Shown in pieces: positions 1 to 64,000 of a stretch of 64,000 bases of DNA. The position numbers were made by a program, and so were the translations under genes. Below the pieces are notes generated by a model. That model had not been told where the DNA came from and searched no databases. It saw only the letters and a program-made list of their open reading frames with translations. How positions within the stretch are numbered: position 1 is the first letter of the stretch; each line of letters starts with the position of its first letter. Source of the stretch: Eubacterium sp. (GTDB lineage Bacteria; Bacillota; Clostridia; Lachnospirales; Lachnospiraceae); the NCBI GenBank assembly GCA_022791495.1, contig JAAVZE010000133.1, positions 1 through 64,000 on the forward strand, in the 5' to 3' direction.

Positions 1-210
1 AACATAAAAATCCAAATCCAATTATCAAATACATTACATCTCTCATATCATACCTCACTTCCCGATAATTACAATTATCTGCCTTTTGGCACGAATTGTG
101 ACAGGAACGGCGGCACCGTCCTTTTGTACAGTATATCAGATCCCTGATATTCCTGTACAGATACCGCTGATATAATATGACATTTTCGTATGACAGGAAA
201 CGACAAGCTT

Positions 211-1278
211 TTACTTTATTCTCACTTCGTCTATGATATCCGCTACTTTTACCACTGCATTGTGCTGGTCACTCGCTTCCATAGAGTGGACATAATCCGA
301 TCTGCCCTCATATACTTTTTTCACTGCCTCCAAAAGCCGGTCACTGGTAAGATCCTCTTCCTGGATCACATAACTAAAGCCCTGCTTTTCAAAGGATTCC
401 GCATTTAAAATCTGGTCTCCTCTGCTTGCTTCCATGGATAAAGGAATCAATATATTAGGCTTGTGAAGCGCCAGCAGCTCACAGATCGCATTGGCACCAG
501 CCCGGGAAATAACAAGATCTGCTGCATCAAGAAGATCGCATAATTCTTTTTGAATATATTCAAACTGAACATATCCTTCCATCCCATTTAATGTCTCGTC
601 TACTTTATCCTTTCCACACAGATGAATCACCTGATAATCTTTACGCAATTCAGGTAGAATATCCCGGACAGCTTCATTTACACGAACAGAGCCAAGACTT
701 CCCCCAATTACAAGAATCACTGGTTTTCCAGAAGAAAAACCACAAAAATCAAGCCCCTTTAAGCGATTGCCGGAAAAGAGTTCTTTCCGGATCGGAGATC
801 CTGTAAGATATGCCTTTTCCTCAGGCAGATGTGAAAGTGTCTCAGGAAAGTTGGCACAAACTGCCGTTGCCGACGGCAGGCACAAACGGTTGGCGAGTCC
901 CGGTGAGATATCGGATTCATGAAGTACACAGGGTACCTTCTTCCTCTTTGCCGCCATGACAACCGGAACGGTAACAAATCCACCTTTTGAAAATATAACA
1001 TCTGGTTTTATTTTTTTTATGATTCTGGCTGCTTCTACATATCCCTTTAGAATTCTCGCCGGATCTGTAAAATTTTTCACGTCAAAATATCTGCGCAGTT
1101 TTCCGGATGATATTCCATAATATGGAATATCAAACTCCGCCATCAGTTTCGTCTCGATCCCATCCTTGGAACCAATGTAATGAATCTCATAGCCCCGCTT
1201 CTGAAGTTCAGGAATCAGTGCAATATTCGGGGTCACATGCCCTGCTGTTCCCCCACCAGTCAGTATTATCTTCTTCAA
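211..1278 (-). CDS. murG: UDP-N-acetylglucosamine--N-acetylmuramyl-(pentapeptide) pyrophosphoryl-undecaprenol N-acetylglucosamine transferase
   Basis: 355 aa; GGGTAGHVTPNIAL N-terminus, GGSLGSVRVN, and SRAGANAICELLALHKPNILIPL C-terminal MurG motifs. Confidence 0.95.
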   Translation of the reverse strand: MKKIILTGGGTAGHVTPNIALIPELQKRGYEIHYIGSKDGIETKLMAEFDIPYYGISSGKLRRYFDVKNFTDPARILKGYVEAARIIKKIKPDVIFSKGGFVTVPVVMAAKRKKVPCVLHESDISPGLANRLCLPSATAVCANFPETLSHLPEEKAYLTGSPIRKELFSGNRLKGLDFCGFSSGKPVILVIGGSLGSVRVNEAVRDILPELRKDYQVIHLCGKDKVDETLNGMEGYVQFEYIQKELCDLLDAADLVISRAGANAICELLALHKPNILIPLSMEASRGDQILNAESFEKQGFSYVIQEEDLTSDRLLEAVKKVYEGRSDYVHSMEASDQHNAVVKVADIIDEVRIK

Positions 1279-1297
1279 TCTTATCGATCCCCCCCAA

Positions 1298-1708
1298 TTA
1301 TATATTCTTTTTTATCTCATCTGCCACAGCCTGAAGATCTGGAGTTTCCCCCGGTTTCCACATAATATTCACACCATCTCCATAGTATCTCGGAACCACA
1401 TGCACATGTAGATGAAACACTGTCTGTCCGGCTGCCTCTCCATTATTCTGCAGGATGTTCACTCCATCACAGTGATAAGTCTTCATCAGCGCAGTTGCAA
1501 TCTTTTTTGCGATGGGAAATACCTTGGCAGCCTCGGCTTCTTCCAGCTCAAATATATTGGCTGCATGCTTTTTCGGCAGAATGATCACATGTCCCCTGGC
1601 CGCTGGATTTACATCTAAGATTGCACGAAAGTCTTCGTCTTCGTACACCGCTGTGGAAGGAATCTCTCCTGCTATAATTTTACAAAAAATACAATTTTCA
1701 TCTGCCAT
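1298..1708 (-). CDS. HIT family hydrolase
   Basis: 136 aa; CIFCKIIAGEIPS start and histidine triad HLHVHVVPR. Confidence 0.95.
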   Translation of the reverse strand: MADENCIFCKIIAGEIPSTAVYEDEDFRAILDVNPAARGHVIILPKKHAANIFELEEAEAAKVFPIAKKIATALMKTYHCDGVNILQNNGEAAGQTVFHLHVHVVPRYYGDGVNIMWKPGETPDLQAVADEIKKNI

Positions 1709-1734
1709 CTGAATCTACCTCTCTTTACATTATT

Positions 1735-2724
1735 TTACACAAAGCGGAATACTGTATCAAAATTCCTTAGCACCTTAAAATTACCCTGAGCAGATAATTC
1801 TCCTGACATAAAAGCATTTTGGAATGGTTTTTTACCAGCCAGGATTTCATTAAATACCGCACTTTTGGTCTTCGCTGTTACATCCGGATTCTGGACACTG
1901 CCAAAATAGCACTTTAAATTATCATTGTCCACCTCTATGACAAGGCTCCTATTTTCATCTGTCAGATCAATCTGAAATACTGCCTGCATATCATCCATCG
2001 GCACAAAATGTGATTTAAGCTCCGAAATATAACGGTCTGGATTTTCATCTCCATCCAGCATCTCCTTAAACAGATTTGCCAGTTCCTCGATATCTTCCTT
2101 CTGTTTTTTCACATAATGGTCATTGGATACATAGACTGAGAGCTGTTCACTTTCCTGTGGCGTCAGAGAAAGGGTATTGCTCCGCAGCACCGTCTTTTTG
2201 ACCTGATAACTACTGCTGGGGAAAGCCACCATTTTCTTAGAAATAGTACGGTAAAAATTCTCCGCACATTTTTCGATCATTAGATTATAATCCGGATTTG
2301 TCTCGAATTCCACATGATTATCCACATAGGCACATACACCCTCACAGGGAACACCACCAAGCATCTCCCACGCCTTGATCAGCGTAGTCTGTGCCTCTCT
2401 CTCCCCATAGGTCGTCGCCATAACCACGGGAAGCATATAGATATGCTGTATGCTCTCTTTATCCCCATAAAGCCAGCAGGCATCCAGAAATTGCTGCAGG
2501 TACCCTCCGATTCCAAGCCACTCTATGGATGCCGCAAGAATCACACCATCCGCCTCTTTTAATGTCTTGGGCAATACCGAAATCCCGCTTTTATCCTCAT
2601 ATAAATTATATCTTTCCACATTTACGCGAAGTTCATCCAGAACCTGCGAAATTTTATCAATGGTAAATAAGGTAGGATCATCTATGAGTCCGCGACCTCC
2701 ATAATAAATATTTACGCGCATCAC
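1735..2724 (-). CDS. Flavodoxin/NADPH-dependent FMN reductase-like N-terminus fused to SCP2 sterol-binding-like C-terminus
   Basis: 329 aa; N-terminal flavodoxin-like fold (NIYYGGRG...ADGVILAASIEW); C-terminal LVIEVDNDNLKCYFG...GKKPFQNAFMSGELSAQGNFKVLRNF resembles SCP2. Confidence 0.6.
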   Translation of the reverse strand: MMRVNIYYGGRGLIDDPTLFTIDKISQVLDELRVNVERYNLYEDKSGISVLPKTLKEADGVILAASIEWLGIGGYLQQFLDACWLYGDKESIQHIYMLPVVMATTYGEREAQTTLIKAWEMLGGVPCEGVCAYVDNHVEFETNPDYNLMIEKCAENFYRTISKKMVAFPSSSYQVKKTVLRSNTLSLTPQESEQLSVYVSNDHYVKKQKEDIEELANLFKEMLDGDENPDRYISELKSHFVPMDDMQAVFQIDLTDENRSLVIEVDNDNLKCYFGSVQNPDVTAKTKSAVFNEILAGKKPFQNAFMSGELSAQGNFKVLRNFDTVFRFV

Positions 2725-3380
2725 ATCACCCGTTCCTTTCTTGTTGAAACTATTCTTTTGATCAGGTACATTCCGATACAGAGTACAACACCTGCCACAA
2801 ACCCGCCCACATGTGCATATTGGTCAACCTCTGGATACAGCATTCCGTAGTACAGGTTCAAGACAATATACGCTGTAAAACGAAGAATCTCCCTGCGCAG
2901 GTTGTTTTTGCGGTTTATGATCAGTAGCACAATAAAAGCCCCCATCACCCCATACACAGCGCCGGAGGCACCACAGGAAACAATCTGGGCATTCTGGTTC
3001 AAATGAGCTGTCACAGACACAAGTCCAGCGACAATTCCAGAAATCAGATAAATGCCTGCAAACCACAGTCTGCCAACAGCATTTTCCATCACATGTCCAA
3101 ATATCACCAAAGATACCATGTTAAAAAACAGGTGCTCAATTCCAAAGTGAAGAAAGAAATGTGTGATAAGCCGATAATATTCATGCTCTCCAAAAAAAGC
3201 TGGTGCATACATGCCCCCTGCCTCGATCATATAATCAGGATCCAAAGTGGAACCTTGCCACTCTGTTATGAAAAACACTGCAACATTTATAACTGTAATC
3301 AGCACTGTAACCAGCGGAAGCCTTTTCATTAAGGTGTTTTCTTGCAAATCGTAATCCTCCCGACTTGTCTTCCCAATCAA
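2721..3380 (-). CDS. Rhomboid family intramembrane serine protease
   Basis: 219 aa, multi-TM; GASG serine motif, HFFLHFGIEHLFFNM, and DQYAHVGGFVAG catalytic His region. Confidence 0.9.
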   Translation of the reverse strand: MIGKTSREDYDLQENTLMKRLPLVTVLITVINVAVFFITEWQGSTLDPDYMIEAGGMYAPAFFGEHEYYRLITHFFLHFGIEHLFFNMVSLVIFGHVMENAVGRLWFAGIYLISGIVAGLVSVTAHLNQNAQIVSCGASGAVYGVMGAFIVLLIINRKNNLRREILRFTAYIVLNLYYGMLYPEVDQYAHVGGFVAGVVLCIGMYLIKRIVSTRKERVM

Positions 3381-3446
3381 AATATGTTAGTATTGTAGCA
3401 TATTTTAGAGCAATAGTCCACAAGACTATTGAGAAATGGGGAAAAG

Positions 3447-4856
3447 ATGAAAATTACTGTCCATGGGACGCCAGAAAATACAAAATCCATACTTGATCTG
3501 CTGGAAGATCATGAGGTTTCTCTGCCCTGTAACTGCCACGGAGCAAATGCCTGTGGAGGAAAGCAGTATGATTTTCCCTGTAACCTGATTCCTCATGAGG
3601 ATATAACGGTGACGATTCATCCCAGAGAATCTTTTGGCGGTCTGGCCCTGTCCTCAGATCTAAACAAAAACCATCTTCCCGATACTGTGCTTATTGATCT
3701 TGGAACAACAACCATTGCCATAGTGTATTATAGTTCTTTACACAAAACCGTCTTTTATTCGGAAGTGTTTCCCAACCCACAACTTCCTTTCGGGGCTGAC
3801 GTGATCAGTCGTATCAAATATGATACGGAGGCCATTCACAAGCATGAGTTAACGCACATTATCCATGATACACTCTCACAACATTATAATTCCTTCCTGG
3901 CTTCTCATAAAAAAGTATCAATCGAGACCTGTCTCATCGGAGGGAATACCACCATGATCCACCTTCTTCTTGGTCTGTCTCTGGAGGGCATGAAAGCAGC
4001 TCCCTTTACCCCTGTAGAGGTTTCTCCGGATAAACTTAGTTTCCACCGGGGCGGCACAGAGATCCGTATTCTTCCGTGGTTGTCTGCTTTTATCGGCGGC
4101 GATATAGTATCCGGTATGCTTTATCTGAATTTTGAAAGCCGCAAAGATACCTGTCTTTTAGTGGATCTTGGAACCAACGGAGAATTGGCACTTGTTTACG
4201 ATCAGAAAATTTACACGGCAGGAACAGCAGCCGGACCTGCCTTTGAAGGCGGTGGGCTCTCCTGCGGTACTCCGGCAGTCCCTGGCGCGATATCCGATAT
4301 CAGCCTCAGAGGGATCCTGCCACAGACCCAAACCATCGGCAACAAACTTCCAACCGGAATCTGTGGAAGCGGCGCCGTCAGCATCCTGTCTCAGCTTCTC
4401 ACCTCCCGATACATGGATCATTCCGGAATACTGACCGATAAATTCCCAGAGGATGGACTTATCCTCTCCCGGACACCTACTGGAAAAGAGATCCGGTTTA
4501 CAAAACAGGATGTTCGTCAGATGCAGCTGGCAGTGGCTGCTATCGGCGCCGGAATCGATACATTGTGTCATACTGCTGGTATTTCTGTAGATTGTATCGA
4601 TCAGCTCTATCTCGCGGGGGGACTGGGCTACCATATAAGTATTTCCAAAGCAGCTGCTTCTGGAATGTTTTCAAGTGTGGATGTAACTCATATCCATGCG
4701 GTGGGAAACAGCTGTCTTCTCGGTCTGGCATCAGTTTCCCAAAAAACAGATAACCTTTCCCAGCGCATAAAAGACATTTGTCAAAAATCCCAGGAAGTCA
4801 TTCTTGCCGATGACTGTTATTTTCAAAAGGAATTTATCCGGCACATGACCTACTAA
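3447..4856 (+). CDS. ASKHA-domain, RACo-like (reductive activator of corrinoid proteins) protein with N-terminal 2Fe-2S ferredoxin-like domain
   Basis: CNCHGANACGGKQYDFPC Cys cluster; LIDLGTTTIAIV, GGNTTM, LVDLGTNGELAL, GICGSGAVSIL. ORF track begins at TTG 3429; ATG at 3447 is plausible. Confidence 0.75.
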   Translation: MKITVHGTPENTKSILDLLEDHEVSLPCNCHGANACGGKQYDFPCNLIPHEDITVTIHPRESFGGLALSSDLNKNHLPDTVLIDLGTTTIAIVYYSSLHKTVFYSEVFPNPQLPFGADVISRIKYDTEAIHKHELTHIIHDTLSQHYNSFLASHKKVSIETCLIGGNTTMIHLLLGLSLEGMKAAPFTPVEVSPDKLSFHRGGTEIRILPWLSAFIGGDIVSGMLYLNFESRKDTCLLVDLGTNGELALVYDQKIYTAGTAAGPAFEGGGLSCGTPAVPGAISDISLRGILPQTQTIGNKLPTGICGSGAVSILSQLLTSRYMDHSGILTDKFPEDGLILSRTPTGKEIRFTKQDVRQMQLAVAAIGAGIDTLCHTAGISVDCIDQLYLAGGLGYHISISKAAASGMFSSVDVTHIHAVGNSCLLGLASVSQKTDNLSQRIKDICQKSQEVILADDCYFQKEFIRHMTY

Positions 4857-6106
4857 TATAATTGTACTTTATAGTATATGGAAGAAATACCGATCATATC
4901 CCCATCTTCCAGCCGGCATCTCTCCCAGGGCACCAGTTGCCTTCCATTGACAAAAGTACCGTTGGTAGATTCCTGATCAATCAAAAATACTCCCTGCGCA
5001 TCTGCTACAACTTTTACATGGATGCGGCTAACTTCTCCCTCTCCAATAATTTCATCTGCCTTTGCCCTATCTTTTCCGATGAAAAATGGGCTTTTACGTA
5101 TCTTAATTTCTGGTCTATGCCAATCCTGCGGAATTAGATTGATCATCCACTCCTGTCCCTCCGTCTGTTCCAGTACGATGGTTTCATCGGTACAGGTACT
5201 GACTAATTGTATCGTATTATCATCTGATTTTTTTGTGGCTTCCCCCAATGTTTTGCTTGTTTGGCCATGGTTTATTGTCTCTTTTTTATAATAACAATAT
5301 GCTGCTGCCAGAAAAACTACTGCCAGTATGCCGCTGCGCCTCAGATCAAGTCCTCCGGAAACCGGATTCTGTATAATTCCTGCCCGATACAAAATTATAC
5401 CGATCACCACTGACACAGTAGCAAAAACAATCCATTTTCCCCATGGCTGCTTTGGATTTTGTTGGGATTTTTCTTCCACCTGTGACAATACTTGAGAATA
5501 ATTCTCATCTTCTGATGGCAGTACTTTTCTCTCATTTATACCACCGCTCTTTTGAGGAACTGTCTTTTTCCTGCTCTCATCCAGAAAATCAGACAATTTA
5601 TTTAGATCAAAATGACTGTTTCTACTGATACGATGAAGTCCATATATTAAAAATACCAGCTCCTTGTCTTGATGATTCATCGTATCCATAAATTTTTCCA
5701 ACAGCCTTGAAATCCCCTCATTTACTTCTTTATTATAGCCATCCAGATAGGGGATCTGGAGCTGTTGTTTTTTCTCATCCCAAAACATGGAATCACACTG
5801 CAGCAATAGATTTTTTTCATCCAGAAAATACTCCTGGCAACGGGTAAGAATCTGGATTAACTGTTCTAGAAGATTAGTCAGCCGTATCATATTCATATTT
5901 TCCTTCTCAAAATACTCATTCAGGGAGATCATATCTCTTACCCGGTACAGGCACCGTATCTCCTGATCCACGTTATACAACTCTGCACCCAGAACTCCTC
6001 TGATTACATTATACTTAAGCATTTCACTCCCAAATCGGCCAACTTCCTCCAGTTTATCAATCTGCAGTATTCGTCCCTCCAGCTCCTGTACCAATGCTAT
6101 TCTCAT
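4853..6106 (-). CDS. FHA-domain protein with N-terminal DUF6382-like domain (Tad locus)
   Basis: C-terminal FIGKDRAKADEIIGEGEVSRIHVKVVADAQGVFLIDQESTNGTFVNGRQL FHA signature; TM segments mid-protein. Confidence 0.85.
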   Translation of the reverse strand: MRIALVQELEGRILQIDKLEEVGRFGSEMLKYNVIRGVLGAELYNVDQEIRCLYRVRDMISLNEYFEKENMNMIRLTNLLEQLIQILTRCQEYFLDEKNLLLQCDSMFWDEKKQQLQIPYLDGYNKEVNEGISRLLEKFMDTMNHQDKELVFLIYGLHRISRNSHFDLNKLSDFLDESRKKTVPQKSGGINERKVLPSEDENYSQVLSQVEEKSQQNPKQPWGKWIVFATVSVVIGIILYRAGIIQNPVSGGLDLRRSGILAVVFLAAAYCYYKKETINHGQTSKTLGEATKKSDDNTIQLVSTCTDETIVLEQTEGQEWMINLIPQDWHRPEIKIRKSPFFIGKDRAKADEIIGEGEVSRIHVKVVADAQGVFLIDQESTNGTFVNGRQLVPWERCRLEDGDMIGISSIYYKVQLY

Positions 6107-6548
6107 TTCTTTCCTCCCCCTTAATCACTTCTGCATCCCACAAAATATCAGGCGCAGACAACATTTCATGGGATAGATATATTTTCTTTCCCTTTCGTCC
6201 TGTAAAAAGTTCCTTTATAAATGGAAACCGGATAGTAAGTAGAAGCGAAACTTCCGCTTCCACTGAAGCCAGCCCTTTTTTCACATGAACTCCTCCAAGA
6301 TCACATATCAGCAGTTTTTCCGACAAATACTCTTCCAGTCCCTCTTTCAATTTTCCTTCTCCAACTTCTGCTCCATTTTCCAATGCCATCTCAAGATAGT
6401 GCTGTCCCAGTGAAAATGCCATTGTCCGGTCATGAACATACATGGATAGATAACAGATACTGAAAAGGATCCATATGGCGATACTGAATATAAATGCTGC
6501 CTCTAAAGTAAAGGAGGCCTTTTTCCACTTCATATCCATAGCTCCCAT
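6057..6548 (-). CDS. TadE-like pilus assembly protein
   Basis: KKASFTLEAAFIFSIAIWILFSICYL: class III-like prepilin N-terminus (TLEA). Confidence 0.7.
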   Translation of the reverse strand: MGAMDMKWKKASFTLEAAFIFSIAIWILFSICYLSMYVHDRTMAFSLGQHYLEMALENGAEVGEGKLKEGLEEYLSEKLLICDLGGVHVKKGLASVEAEVSLLLTIRFPFIKELFTGRKGKKIYLSHEMLSAPDILWDAEVIKGEERNENSIGTGAGGTNTAD

Positions 6549-6970
6549 AGACAGATTAACCCAAAGCTAACACAGATAAAGGGAACAAAGGGCATGATAT
6601 AACTTCTTTTCACCTGCCGGAACACCATCAGTGCGACTCCAGCAGCAGCGGACATAATCAGGGCAAAAAATAATAAAAATATGTTTTCATACATAGAAAG
6701 TACCAATCCGCACACGATTAAAACAAAACCATCCCCCATCCCAATCTTTCCGTGTGTAAAATAACTTAATAATATTACTAGTATCCCTGGCACAACACCA
6801 AATACCAGTTCCAACGAAACTCCTTCATGGTAGAATTGAAAAACGCGAATTGCTGCCAGAACACTGCCAGTTAATAAAGTTACCCCGATATGTATCTCTT
6901 TTCGCCTCACATCATAGACAGACATTATCAGCAAATATATAAACAAAATACTGTATATGCATATTTTCAT
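6530..6970 (-). CDS. Type IV/Tad prepilin peptidase (A24)
   Basis: YDVRRKEI...GKIGMGDGFVLI aspartyl motifs, multi-TM; start MKICIYSI chosen inside the longer ORF. Confidence 0.8.
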   Translation of the reverse strand: MKICIYSILFIYLLIMSVYDVRRKEIHIGVTLLTGSVLAAIRVFQFYHEGVSLELVFGVVPGILVILLSYFTHGKIGMGDGFVLIVCGLVLSMYENIFLLFFALIMSAAAGVALMVFRQVKRSYIMPFVPFICVSFGLICLWELWI

Positions 6971-6992
6971 ATTTCCTCTCTCCCTTCCGTAC

Positions 6993-7739
6993 TCAGCCAG
7001 ACGATGCACATTTTGAACAAGGCAGTCTGCCGCCAGCCTCAGACAACCTGATCCGGCGAATGTTTCGGGTTAGTTTTTGACAAGCCCTGCTGCTATGAAA
7101 CCGGTTTCCAAAATTACAGACAAATACATTCTGTTCCTTTAAAAAAACACCTCCTCCACAGCTTTCACAGGCATAGTATTTTCCCCCGTTCTCCCCCCTG
7201 AGATACTCCAGATCACCGTATTTTACCTGTGAGATACTCAATTTTAAATAAGTACATTCTAACCTTTTATGATACACTTTTCCCGTCTCCGTTACATAGA
7301 CAGGGATATCCCTCTCCTGGAAATCCCCTTCTGCTCTTGTGTTTACACCAGAAAATGTCCTCGTATGAAATTTCTCTGTAAAATGGAAGGGAAAATGATG
7401 CAAAATAGGGAAGGGAAGAAGAATGCTATAATCAGCTGCCAGCACAATGTCCTTTGTGTCCTCGTTAAACCGGGACCGTACCATACTAATTGAAATGTCT
7501 TCCGTCACATAACGGTTCATTTTCATTGTCAGATATAAAGAATCCATAACAGCGCTCTTTTCACTGGCAGCATATTCTACTGAAACTTCTCTTCCGGTTC
7601 TCACCAGCGCCCACTGAACTTCGTCCTCATATAAGAGCAGCTTACACATGTATATGATCGAAAGAGCCGCAAAAATAAAAACAGGAAATACAAGAGACGC
7701 CTCCACTGTTAAAGATCCTCTTGTCATCTTCTTTCTCAA
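6993..7739 (-). CDS. TadE-like pseudopilin with C-terminal tandem Cys/His modules
   Basis: RGSLTVEASLVFPVFIFAALSIIYM; C-terminal YH-x4-C ... CESC and FH-x4-C ... CSKC. Confidence 0.7.
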   Translation of the reverse strand: MRKKMTRGSLTVEASLVFPVFIFAALSIIYMCKLLLYEDEVQWALVRTGREVSVEYAASEKSAVMDSLYLTMKMNRYVTEDISISMVRSRFNEDTKDIVLAADYSILLPFPILHHFPFHFTEKFHTRTFSGVNTRAEGDFQERDIPVYVTETGKVYHKRLECTYLKLSISQVKYGDLEYLRGENGGKYYACESCGGGVFLKEQNVFVCNFGNRFHSSRACQKLTRNIRRIRLSEAGGRLPCSKCASSG

Positions 7740-7761
7740 ATTGTCCTCCTTTAGGGCTCAA

Positions 7762-7855
7762 GGCGGCAAAGGGTATTCTATTGTTGTATGATTGGCAATT
7801 TTCTCCTTGTCAGGATATGATAGTATTATTTTTTTATAGAATACCCTCTCCCGCC
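7762..7855. repeat. Inverted repeat (20-nt arms, 2 mismatches, about 54-nt loop)
   Basis: GGCGGCAAAGGGTATTCTAT (7762-7781) vs ATAGAATACCCTCTCCCGCC (7836-7855). Confidence 0.7.
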
Positions 7856-7881
7856 TCGATAAACCCCATATTCCTACACCC

Positions 7882-9897
7882 TTAACGACACGAAGATTTT
7901 TGCGGTAAATAGCCCACATAAATTTCTGTGCTGGCTCCCGACCGCTCCAGTTTACGATTTAAAATCTTCTGAATAAAAGGCAGTTGGAAAAACTTTGTTT
8001 TCATGGAAAATGAACCCCATACCTGAAATGAATCCACACATTTTCCTATGGAAAATCCTTTCTCGTAATTCTCACGGATATTCCATTCCATGAGGTCCAT
8101 CATCCGCCGGCAGGTAACAGTACTTCCGTTTCCAAGCATAAATAACATTAGGTAATGTTCATATGTAAAATCATTTTTTCCGACATGAGGAAGCTTTTTT
8201 ACCTGATTCATGATATATTCCCTTCCCATAACAAATAAATCTGAGAACTTTACAGTCAGATCCTTTTCTGTCTTGATAAGTGGAACCTGCCTTCCCTGCA
8301 GAATGCCAGCCACATCTACTAGAGCTTCTGACATCCCCCATAAAATGATAAGTAATGTCTGGGTAAACCGTACTAAAGGCTCTAGTCCGGTAAAACCCAC
8401 CACGGCCAGCGCCGCCGCATATGCAGTTTCACGCTTTGACGCAGAAGCAAATAAAATCCCAGCGTTAATCACAGTACGCATTAATACCATACGGTTAATG
8501 ACCTGTTCTAAATTTTCCCTGTCACTTCCTTTCCCGCAGGCGAGATACTCCCATTCATAATCCAGCTGTTTTTTCATCTTCCCTACGGGTTGAATTACGG
8601 TGGAAAAATACTTTTCCATATATTTTAGTAACATAAAATCAGTAAGCGCGATCTGGGAGATATCTTTAACCGCCTCTTGAAAATCCACACTTTCTTCATT
8701 GGCAAAATCCTGTACTGCTTCTGTATAATTTCTGGATTTTTCCTGGCTGCCATGCAATCTCTGGTACTGATCGGGACAACCTGTTTTTTTCTTAGACAGC
8801 TTGTTGACGTCTTTTACAACAAGTTTTGTCAAACCGCCAGAGACCATCTGACGAAAATTCTCAAAGGGATTTTCTCCACCTCCTTTCTCATCGATCCCGG
8901 AATAATCAAACACGATTCCAGAGGTATCATATGCATTCCACAGTTTTTTAAGGGAATGCATATCCAACTCATCCGCAGGCTTCTGCAACATCCCCTTTAC
9001 ATCTTCTAACACCCTCTGATTGGAAGCCAGAATATTCAGTGCATTTGGTGATATTCCCAGCATCTCGTCCTTTTTCCCCAGCTCACTCAACATCCCAATA
9101 GCTTCTTCCGTCTTTTTCTCAACCTCAGATATTTTTTTCACAAATCCATCACGGTTTCCCTTGCCGTTGACAATGGCTTTCATCTCAGAATTTACATCTA
9201 CTATATGCTTCTGAACTGCTTTCCACACAGAAGCTTCTGTAATCCCCAGGCTTTCTGCTCTTTTTTCACCGGTACAGAACATTTTTACAAAATGCCTTTT
9301 TCCCTCTACAACGCCTGCCGATACCGATACGCCGTCGATCAGTTCCATTAGCGTTAATAATTTAGTGTCCAGTTCTGCTGCCTGCTTCTCATCCTCTGCC
9401 TTCTGTTCCAACCTCTCTGCAGAACTACCCAGGGATTCTGCCGAAACTATTTCCTTTTGAAACTGTTTAAATGCATCTGCTGCGATGACTCGCTTCATAT
9501 ATGAAGTAATCTGTTCTTTGATTGCCTGACAGTCCTGCTCCCCGGCATAAATCTTCTTTTCTATGGCTAGATCTGTCAGCGTCAGATCAAATAAATCTGT
9601 CCTAACAGGAAATATACTTTCTGGCTCCAGCGTATCTGCTGCATACTCGGCAATACTTTTTTCAAAGGATTTTCCCACATCTTCCAGAAAAAACAAATGA
9701 TATTCCTGATAAAGTGGCAGGCTGTATTCCGTCAGAAGACTGTCGGAAGCAGACCTCAAAGTCCGCCTGCCGTGTACCTGACATACCTTTCCCCGCCCGA
9801 CTTCAACCATTGTTCCCAGAAGCGCCAGGATCATTACAAGGGTCAGTGACAAAAATACACTGATACTGGCACCACCATACTTATTGTTACTTTCCAT
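7882..9897 (-). CDS. Tad-locus membrane/secreted protein (DUF5702-like)
   Basis: 671 aa; GGASISVFLSLTLVMILALLGTMVEVGR N-terminal prepilin-like helix; within Tad gene order. Confidence 0.7.
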   Translation of the reverse strand: MESNNKYGGASISVFLSLTLVMILALLGTMVEVGRGKVCQVHGRRTLRSASDSLLTEYSLPLYQEYHLFFLEDVGKSFEKSIAEYAADTLEPESIFPVRTDLFDLTLTDLAIEKKIYAGEQDCQAIKEQITSYMKRVIAADAFKQFQKEIVSAESLGSSAERLEQKAEDEKQAAELDTKLLTLMELIDGVSVSAGVVEGKRHFVKMFCTGEKRAESLGITEASVWKAVQKHIVDVNSEMKAIVNGKGNRDGFVKKISEVEKKTEEAIGMLSELGKKDEMLGISPNALNILASNQRVLEDVKGMLQKPADELDMHSLKKLWNAYDTSGIVFDYSGIDEKGGGENPFENFRQMVSGGLTKLVVKDVNKLSKKKTGCPDQYQRLHGSQEKSRNYTEAVQDFANEESVDFQEAVKDISQIALTDFMLLKYMEKYFSTVIQPVGKMKKQLDYEWEYLACGKGSDRENLEQVINRMVLMRTVINAGILFASASKRETAYAAALAVVGFTGLEPLVRFTQTLLIILWGMSEALVDVAGILQGRQVPLIKTEKDLTVKFSDLFVMGREYIMNQVKKLPHVGKNDFTYEHYLMLFMLGNGSTVTCRRMMDLMEWNIRENYEKGFSIGKCVDSFQVWGSFSMKTKFFQLPFIQKILNRKLERSGASTEIYVGYLPQKSSCR

Positions 9898-10066
9898 TGA
9901 TTATACTCCCCGAATCCTTTTCAAACGTCTTGAAAGCCTTTTCCACTACTGCTGTGATCTTATCTTTAAACAGCAATACCAGTGCGATCAATACAACAAG
10001 AATCAATATAATCTCAACCACACCAATTCCATCCTCTTCTTTCCAAAACTCCATGATACATTCCAT
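9887..10066 (-). CDS. Flp1-like pilin (59 aa, absent from supplied ORF list)
   Basis: Translated by eye: MECIMEFWKEEDGIGVVEIILILVVLIALVLLFKDKITAVVEKAFKTFERDSGSIINGK*; AGGAGG RBS just upstream; between TadC and DUF5702 genes. Confidence 0.85.
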   Translation of the reverse strand: MECIMEFWKEEDGIGVVEIILILVVLIALVLLFKDKITAVVEKAFKTFEKDSGSIINGK

Positions 10067-10088
10067 AACTCATTCCTCCTAATCGATT

Positions 10089-11165
10089 TTACATTGTCAT
10101 AAATGCTGGAACCAGAATGATCACCATGACCACACCCAGCATTAGTATCATAGGAAGGAGCAGCTTCGTTCCCGCTGTTTCTCCCATTCTCTTAACCGTT
10201 TCTTTTCTTTTTTCAAAAGCCTCTACTGCCTCCAGCTCTAAAATAGCAGTCATTCCTTCGGAGCCCTTGCGTATATTTTGATTAACCACGGAAGCAAATT
10301 TAAGATAGGGAATCTGCCTGCACCGTGTACCAAATGCCTCAATTGCTTCCGCTTCTGACACTCCATTTTTCATTTCCTGACAGGACACACTGATCTCCTC
10401 GTACACATAACGTCTGCCGCCCCCCTCTTCCAGCCTTTTTTTATACTCACTGGAAATTCTCTCAAAACAACCCCGAATTGTAAGTCCCGCACTAAGCAGA
10501 AGCAGAACTTTATTAATTAGTTCAGGATAATCCAATATCAGCTGTTCCTCCCTTTGTTGAAGCATCTGTTGTCTCTGGTGCTTCCATAACAATGGCAGCG
10601 CTGGAAATATTGCCAGAGAAAGAATAAAAGCTGAATAATCTTTTTTCTTTTCCAGATTCAAGTATTCTACCCTGTTTCCAGATACTGTTTCGGGCAGAAT
10701 AATCTGCTCTAAGTCCCTTTGTTGTTCAACCGCCTCCTGTACCCTCTCCTGGATCTGTGCCATAAGCGCTTCTGTCTGTGGCACAGATGTCTCCTCTGGA
10801 GGCTGGTTCTGCTCTTCTTCTGTCCTTAGCTCCACGGTGATTTCTCTCTCTAAAGTGTCCTCCCCAGTCTGTGCCCGGACTCCAAAGGTTACCTCATCTG
10901 AATTATTTTTGATGATCCGTCCATCTTGTATAACCCGATCTGGCTCGTCTTCTGTCATACTAATCAGAAGAAAGAGAACGGATACTATAACCGCTGCCAG
11001 AATCAGCATAATTCTCTGGCACCATATTACCTCCCATATTTTTTTCTTGTCTTGACAACGATATAGGATCTCCACCGCTTCCTTTGTTCCCTTGTCCCGA
11101 TCCAGAATACGCTCCAGACGCAGCTTATGGATCAACCGTCTTATATACGGATAGTACTTTTCCAT
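10089..11165 (-). CDS. Type II secretion F-domain protein, TadC-like
   Basis: 358 aa; YPELINKVLLLLSAGLTIRGCFERI ... GTRCRQIPYLKFASVVNQNIRKGS ... GTKLLLPMILMLGVVMVIILVPAF. Confidence 0.8.
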   Translation of the reverse strand: MEKYYPYIRRLIHKLRLERILDRDKGTKEAVEILYRCQDKKKIWEVIWCQRIMLILAAVIVSVLFLLISMTEDEPDRVIQDGRIIKNNSDEVTFGVRAQTGEDTLEREITVELRTEEEQNQPPEETSVPQTEALMAQIQERVQEAVEQQRDLEQIILPETVSGNRVEYLNLEKKKDYSAFILSLAIFPALPLLWKHQRQQMLQQREEQLILDYPELINKVLLLLSAGLTIRGCFERISSEYKKRLEEGGGRRYVYEEISVSCQEMKNGVSEAEAIEAFGTRCRQIPYLKFASVVNQNIRKGSEGMTAILELEAVEAFEKRKETVKRMGETAGTKLLLPMILMLGVVMVIILVPAFMTM

Positions 11166-11178
11166 CTCTCCACCTCAT

Positions 11179-11946
11179 TTAAAGTTTTATCCTTATTATT
11201 TTCTGTCCCCACAGAAAGGAGGCACCATATACTGCCAATGCTCCCGTCATTACCATCCCTCCCATCAGATTATTGTAAAGGGGATCCAAAAACCCTGGTG
11301 AAAAAATACGCAGATACAGAATCATAAAAAGGGGAACTGAAGTCATACATGCCGCCTCCATTTTTTTGCCTGCCACCAGTGTCTCGATCTCCCGGCGCAC
11401 CTCTATTTTCTCTGCTATATTCGACGAGGTCTGGCGCATGATACGCACCAGATTGCCACCAGTCCGTCTCGCTGTACCAAGAATCTCACTAAACGTCATG
11501 ATGTCCTCTGCACCGCTTCTCGCCCCCAGCTCCTTCATTAGTGCCTCTACAGTTATCTTTAATTCCATTCGCCGTCTCATATGATCAAATTCTTTTCGGA
11601 TGATATCTTCCGGAGAATATAATAGTTTCAAATCCTCGGCAGCCTCCCGTACTGAATTTTCTAATGAATAACCCGCTGACAATGCTGACACAAGACTCTC
11701 CATGGCATCCTTAAACTGAATGGTAAGCTGCCAGCGCCGCCGTTCCAAAAGGATTCTGCGGTAATAACCCAGAAAAAGAAAAGCGGCCGGTACCGACATA
11801 ATCCCGCAGAGCAGTATATTGTTATAAAATAACATCAACAAAATAAAACCCGCGCCTCCACTGCACAAACCGTACCGAAGAAGTTCCTTTTTCGTATATA
11901 CATACTTATTATAATCAATCATATTTGTATCCCTGCCTTTGCACAT
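11179..11946 (-). CDS. Type II secretion F-domain protein, TadB-like
   Basis: 255 aa; FKDAMESLVSALSAGYSLENSVREAAEDL ... GGNLVRIMRQTSSNIAEKIEVRREIETLVAGKKMEA. Confidence 0.85.
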   Translation of the reverse strand: MCKGRDTNMIDYNKYVYTKKELLRYGLCSGGAGFILLMLFYNNILLCGIMSVPAAFLFLGYYRRILLERRRWQLTIQFKDAMESLVSALSAGYSLENSVREAAEDLKLLYSPEDIIRKEFDHMRRRMELKITVEALMKELGARSGAEDIMTFSEILGTARRTGGNLVRIMRQTSSNIAEKIEVRREIETLVAGKKMEAACMTSVPLFMILYLRIFSPGFLDPLYNNLMGGMVMTGALAVYGASFLWGQKIIRIKL

Positions 11947-13148
11947 TTATCATCGTTGATCAGTTTATGCTCTGTCCGTTTCAGACTTCCTATGATCTTT
12001 CCCTCCTGCTCCCTTTCCTCACAAAATTGAAACATCGGATACATCCCTATCTTTCCCCTCTCACACTGTCCCACTTCGCAGATCTCCAAAACCTTTCTGC
12101 TTTTGTCCCTCAACCTGCCCAGATGAACGATGATATCTATCGCAGAGGCAATCTGTTGTCTAACGGCATCCAGTGGGATTTCCATCCCCATAAGCACCAG
12201 AGTCTCAAGGCGGTTCAGCATATCTCCCGGACTGTTGGCATGACCTGTAGACAGACTTCCATCATGACCTGTATTCATTGCAGTAAGCATATCGATGGCA
12301 GTAGCATCCCGTATTTCCCCTACCACGATACGATCCGGTCGCATTCTCAGGGCGCTTTTAATCAGATCCCGGATGGTTACCTGATTTTTTCCTTCTACAT
12401 TGGCGTTTCTGGCCTCCAGCCTTACTAGATTTTTCACTTTTTTAATCTGCAGCTCCGCTGAATCTTCTATGGTGATAACCCTTTCATCCCAAGGTATGTA
12501 ATTAGATAAAATATTGAGAAAGGTGGTTTTTCCAGCACCGGTTCCCCCAGAAATAAATATATTGTATCTTGCCTCCACCAGTTTTCTGAGTACCTCCGCT
12601 GCTTCTTCTGTCAATGCTCCCATATCCGTTAATTTACTCATGGTCAGTGGGTCTTTCGGAAACTTACGTATGGTAATAACCGGTCCCTCCATCGCGATGG
12701 GAGGCATCACAATATTTACCCTGGATCCATCTGCCAGCCGGACATCCAGGATCGGACTGGTCTCATTTACGATGCGGTTGCCCTCAGAGGCGATCTGCTG
12801 TGCAATATCATTTAGCCTCTCATGGGAATCGAATACAAGTCCTGACTCCATTATCCGTCCCTTCTGCTCGATGAAAATATGCTCTGGTCCATTGACCATG
12901 ATCTCTGTAATATTCTCATTCTCCAACAGCTCCTGCAGCACATCTAAACGCCTCATGGAATTATATATATTTGTGCGTAGCTTTTTTCTTTCCGCAAAAC
13001 GCAGGTAGCTTTCTCCACCCACACGCCGGATATTTTCATCGATAAGCTGTAGCAGCTGCCCCTCCTGTAGTTCAGAATCTGACGGGATCTGTTCTAACAC
13101 CATCCGCCGGATCTTTTGCCGTTCTTCTCTGCTCCCCCTGTCAATCAT
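11919..13148 (-). CDS. Tad/CpaF-family secretion ATPase
   Basis: 409 aa; FISGGTGAGKTTFLN Walker A, RPDRIVVGEIRD, MNTGHDGSLSTGHANSP. Confidence 0.95.
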   Translation of the reverse strand: MIDRGSREERQKIRRMVLEQIPSDSELQEGQLLQLIDENIRRVGGESYLRFAERKKLRTNIYNSMRRLDVLQELLENENITEIMVNGPEHIFIEQKGRIMESGLVFDSHERLNDIAQQIASEGNRIVNETSPILDVRLADGSRVNIVMPPIAMEGPVITIRKFPKDPLTMSKLTDMGALTEEAAEVLRKLVEARYNIFISGGTGAGKTTFLNILSNYIPWDERVITIEDSAELQIKKVKNLVRLEARNANVEGKNQVTIRDLIKSALRMRPDRIVVGEIRDATAIDMLTAMNTGHDGSLSTGHANSPGDMLNRLETLVLMGMEIPLDAVRQQIASAIDIIVHLGRLRDKSRKVLEICEVGQCERGKIGMYPMFQFCEEREQEGKIIGSLKRTEHKLINDDKCAKAGIQI

Positions 13149-14164
13149 TCTCTATCCTCCTCTCTTCCAATGAATCGAAGTAACTCTTCCTTCTTCTTCG
13201 GAATGGAAAATTCTGTCTCCTCAAAAGTCATCCTTTCCCATAATTGCGGTTTTCCCTCCATTCCACAATACCGCTGTAATACATTTCGACGTATCGCTGC
13301 CAGTACCCCCGATTCTCTCGGAATCAAAATCTGGTCCGCATATGTCATCAGATCCAGGGTATACTCAAAAATTTGCCCCAGTTCCAGCACAACAGCTTCA
13401 AACATACTCTGTTCCTTCAATCCTTTCATAAATCTACAAATATCATCCCGAGAAAAATCCAGTAAGTCCTTATAATGGCTGACCGGTGCAATCGACCATA
13501 TTTTTCCCAACTGAAATGCCATATTTTCCAGCTCTTGTGTAAAATCTTCACCCTCTGCCCGAAGCATAAGCTCTGTGATTCCAGGAGAGAAGTTGATGTC
13601 TCTCCCTCCACTCTCGTCTTTCCATGACGGATCAAAAAATACAGGAAATCCACAAAGACTTAAATACAGCACCCGCTTATTACGAGACAATTCACCAGCC
13701 CTCTTTAGAGCCAGCAGCGTTTTTTCATCTCCTCCCTCTGGGGAGAACACCACGATAATTCCGCTTTCTTTCTGGGAACGGTTTCTGTTATTTCCTTCCC
13801 TCGTCCCCGTCAGTTTCACCAGTTCGTTATATATCTCTTCTCTGCTGCAGAACATAAAAATTTTATTTTTCCCCTTCTCTTCCGGTGTTTTTACAAATAA
13901 AACAGTCTGACACTGAAGATCCTCCAGTATCTTCGGATCATCCGACAGGGCTATATCCCCATCCCCCACATCTGCCTTATCCTTCCGTCCGGTCAATAGT
14001 TCTACCTCTATCCCGGAATTATACTGACTGGTCAAGTATCTTGCCAGCCTGCTTCCATAATTCAAATCTGTCATACAGATAAAAATTTTCCTTTGTCCCA
14101 AACTTTTCCTCCTTACAAAACAGGGCAAATTTTCAGGCATAAGATGACCGCTGTGGAAATACAT
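13145..14164 (-). CDS. CpaE/TadZ-like ParA-family protein with degenerate Walker A
   Basis: GIIVVFSPEGGDEKTLLALKRAGELSRNKRVLYLSLCG; position upstream of CpaF. Confidence 0.6.
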   Translation of the reverse strand: MYFHSGHLMPENLPCFVRRKSLGQRKIFICMTDLNYGSRLARYLTSQYNSGIEVELLTGRKDKADVGDGDIALSDDPKILEDLQCQTVLFVKTPEEKGKNKIFMFCSREEIYNELVKLTGTREGNNRNRSQKESGIIVVFSPEGGDEKTLLALKRAGELSRNKRVLYLSLCGFPVFFDPSWKDESGGRDINFSPGITELMLRAEGEDFTQELENMAFQLGKIWSIAPVSHYKDLLDFSRDDICRFMKGLKEQSMFEAVVLELGQIFEYTLDLMTYADQILIPRESGVLAAIRRNVLQRYCGMEGKPQLWERMTFEETEFSIPKKKEELLRFIGREEDRE

Positions 14165-14616
14165 ATAGTAAAGGGGATGACACCATCATCACCACATACC
14201 ATCCGGTCATAGTACACCTCCGGCAGCTTATCTGCCCTTATGTTCTTTAAATACTTAAAAAAATATTGAAATCGATCATTAACATTTCTTTTGTTAATCA
14301 TTTTGGCAATAGAAAATAATGCCCCAATGACCAATGAAAAGACCATTACCCGGAAACAAAATTTAAAATTGTAGTAACTGCTAATTATGGAAAATAATTT
14401 GATATCGCCTGCACCAAAGAAATGGAGCAGATAAAAGATAAAACAGACAACAATTGGAATCAGACCGTTCCATGTAAAATGCCACAATCCCGCTATACCA
14501 TACACACTCATATTCCGATAGAGACTGAGTGCAAGTCCCCCTGCTATAAAACAATTCGGAACACGATAACAGTACAGATCACAAAGTGACACCGGAAGCA
14601 GCACGAGGAAAATCAA
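14113..14616 (-). CDS. Second prepilin peptidase (A24) at head of Tad locus
   Basis: CDLYCYRVPN and FFGAGDIKLF motifs; multi-TM. Confidence 0.75.
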   Translation of the reverse strand: MIFLVLLPVSLCDLYCYRVPNCFIAGGLALSLYRNMSVYGIAGLWHFTWNGLIPIVVCFIFYLLHFFGAGDIKLFSIISSYYNFKFCFRVMVFSLVIGALFSIAKMINKRNVNDRFQYFFKYLKNIRADKLPEVYYDRMVCGDDGVIPFTICISTAVILCLKICPVL

Positions 14617-14844
14617 CGTATAATCCCCGATACTTACACCTCCTGATTTTGTTGTGATTCATATACTACACGCTGACAGTGTTCTTGTCAACCATTATTT
14701 TGTAAATACTGGAATATTTTTTTCGACAAGGGAAATACTGTTAAAAGAAATAGAGCAGAAATAGAAAAATTGTCGTTTCAAATTTCCCCATTTTACGACA
14801 TATTAAAAGAAGAAATACATTGAAAATAAACAACGGAGGGAGCT

Positions 14845-15060
14845 ATGAAAAAGAAAACGGACAACCTTCTACTTGCAAGAGAAGAACTTCTGAATGAGAT
14901 CGAGGAGATCAAACTTTCACTGGCAACCGCACATTCAAATTTCGATAATGCATGTGATCCAGATCTGGTGGACAGCTGTATTTATGAAATGAATGCCATC
15001 CAGTATAAATACAAGTATCTGCTCAAACAGATGCGTAAAATGGAAAGTTTGACCAATTAA
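14845..15060 (+). CDS. YaaL-like DUF2508 family small protein
   Basis: 71 aa; NSNFDNACDPDLVDSCIYEMNAIQYKYKYLLKQ-type motif; ggaggg RBS. Confidence 0.7.
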   Translation: MKKKTDNLLLAREELLNEIEEIKLSLATAHSNFDNACDPDLVDSCIYEMNAIQYKYKYLLKQMRKMESLTN

Positions 15061-15091
15061 AAGGGGGCGGCTTTGAACGCACGCCCCCTTG
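15060..15091. terminator. Bidirectional intrinsic terminator
   Basis: AAGGGGGCG...CGCCCCCTT hairpin between convergent genes. Confidence 0.7.
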
Positions 15092-15125
15092 ATCTAAATT
15101 CATTTAGCCCGGCGACACCAGCAGA

Positions 15126-15605
15126 TTACGCCTGAAACCCTCGATTTGCTGACACATCCACCCCAATATTTTCATTGAGGCTGGTTCTGCCATAGGTAAG
15201 CCCTGCATAAATCGGCTGGGAATTTTGCATAACCGCCTGTGAATGATCCTGGTCGGCCACCTTCTGAAATGCCGGAAGAAGCTTTTTAATAATATTCGCA
15301 GCGTGGTCAAAACACTCGCTTTGCCGAAGCGCTACTCCCTGGCATAATTCTTGATACGAGTATACATACAGCCTTCTCAGATAATGAGAGATTTCATAGC
15401 TAAAATCCAGACTTCCCATAAGTTCTGTCAAAAGCCCTCTGGCACGTCCAATCTCCCGACGGCAGACCTCTATGTCATCTGCCTCCAGGCATTTTCTACC
15501 CGCCTCGACACTATCCAAAATCGCCTCATACATGATAATGACAAGTTCACTCCGGTTTGCCTGTGCCACTCTTGCGGCATAGGCATTTAATACTTCCTTA
15601 TCCAA
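15126..15605 (-). CDS. fliS: Flagellar export chaperone FliS-like
   Basis: 159 aa; AYAARVAQANRSELVIIMYEAILDSVEAG... immediately downstream of flagellin. Confidence 0.75.
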   Translation of the reverse strand: MDKEVLNAYAARVAQANRSELVIIMYEAILDSVEAGRKCLEADDIEVCRREIGRARGLLTELMGSLDFSYEISHYLRRLYVYSYQELCQGVALRQSECFDHAANIIKKLLPAFQKVADQDHSQAVMQNSQPIYAGLTYGRTSLNENIGVDVSANRGFQA

Positions 15606-15626
15606 GATTTATCCACCTTTCATTCA

Positions 15627-17045
15627 TCAGCCCTGAAGCAGCTGCAAAATAGTCTGAGGACGATTATTCGCCTGTGCCAGCATGGCTGTTCCCGCCTGGC
15701 TGAGTACACTCAGCTGTGTATATTCTGTCATTTCCTCTGACATATCCACATCCTCGATACGGGAACAGGATTCTGTCAGGTTCTGGGATGTAATATCAAG
15801 ACTCGAAGTGGCAGAGTCAAGGCGGTTTTCATAAGCACCAAGCTTTGCACGGATCGCGGAAACTTCCTCTATCGCTGAATTAAACTTACTGATCGCTGTA
15901 GAAGCTCCCTCTTTGGTACATACATTACAGTACTCAATATCCAGAGATTTACAAGTCACTGGAGGAATGGATATATCGATAGTCTGCCCCTCATTGGCGC
16001 CGATCTGAATTGCCACAAATCCTGCATCCAGTACTGTTACGGCTGCATCACTTCCCGCCTTTGCATTGGAAACATCAAAGACCATACAGAAGCCGTCCCG
16101 GTCTGAAACTGTTACTCTACCACCCTGTATAAAGGTAGTAGCTGTCTTGGAAAATCCAGAATCCGTATCCAGCGTTACCTTCGCATCCTGTCCCCGTACT
16201 ATGTTTCCTCCATCCACACCAAGTTTAGCAGCAAGAGTCGGTGTATCTGTTGTCACTTCTATTTTATGCTCCACGCCATAGAGCTTCGATTCAAAACGTA
16301 AAGATGTAGCATTGGCAAGCTCGGTCTCATTACCAAGTGCATTGACTGGTGTCACTGCGATATTCATACTCTCACAGCAGTCACGGATCTCTGCATATAC
16401 ATTTTCCAGTGTATCTCCCTTCTTTACATGAATCATCTCACCATTGATCTGAATATCTCCCTTTTCAGTAAATACATCTGTGGCAGCCATACCAAGTGCA
16501 CCAGTTGTGAAAACTGTTTTCGTAGCCACCTGGTCGACAGTCATACCATACTTTGTCAACTCCACAGAATCTGTCATGGAAACAACCTTCACTCCAATAT
16601 TGTTGGAAGACGTTTGACGACAGCAGGAGCCATCCAGAATACTTTTCGTATTAAATTCTGTATCGGATGAAAGACGATCAATCTCTTCCATCAGAGAATC
16701 AATCTCTTTCTGGATCGCCTCTTTATCTTCCAGCATGGTCACACCCTGATTGGCCGCCTGCACAGAAAGCTCACGGCATCTCTGCAGCATATTTTCTACT
16801 TCGATGAGAGCTCCTTCTGCAGTCTGGATAAAAGAAATACCATCCGCACCGTTTCTTGAAGCACGCTGTAATCCTCGGATCTGCGCATGCATTTTCTGGG
16901 AGATCGCCATTCCCGCCGCATCATCTGCCGCCTTGTTGATCCGGTATCCGGAAGAAAGCCTCTCCAGGCTCGTCGTAATCTTATTCTCTGTCCGGTTCAA
17001 GTGTCCACTCGCTTTCATCGCTGCAATATTTGTGTTTATCTTCAT
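15627..17045 (-). CDS. Flagellin
   Basis: 472 aa; N-term MKINTNIAAMKASGHLNRTENKITTSLERLSSGYRINKAADDAAGMAIS; C-term VDMSEEMTEYTQLSVLSQAGTAMLAQANNRPQTILQLLQG. Confidence 0.95.
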   Translation of the reverse strand: MKINTNIAAMKASGHLNRTENKITTSLERLSSGYRINKAADDAAGMAISQKMHAQIRGLQRASRNGADGISFIQTAEGALIEVENMLQRCRELSVQAANQGVTMLEDKEAIQKEIDSLMEEIDRLSSDTEFNTKSILDGSCCRQTSSNNIGVKVVSMTDSVELTKYGMTVDQVATKTVFTTGALGMAATDVFTEKGDIQINGEMIHVKKGDTLENVYAEIRDCCESMNIAVTPVNALGNETELANATSLRFESKLYGVEHKIEVTTDTPTLAAKLGVDGGNIVRGQDAKVTLDTDSGFSKTATTFIQGGRVTVSDRDGFCMVFDVSNAKAGSDAAVTVLDAGFVAIQIGANEGQTIDISIPPVTCKSLDIEYCNVCTKEGASTAISKFNSAIEEVSAIRAKLGAYENRLDSATSSLDITSQNLTESCSRIEDVDMSEEMTEYTQLSVLSQAGTAMLAQANNRPQTILQLLQG

Positions 17046-19885
17046 TTTTCATCTTCCCTTCTCTGCACATTTTGAATAAATAATTTTGCCACCAGGTACA
17101 ACCTGTCGTTCGTGGCCTCTTCCTCTATCTGACTACCTGAATGAAATGAATTTCTTGTTCCTTTTGCAAAATCTCCACGCTCCATCGTGAATCCATTCAT
17201 TTCCAAATCCGTTTCAAATTCACCGAAAATACTTCTGGAAACCTCCAGAGTACCCTCTTCTTCACTGGTAACAAAACCGGATACCCGTGTCCCTGCCACC
17301 TTAAAGGTAGCTTGAAGACTTCCAAACCGGCCGGAACTGATACTGATCTCCACGGTTCCTTTCTCCGCCTTGTCGCCCTGTTTCACTGTGACCGCGCAGG
17401 CTGTCACACCGCGTTCTGTCACGATCGGCACCTCATATTTCTGGAAACGCCGCATCTGCCGGTAAAAAGAAATACTTCCTGCCATGACAGCAATATCCTT
17501 TACCGTGTCACTTGTGACGTCTTCGGCATCTTTCTGCTCCCGTAAACGATCTGCCAGTGCATTTTCCTTTTCCTCATACACTTCTGAGAGCAGTTGTGGA
17601 TTATCGAAAGCTTCTATGATCTCCTCGCTTCCCTCTCTTGTAAAAAACTTAAGGTACTCTTTCGCTCCCTGTTCCAGATAAGACCTCATCAAATGCACAT
17701 TCATAAGGCTGTCCGGCAGTTCCACCTGCTTTAATATCTGTAAGATCTGTTCGTCACTTTCTGACGCCATCTGTCTTACCTCTTCTGCCCTCTGCTCATA
17801 GTACTCAGTGGTTTCCCTAAGAGCCTCTACACTTCCCTGGCATTCATCCAGCAGAAGTTCCAGCGGATCACTCATATAGCTCTCACTTCGATTCTTTAAC
17901 ACCGCCGGAGAAAGCTCTTTTTGAAGCTTCAAGACCACACTGCTGCCAAATGCTGCGCCAATCTGGTCGCTAATGCTCTCACCCTTCGATACGACCTCTT
18001 TCAAGCCGCCGAAATCATCATCCACCTCCCGGTCAATCCCTTTGGATTTCCTCGTGCGAAGTGCTGACAGCAGAGAAGAAAAGGATAATTCCCTGCCATC
18101 CCGGACCACCTGTCCGATCACCGCCCCATCACTCTTATTTACTTTATCTAACAACCGGTAGATACCGATCATACTCTTTCTTTCTTCTTCCGAAATTCCA
18201 CCACTGTGATCCAGCTTCCACAAATACTTTCGGAAAGAGACATCATCCTGGGTAAGTTCTTCACTGATTTGTGAAACCTTTTCTCCCAGCTCATCCAGAC
18301 TCATCTCCAAAGGATTTTCCTGTCGCCGGATCAGTTCTGCCACTACCGGTGGACGGAGTTCTCTGACAAGAGTTGTTACCTTGTCATCGTATTCCTTCAT
18401 AGAAAGAATATTTTCTCTGGTAAGCTCCATGCGGTTATAGGCGAGAATCCGCACTGCCCGCTGATTCATCGCAGTAGGCTCCAGCTGGAGATCTTCTAAT
18501 ATATCATTCACATTGGAAAATGCCTTGCTGATCCTGTCTCCCAGATCCGCCCTTACCTCTGTTCCCACAGACTCATAACTGCTCTCCATACGGAGCCTCA
18601 TTTCCCTGCCTGCGGCTGCCACATCTGCGATAGTATCGCTATGTACCGTTTCAATCGTCCTGCCATACACTGCTGCCGGAGCTGCCAGGATATCCTCCCT
18701 TGCCCGCAGAGTATCAGCCATGATCTCCACATTTGGTTCCGACTGCTCCATTCCGGCTGCCTGCAGATATCCCCTGCACGCCTCCTGCTCCATCTGTTTT
18801 AGTTCCTCTACGATCTGAACCAGATTCTGTACATCCAGATGAATCCCTTTATTCTCCATGCGTCTCGCCGCGTCGATCGTCATCGTAAGCCGGATCTCTT
18901 CCAGCTGTCTCTTTGCTGTTATGACCTCCACATCCGTGGCAAAAGTACGTCGGAGCGTCTCCTCGTCCGTTTGTACCAGCTTCTCCAGCCGGTCTGCAGC
19001 TTCTTTTCGGGATATATTTGTAAGATCCGCTTCCTCCGGAAGTATGCCATCCAGCACCTCATCTTCGATGCGGTCCTCCAACACTTCCGGTGGTAGTTCT
19101 TTCAAATCCTGAATCGCCTGATAGTTGCGGACATTTTCAGCAGTTACCGGAGCTCCCTCTTCATAAAGCTTCTCCGCTGCCTGCATATTTTCCTCGTCTG
19201 CCACGAGACCACTGTTTTCCAGGATCGTCTCTGCCTGGTCACGGACTGTGTCAAAGGACTCTTTGCCCTCTGTGGGCATAACACCCCCAGACACTGCTCC
19301 CGCTGCCAGACTTCCCTTTATAGTCGCCGGCGTCACCGGAAGTTCATTTTCCAGAAGATATTTGACTGCTGACTCCGATATCCCCTGCAATCCAGATGCT
19401 ATCTGGGCAGCTTCCTTGATCCGCCGGTCGATTTCATCCATAAACTCCTTTTGTTCTTCGCTGTTCTCGACCTGCTTTTCCACTGCTTCCGCGTTTTCAC
19501 GCCGCTGGGTTTTTACCCGCTCCAGCGCGCGCTCTAAAGAGGACGCCACATACTCTTCCAAGATCGAGCCGTCCTCATCCTCTATCTCTTTTGCATCCTC
19601 GCCGTTCATGCTCTGACTGATAAACTGTGCCGGATCAAAGGTGTCTCCTGACAATCCCTGAACCGCTTCCTGCAGCATGCTGTTCTTACTATTCGTATCC
19701 GTATATACGATACTGTTTCCCATGTCCTTTCGTACCGCACAATCCGTTGTGTACTCAATTCCTATGTTGGAAATGCTGCCTTCCCTGGCATTCTGTACCG
19801 ACACCCCTAAGCCCTTTGCGTAGTCAGTGTCTTTAAAGTCAATGGAAATCTTATTGCTGTTAATGATCATAGATTTCACACTCAC
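17042..19885 (-). CDS. Large flagellar-locus protein (DUF6240-like; family name uncertain)
   Basis: 947 aa, helix-rich; ATGA overlap with flagellin start; repeated PVT-x-x-[NT]-[IV] motifs. Confidence 0.6.
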   Translation of the reverse strand: MSVKSMIINSNKISIDFKDTDYAKGLGVSVQNAREGSISNIGIEYTTDCAVRKDMGNSIVYTDTNSKNSMLQEAVQGLSGDTFDPAQFISQSMNGEDAKEIEDEDGSILEEYVASSLERALERVKTQRRENAEAVEKQVENSEEQKEFMDEIDRRIKEAAQIASGLQGISESAVKYLLENELPVTPATIKGSLAAGAVSGGVMPTEGKESFDTVRDQAETILENSGLVADEENMQAAEKLYEEGAPVTAENVRNYQAIQDLKELPPEVLEDRIEDEVLDGILPEEADLTNISRKEAADRLEKLVQTDEETLRRTFATDVEVITAKRQLEEIRLTMTIDAARRMENKGIHLDVQNLVQIVEELKQMEQEACRGYLQAAGMEQSEPNVEIMADTLRAREDILAAPAAVYGRTIETVHSDTIADVAAAGREMRLRMESSYESVGTEVRADLGDRISKAFSNVNDILEDLQLEPTAMNQRAVRILAYNRMELTRENILSMKEYDDKVTTLVRELRPPVVAELIRRQENPLEMSLDELGEKVSQISEELTQDDVSFRKYLWKLDHSGGISEEERKSMIGIYRLLDKVNKSDGAVIGQVVRDGRELSFSSLLSALRTRKSKGIDREVDDDFGGLKEVVSKGESISDQIGAAFGSSVVLKLQKELSPAVLKNRSESYMSDPLELLLDECQGSVEALRETTEYYEQRAEEVRQMASESDEQILQILKQVELPDSLMNVHLMRSYLEQGAKEYLKFFTREGSEEIIEAFDNPQLLSEVYEEKENALADRLREQKDAEDVTSDTVKDIAVMAGSISFYRQMRRFQKYEVPIVTERGVTACAVTVKQGDKAEKGTVEISISSGRFGSLQATFKVAGTRVSGFVTSEEEGTLEVSRSIFGEFETDLEMNGFTMERGDFAKGTRNSFHSGSQIEEEATNDRLYLVAKLFIQNVQRREDEK

Positions 19886-19990
19886 TCTCCGAAATAATTG
19901 CTACTATATATTTCGGTTGAATCTTTGAAACCTTTAATTCTTTCCGCAATTTCCTGTTATCAATCCAGTCAGGCTGGCTTGACGCTTTTG

Positions 19991-20611
19991 TCACGATAAC
20001 AAATCTGCCAGAAAGTCAACGATCTTGAAACCATATTCTATGTCCTCTTCACCGGTAAGCAGAGACTCATATTCCTCCTCAGACAGATTTTCCTTTAGCT
20101 TTTCTTTGGATTCCTCCGGCACAATCTGGTATGTGCTGTCAACGAAACAAAGGGTTGGATACATGACACACCACCAGTTCTTCCCCTCATGCTTTCCAAT
20201 ATTTACTTTCAACGCCTTATATTCCCCCGCTGGAAACGTCATGTCTCCGTATTGTTTCACAGGAAAATAACAAGTGCCAAGTTCCGCTTTCACTTCATAA
20301 TCATAACCTTTTCTCTGTATGTAGTCCGAAGCGGTCTGCTCTACCTCTCTTATATGATCCCGCAGTGTCTGCTGTGCAGAGACTACAGAGGTATCCTGTA
20401 TCAGCTCCTCTCGTAGCATCTGAACAACCTCCTCCTTAACTTCCAGTTTCAACTGTTGGTCTTCCTCGCTGTCGCTGTTCGCCACCACGTGAAGCCGTAT
20501 AACCTGCTCCGCGATATCCCGCTGCATTTTATCTCCGTCTGTCGCTTTTCCATAAAAATACATTAGCCCACAGACAAATAACACGGCCGTTACCAGTAAT
20601 ATTTTTTTCAT
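19991..20611 (-). CDS. spoIIR: Stage II sporulation protein R
   Basis: Start MKKILLVTAVLFVCGLMYFYG chosen; IAEQVIRLHVVANSDSEEDQQLKLEVKEEVV ... WWCVMYPTLCFVD. Confidence 0.9.
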   Translation of the reverse strand: MKKILLVTAVLFVCGLMYFYGKATDGDKMQRDIAEQVIRLHVVANSDSEEDQQLKLEVKEEVVQMLREELIQDTSVVSAQQTLRDHIREVEQTASDYIQRKGYDYEVKAELGTCYFPVKQYGDMTFPAGEYKALKVNIGKHEGKNWWCVMYPTLCFVDSTYQIVPEESKEKLKENLSEEEYESLLTGEEDIEYGFKIVDFLADLLS

Positions 20612-20750
20612 TTTCTTTTCCTCCAGATCTTTTTCAGCCCGACGCCGCCAGGCTGGTGTAAATTTTCTTTTTATGATTTTTCCCAATAAAAACTTTTTTA
20701 TTCCGCCAAACTTTGTTATAATAAATAGAAAAAAAGAGATGGTGAACAAT

Positions 20751-21614
20751 ATGGATTCATTATGGATAAATGCCCCTGCCAAGATCAATCTCGGACTGGA
20801 CGTCATACGCAGACGGGAAGATGGATACCACGAGGTAAAGATGATCATGCAGAGCATCCGGCTGTTCGACCGGCTTACCCTCGCCAAATCAAAAAATAAA
20901 GGAATACACCTCACCACAAATCTTGGCTTTCTTCCGGTAAACGAAGATAATCTTGTATACAAAAGCGCCAGGCTTTTAATGGACGAATTTAATATTGATA
21001 CCGGGGTCAGCATACAGCTGGACAAGCGTATTCCTGTCGCTGCCGGTATGGCCGGTGGAAGCACCGACGCTGCTTCCTGCCTGCTGGCCATGAACCGCTT
21101 ATTTGACCTGAAGCTCTCGGATCAGCAGCTGATGGAACGAGGTGTCACCCTCGGAGCTGACATTCCCTATTGTATTATGAAGGGAACCGCTCTCTCAGAG
21201 GGTATCGGAGAAATCCTATCACCTCTCCCCGATGCACCGGACTGCTATGTATTAATTGCGAAACCGGGCTTTCACGTCTCTACAAAATTCGTGTATACGA
21301 ATTTAAAGCTGGATGATAAGACGGAGCACCCAAATATCGACCATATGATAGACTGCATCCAAAAAAACGATCTCCAGGATCTATGCGACAGTATGGCAAA
21401 TATATTAGAAACGGTAACTATCCCAGAACATCCAGAAATCGCAGACATTAAAAAGACAATGCTGGAACAGGGCGCCCTGGGCTCTCTTATGAGCGGCAGC
21501 GGCCCTACCGTATTCGGCATTTTTGATGATCTGGATAAGGCAAAAGCCGCCAAAGAAAAATGCAGAAAGCTCCCCTATCGGTGCTTCGTTTTTGTTACAG
21601 ATTTTTACAGATAA
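20751..21614 (+). CDS. ispE: 4-diphosphocytidyl-2-C-methyl-D-erythritol kinase
   Basis: Start MDSLWINAPAKINLGLDV chosen; PVAAGMAGGSTDAASCLLAMN GHMP motif; GSLMSGSGPTVFGIF. Confidence 0.95.
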   Translation: MDSLWINAPAKINLGLDVIRRREDGYHEVKMIMQSIRLFDRLTLAKSKNKGIHLTTNLGFLPVNEDNLVYKSARLLMDEFNIDTGVSIQLDKRIPVAAGMAGGSTDAASCLLAMNRLFDLKLSDQQLMERGVTLGADIPYCIMKGTALSEGIGEILSPLPDAPDCYVLIAKPGFHVSTKFVYTNLKLDDKTEHPNIDHMIDCIQKNDLQDLCDSMANILETVTIPEHPEIADIKKTMLEQGALGSLMSGSGPTVFGIFDDLDKAKAAKEKCRKLPYRCFVFVTDFYR

Positions 21615-21751
21615 ACCAATTGACCCCAAAGCTGTTAAAAATCGCAGAAAAAAATTTTCCATAAATGAATGGTTTTTTAAAACTGAATCGTATTATATAT
21701 GAAACAGTAATAATACGCTTTATATTTGATGGATTTATGGAGGAAATGACT

Positions 21752-22207
21752 ATGAAGAAAAAGGTAATTGTAACAGGTATTGCAGCTGTCGCCCTGCTAG
21801 TTGCATTGCAGACATCCAGTGTCTTTGCAGCAGCACCAGTAAAAGAAACACCCAGTGTCAATGCTGCAGCTCCGGCAGAGGAAACACCCGGTGTCTATAC
21901 TGCAGCTCTGGTAGAGAAAGCACCCAGTGTCTATACCGCAGCTCCAGCAGAGAAAAAAAGTTCTGACAACACGAACTCTGATACGGTGTGTAACTATTGC
22001 GGAAAGGACTGCTCCTTTGTCGATGAAGACGGTGACGGCATCTGTGATAACTACAAGAGCCGTGGAACCAATGGCACAAATGCCGGAAGAAACTATGTCG
22101 ATAAGAACAGTGACGGCATCTGTGATAACTATGCTTCCGGAAGGCATGGTGCCTGCGGCTGGGGAGGCGGCCACGGACACGGCTATGGAGGATGTCACAG
22201 GAGATAA
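21752..22207 (+). CDS. Small secreted protein: signal peptide, 12-aa tandem repeats, two DxDxDG-type Ca-binding-like loops, His/Gly-rich C-terminus
   Basis: MKKKVIVTGIAAVALLVALQTSSVFA; PSVYTAAPAEKK repeats; VDEDGDGICDNY / VDKNSDGICDNY; GWGGGHGHGYGGCHRR. Confidence 0.7.
   Translation: MKKKVIVTGIAAVALLVALQTSSVFAAAPVKETPSVNAAAPAEETPGVYTAALVEKAPSVYTAAPAEKKSSDNTNSDTVCNYCGKDCSFVDEDGDGICDNYKSRGTNGTNAGRNYVDKNSDGICDNYASGRHGACGWGGGHGHGYGGCHRR
21817..21957 (+). repeat. Imperfect 36-nt (12-codon) tandem repeats inside secreted protein gene
   Basis: ccagtgtctttgcagcagcaccagtaaaagaaaca / cccagtgtcaatgctgcagctccggcagaggaaaca / cccggtgtctatactgcagctctggtagagaaagca / cccagtgtctataccgcagctccagcagagaaa. Confidence 0.75.
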
Positions 22208-22221
22208 TTACGAGGACGCTT

Positions 22222-22704
22222 ATGCGGAGTGAACAAGAGGTGAACAGAGCAATCGACCAGTATTCTGATATAGTTCGACGGCTCTGTATGATTCATTTAA
22301 AAAATTATCATGATACTCAGGACATATTTCAAACTGTATTTTTGAAGTATGTCCTAAGTTCCGTTGTATTTGAAAATGAAGAGCATGAAAAGGCCTGGTT
22401 TATACGGGTGACCATAAATGCCTGTAAGGATTTACTCAAAAACTTTTTTAGAACCCATGTGATTTCTATTGACGAACTGACGGAACAGCCCTGTGAATTA
22501 TTACCGGAACACCAGGAAGTACTAGAAGCCGTTCAGTCCCTGCCACAAAAGTATAAAAATGTCGTATATCTTCATTTTTATGAAGGCTACACCGCACCAG
22601 AAATAGGAAAAATTCTTCATAAGAATGTAAACACAATTTACACCTATCTAACACGTTCCAAAAAAATATTACGGGAAAAATTGGGGGGTGATGGATATGA
22701 ATAA
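22222..22704 (+). CDS. ECF-type RNA polymerase sigma factor
   Basis: YSDIVRRLCMIHLKNYHDTQDIFQTVFLKYV; LPQKYKNVVYLHFYEGYTAPEIGKILHKNVNTIYTYLTRSKKIL. Start could be 22192 (overlapping) or 22222. Confidence 0.85.
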   Translation: MRSEQEVNRAIDQYSDIVRRLCMIHLKNYHDTQDIFQTVFLKYVLSSVVFENEEHEKAWFIRVTINACKDLLKNFFRTHVISIDELTEQPCELLPEHQEVLEAVQSLPQKYKNVVYLHFYEGYTAPEIGKILHKNVNTIYTYLTRSKKILREKLGGDGYE

Positions 22705-23449
22705 CAAGATAAAAGAAACCTTTGACAACATTCATGCTGAAGAAGAATTAAAGGAACAAACACAAAAATATATTGCAGAAAAGACAAGAAATTATACAAC
22801 ACCACAAAAAAAATCTGCATATAAAATGATTATTCCTGCAGTGGCCTGCTTTTTATTTCTTCTCTTCGGTTTTAGCGGATATAGGTTATATTTTACACAG
22901 ACCTCGGTCATCAGCATTGATATCAATCCGTCCTTTGAATTAAACTTAAACCGGTTTAACCGGGTAATCTCGATCGATTATTATAATGACGACGGACGTA
23001 AAGTGACGAATGATCTTCACATCCAGTTTATGGACTATAGGAATGCCCTTGATGAGATTCTGAAGACAGAGAGCATTGTCTCGTATCTGAACCAGGATGA
23101 AATGCTGTCGATCTCTGTGGCTGGAAATAATGATCAGGAAAATAAGGAGATCCTTGAAAATATTGAAACCTGTATTCCAAAACACCAGGACCACTGCTGT
23201 GATATGGGTAATTACGATGATGTCAGCGAGGCTCACGACGCAGGGTTATCTGTTGGCAAATACCGGGCTTTTTTGGAATTGCAGAAAGTAAATCCGGATA
23301 CGACAGTTGAAGATGTTAAAGGGCTTACCATGCGGCAGATCAGAGAGATGACAGGCTACTCGTCCTGCGAGTTCCACTCTGGTAATAAAGGCAATGGACA
23401 CGGGCACGGGGAAGGACATGGGCATGGCAAATGGCAGGAAAATGATTAA
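22688..23449 (+). CDS. RsgI-like single-pass anti-sigma factor with His/Gly-rich C-terminal tail
   Basis: TM segment then SVISIDINPSFELNLNRFNRVISIDYYNDDGRKV; tail GNGHGHGEGHGHGKWQEND. Confidence 0.75.
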   Translation: MMDMNNKIKETFDNIHAEEELKEQTQKYIAEKTRNYTTPQKKSAYKMIIPAVACFLFLLFGFSGYRLYFTQTSVISIDINPSFELNLNRFNRVISIDYYNDDGRKVTNDLHIQFMDYRNALDEILKTESIVSYLNQDEMLSISVAGNNDQENKEILENIETCIPKHQDHCCDMGNYDDVSEAHDAGLSVGKYRAFLELQKVNPDTTVEDVKGLTMRQIREMTGYSSCEFHSGNKGNGHGHGEGHGHGKWQEND

Positions 23450-23458
23450 AAAAATACC

Positions 23459-24307
23459 TTAATAGTCTCCCTGATCCTCCTGATCCAGCCGTTCCAGTTT
23501 TTTCTTCAAAATTCGGGTACGCCTTCCCACAAGAAGTTCCAGTTCTTTTCCAGTCTGCTCAATGCGCTTCTGCAGGTTAAGCAGCACCTCTTCATATTTC
23601 TCTACCTCAGAGCGGACCTCCGTCAGCACCCGCCACGCCTCACTGCTCTTTTCCTCGATCTCCAGTGTCCGGAATCCCATCTGCAGTGTATTGAGAAGAA
23701 CAGAGATACTTTCCGGTGAAGCCATGGTGATCTGGTATTTCTTCATCAGCTCCTGCCCCAGTCCGCACTTTACCGCCTCCACATAGATCGACTCCACTGG
23801 GAAAAATAAAATACCAAAATTTGTAGTATATGGTGGCATAATATACTTGTCGCGAATTTCCTTGGCAAATCCCCGTACCCGGTTCTTAAACAAAATCTCA
23901 GCGTCCTCTGCCATCTCCCGGTTTCCGCTGTTTCGTGCCTCCTCCAGCTGAAAATAGGCATCCAGGGGAAATTTGGAATCTATGGGAAGATATACCGTCT
24001 GCTCATACCGTCCCGGCAGTTTTACCGCGTATTCCACACGGTTCATACTTCCAGGAAGCACCATGCACTCTGCCTCATACTGCTCACTGGTCAGTGTTTC
24101 CTCCAGAATACTTCCCAGCTGCCATTCTCCCCAGATTCCTCTTGTCTTCACCCCTGTAAAGATCCGCTTCAGTTCTTCGATATCCCGGCGCATCTGCTCC
24201 GATCCGCCATCCTGCTTCTCAAATCTGTCTTTTCTGAGTATCATAAACACCAGTACAGCATTTATGAGAACCAGCACAATCAGAATAATTCCTAACAAAA
24301 TCTCCAT
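23459..24307 (-). CDS. rmuC: RmuC family DNA recombination protein
   Basis: Start MEILLGIILIVLVLINAVLVFMILRK chosen; KTRGIWGEWQLGSILEETLTSEQYE, LPIDSKFPLDAYFQLEEA. Confidence 0.9.
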   Translation of the reverse strand: MEILLGIILIVLVLINAVLVFMILRKDRFEKQDGGSEQMRRDIEELKRIFTGVKTRGIWGEWQLGSILEETLTSEQYEAECMVLPGSMNRVEYAVKLPGRYEQTVYLPIDSKFPLDAYFQLEEARNSGNREMAEDAEILFKNRVRGFAKEIRDKYIMPPYTTNFGILFFPVESIYVEAVKCGLGQELMKKYQITMASPESISVLLNTLQMGFRTLEIEEKSSEAWRVLTEVRSEVEKYEEVLLNLQKRIEQTGKELELLVGRRTRILKKKLERLDQEDQGDY

Positions 24308-24341
24308 CGTATCCCCCTTCTGGATTCCTGGTATAATGATA

Positions 24342-24507
24342 CTAGTACAACGAATACTAAGTTTCTTTACGTTAAACTTGCCTAAATTTTCCCCTGCTTT
24401 GTTGGTTTTTCTTGCCGTAGCCACCGCTACGCCGTCGAAAAACCGCCTTGCAGGATGAAAATTTATTCTGCGTTTAACAACAAAGAACTTATTATTTGTT
24501 ATACTAG
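24342..24507. repeat. 166-bp long imperfect palindrome (about 81-nt arms, CACC loop)
   Basis: Arms CTAGTACAACGAATACTAAGTTTCTTTACGTTAAAC...GGTTTTTCTTGCCGTAGC and GCTACGCCGTCGAAAAACC...GTTTAACAACAAAGAACTTATTATTTGTTATACTAG; traced base by base. Confidence 0.85.
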
Positions 24508-27323
24508 CGGAATCCCATATCGTATTCTCCCGATACCTCCATCGGATTGTTTTCATCTTCTGCCTTTTCCACCAGCCGGAACCGCATAGTTTTCAGTCTG
24601 GCTCCGCCCTGGGCAAAATGCAGTCTGAAAACCCCGTATTTGGCTCCAATGCAGATTCTTTTTATTATCGTCTCCCACTGTCCCCCGGTTCCATTAAATG
24701 TGATGGAGCCGATGGGTACGCTTTGGGCAAAAACAGTCATGGGAATCTGCGCCATTCGCTCCAGATCAGAGCAGAATTCAATTTCCATCTCATAAATTCC
24801 CTGGCTTTTTACCGATATGGCAAATACAAAATTGCTGCCTTTGGAGGTATCTGCCTGCTCCACAGAGATCTCCGCCACGTCATTTACCCCATAATATTCG
24901 ATATCTTCCACACAGAAATCTTCCGTCTCCTCCGGCAGGTTTATGACCTCAACCTGGCATTTCTCACCGGTCTTCCGCAGATAAGCCGGCGTCTGCATCA
25001 GCTGTCTGCAGATGTTTATGGCACTGCGCTGAAGCTCACCCTTTGTCAGACCTCCCTTCTCCAGCTCAGAAAGGGTATTGTCCCCGGTGAGATTTTTGTC
25101 TCCCTCCGGACAGACCATATAGAGGTCATTCTGGGCTCTTATCATAGAAGCAAAATCATTTCCCCGTGCCGGTTCCTCCCGGTCCTGGCTGCTGACCTTT
25201 GCCCACCAGTCCGTCATCACAATGCCTTCAAATCCCCATTCATTGCGGAGGATCGAAGTGTTGAGCTCATACCTTCCCGCTGTCCACACACCGTTTAATG
25301 AACCATAGGTGGTCATGACAGAATCGGCTCCGCCCTCCTTCACCGCAATCTCAAATCCTTTTAGGTAGATCTCCCGCAGCGCCCGCTCGGATATCACAGA
25401 ATCTGACTCCGTTCTCTTTGTTTCCTGGTTGTTGGCGGCAAAATGCTTCAGGGTACCGGTAACCCCTGCTTCTTTCAGGCCCCTCACTTGAGCCGCTGCG
25501 ATCTTTCCCGTCAGATAAGGGTCCTCGGAAAAATACTCAAAGTTTCTTCCGTTTAAAGGATTGCGGTGGATATTCATCCCGGGTCCCAGAATATTGTCGA
25601 TCCGGCTGTTGACCATCTCCTTCCCGGTAAATGAATAGATTTTCTGCACCAGAGCCGGATCAAAAGTACACGCCAGCATTGTGCCGTTGGGCAGGCTGAA
25701 GGCCTTTATACCGCAGTCGATGCGCATCCCCGAAGGACCGTCGGAGCAGCAGCCACAGGGGATCCCCATGGAAGCCAGATGTTTTGATACTCCTCCATAA
25801 GCTGCCGCTGTTCCAGGAGTAACCTTAGGACTTCCCATTCCCTCTCCCCGGATGATACAGGATAGGTCTTCTTCATCAAACTGGGCCACAAACTGTTCCA
25901 TGGTTATGCTTCCCTCTGCCACATCTCTGAGACGATAACCCTGGTCCCCGGTATATGGTATTTCCTCTGGCAGATGTCCTGCACGCTTGACCTGATCCAC
26001 TTTCTCCCCCACCGGAACCTCTTCGTATACCATGTGCCAGCCATCTTCTCCATTAACCGGCGCCTCTGGCTTCATCCGCTGAAAAGGACGTACCGGGGCC
26101 AGATTCTGGGACAGCTGCTCTATGATCTGTATCTCTCCCAGGGAAAACACTCCTGCGCAGACAGCATCCCTTACATTTTTACCTGCATATACCCGGTATT
26201 CACCGGGCTCCAGCACGTACGAATAAGCATGTCCCGTCGCTCCCTGATCATCATAAGAAGCAAATGTATAGGGAAAAACATGGAACTTTAGTTCCTCTCT
26301 CCCACCTGGCCCTAACTGTCCGGTCTTGGCAAAACCAGCTAATACCCTGGCGGGCTTTCCCAATGCTCCCTGGGGCGCTTCCACATAAATCTGCACCACC
26401 TGCCTGCCAATCCTGTTCCTGGTATTATGAACTGCCACAGTAAGGGTGATCTCACCGTTACTCTCCTGAAACTCAATTATCTCTTCTTGAAATTCAGTAT
26501 AGGACAGACCGTACCCAAAAGGATACATCACCTTTTCCTTCGCCGCCGTCTCAAAATAGCGGTAGCCCACATAAATATCTTCCTGATAATAGTTTCTAAC
26601 CCCGTCGCCAAAATTAGCAGTAGAGGGGTAATCTTCTATTTTCCCGGCTATCGTGTCTGCAAGCCGCCCCGATGGGTCTATTCTGCCTGTCAGCACATCC
26701 ACTGCCCCGTAACCCCCGATCATGCCTCCCTGCCAGCCATACAGGATCGCCTGGCACTTTTTCAGGCATGGGTGGGACATATCCATAATACTCCCGACAT
26801 TATATATCAATACCACCCGGTTAAAATATTCTGTCACTTTTTCAATCAGATCGGCTTCGATATCCGACAGCTGGTAAGCTCCCTTTTGGTCTACATTATC
26901 CCGGTCTTCCCCCGCCGTCCTTCCAATCAGTATAAGCGCTGTGTCATTTCTCTGTCCCGCCGCCTTTACCAGCTCATCACCCACTGGCATCTCGACCTGA
27001 GACCAGGGCTCATTTGCCCAGCCCAGTCCTTCATCAAAGGGATTTGTCTGTTCCCACCTGTCATAGACTTCAAGGAGCTCCTTATCTATGCAGAGAGAAG
27101 GTTCCTCCAAAAGTGCATCCAGAATGCCTACCACTCTGGATACATTCACCATGCCTCCTGAGCCGGTCCCACTCTTATAATAATGACGCTGGATCCGCCC
27201 AAACACCGCTATCCTTTCTCCACTTTTCAAGGGAAGTACCTCTGCAGCATTTTCTAAAAGTACACAGCCCTCCGCTGCCGCCTGCCTTACTGTATTCGTG
27301 TATTCTTTCCAGTCCAGTTTCAA
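24504..27323 (-). CDS. Glycoside hydrolase family 3 with permuted (GH3_C-Fn3-GH3_N) architecture and C-terminal CBM-like domain
   Basis: GH3_C region (AEGCVLLENAAEVLPL) precedes catalytic GH3_N (GPGMNIHRNPLNGRNFEYFSEDP, LKHFAANNQE, GFEGIVMTDWW); likely TTG start after AAGGAGGA RBS. Confidence 0.8.
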   Translation of the reverse strand: MKLDWKEYTNTVRQAAAEGCVLLENAAEVLPLKSGERIAVFGRIQRHYYKSGTGSGGMVNVSRVVGILDALLEEPSLCIDKELLEVYDRWEQTNPFDEGLGWANEPWSQVEMPVGDELVKAAGQRNDTALILIGRTAGEDRDNVDQKGAYQLSDIEADLIEKVTEYFNRVVLIYNVGSIMDMSHPCLKKCQAILYGWQGGMIGGYGAVDVLTGRIDPSGRLADTIAGKIEDYPSTANFGDGVRNYYQEDIYVGYRYFETAAKEKVMYPFGYGLSYTEFQEEIIEFQESNGEITLTVAVHNTRNRIGRQVVQIYVEAPQGALGKPARVLAGFAKTGQLGPGGREELKFHVFPYTFASYDDQGATGHAYSYVLEPGEYRVYAGKNVRDAVCAGVFSLGEIQIIEQLSQNLAPVRPFQRMKPEAPVNGEDGWHMVYEEVPVGEKVDQVKRAGHLPEEIPYTGDQGYRLRDVAEGSITMEQFVAQFDEEDLSCIIRGEGMGSPKVTPGTAAAYGGVSKHLASMGIPCGCCSDGPSGMRIDCGIKAFSLPNGTMLACTFDPALVQKIYSFTGKEMVNSRIDNILGPGMNIHRNPLNGRNFEYFSEDPYLTGKIAAAQVRGLKEAGVTGTLKHFAANNQETKRTESDSVISERALREIYLKGFEIAVKEGGADSVMTTYGSLNGVWTAGRYELNTSILRNEWGFEGIVMTDWWAKVSSQDREEPARGNDFASMIRAQNDLYMVCPEGDKNLTGDNTLSELEKGGLTKGELQRSAINICRQLMQTPAYLRKTGEKCQVEVINLPEETEDFCVEDIEYYGVNDVAEISVEQADTSKGSNFVFAISVKSQGIYEMEIEFCSDLERMAQIPMTVFAQSVPIGSITFNGTGGQWETIIKRICIGAKYGVFRLHFAQGGARLKTMRFRLVEKAEDENNPMEVSGEYDMGFR

Positions 27324-27389
27324 TGCGATTCCTCCTTCTCCCGACTTCATGGCACGATGGCGTCGCCGGGTTAAACAAAAATATTTCCT

Positions 27390-27417
27390 TTGACTTTTTT
27401 CCAATCAGTGATATAAT
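27390..27417 (+). promoter_or_regulatory. Sigma-A-like promoter for tRNA-Gly
   Basis: TTGACT-16 nt-TATAAT, 8 nt before tRNA 5' end. Confidence 0.7.
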
Positions 27418-27425
27418 AGAATTAT

Positions 27426-27496
27426 GCAGGCATAGTTCATTGGTAGAACACCAGCTTCCCAAGCTGGGGAGGCGGGTTCGATTCCCGTTGCCTGCT
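27426..27496 (+). tRNA. tRNA-Gly (anticodon CCC)
   Basis: GCAGGCA acceptor, CCAGC-TTCCCAA-GCTGG anticodon arm, GCGGG-TTCGATT-CCCGT T arm, TGCCTGC; poly-T follows; CCA not encoded. Confidence 0.93.
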
Positions 27497-27524
27497 TTTT
27501 TTAATTCGACAGCACTGCATCGAG

Positions 27525-28862
27525 CTATGTCTTTCTATATCTCCTTTTTCGGTACAAATAATATCCACCACCAGCCAGATCTGCCAGTCCCCAGCCAATC
27601 GGCACTGCCAGCCAGATCCCTGTTACCCCGATCTGTGGTACTGCGGACAGTGCATATGCCAGAAGTACCCTGCTGCCAAGAGAAAGCAACGTCAGTATAA
27701 GGGACATCTGTGGCAGCTTGATTCCGCGGTAGAACCCATAAAAAAGAAATAACAATCCGATGCCAAAATAGCAGGATGCCTCGATTCTCAGATAGCCAAT
27801 ACCCACAGAAAGTATCTCCGCCTTTTCTGCGTCGATAAAGAGAGACATCAATCTGCCGGCAAAAAGATTGATCAGCAGGCTGATGAAGACACAGAACAAA
27901 AATACCAGGAACACAGCCTTTTTCATTCCCTGCCAGATCCGCTCTCTCTTTCCCGCACCATAATTCTGTGCAACATATGTAGAAAATGCATTTCCAAAAT
28001 CCTGAACCGGCGAATAGGCAAATGAATCAATCTTTACAGCAGCCGCAAATGCAGCCATCACCACGGTTCCAAAACTGTTCACCAGACCCTGTACCATCAG
28101 AATCCCAAAATTCATCACCGACTGCTGCAGACAGGTGAGTACCGATAAGCTGGATATTTCTTTTAAAATGTCTCCGTCCCACCGCATATGCGCTCTCTTC
28201 ACCTGAAGCATGGGACATTTTTTTATATAGTATATCAAAATCCCAGCTGCAGCCATATACTGTGCCACCACAGTCGCTGACGCGGCTCCCGCCACGCCCC
28301 ATCCAGACACTAATATAAATATCAGATCCAGCCCGACATTCAACAGCGCAGAAACCCCTAAGAAAATAAGAGGAGGCAGAGAATTTCCCACGCTTCTCAA
28401 CAGACTGGCAACAAAATTGTAGATGAAAACTGCGGGAATCCCCCAGAATATGCAGATCAAATATTCTTTCATGCATTCCTGGATCCCATCTGGAACCCTC
28501 ATAAACCATAGAATACCATGGAGCCCTAAAAAAGCCCCCACTGTTAACAAAACTGTAAGCCCGCCTATCCCCACAAAAGAAAGAAAAATCCCTCTTTTTA
28601 AACGGTCCTGCTCACCTGCCCCGAACTGAATCGAATAAAAAGCGCCGCTTCCCATACAGAGCCCCAGCAAAAGGGAAGTGAGAAAAACCATCAGTGTGTA
28701 AGAAGATCCCACAGCAGCCAGAGCATATTCCCCCAGGTATCTGCCCACGATAAGCGTGTCCGCAATATTATATACCTGCTGCAGCAGGTTTCCAGCCATC
28801 AATGGCAGGGCAAACTTCATGAGGCCACTGGTGATATCTCCCCGTGTCATATCATAACTCAA
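27525..28862 (-). CDS. MATE family efflux transporter
   Basis: 445 aa, 12 TM-like; LMKFALPLMAGNLLQQVYNIADTLIVGRYLG. Confidence 0.9.
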   Translation of the reverse strand: MSYDMTRGDITSGLMKFALPLMAGNLLQQVYNIADTLIVGRYLGEYALAAVGSSYTLMVFLTSLLLGLCMGSGAFYSIQFGAGEQDRLKRGIFLSFVGIGGLTVLLTVGAFLGLHGILWFMRVPDGIQECMKEYLICIFWGIPAVFIYNFVASLLRSVGNSLPPLIFLGVSALLNVGLDLIFILVSGWGVAGAASATVVAQYMAAAGILIYYIKKCPMLQVKRAHMRWDGDILKEISSLSVLTCLQQSVMNFGILMVQGLVNSFGTVVMAAFAAAVKIDSFAYSPVQDFGNAFSTYVAQNYGAGKRERIWQGMKKAVFLVFLFCVFISLLINLFAGRLMSLFIDAEKAEILSVGIGYLRIEASCYFGIGLLFLFYGFYRGIKLPQMSLILTLLSLGSRVLLAYALSAVPQIGVTGIWLAVPIGWGLADLAGGGYYLYRKRRYRKT

Positions 28863-29171
28863 TCACATCCACCCTCTCCAAATGACAAACAGCAGCACGA
28901 TCTGCAATATAAGGATCGCTGGCATTCCCCACACAAAATACCAGTGTCTGGTCTTGTGGTGAAATACTCTCATGCCCAGAATACTTCCCACACTGCCGCC
29001 AGCCAGCGCCGCCAGAAACAGATGTGCTTCCGGTACTCTCCACTCATGCCTTTTTGCCCGTCTTTTATCAAAACCCATCTGAAAAAAACTAAGAACATTT
29101 ATTATTATAAAATAAAACAGGATCCATCTCATCATAATCTTCCTTTCTAATTTCTTCTGATTTTTACACAA
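28863..29171 (-). CDS. DUF1294 family membrane protein
   Basis: FQMGFDKRRAKRHEWRVPEAHLFLAALAGGSVGSILGMRVFHHKTRHWYF. Confidence 0.85.
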   Translation of the reverse strand: MCKNQKKLERKIMMRWILFYFIIINVLSFFQMGFDKRRAKRHEWRVPEAHLFLAALAGGSVGSILGMRVFHHKTRHWYFVWGMPAILILQIVLLFVIWRGWM

Positions 29172-29432
29172 ATCTTAGAATAATTGTAGCATAAATACTA
29201 GGTTTTCTCTACTATAAAAGATCCATCTAATTTTTTTCTTTATATTACTTCTCCTACTTGTATAAGTTTATCTACACCTTTTTATCATTCAACAATTAAG
29301 TTTTAGATATATAAGCTTTTATGTACTACCATCATTTCTTCCTATAAAACTTTTCATTTTATAACAGCAGTGATATAATGTATATGGTATCAAAAAATGG
29401 AAATGTAATTCACCAAAAAGGAGTTTATACAA

Positions 29433-30125
29433 ATGAGATTTTCTGATTTATTTATTAGTTATAAAATAGGCTTAAAGGAAATTAAAAGCACAATCCCTTT
29501 TACAAAACTTCCCCTATACAGGAAAATAGCTGTAATTACATTATTTTCAATTTCGATATTATGTGTAATATTTTTTATATTTAATTTTCAGGCAATTGGT
29601 TATATTACTCTACTTATAGAAATCACCTTAACTGCATTCTATTTTATACTTGATTCAAGGAAAAATAACCTCAAAGTTATGCTGGAAAAACACTATTTGC
29701 CTTATTCCAAGGAGCGAATGGATATGATAATTAAAATCTTAAAACATTATGAAATTGATATTTATAATAGTGACTTAATTGATCTCTTAATTAGTGAAGC
29801 TGAAGTTGCCCAAATTCAATGTGATTATTTAGCTCTTTTAAAAAGACCACTAAAAACTGTTAGCGTGATAATTATTCCTACTATTGCATACTTTGCTAAA
29901 AAAATTGGAGATACAGTTCCTAAAGAAGAAATAATTACAACTTCTGCAATGATACTTATTATCCTCCTACTATTTTTTTCTCTAGTTTTTGCACTAATTC
30001 CTATTATAAAAATTATTTTTTACCATGATTATAATAAATACACTGAATTAATATATGATTTAAAACAAATAAAAATATTTTATACGATAAAAAAATCTCC
30101 CCAAACTATTACTTTTACAAAATAA
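29433..30125 (+). CDS. Hypothetical AT-rich membrane protein
   Basis: 230 aa; two N-terminal and two C-terminal hydrophobic segments; aaaaggag RBS; strongly AT-rich codons. Confidence 0.6.
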   Translation: MRFSDLFISYKIGLKEIKSTIPFTKLPLYRKIAVITLFSISILCVIFFIFNFQAIGYITLLIEITLTAFYFILDSRKNNLKVMLEKHYLPYSKERMDMIIKILKHYEIDIYNSDLIDLLISEAEVAQIQCDYLALLKRPLKTVSVIIIPTIAYFAKKIGDTVPKEEIITTSAMILIILLLFFSLVFALIPIIKIIFYHDYNKYTELIYDLKQIKIFYTIKKSPQTITFTK

Positions 30126-30224
30126 TCACAGAGAGTATGCCCTTTTCATTTTCACAAAAAAATCAAGTATGGAAAAAATGCGGAGATATTACGGTTGTTT
30201 TTTGGATATTTTTTTAGTTTTTTC

Positions 30225-30253
30225 TTGACCGGGCGCAGAATTTTATATATAAT
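30225..30253 (+). promoter_or_regulatory. Sigma-A-like promoter for XRE-Uma2 gene
   Basis: TTGACC-17 nt-TATAAT, 43 nt before ATG. Confidence 0.7.
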
Positions 30254-30295
30254 ATACTTAACTAATAAAAATATTTCAGGATTAGGGGTGATCTT

Positions 30296-31057
30296 ATGAC
30301 GATTGAAGAAATGAAACAAAAAAAAATAGAACGGGGATATTCCTATACCATGATGTCTGAATTATCCGGCATCCCGCTAGGCACCATACAGAAGATCTTT
30401 TCTGGTGAAACCACCCACCCCCGCTATGATACTTTGATGGCTTTGGAAAAACTCTTTCAAGATCCGCCTGTATTACATGAAAGTTATGCTTATTCCACAA
30501 AACATGCCGGAACTTACACCGTGGATGACTACTATGCATTACCGGAGGATCAGCGCAGGGAACTCATTGATGGTACATTTTACGATATGTCCGCCCCCAC
30601 CGTCCTGCATCAACGCATATGCGGCGAGATTTACCGCCAGTTTTCCAATTATATTCTGGAACAGGGCGGAAAGTGCCTGCCTTTGATATCCCCGCTGGAT
30701 GTTCAACTGGATCGTGACAACAAAACCATGGTGCAACCAGATTTGATCGTACTTTGTGAAAACCAGGATGAGAAGCTTTGCAGCTGGGGCATTTACGGAG
30801 CGCCTGACTTCGTATTGGAAGTATTATCCCCTTCCACTAAAAAGAAAGACTGTTTTAAAAAACTTTCCAAATACGCTGATGCAGGCGTCCTGGAATACTG
30901 GATACTGGATCCCTATCAGAAAAAACTTCTCATCTACTTCTTTGAAGAAGATGTGATCTACCCCAGGATATGCGGTTTGAACCAGCCTGTTCCAGTCAAT
31001 ATCTATCATGGTGAGCTTTTGATCGATTTCAGTCATCTTGCTTCATGGCTATTATAG
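30296..31057 (+). CDS. XRE HTH - Uma2 (PD-(D/E)XK nuclease-like, DUF820) fusion protein
   Basis: KIERGYSYTMMSELSGIPLGTIQKIFSGETTHPRYDTLMALEKLF (HTH); YTVDDYYALPEDQRRELIDG...VQPDLIVLCE...APDFVLEVLSPSTKKKDCFKKLSKYADAGVLEYWILDP (Uma2). Confidence 0.85.
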   Translation: MTIEEMKQKKIERGYSYTMMSELSGIPLGTIQKIFSGETTHPRYDTLMALEKLFQDPPVLHESYAYSTKHAGTYTVDDYYALPEDQRRELIDGTFYDMSAPTVLHQRICGEIYRQFSNYILEQGGKCLPLISPLDVQLDRDNKTMVQPDLIVLCENQDEKLCSWGIYGAPDFVLEVLSPSTKKKDCFKKLSKYADAGVLEYWILDPYQKKLLIYFFEEDVIYPRICGLNQPVPVNIYHGELLIDFSHLASWLL

Positions 31058-31071
31058 TGACAAAAATATTA

Positions 31072-31117
31072 ATTGGACTGGCACATCAATGCTTAATTCC
31101 CAACATGCCAGTCCAAT
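31072..31117. terminator. Hairpin between convergent genes
   Basis: ATTGGACTGGCA ... TGCCAGTCCAAT, 12-bp perfect arms. Confidence 0.55.
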
Positions 31118-31118
31118 A

Positions 31119-32510
31119 TTACCATTCGCAGAAATCATCCAGAGTAGTCTCCAGTATTCTCCAATCAGTTCCCGTGCTTTCTCTGATTACGATAAATTCT
31201 TCCTTTGAACGTTCCTTTTGCTGTTCTTTATTTCCCAGATTGTAATCTATATATTCGATCTGAATCTCCAAACTCAGTCTCTGCGCATCTGCCCATTTGT
31301 TTTCAGCCCTGCTCCAAGTTCCATCAATATCAACATCATTGTTTTCCACTTCTGTCGTTTTTCCACATTTCCTAATTGTCACTGTTCCATGACTATTATA
31401 TGAACCTCCATCCACCCTGAGACCGCGCATCCCCTCTCGGTAGTTCTGATTCCAGTAATAGAGATACTGCCTCACTGTCTCTTCCGGAGAGAGCCCCCTT
31501 AAGTCTGCAGAAGAGGGAACAAACCCAATCATGCATGCCAAAAAAAATGTAAGCACCAGAACGACAATACTTGGAATCCACCGATTCCTGCTTTCGGCAA
31601 TACGGCATACTCTGTAAACCAATTCCCGCTTCCCCCCACCCATAGTCGTAGCAGTAAAAAATAAATTAATTTTTTCTTTATCCGGCAGCATATCCAACAG
31701 TACCCTTCCATAACGATATCTCTTCGCTTCACCAAGAACACGTATGGATCTTTCATCGCATGCCGTCTCTCCATCTCTCTTAGATAGAAAAGCTGCTGCC
31801 CAGATCAAAGGATTAAACCAGTTGCAGGCAAGCACGATACAGCGAAGATTTCCCCAAAAAAGATCTTTGTGTTTTAAGTGGCAAAGTTCATGGGTAAGAA
31901 CATACTCCCTTTTCTCCTCATCTTCCGCCACGGTTTCTGTCAGATAAATTCCCTTTTCTCCATTTACTTTCATGACGCAGGAAGAAGCAATTCCAGGAAC
32001 TTTATAAACCTGATACTGACACCCTTCTACAGTGATCCGGATCCGCTGTTCAAATAGTCTGTGCCGAAAGGTTTCATTTACATACACAGACCAGAGATAT
32101 ACTGCTGCGATTCCCACTGCCCACACACACCAGAACCAGACTGGCAATGATACTGCCCTAAGATCCAATCGCACCGGTTCAACCCCTGAAACCAGAGTCT
32201 CATTGCCTGACTGAATTATATTCTGAAATAGTTCTAATCCTCTGTCTGTTGCATTTACAACTATGTTATCCTGTCGCTCCAGCAAACTTCTTAATACCTT
32301 TAAAAGCGGACCGCCCAATAAGCGTATTGGAATAAGTACCCACAATGAATACATCAATTCCCCGCTTATTCTTTTCCGGAACAGAATCCTTATAACATAT
32401 AAAAACAATACCAGAACACTTAGATCAAGCATAGTTGCTGCCATTTGATCTGTAACTGCCAGCAGATAGATGATTCCCGGCAGCAATAAAGTTACTGCTA
32501 ATATTTCCAT
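31119..32510 (-). CDS. BlaR1-like M56 metallopeptidase membrane sensor with non-PBP C-terminal domain
   Basis: 463 aa; ILFRKRISGELMYSLWVLIPIRLL, YVLTHELCHLKHKDLFWGNLRCIVLACNWFNPLIW (HExxH). Confidence 0.85.
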   Translation of the reverse strand: MEILAVTLLLPGIIYLLAVTDQMAATMLDLSVLVLFLYVIRILFRKRISGELMYSLWVLIPIRLLGGPLLKVLRSLLERQDNIVVNATDRGLELFQNIIQSGNETLVSGVEPVRLDLRAVSLPVWFWCVWAVGIAAVYLWSVYVNETFRHRLFEQRIRITVEGCQYQVYKVPGIASSCVMKVNGEKGIYLTETVAEDEEKREYVLTHELCHLKHKDLFWGNLRCIVLACNWFNPLIWAAAFLSKRDGETACDERSIRVLGEAKRYRYGRVLLDMLPDKEKINLFFTATTMGGGKRELVYRVCRIAESRNRWIPSIVVLVLTFFLACMIGFVPSSADLRGLSPEETVRQYLYYWNQNYREGMRGLRVDGGSYNSHGTVTIRKCGKTTEVENNDVDIDGTWSRAENKWADAQRLSLEIQIEYIDYNLGNKEQQKERSKEEFIVIRESTGTDWRILETTLDDFCEW

Positions 32511-32514
32511 AGGA

Positions 32515-32895
32515 TCATCCCCCCTTTTTTTCTCCTTTTTCCAGAATCCGTATCAGTTCCTGTCGTTCCTGTTCTGAAAGTGACTCTCTCTCCACCATGG
32601 AATGTACCATCATACTTAAGCTTCCCTGGTATACTTTTTCAAGAAAGCTTCTGGTCTCTTCTCCGCAGGCATCTTCTCTGGAAATCAAAGGATAAAACTC
32701 CTTTGCCCTGCCATTCTGACGATATGATAATGCTCCCTTCTTTTCTATCCGCCCAAGAAGCGTGATGACCGTATGTTTTTCCCATCCCGTATCCTCAAGC
32801 AGATTTTCCGTCAGCTGGCGAATTGTAAGATAAGGTGTTTCCCACAGCCTGTCCATAATCTTCCATTCTGCGTCTGACAATTTAATTTTCTTCAT
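32515..32895 (-). CDS. BlaI/MecI/CopY family repressor
   Basis: 126 aa; LSDAEWKIMDRLWETPYLTIRQLTENLLEDTGWEKHTVITLLGRIEKKGALSYRQNGRAKEFYPLIS. Confidence 0.92.
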   Translation of the reverse strand: MKKIKLSDAEWKIMDRLWETPYLTIRQLTENLLEDTGWEKHTVITLLGRIEKKGALSYRQNGRAKEFYPLISREDACGEETRSFLEKVYQGSLSMMVHSMVERESLSEQERQELIRILEKGEKKGG

Positions 32896-32915
32896 GTAAT
32901 CCCTCCAGTTTTAAA

Positions 32916-32967
32916 GGTTGACAACTGTATACCTTTATTATACCCATATGGTACACAGTTGTCAACC
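32916..32967 (-). promoter_or_regulatory. Perfect-consensus promoter inside an inverted-repeat operator upstream of BlaI-like gene
   Basis: Minus strand TTGACA-17-TATAAT; arms GGTTGACAACTGTATACC / GGTACACAGTTGTCAACC (17/18 complementary). Confidence 0.85.
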
Positions 32968-32973
32968 TCTCTA

Positions 32974-33495
32974 TTACCAGTAATTTTTCATCTCTGCCAG
33001 CTCTTTTGAAGGATCATAGTATTCACCTTCTTCGATTTTACCTTCATCTCCACCTCCTATACGGAGTATACCTTCCTGGGTACTGATAAGCAGCTGGGCC
33101 TTTTTTAAATAAGTGTTCAATCCTGCTGCAAAACCCCGCAGGCGCTCTGAATCGCTCTTTTTCGGATAGTTCAGGTCAAACTCAAAAAAGTCCGATGCCA
33201 GTATCTTTTCCTTTCCGTCCTCTGTGAGAGAAAAAATCTTCCACTCATAATCCGCCGCTCCCTGGTACATGGCAGGCCTCCACGTCATAAGAAACGCTTT
33301 TCCTCCATCCCTGTACAAATACACATTATTCCATCCCCCATGAACCGTATTCACTGGAAGAGACCAGATCATCTCCCCTGTCTTTCCGGAAAAAACCCGG
33401 ATCGTTGGCTCTTCACCAGTCATTGGTTCCGCTGCTCCTCCCGCATCGATCTGAATGCTTTCTGGAATACCATCTCCAGTAAAATCTGCTTTCAT
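32974..33495 (-). CDS. VCBS/FG-GAP-like hypothetical protein (no signal peptide visible)
   Basis: KADFTGDGIPESIQIDAGG...GEMIWSLPVNTVHGGWNNVYLY. Confidence 0.5.
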   Translation of the reverse strand: MKADFTGDGIPESIQIDAGGAAEPMTGEEPTIRVFSGKTGEMIWSLPVNTVHGGWNNVYLYRDGGKAFLMTWRPAMYQGAADYEWKIFSLTEDGKEKILASDFFEFDLNYPKKSDSERLRGFAAGLNTYLKKAQLLISTQEGILRIGGGDEGKIEEGEYYDPSKELAEMKNYW

Positions 33496-33664
33496 TTAAC
33501 CAATTCCCTTATTTCTTAATTTAACTTTAAATATACCATTTTTCATTTTTTTTGCAAGTAGAATCTTGTCATTTATCACAAAAGCAGATATACTTATTTT
33601 GTACCGAAAACGTGCACAAAAAGTAAGATAAATAAATTACAAGAACGGAGGTTTACATCATCTT

Positions 33665-35320
33665 ATGAAACAATTGAAAAATCCGGTTCTGCCCGGCTTT
33701 CACGCAGATCCTTCCATTATCCGCGTGGATGATACGTATTACATAGCCAACTCTACCTTTGAGTGGTTTCCAGGGGTGCGTCTGCATGAATCAAAGGACA
33801 TGATCCACTGGAATCTGCTCCCTTCCCCATTGTCTACGACGACACTGCTCGACATGAAGGGAAATCCTTCCTCTGGCGGTATCTGGGCACCAGATCTTTC
33901 CTATGCTGACGGTAAATTCTGGCTGGTTTACACCGATGTTAAAGTAACTGAGGGATCTTTTAAGGATATGGTCAACTACATTACGACAGCAGAGGATATC
34001 CGTGGTCCCTGGTCTGACCCGATCCGTGTCAATGGCGTAGGTTTCGATGCCTCTCTGTTCCATGATGAAGACGGAAGAAAATATCTGGTACAGCAGACAT
34101 GGGATCACCGTGAGTATCACCATGGATTCAACGGTATTACACTGACAGAATTTGATACTGCTTCCATGAAGTTAAAACCAGAAACAGCAAGAAATATTTA
34201 TAATGGCACGGAAGTCAAACTCGTTGAAGGTCCCCATCTTTATAAGATAAATGGCTATTATTATCTTTTCGCAGCCCAGGGTGGTACCGTGTACACACAT
34301 CAGGAAGTCGTGGCAAGATCCCGTACTCTGGATGAGCTCAGCTTTGAAACAGAACCAGATGGACCTTTTATTACAAACTTTGATACCCCATATCTGGGTA
34401 TCCAGAAACAGGGACATGGTGCTCTGGTAGAGACGCCTGGCGGCGAATGGTATTATGCCAGTCTGTGCGGGCGTCCATGGACCCACGAAAATGAATCCTG
34501 TATCGATCCCCGGGGATATTGCACGCTGGGACGGGAGACGTCCATCCAGAAAGTATTCTGGGATGATGAAGGCTGGCCACGGATCGAAGGCGGACACGGC
34601 GGCTCTGTCTATGTGGATGCGCCAGCTGATGGCATAGAGACTGCCGCGCCGGCAGATCATTCTTTCCATGATGAATTTGATTCATCCCTGCTTCACGACG
34701 AATGGAATACCCTTCGTGTACCTTTTAATGATGAGATGGGAAGCACTGGTGATGGCAGGCTTGTTCTCCGTGGCCAGGGATCTCTCTGCAACACACATGA
34801 GTTGTCTTTGGTTGCCAAACGCTGGCAGGCATTTTACTTTGATGCTTCGGTGAAAGTAAGCTATAATCCATTTTCTTACCAGCAGATGGCTGGACTGACA
34901 AATTATTACAACGACAGGCACTGGTCCTTTGCCTTTGTGACATGGAATGAAAAAAATGGACGGGTGATCGAGGTGGCACAGTGCGACCGTGGAAACTATA
35001 ATTCTTTTTTGAGGAATGACGCTATTCCCGTACCGGAAGGTGCGGATGTCTGGTTCCGTACAAAGGTCAGAAAAGAAAGTTATACCTATGAATATTCCTT
35101 TGACGGCGAAACTTACAAAGAAATTCCTATAACACTGGATGCTGCGATTCTTTCCGATGATTATGTATTACAAAGCTATGGTGGCTTCTTTACGGGAGCC
35201 TTTGTCGGCATGGCATGTGTAGATTACGCCTACTATGAAGCAAAAGCAGAATTTAGAAATTTTGATTATAAAGAACTGGGCGATGTGAAAAAAGATGACG
35301 GAAGCTTTTCCTGGGAATAA
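33665..35320 (+). CDS. GH43 family beta-xylosidase/arabinofuranosidase (cytosolic)
   Basis: KNPVLPGFHADPSIIRVDDTYYIANSTFEWFPGVRLHESKDMIHW; SGGIWAPDLSYADGKFWLVYTDV. Confidence 0.93.
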   Translation: MKQLKNPVLPGFHADPSIIRVDDTYYIANSTFEWFPGVRLHESKDMIHWNLLPSPLSTTTLLDMKGNPSSGGIWAPDLSYADGKFWLVYTDVKVTEGSFKDMVNYITTAEDIRGPWSDPIRVNGVGFDASLFHDEDGRKYLVQQTWDHREYHHGFNGITLTEFDTASMKLKPETARNIYNGTEVKLVEGPHLYKINGYYYLFAAQGGTVYTHQEVVARSRTLDELSFETEPDGPFITNFDTPYLGIQKQGHGALVETPGGEWYYASLCGRPWTHENESCIDPRGYCTLGRETSIQKVFWDDEGWPRIEGGHGGSVYVDAPADGIETAAPADHSFHDEFDSSLLHDEWNTLRVPFNDEMGSTGDGRLVLRGQGSLCNTHELSLVAKRWQAFYFDASVKVSYNPFSYQQMAGLTNYYNDRHWSFAFVTWNEKNGRVIEVAQCDRGNYNSFLRNDAIPVPEGADVWFRTKVRKESYTYEYSFDGETYKEIPITLDAAILSDDYVLQSYGGFFTGAFVGMACVDYAYYEAKAEFRNFDYKELGDVKKDDGSFSWE

Positions 35321-35362
35321 ACTTCTGACGAAATCACTCAGATATTAATTTGTCAATAAACC

Positions 35363-35413
35363 AGAAGAGGGTATCCCGAAAGTCATGAAACAACTTAAGG
35401 GACACCCTTTTCT
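35363..35413. terminator. Bidirectional terminator-like hairpin
   Basis: AGAAGAGGGTATCCC ... GGGACACCCTTTTCT between convergent GH43 and GH10 genes. Confidence 0.65.
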
Positions 35414-35444
35414 AATTTGATATTATTTTCAGTTATTATATGTT

Positions 35445-36989
35445 CTATTTCCAAACCTTTACTGCATCAATAAAGGAATAGAAAGACGGTTTTGGATCAT
35501 AGATGTTATCCCCAAACAGAAGCGGCTGGCATTGGGAACGCCAGGACGTACGGTCGGTGAGCCCCCATAAGGTGATATTCGTGATACCCTTTGGATTTAC
35601 ATTGACATCGCGGTTCTTCTGTTTCGTAATAATCGTTTTCATCAGATTGCTGACAAATTTTTTCTGATCATTATTAGTCTCATTTTCATCCACATAGGAA
35701 TAAGAAGCAGAAGAGCCTTCCGTGTCAAAATTAATGGTAAAATCAAGCTCTGTGATCTGAATCTCATACCCGGCAGCAAGGAATTTCTCCAATGCAGCAC
35801 CGTATTGATTCACCGTTGGAACTTTTACATCTACGTGACTCTGCATTCCAATACCGCCACAGATCTTCTCCGGTTCGTCTTTATTGATAAAGCTGACCAG
35901 ATCCAGTACCTTCTGTGTATTAAAGTATGTATTATAATCGTTATAGAAAAGTGTTACCTTATCCTGAACACCATAAGTCTTCAGCATACCATAAGCCAGC
36001 TGAAAAGCCTTTTTCACATAAGACGGCGAAGCACCCATATTTCCGTATACACTATCCCAGACCTTTCCAAAAGTCCTCCGGTTCAGATACTCATTTACAA
36101 CATCCCATGCGTAGACAATACTTCCAGCTGAACCGGTAAGTGCTTTTTCCTTTTCCATCACATGTGCCATCACATTATGTACATAGTAATCCAGACGGGC
36201 ATCCATAATATCCGTTGCCACAACAGTATCTCCATCATAATTCTTTGTAAAGAACCATGACGGCGTCTGGCTGTGCCATACAAGAGTATGGGCGCGCATT
36301 CTCAGACCGTTTTTTGAGGCAACTTCCAGTGCGCCATCCACTTCGTTGAAGTTTAACTGCGGAACCTTCGCCTCGCTGTAACCTTCCGGGATATAATATC
36401 CTTTACTCTTTGCCTCCTGAATGGACAGAGTCTTTGGTGCAGAACCAAGGATGTTATCCGGCTTCATTTCATTTTCCAGTGTAATGCTGTTAAAATGTCT
36501 CTTGACAAATGCTAGTGTCTTGTTGTCCCTCAGCTCTCTGGGTGCTCTGCTTCCGTAGTTGACGGCAGCACCTATATTCGGAACAATGTCTTTATAGGCT
36601 GCAAGAATACTTGGCGTGTTTACAACCTTCTTTGCCTGCACCTTCACTTTACACCGCAGCTTATAAGTTTTTCCACCAGTTTTTACCTTACAGTTTACAA
36701 GAGCATTTCCCTTTTTCAGCCCCTTTACTTTGCAGGATGTTTTTTTCTTATTAGATAACTTAATTACCTTTTTCTTATTGGTACTCCAAGTTACCTTTGC
36801 CTTCTTTCCCGCCCGGGAAAGCTTGATCGTCTGCGTCTTTCCTGCGGTGACTGTCAATGTCCCTTTGGAAAGCTTTGGTTTTTTCGTCTTTGCACCGGAG
36901 ACTGTGCCAGGAGCGATCGTTGCCAGGCAAAGTCCAAAAATAGCTGCATGCGCTAAAAATATTTTACAACGTTTCATTGGTTTATGCAC
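35445..36989 (-). CDS. Secreted GH10 endo-1,4-beta-xylanase with N-terminal lysine-rich Ig-like module
   Basis: VYAWDVVNEYLNR acid/base and EIQITELDFTI nucleophile motifs; signal peptide then Lys-rich domain. Confidence 0.95.
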   Translation of the reverse strand: MHKPMKRCKIFLAHAAIFGLCLATIAPGTVSGAKTKKPKLSKGTLTVTAGKTQTIKLSRAGKKAKVTWSTNKKKVIKLSNKKKTSCKVKGLKKGNALVNCKVKTGGKTYKLRCKVKVQAKKVVNTPSILAAYKDIVPNIGAAVNYGSRAPRELRDNKTLAFVKRHFNSITLENEMKPDNILGSAPKTLSIQEAKSKGYYIPEGYSEAKVPQLNFNEVDGALEVASKNGLRMRAHTLVWHSQTPSWFFTKNYDGDTVVATDIMDARLDYYVHNVMAHVMEKEKALTGSAGSIVYAWDVVNEYLNRRTFGKVWDSVYGNMGASPSYVKKAFQLAYGMLKTYGVQDKVTLFYNDYNTYFNTQKVLDLVSFINKDEPEKICGGIGMQSHVDVKVPTVNQYGAALEKFLAAGYEIQITELDFTINFDTEGSSASYSYVDENETNNDQKKFVSNLMKTIITKQKNRDVNVNPKGITNITLWGLTDRTSWRSQCQPLLFGDNIYDPKPSFYSFIDAVKVWK

Positions 36990-37143
36990 CCCTTTCTAAA
37001 ATATATTTTTATTATAAGGAAGAATTAGAAAAATAGCAATTAAAATTATTCAGATTTACAGAAAGTATTTATCTTTGTGGTTGCAATGGATGAAAGGAAA
37101 ATGTTATATTATAAATAGAAAATAGCGGGGAGGCACGCAGTTT

Positions 37144-38661
37144 ATGAAAATGACATATGATATTAACTTTGACCACAACATACCATTTCACAACAATGTG
37201 ACCTACTGTGTGGGAACAGGGCGTATGGGACTGGCACTTCACAAGGAATACTGGGACCAGCTGGCATTTGTCCAGAAAAGGATTGGATTTTCTTACATAC
37301 GGGGACACGGTCTATTCTGTGATGATATGGCGATCTACCAGGAGTATAAGGACAAGGATGGGAACATTAAGTCTGAATATAATTTCACTTATCTGGACAG
37401 AGTCATTGACAGTTATTTGGAACTCCAAATCCGGCCCTTTTTAGAACTTGGCTTTATGCCTGAAAAACTTGCTTCCGGCACCCAGACACAATTCTACTGG
37501 AAGGGAAATGTGACGCCGCCAAAAGACTATAACCGGTGGTGTGCACTGGTTCAGGCGACACTCAGGCATCTGCTCACCCGATACGGTGAGAAGGAAGTGC
37601 TCAGCTGGCCGGTGGAAGTTTGGAACGAGCCAAACCTGAAAGGTTTCTGGGAACACGCAGATATGCCGGAATACTGTAAACTATATTCTCAGACGGTAGC
37701 TGCCGTCAAAGAAGTCCATCCGGATTTTCAGGTGGGTGGACCGGCGATCTGCGGAGGAAATGATGAGGTATGGATGCGGGGATTTTTAACTTATTGTAAA
37801 GAAAACCAGGCTCCCCTGGACTTTATTTCCAGACATCACTACACCATTCATTTTCCGGAACGGGACGGACACTATGACTATGCTGACCTACAGTCCAGCG
37901 AATACTCTTTCAGTACGCTGAAGCGCTGTCGTGAGATCATCGGTGAATTTGAAGAATACGAAGATCTTCCCTTTTATATCACGGAATTTAATACCGCCTA
38001 TGTACCAAATTGTCCACTTCACGATACGAACCAGAATGCGGCGAGTCTCGCCCGGATCCTATCGGAGATCGGTGACTACTGTACTGGTTATTCTTACTGG
38101 ACTTTTGGAGATGTCTTTGAAGAACAGGGCGTGCCTTTCACTCCCTTTTATGGGGGGTTTGGGCTTCTGGCAAATAACAGTATTCCCAAGCCCACTTTCT
38201 GGACCTTTGAATTTTTCAAAGAATTAACTGGAAAATGTATTTTTCGCAGCGAGCACGGTGTCCTTTGTGAAAATGAGGGGACAATCCGGGGTGTATTATG
38301 GAATCTTTCCTGTGAAACAGACAGTGACGCTCTTACTATGGAGTTCAATCTCCCGGTTCCTTCTGGTGAATACTGCTGTATCCAAAAGGTCGTGGACGAA
38401 ACCACATGTAATCCACAGAAGGTATGGCATGATCTCGGTGAGCCGGCGAATCTCACCAGCAGCCAGACACAGCTGCTTCAGGAAGCGGCAAATCCATTAA
38501 TCCTGACAGAACGGAAAACCCTTTTAAAAGATAACATGACTGTAGAATTTACATTATCTCACGATGCTGTTATTTATTTTGAAATCTTTCCTTCCAGGCT
38601 GACCACTGACCGGGGATTCCGATACGGCTGGAGCTCCTCTGTGACAGAAGGTAATGATTGA
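37144..38661 (+). CDS. GH39 family beta-xylosidase
   Basis: GYGEKEVLSWPVEVWNEPNLKGFW-type motif; DLPFYITEFNTAYVPN. Confidence 0.9.
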   Translation: MKMTYDINFDHNIPFHNNVTYCVGTGRMGLALHKEYWDQLAFVQKRIGFSYIRGHGLFCDDMAIYQEYKDKDGNIKSEYNFTYLDRVIDSYLELQIRPFLELGFMPEKLASGTQTQFYWKGNVTPPKDYNRWCALVQATLRHLLTRYGEKEVLSWPVEVWNEPNLKGFWEHADMPEYCKLYSQTVAAVKEVHPDFQVGGPAICGGNDEVWMRGFLTYCKENQAPLDFISRHHYTIHFPERDGHYDYADLQSSEYSFSTLKRCREIIGEFEEYEDLPFYITEFNTAYVPNCPLHDTNQNAASLARILSEIGDYCTGYSYWTFGDVFEEQGVPFTPFYGGFGLLANNSIPKPTFWTFEFFKELTGKCIFRSEHGVLCENEGTIRGVLWNLSCETDSDALTMEFNLPVPSGEYCCIQKVVDETTCNPQKVWHDLGEPANLTSSQTQLLQEAANPLILTERKTLLKDNMTVEFTLSHDAVIYFEIFPSRLTTDRGFRYGWSSSVTEGND

Positions 38662-38691
38662 ACTTATAATGCTGATCTAACATAAGGATTT

Positions 38692-38739
38692 AATATGGCG
38701 CTGTCGGTTTGATCCTATTCAAACCGACAGCGCCATATT
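38692..38739. repeat. Perfect 21-bp-arm hairpin, 6-nt loop, no T-tract
   Basis: AATATGGCGCTGTCGGTTTGA-TCCTAT-TCAAACCGACAGCGCCATATT between convergent genes. Confidence 0.9.
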
Positions 38740-38746
38740 GACTAAA

Positions 38747-41647
38747 CTACATTGGTGAAGAATAGAAATAACTTTCTGGTGGTGCCAGATAAGTATCCCG
38801 CATTGGTTTATCCATACGATATAACACAATCTTTTCCAAAATGATATTGGGGTCTGCTGCAAAAAATCTTAACGTATTAACCCCTTTTTTCAACATTACT
38901 TTCTCCTCAATAAGTCGAATATGATTGGTAACGCCATAGCTCCATGTCTGATTCTGCCATTCCGCAAAATAACCAGACTCAACTGCGTCAAACCACTGGA
39001 GGTCACAATTGTTGACATTGTAGGCACCGCGAACCGTTCCTCCCTTCACCATCGGGTTGCGTGGTGCAGTATAAAATCTCAGCAGATAATCACCTTCATG
39101 CATTGCTGCAAATGAATATTCCACATATGGGCGTTCCTTTTCCCTTTCCCAGTTTACTGTTACCGGGAAAGACTTAATGGCATCCGACGTTCTCCCCAGG
39201 CGGGAAACCACCTGCCATCCTTTACCATCCACATCCTTTTTTGTATTATAGTGTTGGGCTTCCATACAGATATAACCCTCATTTTCTATAAAAACATTTT
39301 CGTATGGATAAGAGTAATTGCCTGCCGCTTTCACTTCCACCTCTGACCATGTTTTCTCTCCATCGTCAAACTCAAAATCAAGCCTTATAACTGCCTCCTG
39401 GATCCCGTTTAATTTATCTTTATCACAGGCAATCACCAGCGTGGTACGGGACTGATTTTGAAGACAAGACTTTCCTCCTGTAAGTGACAGCGAGATCCAG
39501 GGTTCCCCGCAACGAATCGTGTATTGAAAATCAACACCTCCCCGGCTGTCAATATCAAGGTAAATTCTATCACAATCTGGTCTCAGCATTTCCTCATTGT
39601 AAAGAGGCACTTTATCCTGCCAGTGTGCTCCCAGATGATATGCATTGTTACCGCGAAAACTCACCGTTATCTTTCCCTTTTGAATCGGAAAAACAGTTTT
39701 TGCCTGTGGATAAGTCCAGTCATTGTCATCCCAATTACGAAATCCTGTATGCGCTGAATCCATCATATGCTTCCATTTACCATTCAATATCGTGTGAAAC
39801 TGCTTCACATAGTGCTGATCTAATGCAATCAGTTCACCCAAACGAACAGCCTCATCATTGGCAGCTAAGACACCACGTCTGCCGAGTTCCGCATTATTTC
39901 CTGCTACCAGATTTAGCTCAATAATATTTAAAGATGCCATAACCGGATAGTAAATCATGCTTTCATACGCAGGAAGCATTTCTACAGGCAAATTATCATG
40001 CAGGAAAACAGCTGCTTCCTCCACAGCTTTAATTTCCTCCTTCATGTGTTCTATCTCATGGAACTCGCATTGATATACTTCCTCATTGAGGGATTCCGGA
40101 AGTCTTTGACTGGTCAGCTTCATATAAGAATCTATAATCCTATGTATCTGTTTATGTTGTATAGCGGAACCCGCCGGAAACTGCTGGGCAATCCACTGCT
40201 TTGTAAATTCTGCCACACTATTCCTATTTGAAATTCCCCATGTATCATAATCGTAGGCAAGATTCATAAAAAAACTAAGGGGATATTCATTTCCCTTTAT
40301 ATCTCCCACATTCACAACCCACATACTGCGAATGCCATATTCATATGCCATCGTCAGCTGTTCCCAAGCCTGAACCACATTGGTATTTCCAAACCACTCA
40401 TAACTATATGGTGCACCATGATAATCAAAATGATAATACATTCCATAACCACCCCGATGTGGGCGATCCGTTAATTGTGGAAGGGAACGTAGATGACCAT
40501 AATTATCATCACTCAAAAGCCAGATCGCATCTTCGATTTCTTCAAATTCACGGAGACCTTCACAGCTTTCATCACCGTAAAAAAAGTCCTCCACTTCTTT
40601 ATATATGGCAATCATGCGTGGAACTTCCTGAATGGGTTTTTCAAACTCTTCGTGAATTAGCTTATTTTGCACATGGACAGCACTTTTAATTACATCGATA
40701 TTCTCCGCCAGGCTGGTATCCTCACTCATCAGCAGTGAATCATCCTCTCCCCGCATACCTATCGTAATAACATTTTCAAAATTCTTACAGCGTTTTAATC
40801 CGTCGCGCCAGAATTCAGTGATCGCCTCACAGTTAGATAGAAAACTCCATGTATTATCATCACCATATTTTTTATATTGGTTCTGCCACTCCACTCCGGC
40901 ACGCCCAAGTGGTTCATGATGAGATGTTCCCATAATAACTCCATATTCATCTGCCAGTCGGGCACTCTCCAGATCCGGTCCATCTTCCCAAAAAGAACTG
41001 CGCCACATGGCGGGCCACAGATAATTTCCTTTCAACCGAAGAAGCAACTCAAAGACTTTCTCATAGGCTTCGGCATTCACATCACCATAATGTTTGGTAC
41101 ACCATCTGCCAAAGGCCGGCCATTCATCATTAATAAAAAAACCACGATAGATAACAGAAGGTTCCTTTGATACAATTTCACCCTCAAAAGATAACACTAC
41201 TTCATTTCTTTTTTTAGGAGCCGCATCACCCCAAAAGACCAGGGGTGACACTCCACACAATTCCGATACGTGAAACATTCCATAAATTGTTCCTCGTTTG
41301 TCACTGCCGAGAATAATAAAAGCCTTTTCAATCTGTGGATACCTCGGAAAGGGATTTTCTACTATCTTTAGCAGATAACATTCCCTCTTTGCTTTCAACT
41401 TTGTACCGTCCAGATATCCATTTGCCTCTAAATACGTCATGATTTCACTCTCACCATGTATACCGGCAATCATTATTGTCTGCCCTGTAACTTGCGAAAG
41501 TGTATTCACCTGCTCTGGGTCTTTTCCAGTCACAAGGCCAATATCCTTACACACGGCAGCGGCTACCCGCTTTATCCCTTTTGGAGCACCATCATCCACA
41601 AACAAATACGTAAGATTACCTTTCTGGTAAATCGGGAATTTCGTCAT
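38747..41647 (-). CDS. GH115 xylan alpha-glucuronidase (no signal peptide)
   Basis: RGFFINDEWPAFGRWCTKHYG...LKGNYLWPAMWRSSFWEDG...GVIMGTSHHEPLGRAG. Confidence 0.9.
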   Translation of the reverse strand: MTKFPIYQKGNLTYLFVDDGAPKGIKRVAAAVCKDIGLVTGKDPEQVNTLSQVTGQTIMIAGIHGESEIMTYLEANGYLDGTKLKAKRECYLLKIVENPFPRYPQIEKAFIILGSDKRGTIYGMFHVSELCGVSPLVFWGDAAPKKRNEVVLSFEGEIVSKEPSVIYRGFFINDEWPAFGRWCTKHYGDVNAEAYEKVFELLLRLKGNYLWPAMWRSSFWEDGPDLESARLADEYGVIMGTSHHEPLGRAGVEWQNQYKKYGDDNTWSFLSNCEAITEFWRDGLKRCKNFENVITIGMRGEDDSLLMSEDTSLAENIDVIKSAVHVQNKLIHEEFEKPIQEVPRMIAIYKEVEDFFYGDESCEGLREFEEIEDAIWLLSDDNYGHLRSLPQLTDRPHRGGYGMYYHFDYHGAPYSYEWFGNTNVVQAWEQLTMAYEYGIRSMWVVNVGDIKGNEYPLSFFMNLAYDYDTWGISNRNSVAEFTKQWIAQQFPAGSAIQHKQIHRIIDSYMKLTSQRLPESLNEEVYQCEFHEIEHMKEEIKAVEEAAVFLHDNLPVEMLPAYESMIYYPVMASLNIIELNLVAGNNAELGRRGVLAANDEAVRLGELIALDQHYVKQFHTILNGKWKHMMDSAHTGFRNWDDNDWTYPQAKTVFPIQKGKITVSFRGNNAYHLGAHWQDKVPLYNEEMLRPDCDRIYLDIDSRGGVDFQYTIRCGEPWISLSLTGGKSCLQNQSRTTLVIACDKDKLNGIQEAVIRLDFEFDDGEKTWSEVEVKAAGNYSYPYENVFIENEGYICMEAQHYNTKKDVDGKGWQVVSRLGRTSDAIKSFPVTVNWEREKERPYVEYSFAAMHEGDYLLRFYTAPRNPMVKGGTVRGAYNVNNCDLQWFDAVESGYFAEWQNQTWSYGVTNHIRLIEEKVMLKKGVNTLRFFAADPNIILEKIVLYRMDKPMRDTYLAPPESYFYSSPM

Positions 41648-41677
41648 TGTATTATCCTTCCTTTATTTTATCTTAAA

Positions 41678-43318
41678 TCATTCAAACATTGACAAATCAA
41701 TGGCATCTGCCATTGCACTATAACCATCATAAGGATGAAGTCCATCCTCATGGGCATATTTTTCCAAAATGTTCTTGGGATTCGCAGGATCTGCCACTGC
41801 ACTCTCAAAATCAATAATTCCATCTACTCCTGAATCTTCCGAACGCATCCAGTCATTAATCATAGTCCGTACCTGTTCCGATGGTTCTGTATAACTATCA
41901 CTTGTTCCGAATGGAAGAATAGGCGCTCCATAGACCTTAATTCCATGATCATGACACAGCTGAATCATCTTCTTGTACTCCGGAATCAGCAGATTATATT
42001 TGCTCGTTTCCTTAAGGTTCGTTATGTCATTTACTCCAAATAAGATAATGCAGTATTCTACGCCATCATGCTCCAGGAGATCCCTGGCAAATCTGTCCTT
42101 ACCAGCATCCGTCGGATAGGAGCCAAGGATAGAATTTGCCCCGATTCCTTCATTGATAAGTGAGACATGCTTTGTTCCCTCATTTTCCTGTAGTCTTTTT
42201 GCAAAATAGTCAATCCATCTGGTATAACTATCCGGTTTTTTGCCAAGGTACGTCGCATCTGTTCCATAACCATCTGTAATAGAATCACCAAAACATACTA
42301 CTGCCCTGCTGTCCTCTGGAGACCACATAGATACATCTGCAAGGAAAAACCAGCTTGTGGTCGTTTTAGCTGAAGAAAACTTCTCTTCTGATACCTGGTT
42401 TCCAGAGACCTGATATGTAGTCGCCCTTGCACCTCTGTGACCTGTTATATTATCCACTGGTGCCGCGCCAAAATATATAGAAACGGCAATATTTTCTAGG
42501 GCATCCACCGGGAATTCAATTTCATCGGTCAGAATAACCTTTCCTTTAGGGATTATAAACTCTTCCTCACCATTTACTGTCACCGCTGTATCGGTGGATA
42601 CATCTATAGTAGAGGCATCTGCCTTAATCTGCTTGGCAAAATGAAGAGATTGGATCTCCACATCACTTTTCCCATATTGATTCGACAGTCGCAGACGCAG
42701 TTTATTTCCACCTGTTGTTACCCGGATGATTTGACGAACCGTAGTATTCGTGAGTGCCATTTTAGGCATGGCTGAATCTGTGGCATCACATTTTTCCTCT
42801 GCCGTTCCCCAGGTTGTTACCCATTTATACGCCGGCTCTGGTACGTTAGGTGAAGAAGATATATCTGGTATATTAGAGGGAACTGATGTATTCGGTGTGG
42901 CAGTTTCTGATATTGACGGGATCGGTGATGGTGATGGAGTCACTTTAACAGTGCTTTTCCCTTTCACAACAACTTTGCAAGACAGTGTCTTGGATTTTTT
43001 CCCCAACTTGTAAGTTACTTTAATTGTGGCTTTTCCGGCTTTTACTCCCTTAATCTTAGCCGATTTTTTTGTTGACTTCACAACTTTTGCAATATTTTTC
43101 GCCTTGGAAGTCCACTTTACCTTTGCCTTCCTGGAGACATTTTTCAGCTTCAAAGTAACTGTCTTTCCAACACTTACATTCATCTTGCTCTTACTCAGTT
43201 TTGGCGATTTTGCTGCAGCCATACTGGATGGTGATAATAAAGATAGTACCATCGCAAAACTAAGTGTTAATACCCCAATTGTTTTATTCATTTTAGATTT
43301 ACAACCCCTTGAATTCAT
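41678..43318 (-). CDS. Secreted SGNH/GDSL esterase with N-terminal lysine-rich Ig-like module
   Basis: VVCFGDSITDGYGTDATYLGKKPDSYTRWIDYFAKRL; CIILFGVNDI; Pro/Thr/Ser linker; GGAGGAGG RBS. Confidence 0.88.
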   Translation of the reverse strand: MNSRGCKSKMNKTIGVLTLSFAMVLSLLSPSSMAAAKSPKLSKSKMNVSVGKTVTLKLKNVSRKAKVKWTSKAKNIAKVVKSTKKSAKIKGVKAGKATIKVTYKLGKKSKTLSCKVVVKGKSTVKVTPSPSPIPSISETATPNTSVPSNIPDISSSPNVPEPAYKWVTTWGTAEEKCDATDSAMPKMALTNTTVRQIIRVTTGGNKLRLRLSNQYGKSDVEIQSLHFAKQIKADASTIDVSTDTAVTVNGEEEFIIPKGKVILTDEIEFPVDALENIAVSIYFGAAPVDNITGHRGARATTYQVSGNQVSEEKFSSAKTTTSWFFLADVSMWSPEDSRAVVCFGDSITDGYGTDATYLGKKPDSYTRWIDYFAKRLQENEGTKHVSLINEGIGANSILGSYPTDAGKDRFARDLLEHDGVEYCIILFGVNDITNLKETSKYNLLIPEYKKMIQLCHDHGIKVYGAPILPFGTSDSYTEPSEQVRTMINDWMRSEDSGVDGIIDFESAVADPANPKNILEKYAHEDGLHPYDGYSAMADAIDLSMFE

Positions 43319-43367
43319 TCTGAATTCCTCCTCCTAATTATAATTTTATTAGGCGTTATCTATTGTC

Positions 43368-46300
43368 TTATTGGGAAAAATCTTCTTTTCCTACATAATA
43401 ACTTTCACCTGGACCCATATAAGAGTTTTTTAAATTCTTACTGGTCGGGTAAAGAACAAATTTCTGTAAAACAATCTCCGGATCCATAGAATAAATCCGT
43501 ATTTTATGGACTCCCTCGCTTAATTCTCCCAAATTAACCTTTTTGGTGTGAATTCCATTTTTTACACCATTTGACCAGAGAGAATCCCTCCATGTTCCGG
43601 CGATATAGTTCTTAGAAACCGTATCTACACTTTGCATTTCTCCCTCATCCACAGATACGCCAAACTTCATTGTTACATAATTCCAGTCTACGTTATTGGA
43701 TGGCGCCATATACGCCATTAAACTGTACTTATCTGTTCTGGCTGTCTTTATTGTATATTCTACATATGGTGCATCCTCTGCATTTGTAAACCGCCCTGTA
43801 CAAGGAAATACCTTCAGGGAGGATTTTCCTCGTCCATAATTCTTAATCTCCTTCCATGCAGCCCCGTCAGCAGCTGTTTTAGAATCTGTATAATTTGCTG
43901 CCTCAATAGTTATATAATTATGGGCTTCAATATATGTTTTTTCACTTAAACCTTCCGTATCAATAACAGAGGCAGATATATTTATTTTTACGGTCTGTCC
44001 ATTTCCTGTTATTGTTACTGTACCAGTGCTGTCAGCGCTTAATTTTGAAAAATCCACGCTGATTTCTATGGAATCCTGCTCATTCACTGTGCCGGATCTC
44101 CTACTCATCGTAATCCAGTCAGTAGAAGCTTCCACTTCATAATCAAAGGATGCTGCTCCACTATTCATTACATGGATGCAGTAGGTCTCGTTGTTTATAT
44201 TTGTGAAAGCCTGCAGCTTTGCACTTCCACTTTCATATGCCTTGGAATCCCCCTGTAAACGCACATACATATGTGCTTCGTCTGGAATATCTACATATAC
44301 AGGAACAGGATAAGCACCCTTTGGCCTCCATTCCGGATAACCGACATGTCCTGCATTTTTGGCCTGATACATCATGCCATCCCACTTATTACCCACACCT
44401 CCGGGCATATTTTTATCATAGGTCTGCTCCATCTCCTGATCCAGGGCAATTGCCTCCTCAATGAGAGCTGCATACACATTTGCACTGCTCAGATTCTGTT
44501 TGGCATATGCCTGATTCAATCCGGAATAAATCTGCATCCGATTGATATTTGCTACTGCCACAGCAGGATAATAAATCAATTCATAATACGGCGCCTGTGC
44601 ACGTTCTGGCAGCTTTTCCTTGTATTTGTCTGCCAGTGTAACCAGTCTATCAATCCTCTCCAACATCTCCGTTGCCTCATTGTAATTATCAAGACTGTAG
44701 GTGGTTGAGAAGACATTCTCTGCTCTACGCGTACTATTAATTTTCAAGTATTCTTCAAAAATGGTCACTAAATCCTGAATCCCCTGCTGGTCTGTATCTT
44801 TTCCAAACTGTTGTTCTATCCACTGCCGGGTGTATTGCTCTGTACTGTCTATGTTGCTGCTTCCCCATTTTTCGTAATCCCATGCCATATCCATAAAATA
44901 GGAGATTGCCGATTCCATAGGTTTTAGATCACCCACATTGAGAATCCACATATCATCCACGCCGTAATCATACGCCATAGACATCTGTTCCCACATCTTC
45001 TGAAGCTGCAATGTCTGAACCCACTGATAAGAAGTCGGTGCACCATTATAATCAACATGGTAATACATTCCCCAGCCGCCTTTTCGATCCTTATTCTCCT
45101 CCGTCGGCAAGGTCCTGATATTTCCATAATTGTCCTCTGAAAGCATGACAATCGTATCATCCAGTTCGTTCCAGTCACACAGACCTGGTGTTGCGTCATC
45201 ACCGTACCAGTACTCTTCGACTTCTTTATATAGAGCAAGAAGTGTTGGAGCGTTCTCAAGCCCATTTTCTTTCAAAATACTTTTCTGGTCTAAAATTACT
45301 TCTTTTAAAAGGTTAATATTTTCTTCGACAGAACTTCCTTCTGGAAGCATGGAGGTATCACCATCCCCACGCATGCCAATCGTAATGACATTTTCATACT
45401 TGCCATTTCGCTCTGCCCCTTCTGTGAAAAATTGTTTCAAACCTTCTTTATTCGTATCATAATTCCATTCACCATTTCCGTAATTAGATTTACCTTTACT
45501 CCATTCCTGATGTGCTTTCATCATCGGCTCATGATGAGAGGTACCCATTACAATACCATATTTATCCGCCAGTTGCGCGCTGGCTTCCGGTATTTCCACA
45601 CCATCCGTGCTAAATGACGATGACCACATAGCCGGCCACAAATAATTTCCTTTTAATCGCAAAATAAGCTGAAACACATTTTCATAAAAATACTCATTGA
45701 ATTTTCCACCTTTTTTCTCCTTAAAGAAATTGTTTGCCCAGCTGCCCAGGGCTGGCTCTTCATCATTCAAAAATATACCACGGTATTTTACAGAAGGTTC
45801 TTTTGATGTTACACACAAATTATTTGAATTTAAGGTAATGGCATCTTTCTTTTCTGGTGTTACATCTGCCCAGTAGACCCATGGGGACACCCCAATCAGC
45901 TCGGATATATGAAAAATTCCATATATCGTACCTCGTTTGTCACTACCTGTGACAACAAGTGCCTCTTCTATTCCTTCAACAGGATGTTCCACAAATTCAA
46001 TCTTGTAGGTCTCCCATTTTCCCTTAATTCCACTGACATCCAATTTGCCATGCTCAATCATGGTATCAATGAGCTGATTATTTCCAATACTTCCTACAAT
46101 AATAGGAACACCCGTCATTTTACTGACATCCGTTACAATGTCTAAATCCGCATCTGACACCAGCTTAACATCCTCCTGAAAACATTCGGCTATTAATCTA
46201 AGTCCTTCAAAATCAGCGCCATTCGGATCTAAATACATCTGTTCAGACTTTCCAGCAGAAGCCAGTACATACTCCCGTTGAGGTTTCACTGCTGGCGTTA

Positions 46301-47021
46301 CTGTTTCCTTAGTCGGTAAAGTTGAAACAGCACTTACGTTAGTATTTGCTGGTGTTGATGATGGGTAAACTTTCTTTTTCACAGCTACTTCACAGACTGC
46401 TTTTTTGCCCCAGCCATCCGCCGCAAACACGGTAATCTTCGTCTTTCCCTCTTTTTTTGCTTTTACCACACCCTTTTTACTTACAGATACGATATCTTTA
46501 TCTGCTGCTTTATATATAACATTTTTAACAGTTGCCTTCTTAGGTGACACGTTAGCAGTAAGAACTGTCTGTGCCTCTTTTTGTTCCCCACCTACATATA
46601 ATAACATTTTTTCAGTACTTAGTGTTACTTTTTTTACCTTTTTTAATTTTTTAACTACCTTCACCTGGACATTCGCCTGCTTTTTCCCTGTAACAGATTT
46701 CATGGTAATGGTCGCTTTTCCACATTTTTTTGCTCTCAGCTTTCCATTTTGGGAAACAGAAACCACAGATGGTCTGCTGGACTGATACTTAAGAACTTTA
46801 TCTGATGCTGTTTTTGAATTGACTTTTGTCTTCAACTGATATCTGGTTCCCTTTTTTAAAGTTAAAGAAGTTATCTCTGGTTTTATGAGCGAAACCGGAG
46901 AAACCTTTTTCTTCGTCGCAGCCTCTGTCACAAAGCCGGAAGAAAAACATGACACCGTCAACAGTACAATTGCTAAAAATTTAGCCATAATTCTTTGCTT
47001 TTTGTTGATTAATGTTTTCAT
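43368..47021 (-). CDS. Secreted GH115 xylan alpha-glucuronidase with N-terminal Ig-like (BIG2-type) modules
   Basis: Signal MKTLINKKQRIMAKFLAIVLLTVSCFSSGFVTEA; GIFLNDEEPALGSWANNFF...LKGNYLWPAMWSSSFSTDG...IVMGTSHHEPM. Confidence 0.9.
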   Translation of the reverse strand: MKTLINKKQRIMAKFLAIVLLTVSCFSSGFVTEAATKKKVSPVSLIKPEITSLTLKKGTRYQLKTKVNSKTASDKVLKYQSSRPSVVSVSQNGKLRAKKCGKATITMKSVTGKKQANVQVKVVKKLKKVKKVTLSTEKMLLYVGGEQKEAQTVLTANVSPKKATVKNVIYKAADKDIVSVSKKGVVKAKKEGKTKITVFAADGWGKKAVCEVAVKKKVYPSSTPANTNVSAVSTLPTKETVTPAVKPQREYVLASAGKSEQMYLDPNGADFEGLRLIAECFQEDVKLVSDADLDIVTDVSKMTGVPIIVGSIGNNQLIDTMIEHGKLDVSGIKGKWETYKIEFVEHPVEGIEEALVVTGSDKRGTIYGIFHISELIGVSPWVYWADVTPEKKDAITLNSNNLCVTSKEPSVKYRGIFLNDEEPALGSWANNFFKEKKGGKFNEYFYENVFQLILRLKGNYLWPAMWSSSFSTDGVEIPEASAQLADKYGIVMGTSHHEPMMKAHQEWSKGKSNYGNGEWNYDTNKEGLKQFFTEGAERNGKYENVITIGMRGDGDTSMLPEGSSVEENINLLKEVILDQKSILKENGLENAPTLLALYKEVEEYWYGDDATPGLCDWNELDDTIVMLSEDNYGNIRTLPTEENKDRKGGWGMYYHVDYNGAPTSYQWVQTLQLQKMWEQMSMAYDYGVDDMWILNVGDLKPMESAISYFMDMAWDYEKWGSSNIDSTEQYTRQWIEQQFGKDTDQQGIQDLVTIFEEYLKINSTRRAENVFSTTYSLDNYNEATEMLERIDRLVTLADKYKEKLPERAQAPYYELIYYPAVAVANINRMQIYSGLNQAYAKQNLSSANVYAALIEEAIALDQEMEQTYDKNMPGGVGNKWDGMMYQAKNAGHVGYPEWRPKGAYPVPVYVDIPDEAHMYVRLQGDSKAYESGSAKLQAFTNINNETYCIHVMNSGAASFDYEVEASTDWITMSRRSGTVNEQDSIEISVDFSKLSADSTGTVTITGNGQTVKINISASVIDTEGLSEKTYIEAHNYITIEAANYTDSKTAADGAAWKEIKNYGRGKSSLKVFPCTGRFTNAEDAPYVEYTIKTARTDKYSLMAYMAPSNNVDWNYVTMKFGVSVDEGEMQSVDTVSKNYIAGTWRDSLWSNGVKNGIHTKKVNLGELSEGVHKIRIYSMDPEIVLQKFVLYPTSKNLKNSYMGPGESYYVGKEDFSQ

Positions 47022-47254
47022 AGAATGCCTCCAATCCCATGGATACAAATGGACTTATCCCGTCCACGCGTCCACGTTAAATCTTGCAATATGTTTCGTT
47101 ATGACTTATAATATAGCAAAATAAATAAAATATCTTCACATATATTGTCATAAAACTTGCAGATATTGCTATCTAGTCGGATAATATTAATCCAACCTAT
47201 TGTACAAGATTAAATCGTGCCCCTTTCGGCACTATACCAGAAGGAGAATACCCT

Positions 47255-48085
47255 ATGATTCATGAATATTCAGATGAAATATCTTATAACGTACTTACGT
47301 CCCGACAAAGTTATGTAAAAGATTTTCACTTACACAATTTTTACGAGTTATTTTTGCTGCTGGAAGGAGAACTCAATTTCTGCATTCAACAAACTTTTTA
47401 TCATTTGATCCCTGGCTCTCTTCTGGTTATTAACGATTTAGAGATTCACAAAGCGATCAATGAAAAGCAAACTCCATATAAAAGAATTTATATCCATATT
47501 CCTCCAGCCTTTTTTCATAAATACAGCGCCAGAGATATGGATCTCTCTGCATGCTTCACAGCACGAAAAATTGGGGAAGGAAATCTGATTCAATTAAAGA
47601 ATCCTGAACTTGCATATTTTTCAAAGCAATTCAAATTGATTGAAGAAAACAAAAAATATACACTGCCAGGGAAAGAATTACTACTAGAAACGTATTTATT
47701 ACAGCTGCTGGTTTTTATTAACAACCTTTTCTGCTACTCTTCCTCCCCATTTGTATCCCAGTACACGCCGACAGTACAGGATATTGTAAACTATTTAGAA
47801 AAGAACTTGCTGGAAAATATTTCACTGGACTCTATTGCCCAGACTTTTTCACTCAGCAAATACCATCTCTGCCATATATTTAAAGAAGAAACCGGCACTA
47901 CTATTTTTAACTATCTTCTTTTATTGCGTATTTCCAAAGCTAAATCCCTGCTCGGTGATGGAAAAAATGTAACTGAAACCTGCTATTTGTCCGGCTTTAC
48001 AAATTATAGCAATTTCATTACTTCCTTTAAAAAGCATACCGGTTACACGCCAAAAAAATATGCTTCCCTCTTCCATCATCCCTAA
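47255..48085 (+). CDS. AraC family transcriptional regulator
   Basis: C-terminal ISLDSIAQTFSLSKYHLCHIFKEETGTTIFNYLLLLRISKAKSLL...FTNYSNFITSFKKHTGYTPKKY. Confidence 0.93.
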   Translation: MIHEYSDEISYNVLTSRQSYVKDFHLHNFYELFLLLEGELNFCIQQTFYHLIPGSLLVINDLEIHKAINEKQTPYKRIYIHIPPAFFHKYSARDMDLSACFTARKIGEGNLIQLKNPELAYFSKQFKLIEENKKYTLPGKELLLETYLLQLLVFINNLFCYSSSPFVSQYTPTVQDIVNYLEKNLLENISLDSIAQTFSLSKYHLCHIFKEETGTTIFNYLLLLRISKAKSLLGDGKNVTETCYLSGFTNYSNFITSFKKHTGYTPKKYASLFHHP

Positions 48086-48092
48086 TGGAAAA

Positions 48093-48129
48093 AAGTGCCC
48101 CATGCCCATATTCAGGCATGGGACACCTT
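48093..48129. terminator. Bidirectional terminator-like hairpin
   Basis: AAGTGCCCCATGCC ... GGCATGGGACACCTT between convergent genes. Confidence 0.6.
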
Positions 48130-48140
48130 ACTAGTTCCTA

Positions 48141-49427
48141 TCACTGAAAGATCTGGAGAGCGAAGTTATAAAGTCCGTGTTTCCACACTTTAAAATCATG
48201 TCCACCCTCTGTCACATAGAACAGATGAGGCATCTCATTTTTTTCGAGTACTTTATGGCACTGGCCTCCCAGTGCATTTTCTCCACCCTCACTGATTCCA
48301 TTGTTGAGCATAAGCAGTGTATGGTCTTTATATTCGTCTGGCAGACGGAATGTCTCCTCGGTAAAGAGTCCATCCTCTTTTACACCGTTGGCCTCATAGG
48401 CGAACACCCCAAATCCCGGACTGAAAGCTGCGATATAGCCAAAAGTTTCCGGCATATGAAGTCCGATGTTTAATGATTCCCTGCCACCCATGGACAATCC
48501 TGCGATCGCCGTATTCTTTCTTCCGGTCGCTATAGAATAATTCTCTTCTATATAAGGCATCAGATTGTCGCGAAGATCGTTGATAAAATTATCAAATGCC
48601 GCATAATGTTCCAGGGAAAATTCCGTTACTGCCTTATCATTGGCGCGGGCACGGCAGTTTGGTATAACAATGATCATCTCTTTGGCAAGCCCCTCTGCCA
48701 CCAGGTTTCCAACCACATAAGCAGGATTTCCCTGCAGCCACTCGTCCTCGTCTCCTCCGATTCCGTGAAACAGATATAGCACCGGATACTCCTTCTCTGT
48801 CGTATAATCTGGGGGAACAATCACGTTTACATTCCGCTTCTTACCTGTGGTGGTTGAATAATATTGTTTCTTTACAGCCTTCCCATAGGCTACACCATCC
48901 TGCTTTTTATCAAAATCTGCGGGCACATCATAGGTGATAGGCTGGAGTTCTAATGGCGGTTCCGTCGTCGCTGCCGGAGTCTCTGTGGCCGTTGCCGGCG
49001 GCTGTGATACGTTGGCTGGTGGAGTCTGGGTCGGCACTGCTGCCGTCTGGGCGGGCGGCTGTGTCGGACTTCCCGTCTTAGAAAGAGGCAGCACACACTT
49101 AGCAATGGATTTCACCGTTACCGTCCCCACCTTATTCGTTTTCTTTTTATAGGTTTCTTTCACTGTGATCTTAGCAGTTCCCGCTTTCACTGCCTTCACG
49201 ACTCCTTTTGACGTAACTTTTGCAATCTTCTTATTAGAAGATTTGAAAGAATATTTTGCCTTTTTATTCTTTTTAGCAATCTTAATCTTTTTTGTTTTTC
49301 CGACATTTATCGACATTTTTTTAACTGAAAGCTTTGCCTTGGTCTTCGCATCAGCAGTGATCCCGCCCTGGCAGACCATCGCTGCCATCAGCAGAAAACT
49401 AATCCCCCGAAATATTTTCTTTTTCAT
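48141..49427 (-). CDS. Secreted CE1-like (feruloyl/acetylxylan) esterase with lysine-rich Ig-like module
   Basis: YPVLYLFHGIGGDEDEW; NTAIAGLSMGGRESLNIGL; N-terminal Lys-rich domain and Pro/Thr linker. Confidence 0.88.
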   Translation of the reverse strand: MKKKIFRGISFLLMAAMVCQGGITADAKTKAKLSVKKMSINVGKTKKIKIAKKNKKAKYSFKSSNKKIAKVTSKGVVKAVKAGTAKITVKETYKKKTNKVGTVTVKSIAKCVLPLSKTGSPTQPPAQTAAVPTQTPPANVSQPPATATETPAATTEPPLELQPITYDVPADFDKKQDGVAYGKAVKKQYYSTTTGKKRNVNVIVPPDYTTEKEYPVLYLFHGIGGDEDEWLQGNPAYVVGNLVAEGLAKEMIIVIPNCRARANDKAVTEFSLEHYAAFDNFINDLRDNLMPYIEENYSIATGRKNTAIAGLSMGGRESLNIGLHMPETFGYIAAFSPGFGVFAYEANGVKEDGLFTEETFRLPDEYKDHTLLMLNNGISEGGENALGGQCHKVLEKNEMPHLFYVTEGGHDFKVWKHGLYNFALQIFQ

Positions 49428-49444
49428 TATCTTCCTCCATTCCT

Positions 49445-50746
49445 CTAAAACAAATATCTGGCAAAGTTATAAAAACCGTTTTTCCACACAACCCAGTCGT
49501 GACCGCCATCTAAGGTATAAAAAGTATGATGTACCCCGTTTGCCTCTAATGCATTATGGTAACGCTGTGGCTCTTCTTTCACCATGCCATCCTGATTTCC
49601 ATTATTTATAAGCAGATACGTGCTGTTCTTATAATGATCCGGCAGAGTAAAGGTCTCTTCTGTAAACAGCCCCTCCTCTGTCAATCCATTATTAGTATAA
49701 GGGAAAATACCGTAAGCCGGGCTGAAAGCACCGATGTATCCCACCTGATCCGGCAGGGAAATGCCGATGTTCAGTGCCACACGTCCACCCATAGACAGCC
49801 CCACAATGGCGGTATTATCCCGCCCCGTAGCCACAGAATAGGTATTTTCTATGTAAGGCATCAGATTATCTCTGAAGTCATCGAGAAACTTGTCAAAAGA
49901 CTGAACATGATCTGGTGCAAATCCATCTGAAGGGTTGGCAGCATCATTCTCACGGCAGCGGCAGTTTGGCATGACAACGATCATTTCCTTCGCCTCACCT
50001 GAGGCAATCATGTTGCCGATCATGTTCTGTACCTTTCCATCGATCCAGTCATTCTCATTTCCCATTCCGCCATGGAACAGATAGATCACCGGATATTTCT
50101 TTTCCTCCGTATAGCCCTCCGGAAGGATAACATTCACATTACGATTCTTTCCTGTTATCGGAGAAAAGTACTGTCTTTTAACCACTTTTCCATACTGGAC
50201 ACCGCTCTGGCTGCTGTCAAGCTTTGCTGGTGTATCCTTGATCTCAGGATTTACCGGCGGTTTTGGTGTGGACGTCAGAGGTGGCTCTGTCTTCCCTGGA
50301 TCCTGTGAGGGTGCCTGGGGAGTAACTACTGGCTTTTCATTTACTGGTGTAGCTGTCGGTGTACCTGCAGGCGTCGGCGTCACCTTCTGCTCCGGTACGG
50401 GTGAAGGCTTCGCTGTTTTCTTCACTGTAACTGACACGGTTCCGATGCTCTTAATCTTTTTTCCCAGCCTTTCTTTCACTGTGATCTTTGCCTTTCCGAC
50501 CTTCAATGCCGTCATTACACCTTTTTTTGAAACTTTCACGATCTTTGTTTTGGACGATTGAAATAAATATTTCGCCTTTTTCTTTTTATTCTTAAGCTTA
50601 ATACTTTTCTTCTGTCCGATATTCATCGTCACCTTTTTGGTTCTGATCCCCGTCTTATTTACTGTTTTTGCGGTAATCAGGGTATTTCCGCTGAACAGAA
50701 CGGAAACCACCAGGGTGACGGCGATAACCCCCGTCATCTTTTTCAT
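49445..50746 (-). CDS. Secreted CE1-like esterase with lysine-rich Ig-like module (paralogue)
   Basis: YPVIYLFHGGMGNENDW; NTAIVGLSMGGRVALNIGISLPDQ. Confidence 0.88.
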   Translation of the reverse strand: MKKMTGVIAVTLVVSVLFSGNTLITAKTVNKTGIRTKKVTMNIGQKKSIKLKNKKKKAKYLFQSSKTKIVKVSKKGVMTALKVGKAKITVKERLGKKIKSIGTVSVTVKKTAKPSPVPEQKVTPTPAGTPTATPVNEKPVVTPQAPSQDPGKTEPPLTSTPKPPVNPEIKDTPAKLDSSQSGVQYGKVVKRQYFSPITGKNRNVNVILPEGYTEEKKYPVIYLFHGGMGNENDWIDGKVQNMIGNMIASGEAKEMIVVMPNCRCRENDAANPSDGFAPDHVQSFDKFLDDFRDNLMPYIENTYSVATGRDNTAIVGLSMGGRVALNIGISLPDQVGYIGAFSPAYGIFPYTNNGLTEEGLFTEETFTLPDHYKNSTYLLINNGNQDGMVKEEPQRYHNALEANGVHHTFYTLDGGHDWVVWKNGFYNFARYLF

Positions 50747-50838
50747 TGTAACTACCTCCAAATTTTATTATATAGTTTTAAAACAAGTATAACATATCTG
50801 AAACAAAACAAAAAGAAAAAATTACTTTATAATACTCA

Positions 50839-50875
50839 GCGGCGCCAGCTTGAATCTAGTTCAAATTGGCACCGC
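50839..50875. repeat. Hairpin without T-tract, related in sequence to the 38692 hairpin
   Basis: GCGGCGCCAGCTTGAA-TCTAG-TTCAAATTGGCACCGC, two mismatches. Confidence 0.65.
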
Positions 50876-50887
50876 CGGATCAGACTT

Positions 50888-53755
<2,868 letters not shown>

Positions 53756-53766
53756 TTATTTTAGCA

Positions 53767-54345
53767 CTATGGTACCAGACTGGCTCCTGCTTCTTTCTCC
53801 CAGAGAAGATCCCCATTGATGTAAACCTTCTGGATATCATCTTTGGGACGATAAACCTCGTCTACGTCCTTCTGTTGACGAAAAAATGCTGACGGCACAC
53901 ATATGATCTGAACATTCAGAACACCATCCTGTTCCTTGAAACTGAACTCTTTCACGGTATGTCCCTCCAGAACTTCACCTTTAATAGCAACCTGATCCTC
54001 TGATACCGTTACATCATAATCCATATTCAACACACTCTGTCCAAAATATACAGCTCTAATGAGTTCCACAGCAGGTATGGCGAGAAGTACTACCACTGTT
54101 AAAATACCGCAGACAACCAGCCGATGTCTTCTCTTGACTTTTTTCAGATAATTGATCTCCCTTTCCTGCTGCAGTTTCTCCTGTACTGTTTCCTCCGGCA
54201 GCCTCATATCTGCAAGAATCTTAGTACATTCCTCACACTCCCTTACATGTTCCTCTACTGCCTGAACACTGACATCGCTGAGGACATGATCGATATAAGA
54301 TGGGAGCAGATCCCTTATGATTTCACATGATAAATTCTTATTCAT
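53767..54345 (-). CDS. Zinc-finger (zf-HC2-like) membrane anti-sigma factor
   Basis: CEIIRDLLPSYIDHVLSDVSVQAVEEHVRECEECTKIL followed by TM. Confidence 0.8.
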   Translation of the reverse strand: MNKNLSCEIIRDLLPSYIDHVLSDVSVQAVEEHVRECEECTKILADMRLPEETVQEKLQQEREINYLKKVKRRHRLVVCGILTVVVLLAIPAVELIRAVYFGQSVLNMDYDVTVSEDQVAIKGEVLEGHTVKEFSFKEQDGVLNVQIICVPSAFFRQQKDVDEVYRPKDDIQKVYINGDLLWEKEAGASLVP

Positions 54346-54817
54346 CTTTTTCCAGCTCCTTTCGTAATTGCTCCTTTACCCTGTAAAATGTTACTCTTGC
54401 CCAGTTTTCTGATCTGTCCATCACTTCTGCGATCTCCCGGAAAGAAAGACCTCCAAAGAGTCTCAGGTGCATAATTTCCCTGCCCGGTTCCGCCAGCTCA
54501 TGCATTTTCCTCAAAATCTCTATCTTTCCCATGGAAGCGGTGACGTCTTCCTCCACACTTCCTGTCGTTACATGAGATTCCGAAATGTCTTCCATAACAG
54601 GGTTTTTACGCCGCCAGCTCATCAGCTGGTTTTTAGCAATGGCACACAGCCAGGTAGACACCTTACAGCTCCTGTCAAATCGTTGAATCCCTTTCACCGC
54701 CTGGAAAAAAGTTTCCTGGGTAAGTTCTTCTGCCAGATCTGGATCTTTGGTAAGTGAAAGCAGATAGCGGTATACCATTTTAGAATGTTCTTTATAAATT
54801 GCCTCGATCGAATGCAT
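54338..54817 (-). CDS. ECF-type RNA polymerase sigma factor
   Basis: YKEHSKMVYRYLLSLTKDPDLAEELTQETFFQAV; EPGREIMHLRLFGGLSFREIAEVMDRSENWARVTFYRVKEQLRKEL. Confidence 0.92.
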   Translation of the reverse strand: MHSIEAIYKEHSKMVYRYLLSLTKDPDLAEELTQETFFQAVKGIQRFDRSCKVSTWLCAIAKNQLMSWRRKNPVMEDISESHVTTGSVEEDVTASMGKIEILRKMHELAEPGREIMHLRLFGGLSFREIAEVMDRSENWARVTFYRVKEQLRKELEKDE

Positions 54818-54986
54818 GGTTCTATCTCCTTTCGTTGTTCTGTCTATTAATGCAGAATAACTACCCTTTGTTACAAAAAAATCATATATTATAGACTTTT
54901 TCTTGTCAATTTATACTTGTATCCTATAGAAAAAGAACGTATAATAAAATTTACAGATATCGCGACAGCAGAAAGGAGAACAACCC

Positions 54987-56885
54987 ATGTTTTCAAATCA
55001 GCGAAAGACAATCGGTGTATTGGTCGAGGCCGTACTCAACGAATGTCCAAGTCGTCTGTGCCAGGGAGTCATTCAAGCTTCAGAAGAATTAGGCTACAAT
55101 GTAGCCATCTTTAATTCCTATGGGAGCTACGGCAACAATCTGGAATACTTTAAGGGAGACTGTTATATGTATGAACTCCCTCCCTATGAGGCTCTGGATG
55201 GCATGATCCTGATTCTGGATACGATCCAGAATCTTCAGACCAGAGAACACGTACTCAAATATACCCTGGAACGCTGCCAGTGTCCGATCGTCAGTATCCG
55301 TGAAAATATCGAGGGTGCCAACAATCTGCTTGTGGATAACACGACCTGTATGGAAAGTATAATTCGCCATTTTATTGATGTTCACGGGTTTACCCGCCTC
55401 TGTTTTATGACTGGTCCAAAAGAACGCTGGGATTCCATCGAACGGCTGGATTGTTTTCGACGGATTATGGCGGAATATAACCTGCCTGTGGATGAATATC
55501 AGGTCTTTTACGGCGATTTCTGGAAAAATAAGGGCAGCGCTGCCTGCGACTGGTTTCTTCAGGGAAGTGAACTCCCCCAGGCTATTATATGTGCCAATGA
55601 CTATATGGCGGCCGCTGTGGCGAGTGATCTCATAAAATTAGGCTATGACATTCCAAAGGATATATGCGTCAGTGGATATGATGGTTTAAAAGATACTATG
55701 TATTTTTCTCCCTCTCTTACAACAGTGGAAGTTCCTTTTTATGAGATGGGGATGAAGGCTGTAGAAATCATTGATAAAAGACAGGAAAACCCTTTTCAGA
55801 CAGAGAACTACTTTTTTGATGTAACACCCCTTACAAGAGAATCCTGTGGCTGTCAGCGCATCAACGACAGGGAGGTCATCGCCACGAGACGTAACTGGTT
55901 TGAGGAAATGAAGATAGAGAGAAACCGGAAGATCCAGTTTAATTTTTTATCCATTCATCTGGGAGAATGCAGAAATATCAATGAGATTTCAGATAAAATA
56001 CCAGAATACATATTTAACATCCAGGGATTTAAGGACTATTGTGTATGTCTCTGCAAAGACCTGGAAAAAATGGAAGAACTCAGCCATTACACCGATGAAA
56101 TGGAGCTGCGAATCGCCATACGGGACTGCAATTCCTTAGGACCTGTCCGGATGTCCTTTCCCCGGAATGAACTTCTCCCGGCAGAAATGACCAGCGACAA
56201 ACCCCAGGCATGGTATTTCACACCGCTGCATTTTGAAAATAAAACATTCGGTTATGAAGCGATACAGTTCCATACTCCGGAGACCACAGCAAATATATAC
56301 TTTGACTGGAGTACCAATATCAGCAATGCGATCCAGGATGTACTGAACCAGCATAAAATGCAGACTCTGATCGAAGAACTAGAATACATGTACGACAGAG
56401 ATGCCCTTACAGGAATGTATAACCGGCGGGGTTTTGAAAACCGCGCTTCAAAGCAGTTTGCCGATGCCAAGAGACAAAAGCTCCCCTTTTTCCTGGCAAT
56501 CATTGATCTGGATGGGATGAAGCAGATCAATGACATTTATGGTCATGTGGAAGGGGATTTTGCTCTGAAAAAGATCCGACATGCCATTCAAGATACGTGT
56601 GAACCTGTATTTACCGGTGCCCGCACCGGCGGCGATGAATTTGTTATATTTGCCAATAACATCCCGAAAGAACAATGCCTTGAACATATGGATGCCTTTG
56701 AAGGCTATCTGCAGAAGTTTAACCGTTTAGAGAAAAAACCATATCATATCTATGCCAGCCTGGGCTATATGTATAAGATCCCGGAGGAAGAAGATTCTCT
56801 GGAAACCTATATAAAGGTAAGCGATGAAATGATGTATAAGAATAAAGTAGAAAATAAAATCCGCAGAAATGAACCGCTGCGTTAG
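54987..56885 (+). CDS. LacI-type sugar-binding domain fused to GGDEF diguanylate cyclase (no HTH, no TM)
   Basis: KTIGVLVEAVLNECPSRLCQGVIQASEELGYNVAIFNSYG ... PQAIICANDYMAAAVASDLIKLGYDIPKDICVSGYDG ... DALTGMYNRRGFENRA ... ARTGGDEFVIF. Confidence 0.9.
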   Translation: MFSNQRKTIGVLVEAVLNECPSRLCQGVIQASEELGYNVAIFNSYGSYGNNLEYFKGDCYMYELPPYEALDGMILILDTIQNLQTREHVLKYTLERCQCPIVSIRENIEGANNLLVDNTTCMESIIRHFIDVHGFTRLCFMTGPKERWDSIERLDCFRRIMAEYNLPVDEYQVFYGDFWKNKGSAACDWFLQGSELPQAIICANDYMAAAVASDLIKLGYDIPKDICVSGYDGLKDTMYFSPSLTTVEVPFYEMGMKAVEIIDKRQENPFQTENYFFDVTPLTRESCGCQRINDREVIATRRNWFEEMKIERNRKIQFNFLSIHLGECRNINEISDKIPEYIFNIQGFKDYCVCLCKDLEKMEELSHYTDEMELRIAIRDCNSLGPVRMSFPRNELLPAEMTSDKPQAWYFTPLHFENKTFGYEAIQFHTPETTANIYFDWSTNISNAIQDVLNQHKMQTLIEELEYMYDRDALTGMYNRRGFENRASKQFADAKRQKLPFFLAIIDLDGMKQINDIYGHVEGDFALKKIRHAIQDTCEPVFTGARTGGDEFVIFANNIPKEQCLEHMDAFEGYLQKFNRLEKKPYHIYASLGYMYKIPEEEDSLETYIKVSDEMMYKNKVENKIRRNEPLR

Positions 56886-56898
56886 TGCCATCCAAGAG

Positions 56899-56953
56899 AT
56901 AAAAAAGGGAGCTCCGATGTATGTCTTAAAGTACAACAGATCTCCCTTTTTCT
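56899..56953. terminator. Terminator-like hairpin
   Basis: AAAAAGGGAG...CTCCCTTTTT downstream of GGDEF gene. Confidence 0.6.
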
Positions 56954-56980
56954 AATCTATGTAAACTCCTCTTTCAGGCA

Positions 56981-57127
56981 TCAATCATACAAAGATGTCC
57001 CAAATCTTATTTTGCGGTAAATCTTCTGTCCCAAAACCCCGAACAAAGATGCAAGAAAATATATCGCTGTCACAATTCCAAGTCCTCCGCCCACGAATGC
57101 CATTAAGTATAAAAATATTTTATCCAT
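56981..57127 (-). CDS. Small (48 aa) hydrophobic membrane protein
   Basis: MDKIFLYLMAFVGGGLGIVTAIYFLASLFGVLGQKIYRKIRFGTSLYD; GGAGG RBS. Confidence 0.5.
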   Translation of the reverse strand: MDKIFLYLMAFVGGGLGIVTAIYFLASLFGVLGQKIYRKIRFGTSLYD

Positions 57128-57226
57128 AAAGATTAATCCTCCATCTGCCAAAAGGCCTTTTTTTGTACGCAAAAAACACCTACGTAAATAGGGAATATTT
57201 TACAATCATTCTGTTTAAATTCCTTC

Positions 57227-57628
57227 TTACACTCGTTTCTTACCGTCCTTTTGGTAAATGCAGCGAATCATCTCCATATGTCCACTGGTGTGTTGGGAGA
57301 TCCGGCTCGTCTGCAGATAAATTGTGGAATGGAACAATCGTGGAAGATCATCCACAAATGAAAAACCGACAGCAGATCTGCGGAAAACAGAATCCGATAC
57401 ACGCCGGTTCATGCGACGGAGTATTTCACCTGTAACAGTACGCCCTGAGAGCCTCTGTTCACAGATTACTCCTTTTTCTTTATGTATCTGAACACTGGAA
57501 CTGATCTTACAATCCGGAGCAGCAAAAAAATATGTCCGGAATGGTTGTTCATTCAGACATATCTCGCAGAGCAATATAGACAGCATCAGTAGAATACCGA
57601 TTCGTTTTCTCGTCACTATCCCTCTCAA
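57227..57628 (-). CDS. Hypothetical protein with possible signal anchor
   Basis: RKRIGILLMLSILLCEICLNEQ; no family recognised. Confidence 0.4.
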   Translation of the reverse strand: MRGIVTRKRIGILLMLSILLCEICLNEQPFRTYFFAAPDCKISSSVQIHKEKGVICEQRLSGRTVTGEILRRMNRRVSDSVFRRSAVGFSFVDDLPRLFHSTIYLQTSRISQHTSGHMEMIRCIYQKDGKKRV

Positions 57629-57743
57629 ATGCCTTTCCTCCTAGAGTTTCAGTATACAAATACATATAAATTATACAACAATATAAATTATTTTTCAACA
57701 GGTTAAGTAAAATTATAAATATTGTTAAATTTGATGGATTTCC

Positions 57744-57772
57744 TTGACGTAATCAATGAATTGATGTATTCT
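57744..57772 (+). promoter_or_regulatory. Sigma-A-like promoter for metK
   Basis: TTGACG-17 nt-TATTCT. Confidence 0.6.
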
Positions 57773-57842
57773 AAAAGATGAAATATCAGCTAATATAATG
57801 ATTTATTTTTGCTTAATTAACATAAACCGAGGAGGATTAAAT

Positions 57843-59021
57843 ATGAGCAAAATACTATTTACCTCTGAATCCGTAACAGAGGGACATCCTGATAAAATAT
57901 GTGACCAGATATCCGACTCTATTTTGGATGCTTTGCTGGCACAGGATCCCATGAGCCGTGTTGCCTGCGAGACAGCAATCACTACCGGACTGGTACTGGT
58001 TATGGGTGAAATTACTACCTCTGCGCAGGTAGATTTTCAGAGTATTATCCGAAATACAATTAACGAAATAGGCTATGATGATTCCGCAAAGGGATTTGAT
58101 GGTTCTACTTGTGGTGTTATGGTGTCTATTGACAAGCAGTCGGCCGATATTGCTCTCGGTGTGGACAAAGCGCTGGAATCAAAACTGACAGATACAGAAC
58201 TTGACGCTATCGGTGCCGGCGACCAGGGAATGATGTTTGGCTATGCCACCAACGAAACTGACGAATATATGCCATATCCAATCTATCTGGCACATCTTCT
58301 GACACACCAGCTTACGAAAGTACGTAAAGATGGTACATTACCTTATCTTCGACCAGACGGAAAATCTCAGGTTACAGTGGAGTATAACAAAGAAGGAAAA
58401 CCGATCCGTATCGATGCTGTAGTCATTTCCAGCCAGCACAGTGCAGATATCTCCTGGGAACAGATTCAAAAGGATATCCGTACATATGTGATTGATCCGA
58501 TTTTACCTGCGGAACTTTTGGATGATGATACCAAAATATATATCAACCCTACGGGACGTTTTGTCATCGGTGGACCAAATGGCGACAGTGGAGTGACCGG
58601 ACGTAAGATCATTGTAGATACTTATGGCGGATGGGCTCGTCATGGCGGCGGCGCATTTTCTGGAAAAGATCCGACAAAAGTGGATCGTTCCGCAGCTTAC
58701 GCAGCCCGCTATGTGGCAAAGAATCTCGTAGCTGCCGGACTTTGTGACCGGGCAGAAATTCAGCTCTCCTATGCTATCGGAGTCGCTTCTCCTACTTCTG
58801 TACGTATTGATACCTTTGGTACCGGTAAACTTCCAGAGGAAAAACTGGCAGATATCATATCAGAAAATTTTGATCTGCGGCCTGCCGGTATCATACAAAT
58901 GCTGGATCTGCGGCGCCCAATTTATAAAGCGACTGCTGCTTACGGACATTTCGGACGCAGTGATCTGGATCTTCCATGGGAAAAGACGGATAAGGCAGAG
59001 GTTCTAAAGAAATACTTATAA
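57843..59021 (+). CDS. metK: S-adenosylmethionine synthetase
   Basis: [66 protein letters not shown]. Confidence 0.97.
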
Positions 59022-59069
59022 CAAATGTACGAATAGGATAGGATTTACTAAAAAAATAATATACACGTA

Positions 59070-59117
59070 AAAATAAAGCAGTAATCTGGTCTCGTACCAG
59101 AATTACTGCTTTATTTT
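59070..59117. terminator. Intrinsic terminator after metK
   Basis: AAAATAAAGCAGTAATCTGGT-CTCGT-ACCAGAATTACTGCTTTATTTT. Confidence 0.8.
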
Positions 59118-59135
59118 AGGGAAAGGAATATTATC

Positions 59136-59591
59136 ATGGATTATATGAAAGAAGCTTTAAATGAGGCATATGAAGGCATCGAAAACGGACACGGTGGTCC
59201 CTTTGGCACTGTCATCGTCAAGGATGGCAGGATTGTGGGAAGAGGACACAACCGGGTCCTCCTTAAAAAAGATCCTACCTGCCATGGCGAGATGGAGGCA
59301 ATCCGGGATGCCTGCCACAATCTCGGCACTCATGACCTCTCTGGCTGCGAACTCTACACCACAGCAGAACCATGCCCCATGTGTCTGGGAGGCATCCTCT
59401 GGGCAAACATCAAAACTGTATACTATGGCTGCGATCGTACCGATACAGATGCCATTGGTTTCCGTGATGACAAGTTCTATGAGTATCTGGCAGGAAAAAC
59501 TTCACTCCTTGATATGAAAGCAGTAGCCCAGGAAGAATGTCAGAAGCTTTTCCACTCCTACCAGAATATCCATGATAAAAAAAGTTATTAA
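59136..59591 (+). CDS. Nucleoside/guanine deaminase (cytidine deaminase-like fold)
   Basis: CHGEMEAIRDAC (HxE) and TTAEPCPMCLGGILWA (PCxxC). Confidence 0.9.
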   Translation: MDYMKEALNEAYEGIENGHGGPFGTVIVKDGRIVGRGHNRVLLKKDPTCHGEMEAIRDACHNLGTHDLSGCELYTTAEPCPMCLGGILWANIKTVYYGCDRTDTDAIGFRDDKFYEYLAGKTSLLDMKAVAQEECQKLFHSYQNIHDKKSY

Positions 59592-59593
59592 CA

Positions 59594-61333
59594 TTACTTA
59601 AATGCATATTTGATAAACGCGTACAGACAGCGGTCCCAGCAGAAATCATCGTGACCGCGTCCAGGAACCTCATAAAAGACATGATTCACATCAAAGCTGT
59701 CACAAGTCTTCACGAAATTCCGCATACTGTCATCCATCATGTGATCATTTTCTCCGGTTATAAAGAAAAGGAGTTTCAATTTGGAATTCAGGTATTCAGC
59801 ATCCTCTTTATTTTTCACAAAAGGCTGGTTATCTGTCTCGAATGGTCCGGCAGAATAGCATCCCACATATCCGAACAGATCCGGGTGCTTCAAACCGATC
59901 TCCATGGTCTGGGCACATCCCATAGACAATCCACAGATACCTGTGTGCTCTGGTCCTGTCATAATGGAATAATTGTCTTCCATATATGGCATCAGATTGT
60001 TGATAATCTCAAATTCCAGCAGATAATGGTTTTTCCAAAAATCTGTAAGCAACGGATTCTCTACAATATTCGGATATTCCTTACTGGAATCATAAGGAAT
60101 CACTCCACTGGTAAATACAACGATTGTGTCTTCCATCATACCCTGTGCATAGGCATTGTCCAGTACTTTATCTGCGGAACATCCATCATTTGTTCCACCT
60201 TTGTCAGAGGTCCAGTAAGTCTCATCATCATTTCCGCCATGGAGACAGAACAGAAGATTATATTCTTTATCTACGTCATAATCTGGTGGCAGCCAGATAC
60301 GAGCGCGGGCTTTTCCACTGGAGCGGTAATCAGAAGGATACTGGAAGTTTTTCAGCTCACCATGGGCGATGCTGTCATTTTTCTTGTCAAATCCCTCTGG
60401 AGCTGTAAAATCATCTTTCACCTGGATACGGAACCGGCAGTTTACTTCCGGATTTAGTGCTGAAGATATCGTAACCATCGTTATACCAGGATATTTTGCA
60501 GTGACACTGCCATTTTCAGTGACAGAGGCAACATAATCTTTTGTATTGGAGATGCTGCAGCTATGTAATGTGGCGCCTTCCGGTGCTATCTGAGGCGCAA
60601 GAGTATAGGTTTCTCCCACATTAAGAGTGATCGCCTCTTCCTGTTTAACGGATGTAACCATGGCAACCACCTTTACCTGAACTACCGTCGTTACCTGTGA
60701 GCCATCTGTAGCACGGATCGTAATATTAACAGTTCCTTCTTTGAACGGCTGAACTATTCCCTTCACATCCACCGATGCCACAGAAGGATCGTCACTGGAA
60801 TAAGTCAGTTCTTTATTTGAAGCATCCGCAGGTAAAACAGAAGCATTCAGAGATAAATTTTTTCCTACTTCCAGCGTATATGAAGTTTTCTCCGTCACGA
60901 TCTGATTAACCACCTTCTGCTGGGGAGCCGGAGCTGCTGTGATCACCGGGGAAGGTTTCGGTACAACTGATTTCTTCTCTGTTACCGTTACTTTGCAAGA
61001 TGCCTTTTTAGTCATTTTTTTATAACGTACCGTCGCAGTAATCGTCGTTTTTCCTTTTTTCTTCGGTGTAATCTTTCCCTTGGAGGAAACAACAGCTACT
61101 TTCTTTTTGGAAGATTTCCATGTTACTTTTGCTTTTGCAGGCTTCACTTTAGCCTTCAGAGTATGACGTGAGCCAATCTTCAGGGTAAGCTTTTTACTGC
61201 CTAGCTTAATTGACAATTTTGTCTTTTTCCCGGCTGCATCGGCAGGAGCTGCTTTCACGGTAATCCCCGCCACAAGAGCAAGCATCAAAAGAAAGACAGA
61301 AAGCAGTTTACCTATTGTTTTTTGCTTTTTCAT
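59594..61333 (-). CDS. Secreted CE1-like esterase with lysine-rich module plus further Ig-like modules
   Basis: YNLLFCLHGGNDDETYW; HTGICGLSMGCAQTMEIGLKHPDLF; SSDDPSVASVDVKGIVQPFKEGTVNITIRATDGS BIG2-type motif. Confidence 0.87.
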   Translation of the reverse strand: MKKQKTIGKLLSVFLLMLALVAGITVKAAPADAAGKKTKLSIKLGSKKLTLKIGSRHTLKAKVKPAKAKVTWKSSKKKVAVVSSKGKITPKKKGKTTITATVRYKKMTKKASCKVTVTEKKSVVPKPSPVITAAPAPQQKVVNQIVTEKTSYTLEVGKNLSLNASVLPADASNKELTYSSDDPSVASVDVKGIVQPFKEGTVNITIRATDGSQVTTVVQVKVVAMVTSVKQEEAITLNVGETYTLAPQIAPEGATLHSCSISNTKDYVASVTENGSVTAKYPGITMVTISSALNPEVNCRFRIQVKDDFTAPEGFDKKNDSIAHGELKNFQYPSDYRSSGKARARIWLPPDYDVDKEYNLLFCLHGGNDDETYWTSDKGGTNDGCSADKVLDNAYAQGMMEDTIVVFTSGVIPYDSSKEYPNIVENPLLTDFWKNHYLLEFEIINNLMPYMEDNYSIMTGPEHTGICGLSMGCAQTMEIGLKHPDLFGYVGCYSAGPFETDNQPFVKNKEDAEYLNSKLKLLFFITGENDHMMDDSMRNFVKTCDSFDVNHVFYEVPGRGHDDFCWDRCLYAFIKYAFK

Positions 61334-61495
61334 GTTTTACCCTCTCCTTTTATATAGTAAGATATTTATTTATTATATCAATTTTTTCCAAAAGCCGCAA
61401 CTGATATATAGACAAAAAATGTTTCTGGGACTAGTCAAAAAAGCAACAATTTGGTACAATAGTATCGGTATTATTAAAAATTGGAGGAACAGCAA

Positions 61496-62992
61496 ATGAA
61501 AGAAAAAGAATATAATAATTTAAAATCCGTAAACAAATTCATTCTGATCATCATGACTGTCATCAACATGTTTATGTTTTTCGGTTACATATCAGATTAT
61601 ATGAAGGGTAATATTTCCCTTGGCTTTACGATAGCTGTGGATCTTTGCGTTATTTTATCACTGGCTGTCAGTTTTATCATTTACTTTAATAAAAAGGACA
61701 GTACCTTATTTAAAAACGTCTCAATGACAGGTTATCTTATCGTCTATGCCCTGCAGCTTTTTGGAGCAAAAAATGACCTGGTTTTTGTTATCGTTTTTCC
61801 TGTGTCTGTGCTTTATATCCTTTACTATGATTATAACCTGATCTTTCGCACCTCCATTGCATTTTCTGTTCTTAATATAGCTGATATCATATATACTGTT
61901 GCTATTTTAAGAACTACACATGCGGGTCAGGAGATCAACAGTACTTCCCTACTGCTCCACGGCGCTAGTGTTATCGTTTATCTTATCGTTTTATGTGGTA
62001 CAACTTTACTTTCCAATAAAAATAATTCCATACGCATTGATAATCTGAACGATGAGAAAGAAAAGAGTACACAGCTTCTGGATGATGTGCTGCAGGTTAT
62101 CAATACTGTGCGGGAAAATTCAACCAAAGCAAATGAATATATGGAGTCTTTGGAGGTTGATATCGACAACACTGCCGCTGCCTTAGAAGATATTGCCCAT
62201 GGAAATACAAACAATACAGAGAGCATAGAAAAACAGACGGTCATGACAGAAAACATTCAGTCTATGATCCGTAGGACAAAAGAAATGTCTGATGAAATGC
62301 TGTCTCTGGCTAAGGAATCGGAAGAGGCCGTCAGCGGCGGACAGGAGTCCATTAATAATCTTCAGATCCAGTCCAAAGAATCCCAGACCGCCAACCAGAA
62401 AGTAGTGGAAGTTATTACAAATCTCACTCATAACGCAGAAAAAGTAGAGGAAATCACTAACCAGATCTCCTCCATCTCCAGTCAGACGAACCTGCTCGCT
62501 CTGAATGCTTCTATCGAAAGCGCCCGCGCTGGAGAAGCGGGAAAAGGATTTGCTGTGGTAGCAGAAGAAATTCGTGAACTTGCGGAAGAGACCAGAAAAC
62601 TTACCGAAGGAATTCAGAACATTGTAAGCGAACTGCAGAGCAATGCTTCCATCGCAAAAGATACCGCCGATACCGTTTTATCCACCAGCAGGACAGAACG
62701 CGAACTCATTGAAAATGTCAGCCAGCAGTTTACCGGTATTGGAACGAAAATGAATGGATTAAACCAAAATGTTCATGAAATTTATCAGGAAATTGAAGAG
62801 GTTATGGATTCCAACAACACGATCGTGGACAGCATCAACCAGATTTCCGCTGTAAGTGAAGAAGTATCCTCCAGCACCCAGCAGGCTGTTGAACTTGGAA
62901 AAAATACCAATACTAAGACGAAACAGACCAGTGAACTAATGAAAGAACTTTTAAACACCGTTTCAACAATTGATAAATATATGGAGAAATAA
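61496..62992 (+). CDS. Methyl-accepting chemotaxis protein with about six N-terminal TM segments
   Basis: [65 protein letters not shown]. Confidence 0.95.
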
Positions 62993-63030
62993 TTTTTTTA
63001 AATAACTTTGAATAATTACCTTTTTATAAA

Positions 63031-63063
63031 AGCCGCCTTGCTGTATTCCCCAGCAAAGCGGCT
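63031..63063. terminator. Bidirectional terminator-like hairpin
   Basis: AGCCGCCTTGCTG ... CAGCAAAGCGGCT between convergent genes. Confidence 0.75.
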
Positions 63064-63081
63064 CTATTATCTCTCATATTC

Positions 63082-63996
63082 TTAGTGATGGAACAATCTT
63101 AAACCAGTAAAGCTCATCACGATACCATGCCGGTTGCAGGCATCTATCACATCCTGGTCACGAATGGATCCACCCGGCTGTGCAATGTATCTTACACCGC
63201 TGCGGAAAGCGCGTTCTACATTGTCGTCAAAAGGGAAAAATGCATCGGAACCAAGGGTAACATCTTTTGCATATTCACTGAGCCACTTTTGTTTTTCTTC
63301 CTTTGTAAATACTGGTGGTTTTTCCGTAAAATATTTTTCCCAGCATCCCTCTGCCAGTACATCCATATAATCCTCACCGATATAATTATCAATGGCATTA
63401 TCTCTCTCGGCACGCTTCATATCCGTCTTAAAGGGAAGATTCAGTACCTGAGGTGATTGGCGGAGGAACCAGTTGTCTGCCTTGCTCCCAGCAAGTCTGG
63501 TGCAGTGGATACGGGACTGTTGTCCGGCGCCGATACCGATCGCCTGTCCGCCTTTAACAAAACATACAGAATTGGACTGGGTATATTTTAATGTAATCAT
63601 AGATATCGCCATATCAATCTTTGCTTGATCTGGAAGCTCTTTTTTCTCTGTTACCACATTGCTGAAAAATTCATCATCAATCACCAGCTCATTGCGGCCC
63701 TGTTCAAAGGTAACACCAAATACTTCCTTTCGTTCTATTTCCTTTGGCACATAGTTAGGATTGATCTCGATAATGGCATAGCTTCCCTTTTTCTTTTCTC
63801 TCAATATCTCCAGAGCTTCCGGCTCATAACCTGGAGCAATGATACCATCCGAAAATTCTCTCTTGATCAGTTTCGCTGCCGATACGTCACATGTATCAGA
63901 AAGCGCAATAAAATCACCATAGGATGACATACGGTCAGCTCCTCTTGCTCTGGCATAAGCACTTGCTAAGGGTGATAATTCACCCAGATCGTCCAC
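63082..63996 (-). CDS. Phosphoribosylaminoimidazolecarboxamide formyltransferase-like protein (5' end outside window)
   Basis: TLKYTQSNSVCFVKGGQAIGIGAGQQSRIHCTRLAGSKADNWFLRQ; SDAFFPFDDNVERAFRSGVRYIAQPGGSIRDQDVIDACN. Confidence 0.88.
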   Translation of the reverse strand: MDDLGELSPLASAYARARGADRMSSYGDFIALSDTCDVSAAKLIKREFSDGIIAPGYEPEALEILREKKKGSYAIIEINPNYVPKEIERKEVFGVTFEQGRNELVIDDEFFSNVVTEKKELPDQAKIDMAISMITLKYTQSNSVCFVKGGQAIGIGAGQQSRIHCTRLAGSKADNWFLRQSPQVLNLPFKTDMKRAERDNAIDNYIGEDYMDVLAEGCWEKYFTEKPPVFTKEEKQKWLSEYAKDVTLGSDAFFPFDDNVERAFRSGVRYIAQPGGSIRDQDVIDACNRHGIVMSFTGLRLFHH

Positions 63997-64000
63997 CCAG

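Follow-up and report, generated by a model that had tools for sequence, protein, structure and literature searches.

A cytosolic LacI-type ligand domain joined to a probable diguanylate cyclase without I-site, and the question of its ligand

The analysed window, a stretch of 64,000 nucleotides, belongs to the draft genome of a gut bacterium (2.9 Mb, 83% complete). It raises the question which signal is read by a 632-aa protein with a LacI-type ligand domain and a GGDEF domain. An earlier note on this DNA had proposed that imported xylo-oligosaccharides set c-di-GMP through this protein and thereby switch motility and adhesion. The genes named there were all found: the xylan locus comprises GH43, GH10, GH39, two GH115, GDSL and esterase genes, and the window also encodes flagellin, Tad-like T2SSE/T2SSF and one MCP. 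The reading favoured here, to which we give somewhat better than even chances, is a soluble, probably dimeric diguanylate cyclase that would be switched by a small internal sugar-like ligand and would be insensitive to feedback. The following features were assigned:

50888..53689, minus strand: GH2 LacZ-type beta-galactosidase, the carbohydrate gene nearest to the ORF; it adjoins the ORF also in loci L053-L056
53767..54817, minus strand: ECF sigma factor and zf-HC2 anti-sigma pair, divergent neighbour between the ORF and the GH2 gene
54987..56885, plus strand: LacI-type ligand domain/GAF-like/GGDEF protein, ATG start, 632 aa (Pfam and model)
54987..55856, plus strand: LacI/RbsR-type ligand-binding domain, aa 1-290 (Pfam, RbsR alignment, fold match)
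55842..55853, plus strand: SCGC motif, aa 286-289, where the chain leaves the ligand domain (all four residues unchanged in 86 of 88 relatives)
55866..55964, plus strand: long helix, aa 294-326, from the ligand domain to the middle domain (predicted model)
55974..56270, plus strand: GAF-like middle domain, aa 330-428 (model, weak fold match, no Pfam match)
56301..56396, plus strand: signalling-type helix, aa 439-470 (predicted model)
56397..56855, plus strand: GGDEF domain, aa 471-623 (Pfam)
56601..56612, plus strand: position of the RxxD I-site, aa 539-542, reading EPVF (alignment)
56628..56642, plus strand: GGDEF motif, aa 548-552, in the context ARTGGDEFVIF (alignment)

The ORF is preceded by a good ribosome binding site (AAAGGAG). 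Against three near relatives 127-155 synonymous and 44-57 nonsynonymous codon differences were counted; hence, it is real coding sequence. Because an in-frame stop is located 14 codons upstream of the start, neither a signal peptide nor an HTH or TM helix can be accommodated ahead of the ligand domain. HTH_LacI was absent at the N-terminus, where the ORF begins at the ligand domain, and no TM segment was detected in the protein (highest 19-residue Kyte-Doolittle mean 1.17). Pfam, upstream stop and hydropathy agree with the start at a LacI/Peripla_BP_3-type domain without HTH and TM described in the earlier note. The promoter and terminator scan gave 15 promoters compared to 10.7 ± 2.8 expected, none of them clear for this ORF, and the Rfam scan of the window detected one tRNA and nothing else. 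The divergent ECF sigma/anti-sigma pair was not detected at the same place in the near relative L054; at locus L060 the divergent neighbour of the orthologue is a different sigma/anti-sigma-like pair. A short ORF with signal-like start (57227-57628, minus strand) lies in the 0.9 kb gap before metK. It is 94-99% conserved in three near relatives and without Pfam match. Elsewhere in the window, a 947-aa DUF6240 protein (17042-19885) directly adjoins the flagellin gene.

Pfam matches of the protein were Peripla_BP_3 (1.8e-23), Peripla_BP_1 (8.4e-9) and GGDEF (2.2e-30), and with phmmer residues 4-284 aligned with RbsR at 26% identity. In the AlphaFold2 model, built with the sequences of nine relatives only (mean pLDDT 85), the ligand domain is followed by helix 294-326, an alpha/beta middle domain, helix 439-470 and the GGDEF domain. 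The closest solved folds to the ligand domain are of the LacI family, and the top ones are sugar-bound (RbsR with ribose, a LacI ancestor with D-fucose). For the predicted fold of the middle region, described earlier as GAF-like, GAF domains rank first and second, weakly (Foldseek E 0.04-0.06; best probability 0.98), but no Pfam GAF match was obtained for this region in nine members at E 0.01.

Conservation was counted in an alignment of 88 relatives, 87 of them reaching the GGDEF domain. In all 87, GGDEF or GGDEY is intact and the catalytic positions are kept; the 632-aa protein retains the metal/GTP residues D507, N515, D524, D550, E551 and K620. Thus, the motif is intact, as had been claimed. 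The RxxD I-site, also reported lost, is absent in 85 of the 87 relatives. Judged from the alignment, this loss is a trait of the family, and it supports the claimed absence of canonical product inhibition. The protein is probably a cytosolic ligand-gated diguanylate cyclase without such inhibition. With the I-site absent and the cyclase activity predicted, the domain might instead be a relay that binds GTP or c-di-GMP and is no working cyclase, but the retention of the catalytic positions throughout the family makes this highly improbable. A cGAMP-producing (Hypr) GGDEF domain, which we take to be marked by an Asp-to-Ser change at the GD position, was rejected, since D524 is kept. From sequence, D524 argues for c-di-GMP and speaks against cGAMP as product.

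No experimental study of a LacI-GGDEF fusion was found in the open-access literature. PBP-GGDEF architectures are already catalogued; new, as far as the sequence tells, is one that is cytosolic, LacI-type and without I-site. In the available part of a 2022 review on c-di-GMP sensing (PMC8846402), PBP-clan domains are said to occur widely on GGDEF, EAL and HD-GYP proteins, SBP_bac_3 (of RmcA) is the only one presented as studied, and Peripla_BP is listed as a putative sensory domain and possible sugar binder without validated role. The PBP-clan GGDEF/EAL proteins likewise use a periplasmic-binding-protein fold as sensor on a c-di-GMP enzyme. They are described in that part as periplasmic with a TM linker, whereas the present protein is wholly cytosolic, LacI-type and carries an added GAF-like domain. 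The GAF-GGDEF cyclases Lcd1 and DcpA, as they appear there (PMC8846402), also combine a soluble sensor and GGDEF in one chain; in contrast to them, the 632-aa protein has an extra N-terminal LacI-type domain and a middle region too diverged for Pfam GAF models. Sugar input enters in the same part only through a PTS phosphoprotein: EIIA-Glc of Vibrio cholerae acts on the phosphodiesterase PdeS, so that sugar status alters c-di-GMP (PMC8846402), whereas direct binding of sugar to the cyclase is proposed here. With LacI/GalR repressors (RbsR, CcpA, LacI) the protein shares the full Venus-flytrap ligand domain, the R/N/D contact positions and the cytosolic location. It differs from them by the missing HTH, the GGDEF enzyme as output and the SCGC motif at the exit with a long helix after it.

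The predicted ligand contacts, mapped by homology, are R105, R153, N204 and D232; the LacI residue numbering behind this map is our assumption. R153, W179, N204 and D232 are invariant across the 88 relatives. The cysteines of the SCGC motif could form a redox or metal switch, for which the LacI-type fold would mainly be a scaffold. The motif is nearly invariant among the relatives and was not seen in the three other LacI-type proteins of the genome. However, the contacts R153, N204 and D232 are invariant too, and further metal ligands were not identified. Such a switch is regarded as very unlikely.

The proposed xylan signal has to be compared with the gene addresses of the orthologues. Surroundings with xylan genes were found only in the closest species (91-96% identity). 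The L056 copy (65% identity) still faces a LacZ-type GH2 gene, where the contig ends. Six orthologues with 52-59% identity are located directly downstream of cca (CCA-tRNA nucleotidyltransferase), five of them beside a convergent hydF, and no gene of the window's xylan locus is nearby. The next clade, including the second copy of the genome, lies between cca and tex; other subclades adjoin pyrH-frr, a gmk-like gene with holB, or an SDR gene, with the gene order around some copies interrupted where contigs end. In the tree, the window group is in one clade with the cca-hydF group. On the simplest reading, the location beside cca came first, relocation of the gene took place in the lineage of the window, and its position near xylan genes is a trait of this lineage.

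Furthermore, the predicted pocket is nearly the same at both addresses. D78-T79, R105-E106, W148, R153, W179, N204, D232-G233 and F251 are identical in the window group and the cca-hydF orthologues, E14 is mostly shared, and changes occur at 18-21 and 76. Pocket identity between these groups is 74-83%, compared to 58-64% for the whole ligand domain. The residue pattern would fit one ligand for the window clade whatever the gene address, and other ligands in other subclades.

A sensor dedicated to fragments released from xylan (xylobiose, aldouronic acid, arabinose), coupling the adjacent xylan locus to c-di-GMP, would agree with the xylan genes beside the copy in the window species and its near relatives. 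It would also agree with the distribution of GH10 among the 37 genus genomes: the 18 in which it was found are precisely those with a clade A/B copy of the LacI-GGDEF gene (18/18 vs 0/19). On a metK tree of 30 of the 37 genomes three changes are needed for this pattern, but well-supported branches force only one. As this single-gene phylogeny does not exclude one shared origin, the co-occurrence is suggestive only and may reflect a single lineage event. It suggests a link with xylan use at the level of lifestyle and does not count as a separate argument for a xylan ligand. Moreover, the nearest carbohydrate gene encodes a LacZ-type beta-galactosidase, not a xylanase. Proximity was rejected as evidence of xylan specificity after the synteny of the cca-region copies, and the inference of xylan sensing from the gene neighbourhood is weak. 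With this pocket kept away from xylan genes, the ligand named in the earlier note was not sustained, and a dedicated xylan sensor is considered unlikely.

Two subclades adjoin genes of sugar metabolism, galactokinase (galK) at ten loci and glmM-gntR-nagB-PTS EIIC at six, which supports sugar sensing in general. Both differ from the window group at pocket positions 14, 148 and 233, as expected if subclades bind different sugars. LacI-type domains may also recognise a purine, as in PurR, or another protein, as in CcpA, and both of these are among the nearest solved relatives of the ligand domain. Thus, a purine or nucleoside, or a partner such as HPr-Ser-P, has to be weighed as signal, also in view of the nucleotide or RNA genes (cca, pyrH, gmk) next to several subclades. 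The top fold matches with ribose and fucose and the galK and nag neighbours speak against it, and a non-sugar ligand appears rather unlikely.

For the favoured sugar-gated cyclase the following course is proposed. The LacI-type domain would take up a monosaccharide-sized sugar or sugar-like metabolite in its cleft; candidates are galactosides, pentoses and general internal sugars. On closing, the domain would shift its exit (RESCGC, then helix 294-326), and the change would travel via the GAF-like domain and helix 439-470. Two GGDEF domains would then change their mutual facing, switching c-di-GMP synthesis on or off; the dimer and the direction of the switch are inferred, like the cyclase activity, ligand class and output. 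Without I-site, the output would track the ligand level, undamped by product. Many of the gene contexts, however, consist of housekeeping genes (cca, hydF, tex, pyrH-frr, gmk) and give no hint of a sugar, the pocket map and the model have the bases given above, and the ligand may in fact bind to the GAF-like domain.

Regarding the output, 10 GGDEF matches over the cut-off and one below, four EAL matches and one PilZ protein were detected in the genome; in a draft of this completeness other c-di-GMP receivers may be missing. The sole detected PilZ protein is YcgR-type (YcgR N-terminal and PilZ domains) and is encoded between flhG- and cheB-like genes, as assigned by reading the sequence. This putative flagellar brake would be the clearest receiver. 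The earlier proposal of a motility switch stands insofar as a route exists, and a motility output for c-di-GMP is plausible in this genome, but nothing ties the 632-aa cyclase in particular to YcgR. Flagellin and PilZ occur in 37 of 37 genus genomes; their co-occurrence with the LacI-GGDEF gene discriminates nothing and was rejected as evidence. A c-di-GMP-I riboswitch scan of the genome gave no match, and neither did the controls.

Two further full-length LacI/GAF-like/GGDEF paralogues, 43% and 32% identical, are encoded in the same genome and had been missed before. Of these paralogues, G000:C129 (L013/L068) and G000:C73 (L014/L069), one lies between cca and tex and one upstream of pyrH-frr. 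Three of the six detected LacI-type (Peripla_BP_3) domains of the genome are fused to GGDEF. The other three proteins start with an HTH-like stretch like ordinary repressors, as judged by reading the sequence. Thus, in one genome non-DNA output is as frequent for LacI-type domains as the repressor role (3 vs 3). In public genomes at least 496 relatives were found, mostly in Clostridia; 80 of these are mostly from Lachnospiraceae, including the cultured Herbinix hemicellulosilytica, Mobilitalea sibirica and strain V9D3004. An order-wide profile search was positive for at least 4 of 116 genomes, with at most ten candidates per genome scored.

Tentatively, and with chances we put a little below even, this may be a large enzyme family of Clostridia with up to several members per genome. 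Cytosolic LacI-type receptors that formerly acted on DNA would here have come to govern c-di-GMP directly and without feedback. Each subclade could respond to its own internal sugar (galactose for the galK neighbours, amino sugars for the nagB neighbours, others elsewhere), and as an array they would read the nutrients inside the cell for motility and attachment. Through a LacI-type receptor joined to a c-di-GMP enzyme, swimming or attachment could be switched by an internal metabolite. This is of relevance for fibre degraders of gut and rumen, for which it is poorly understood how the decision to swim or attach is made. Since the family is soluble and easily expressed, and two of its subclades have sugar genes as neighbours, it is testable whether a sugar directly controls a diguanylate cyclase.

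Among the Herbinix and Mobilitalea relatives, tandem LacI-GGDEF pairs were observed at L093, L096, L099 and L100, the two copies belonging to separate subclades of the tree. In a record titled as an Anaerolineaceae (Chloroflexota) MAG (L118), a LacI-GGDEF copy was found among Herbinix-type genes with the same neighbours, which is either a binning error or a recent transfer.
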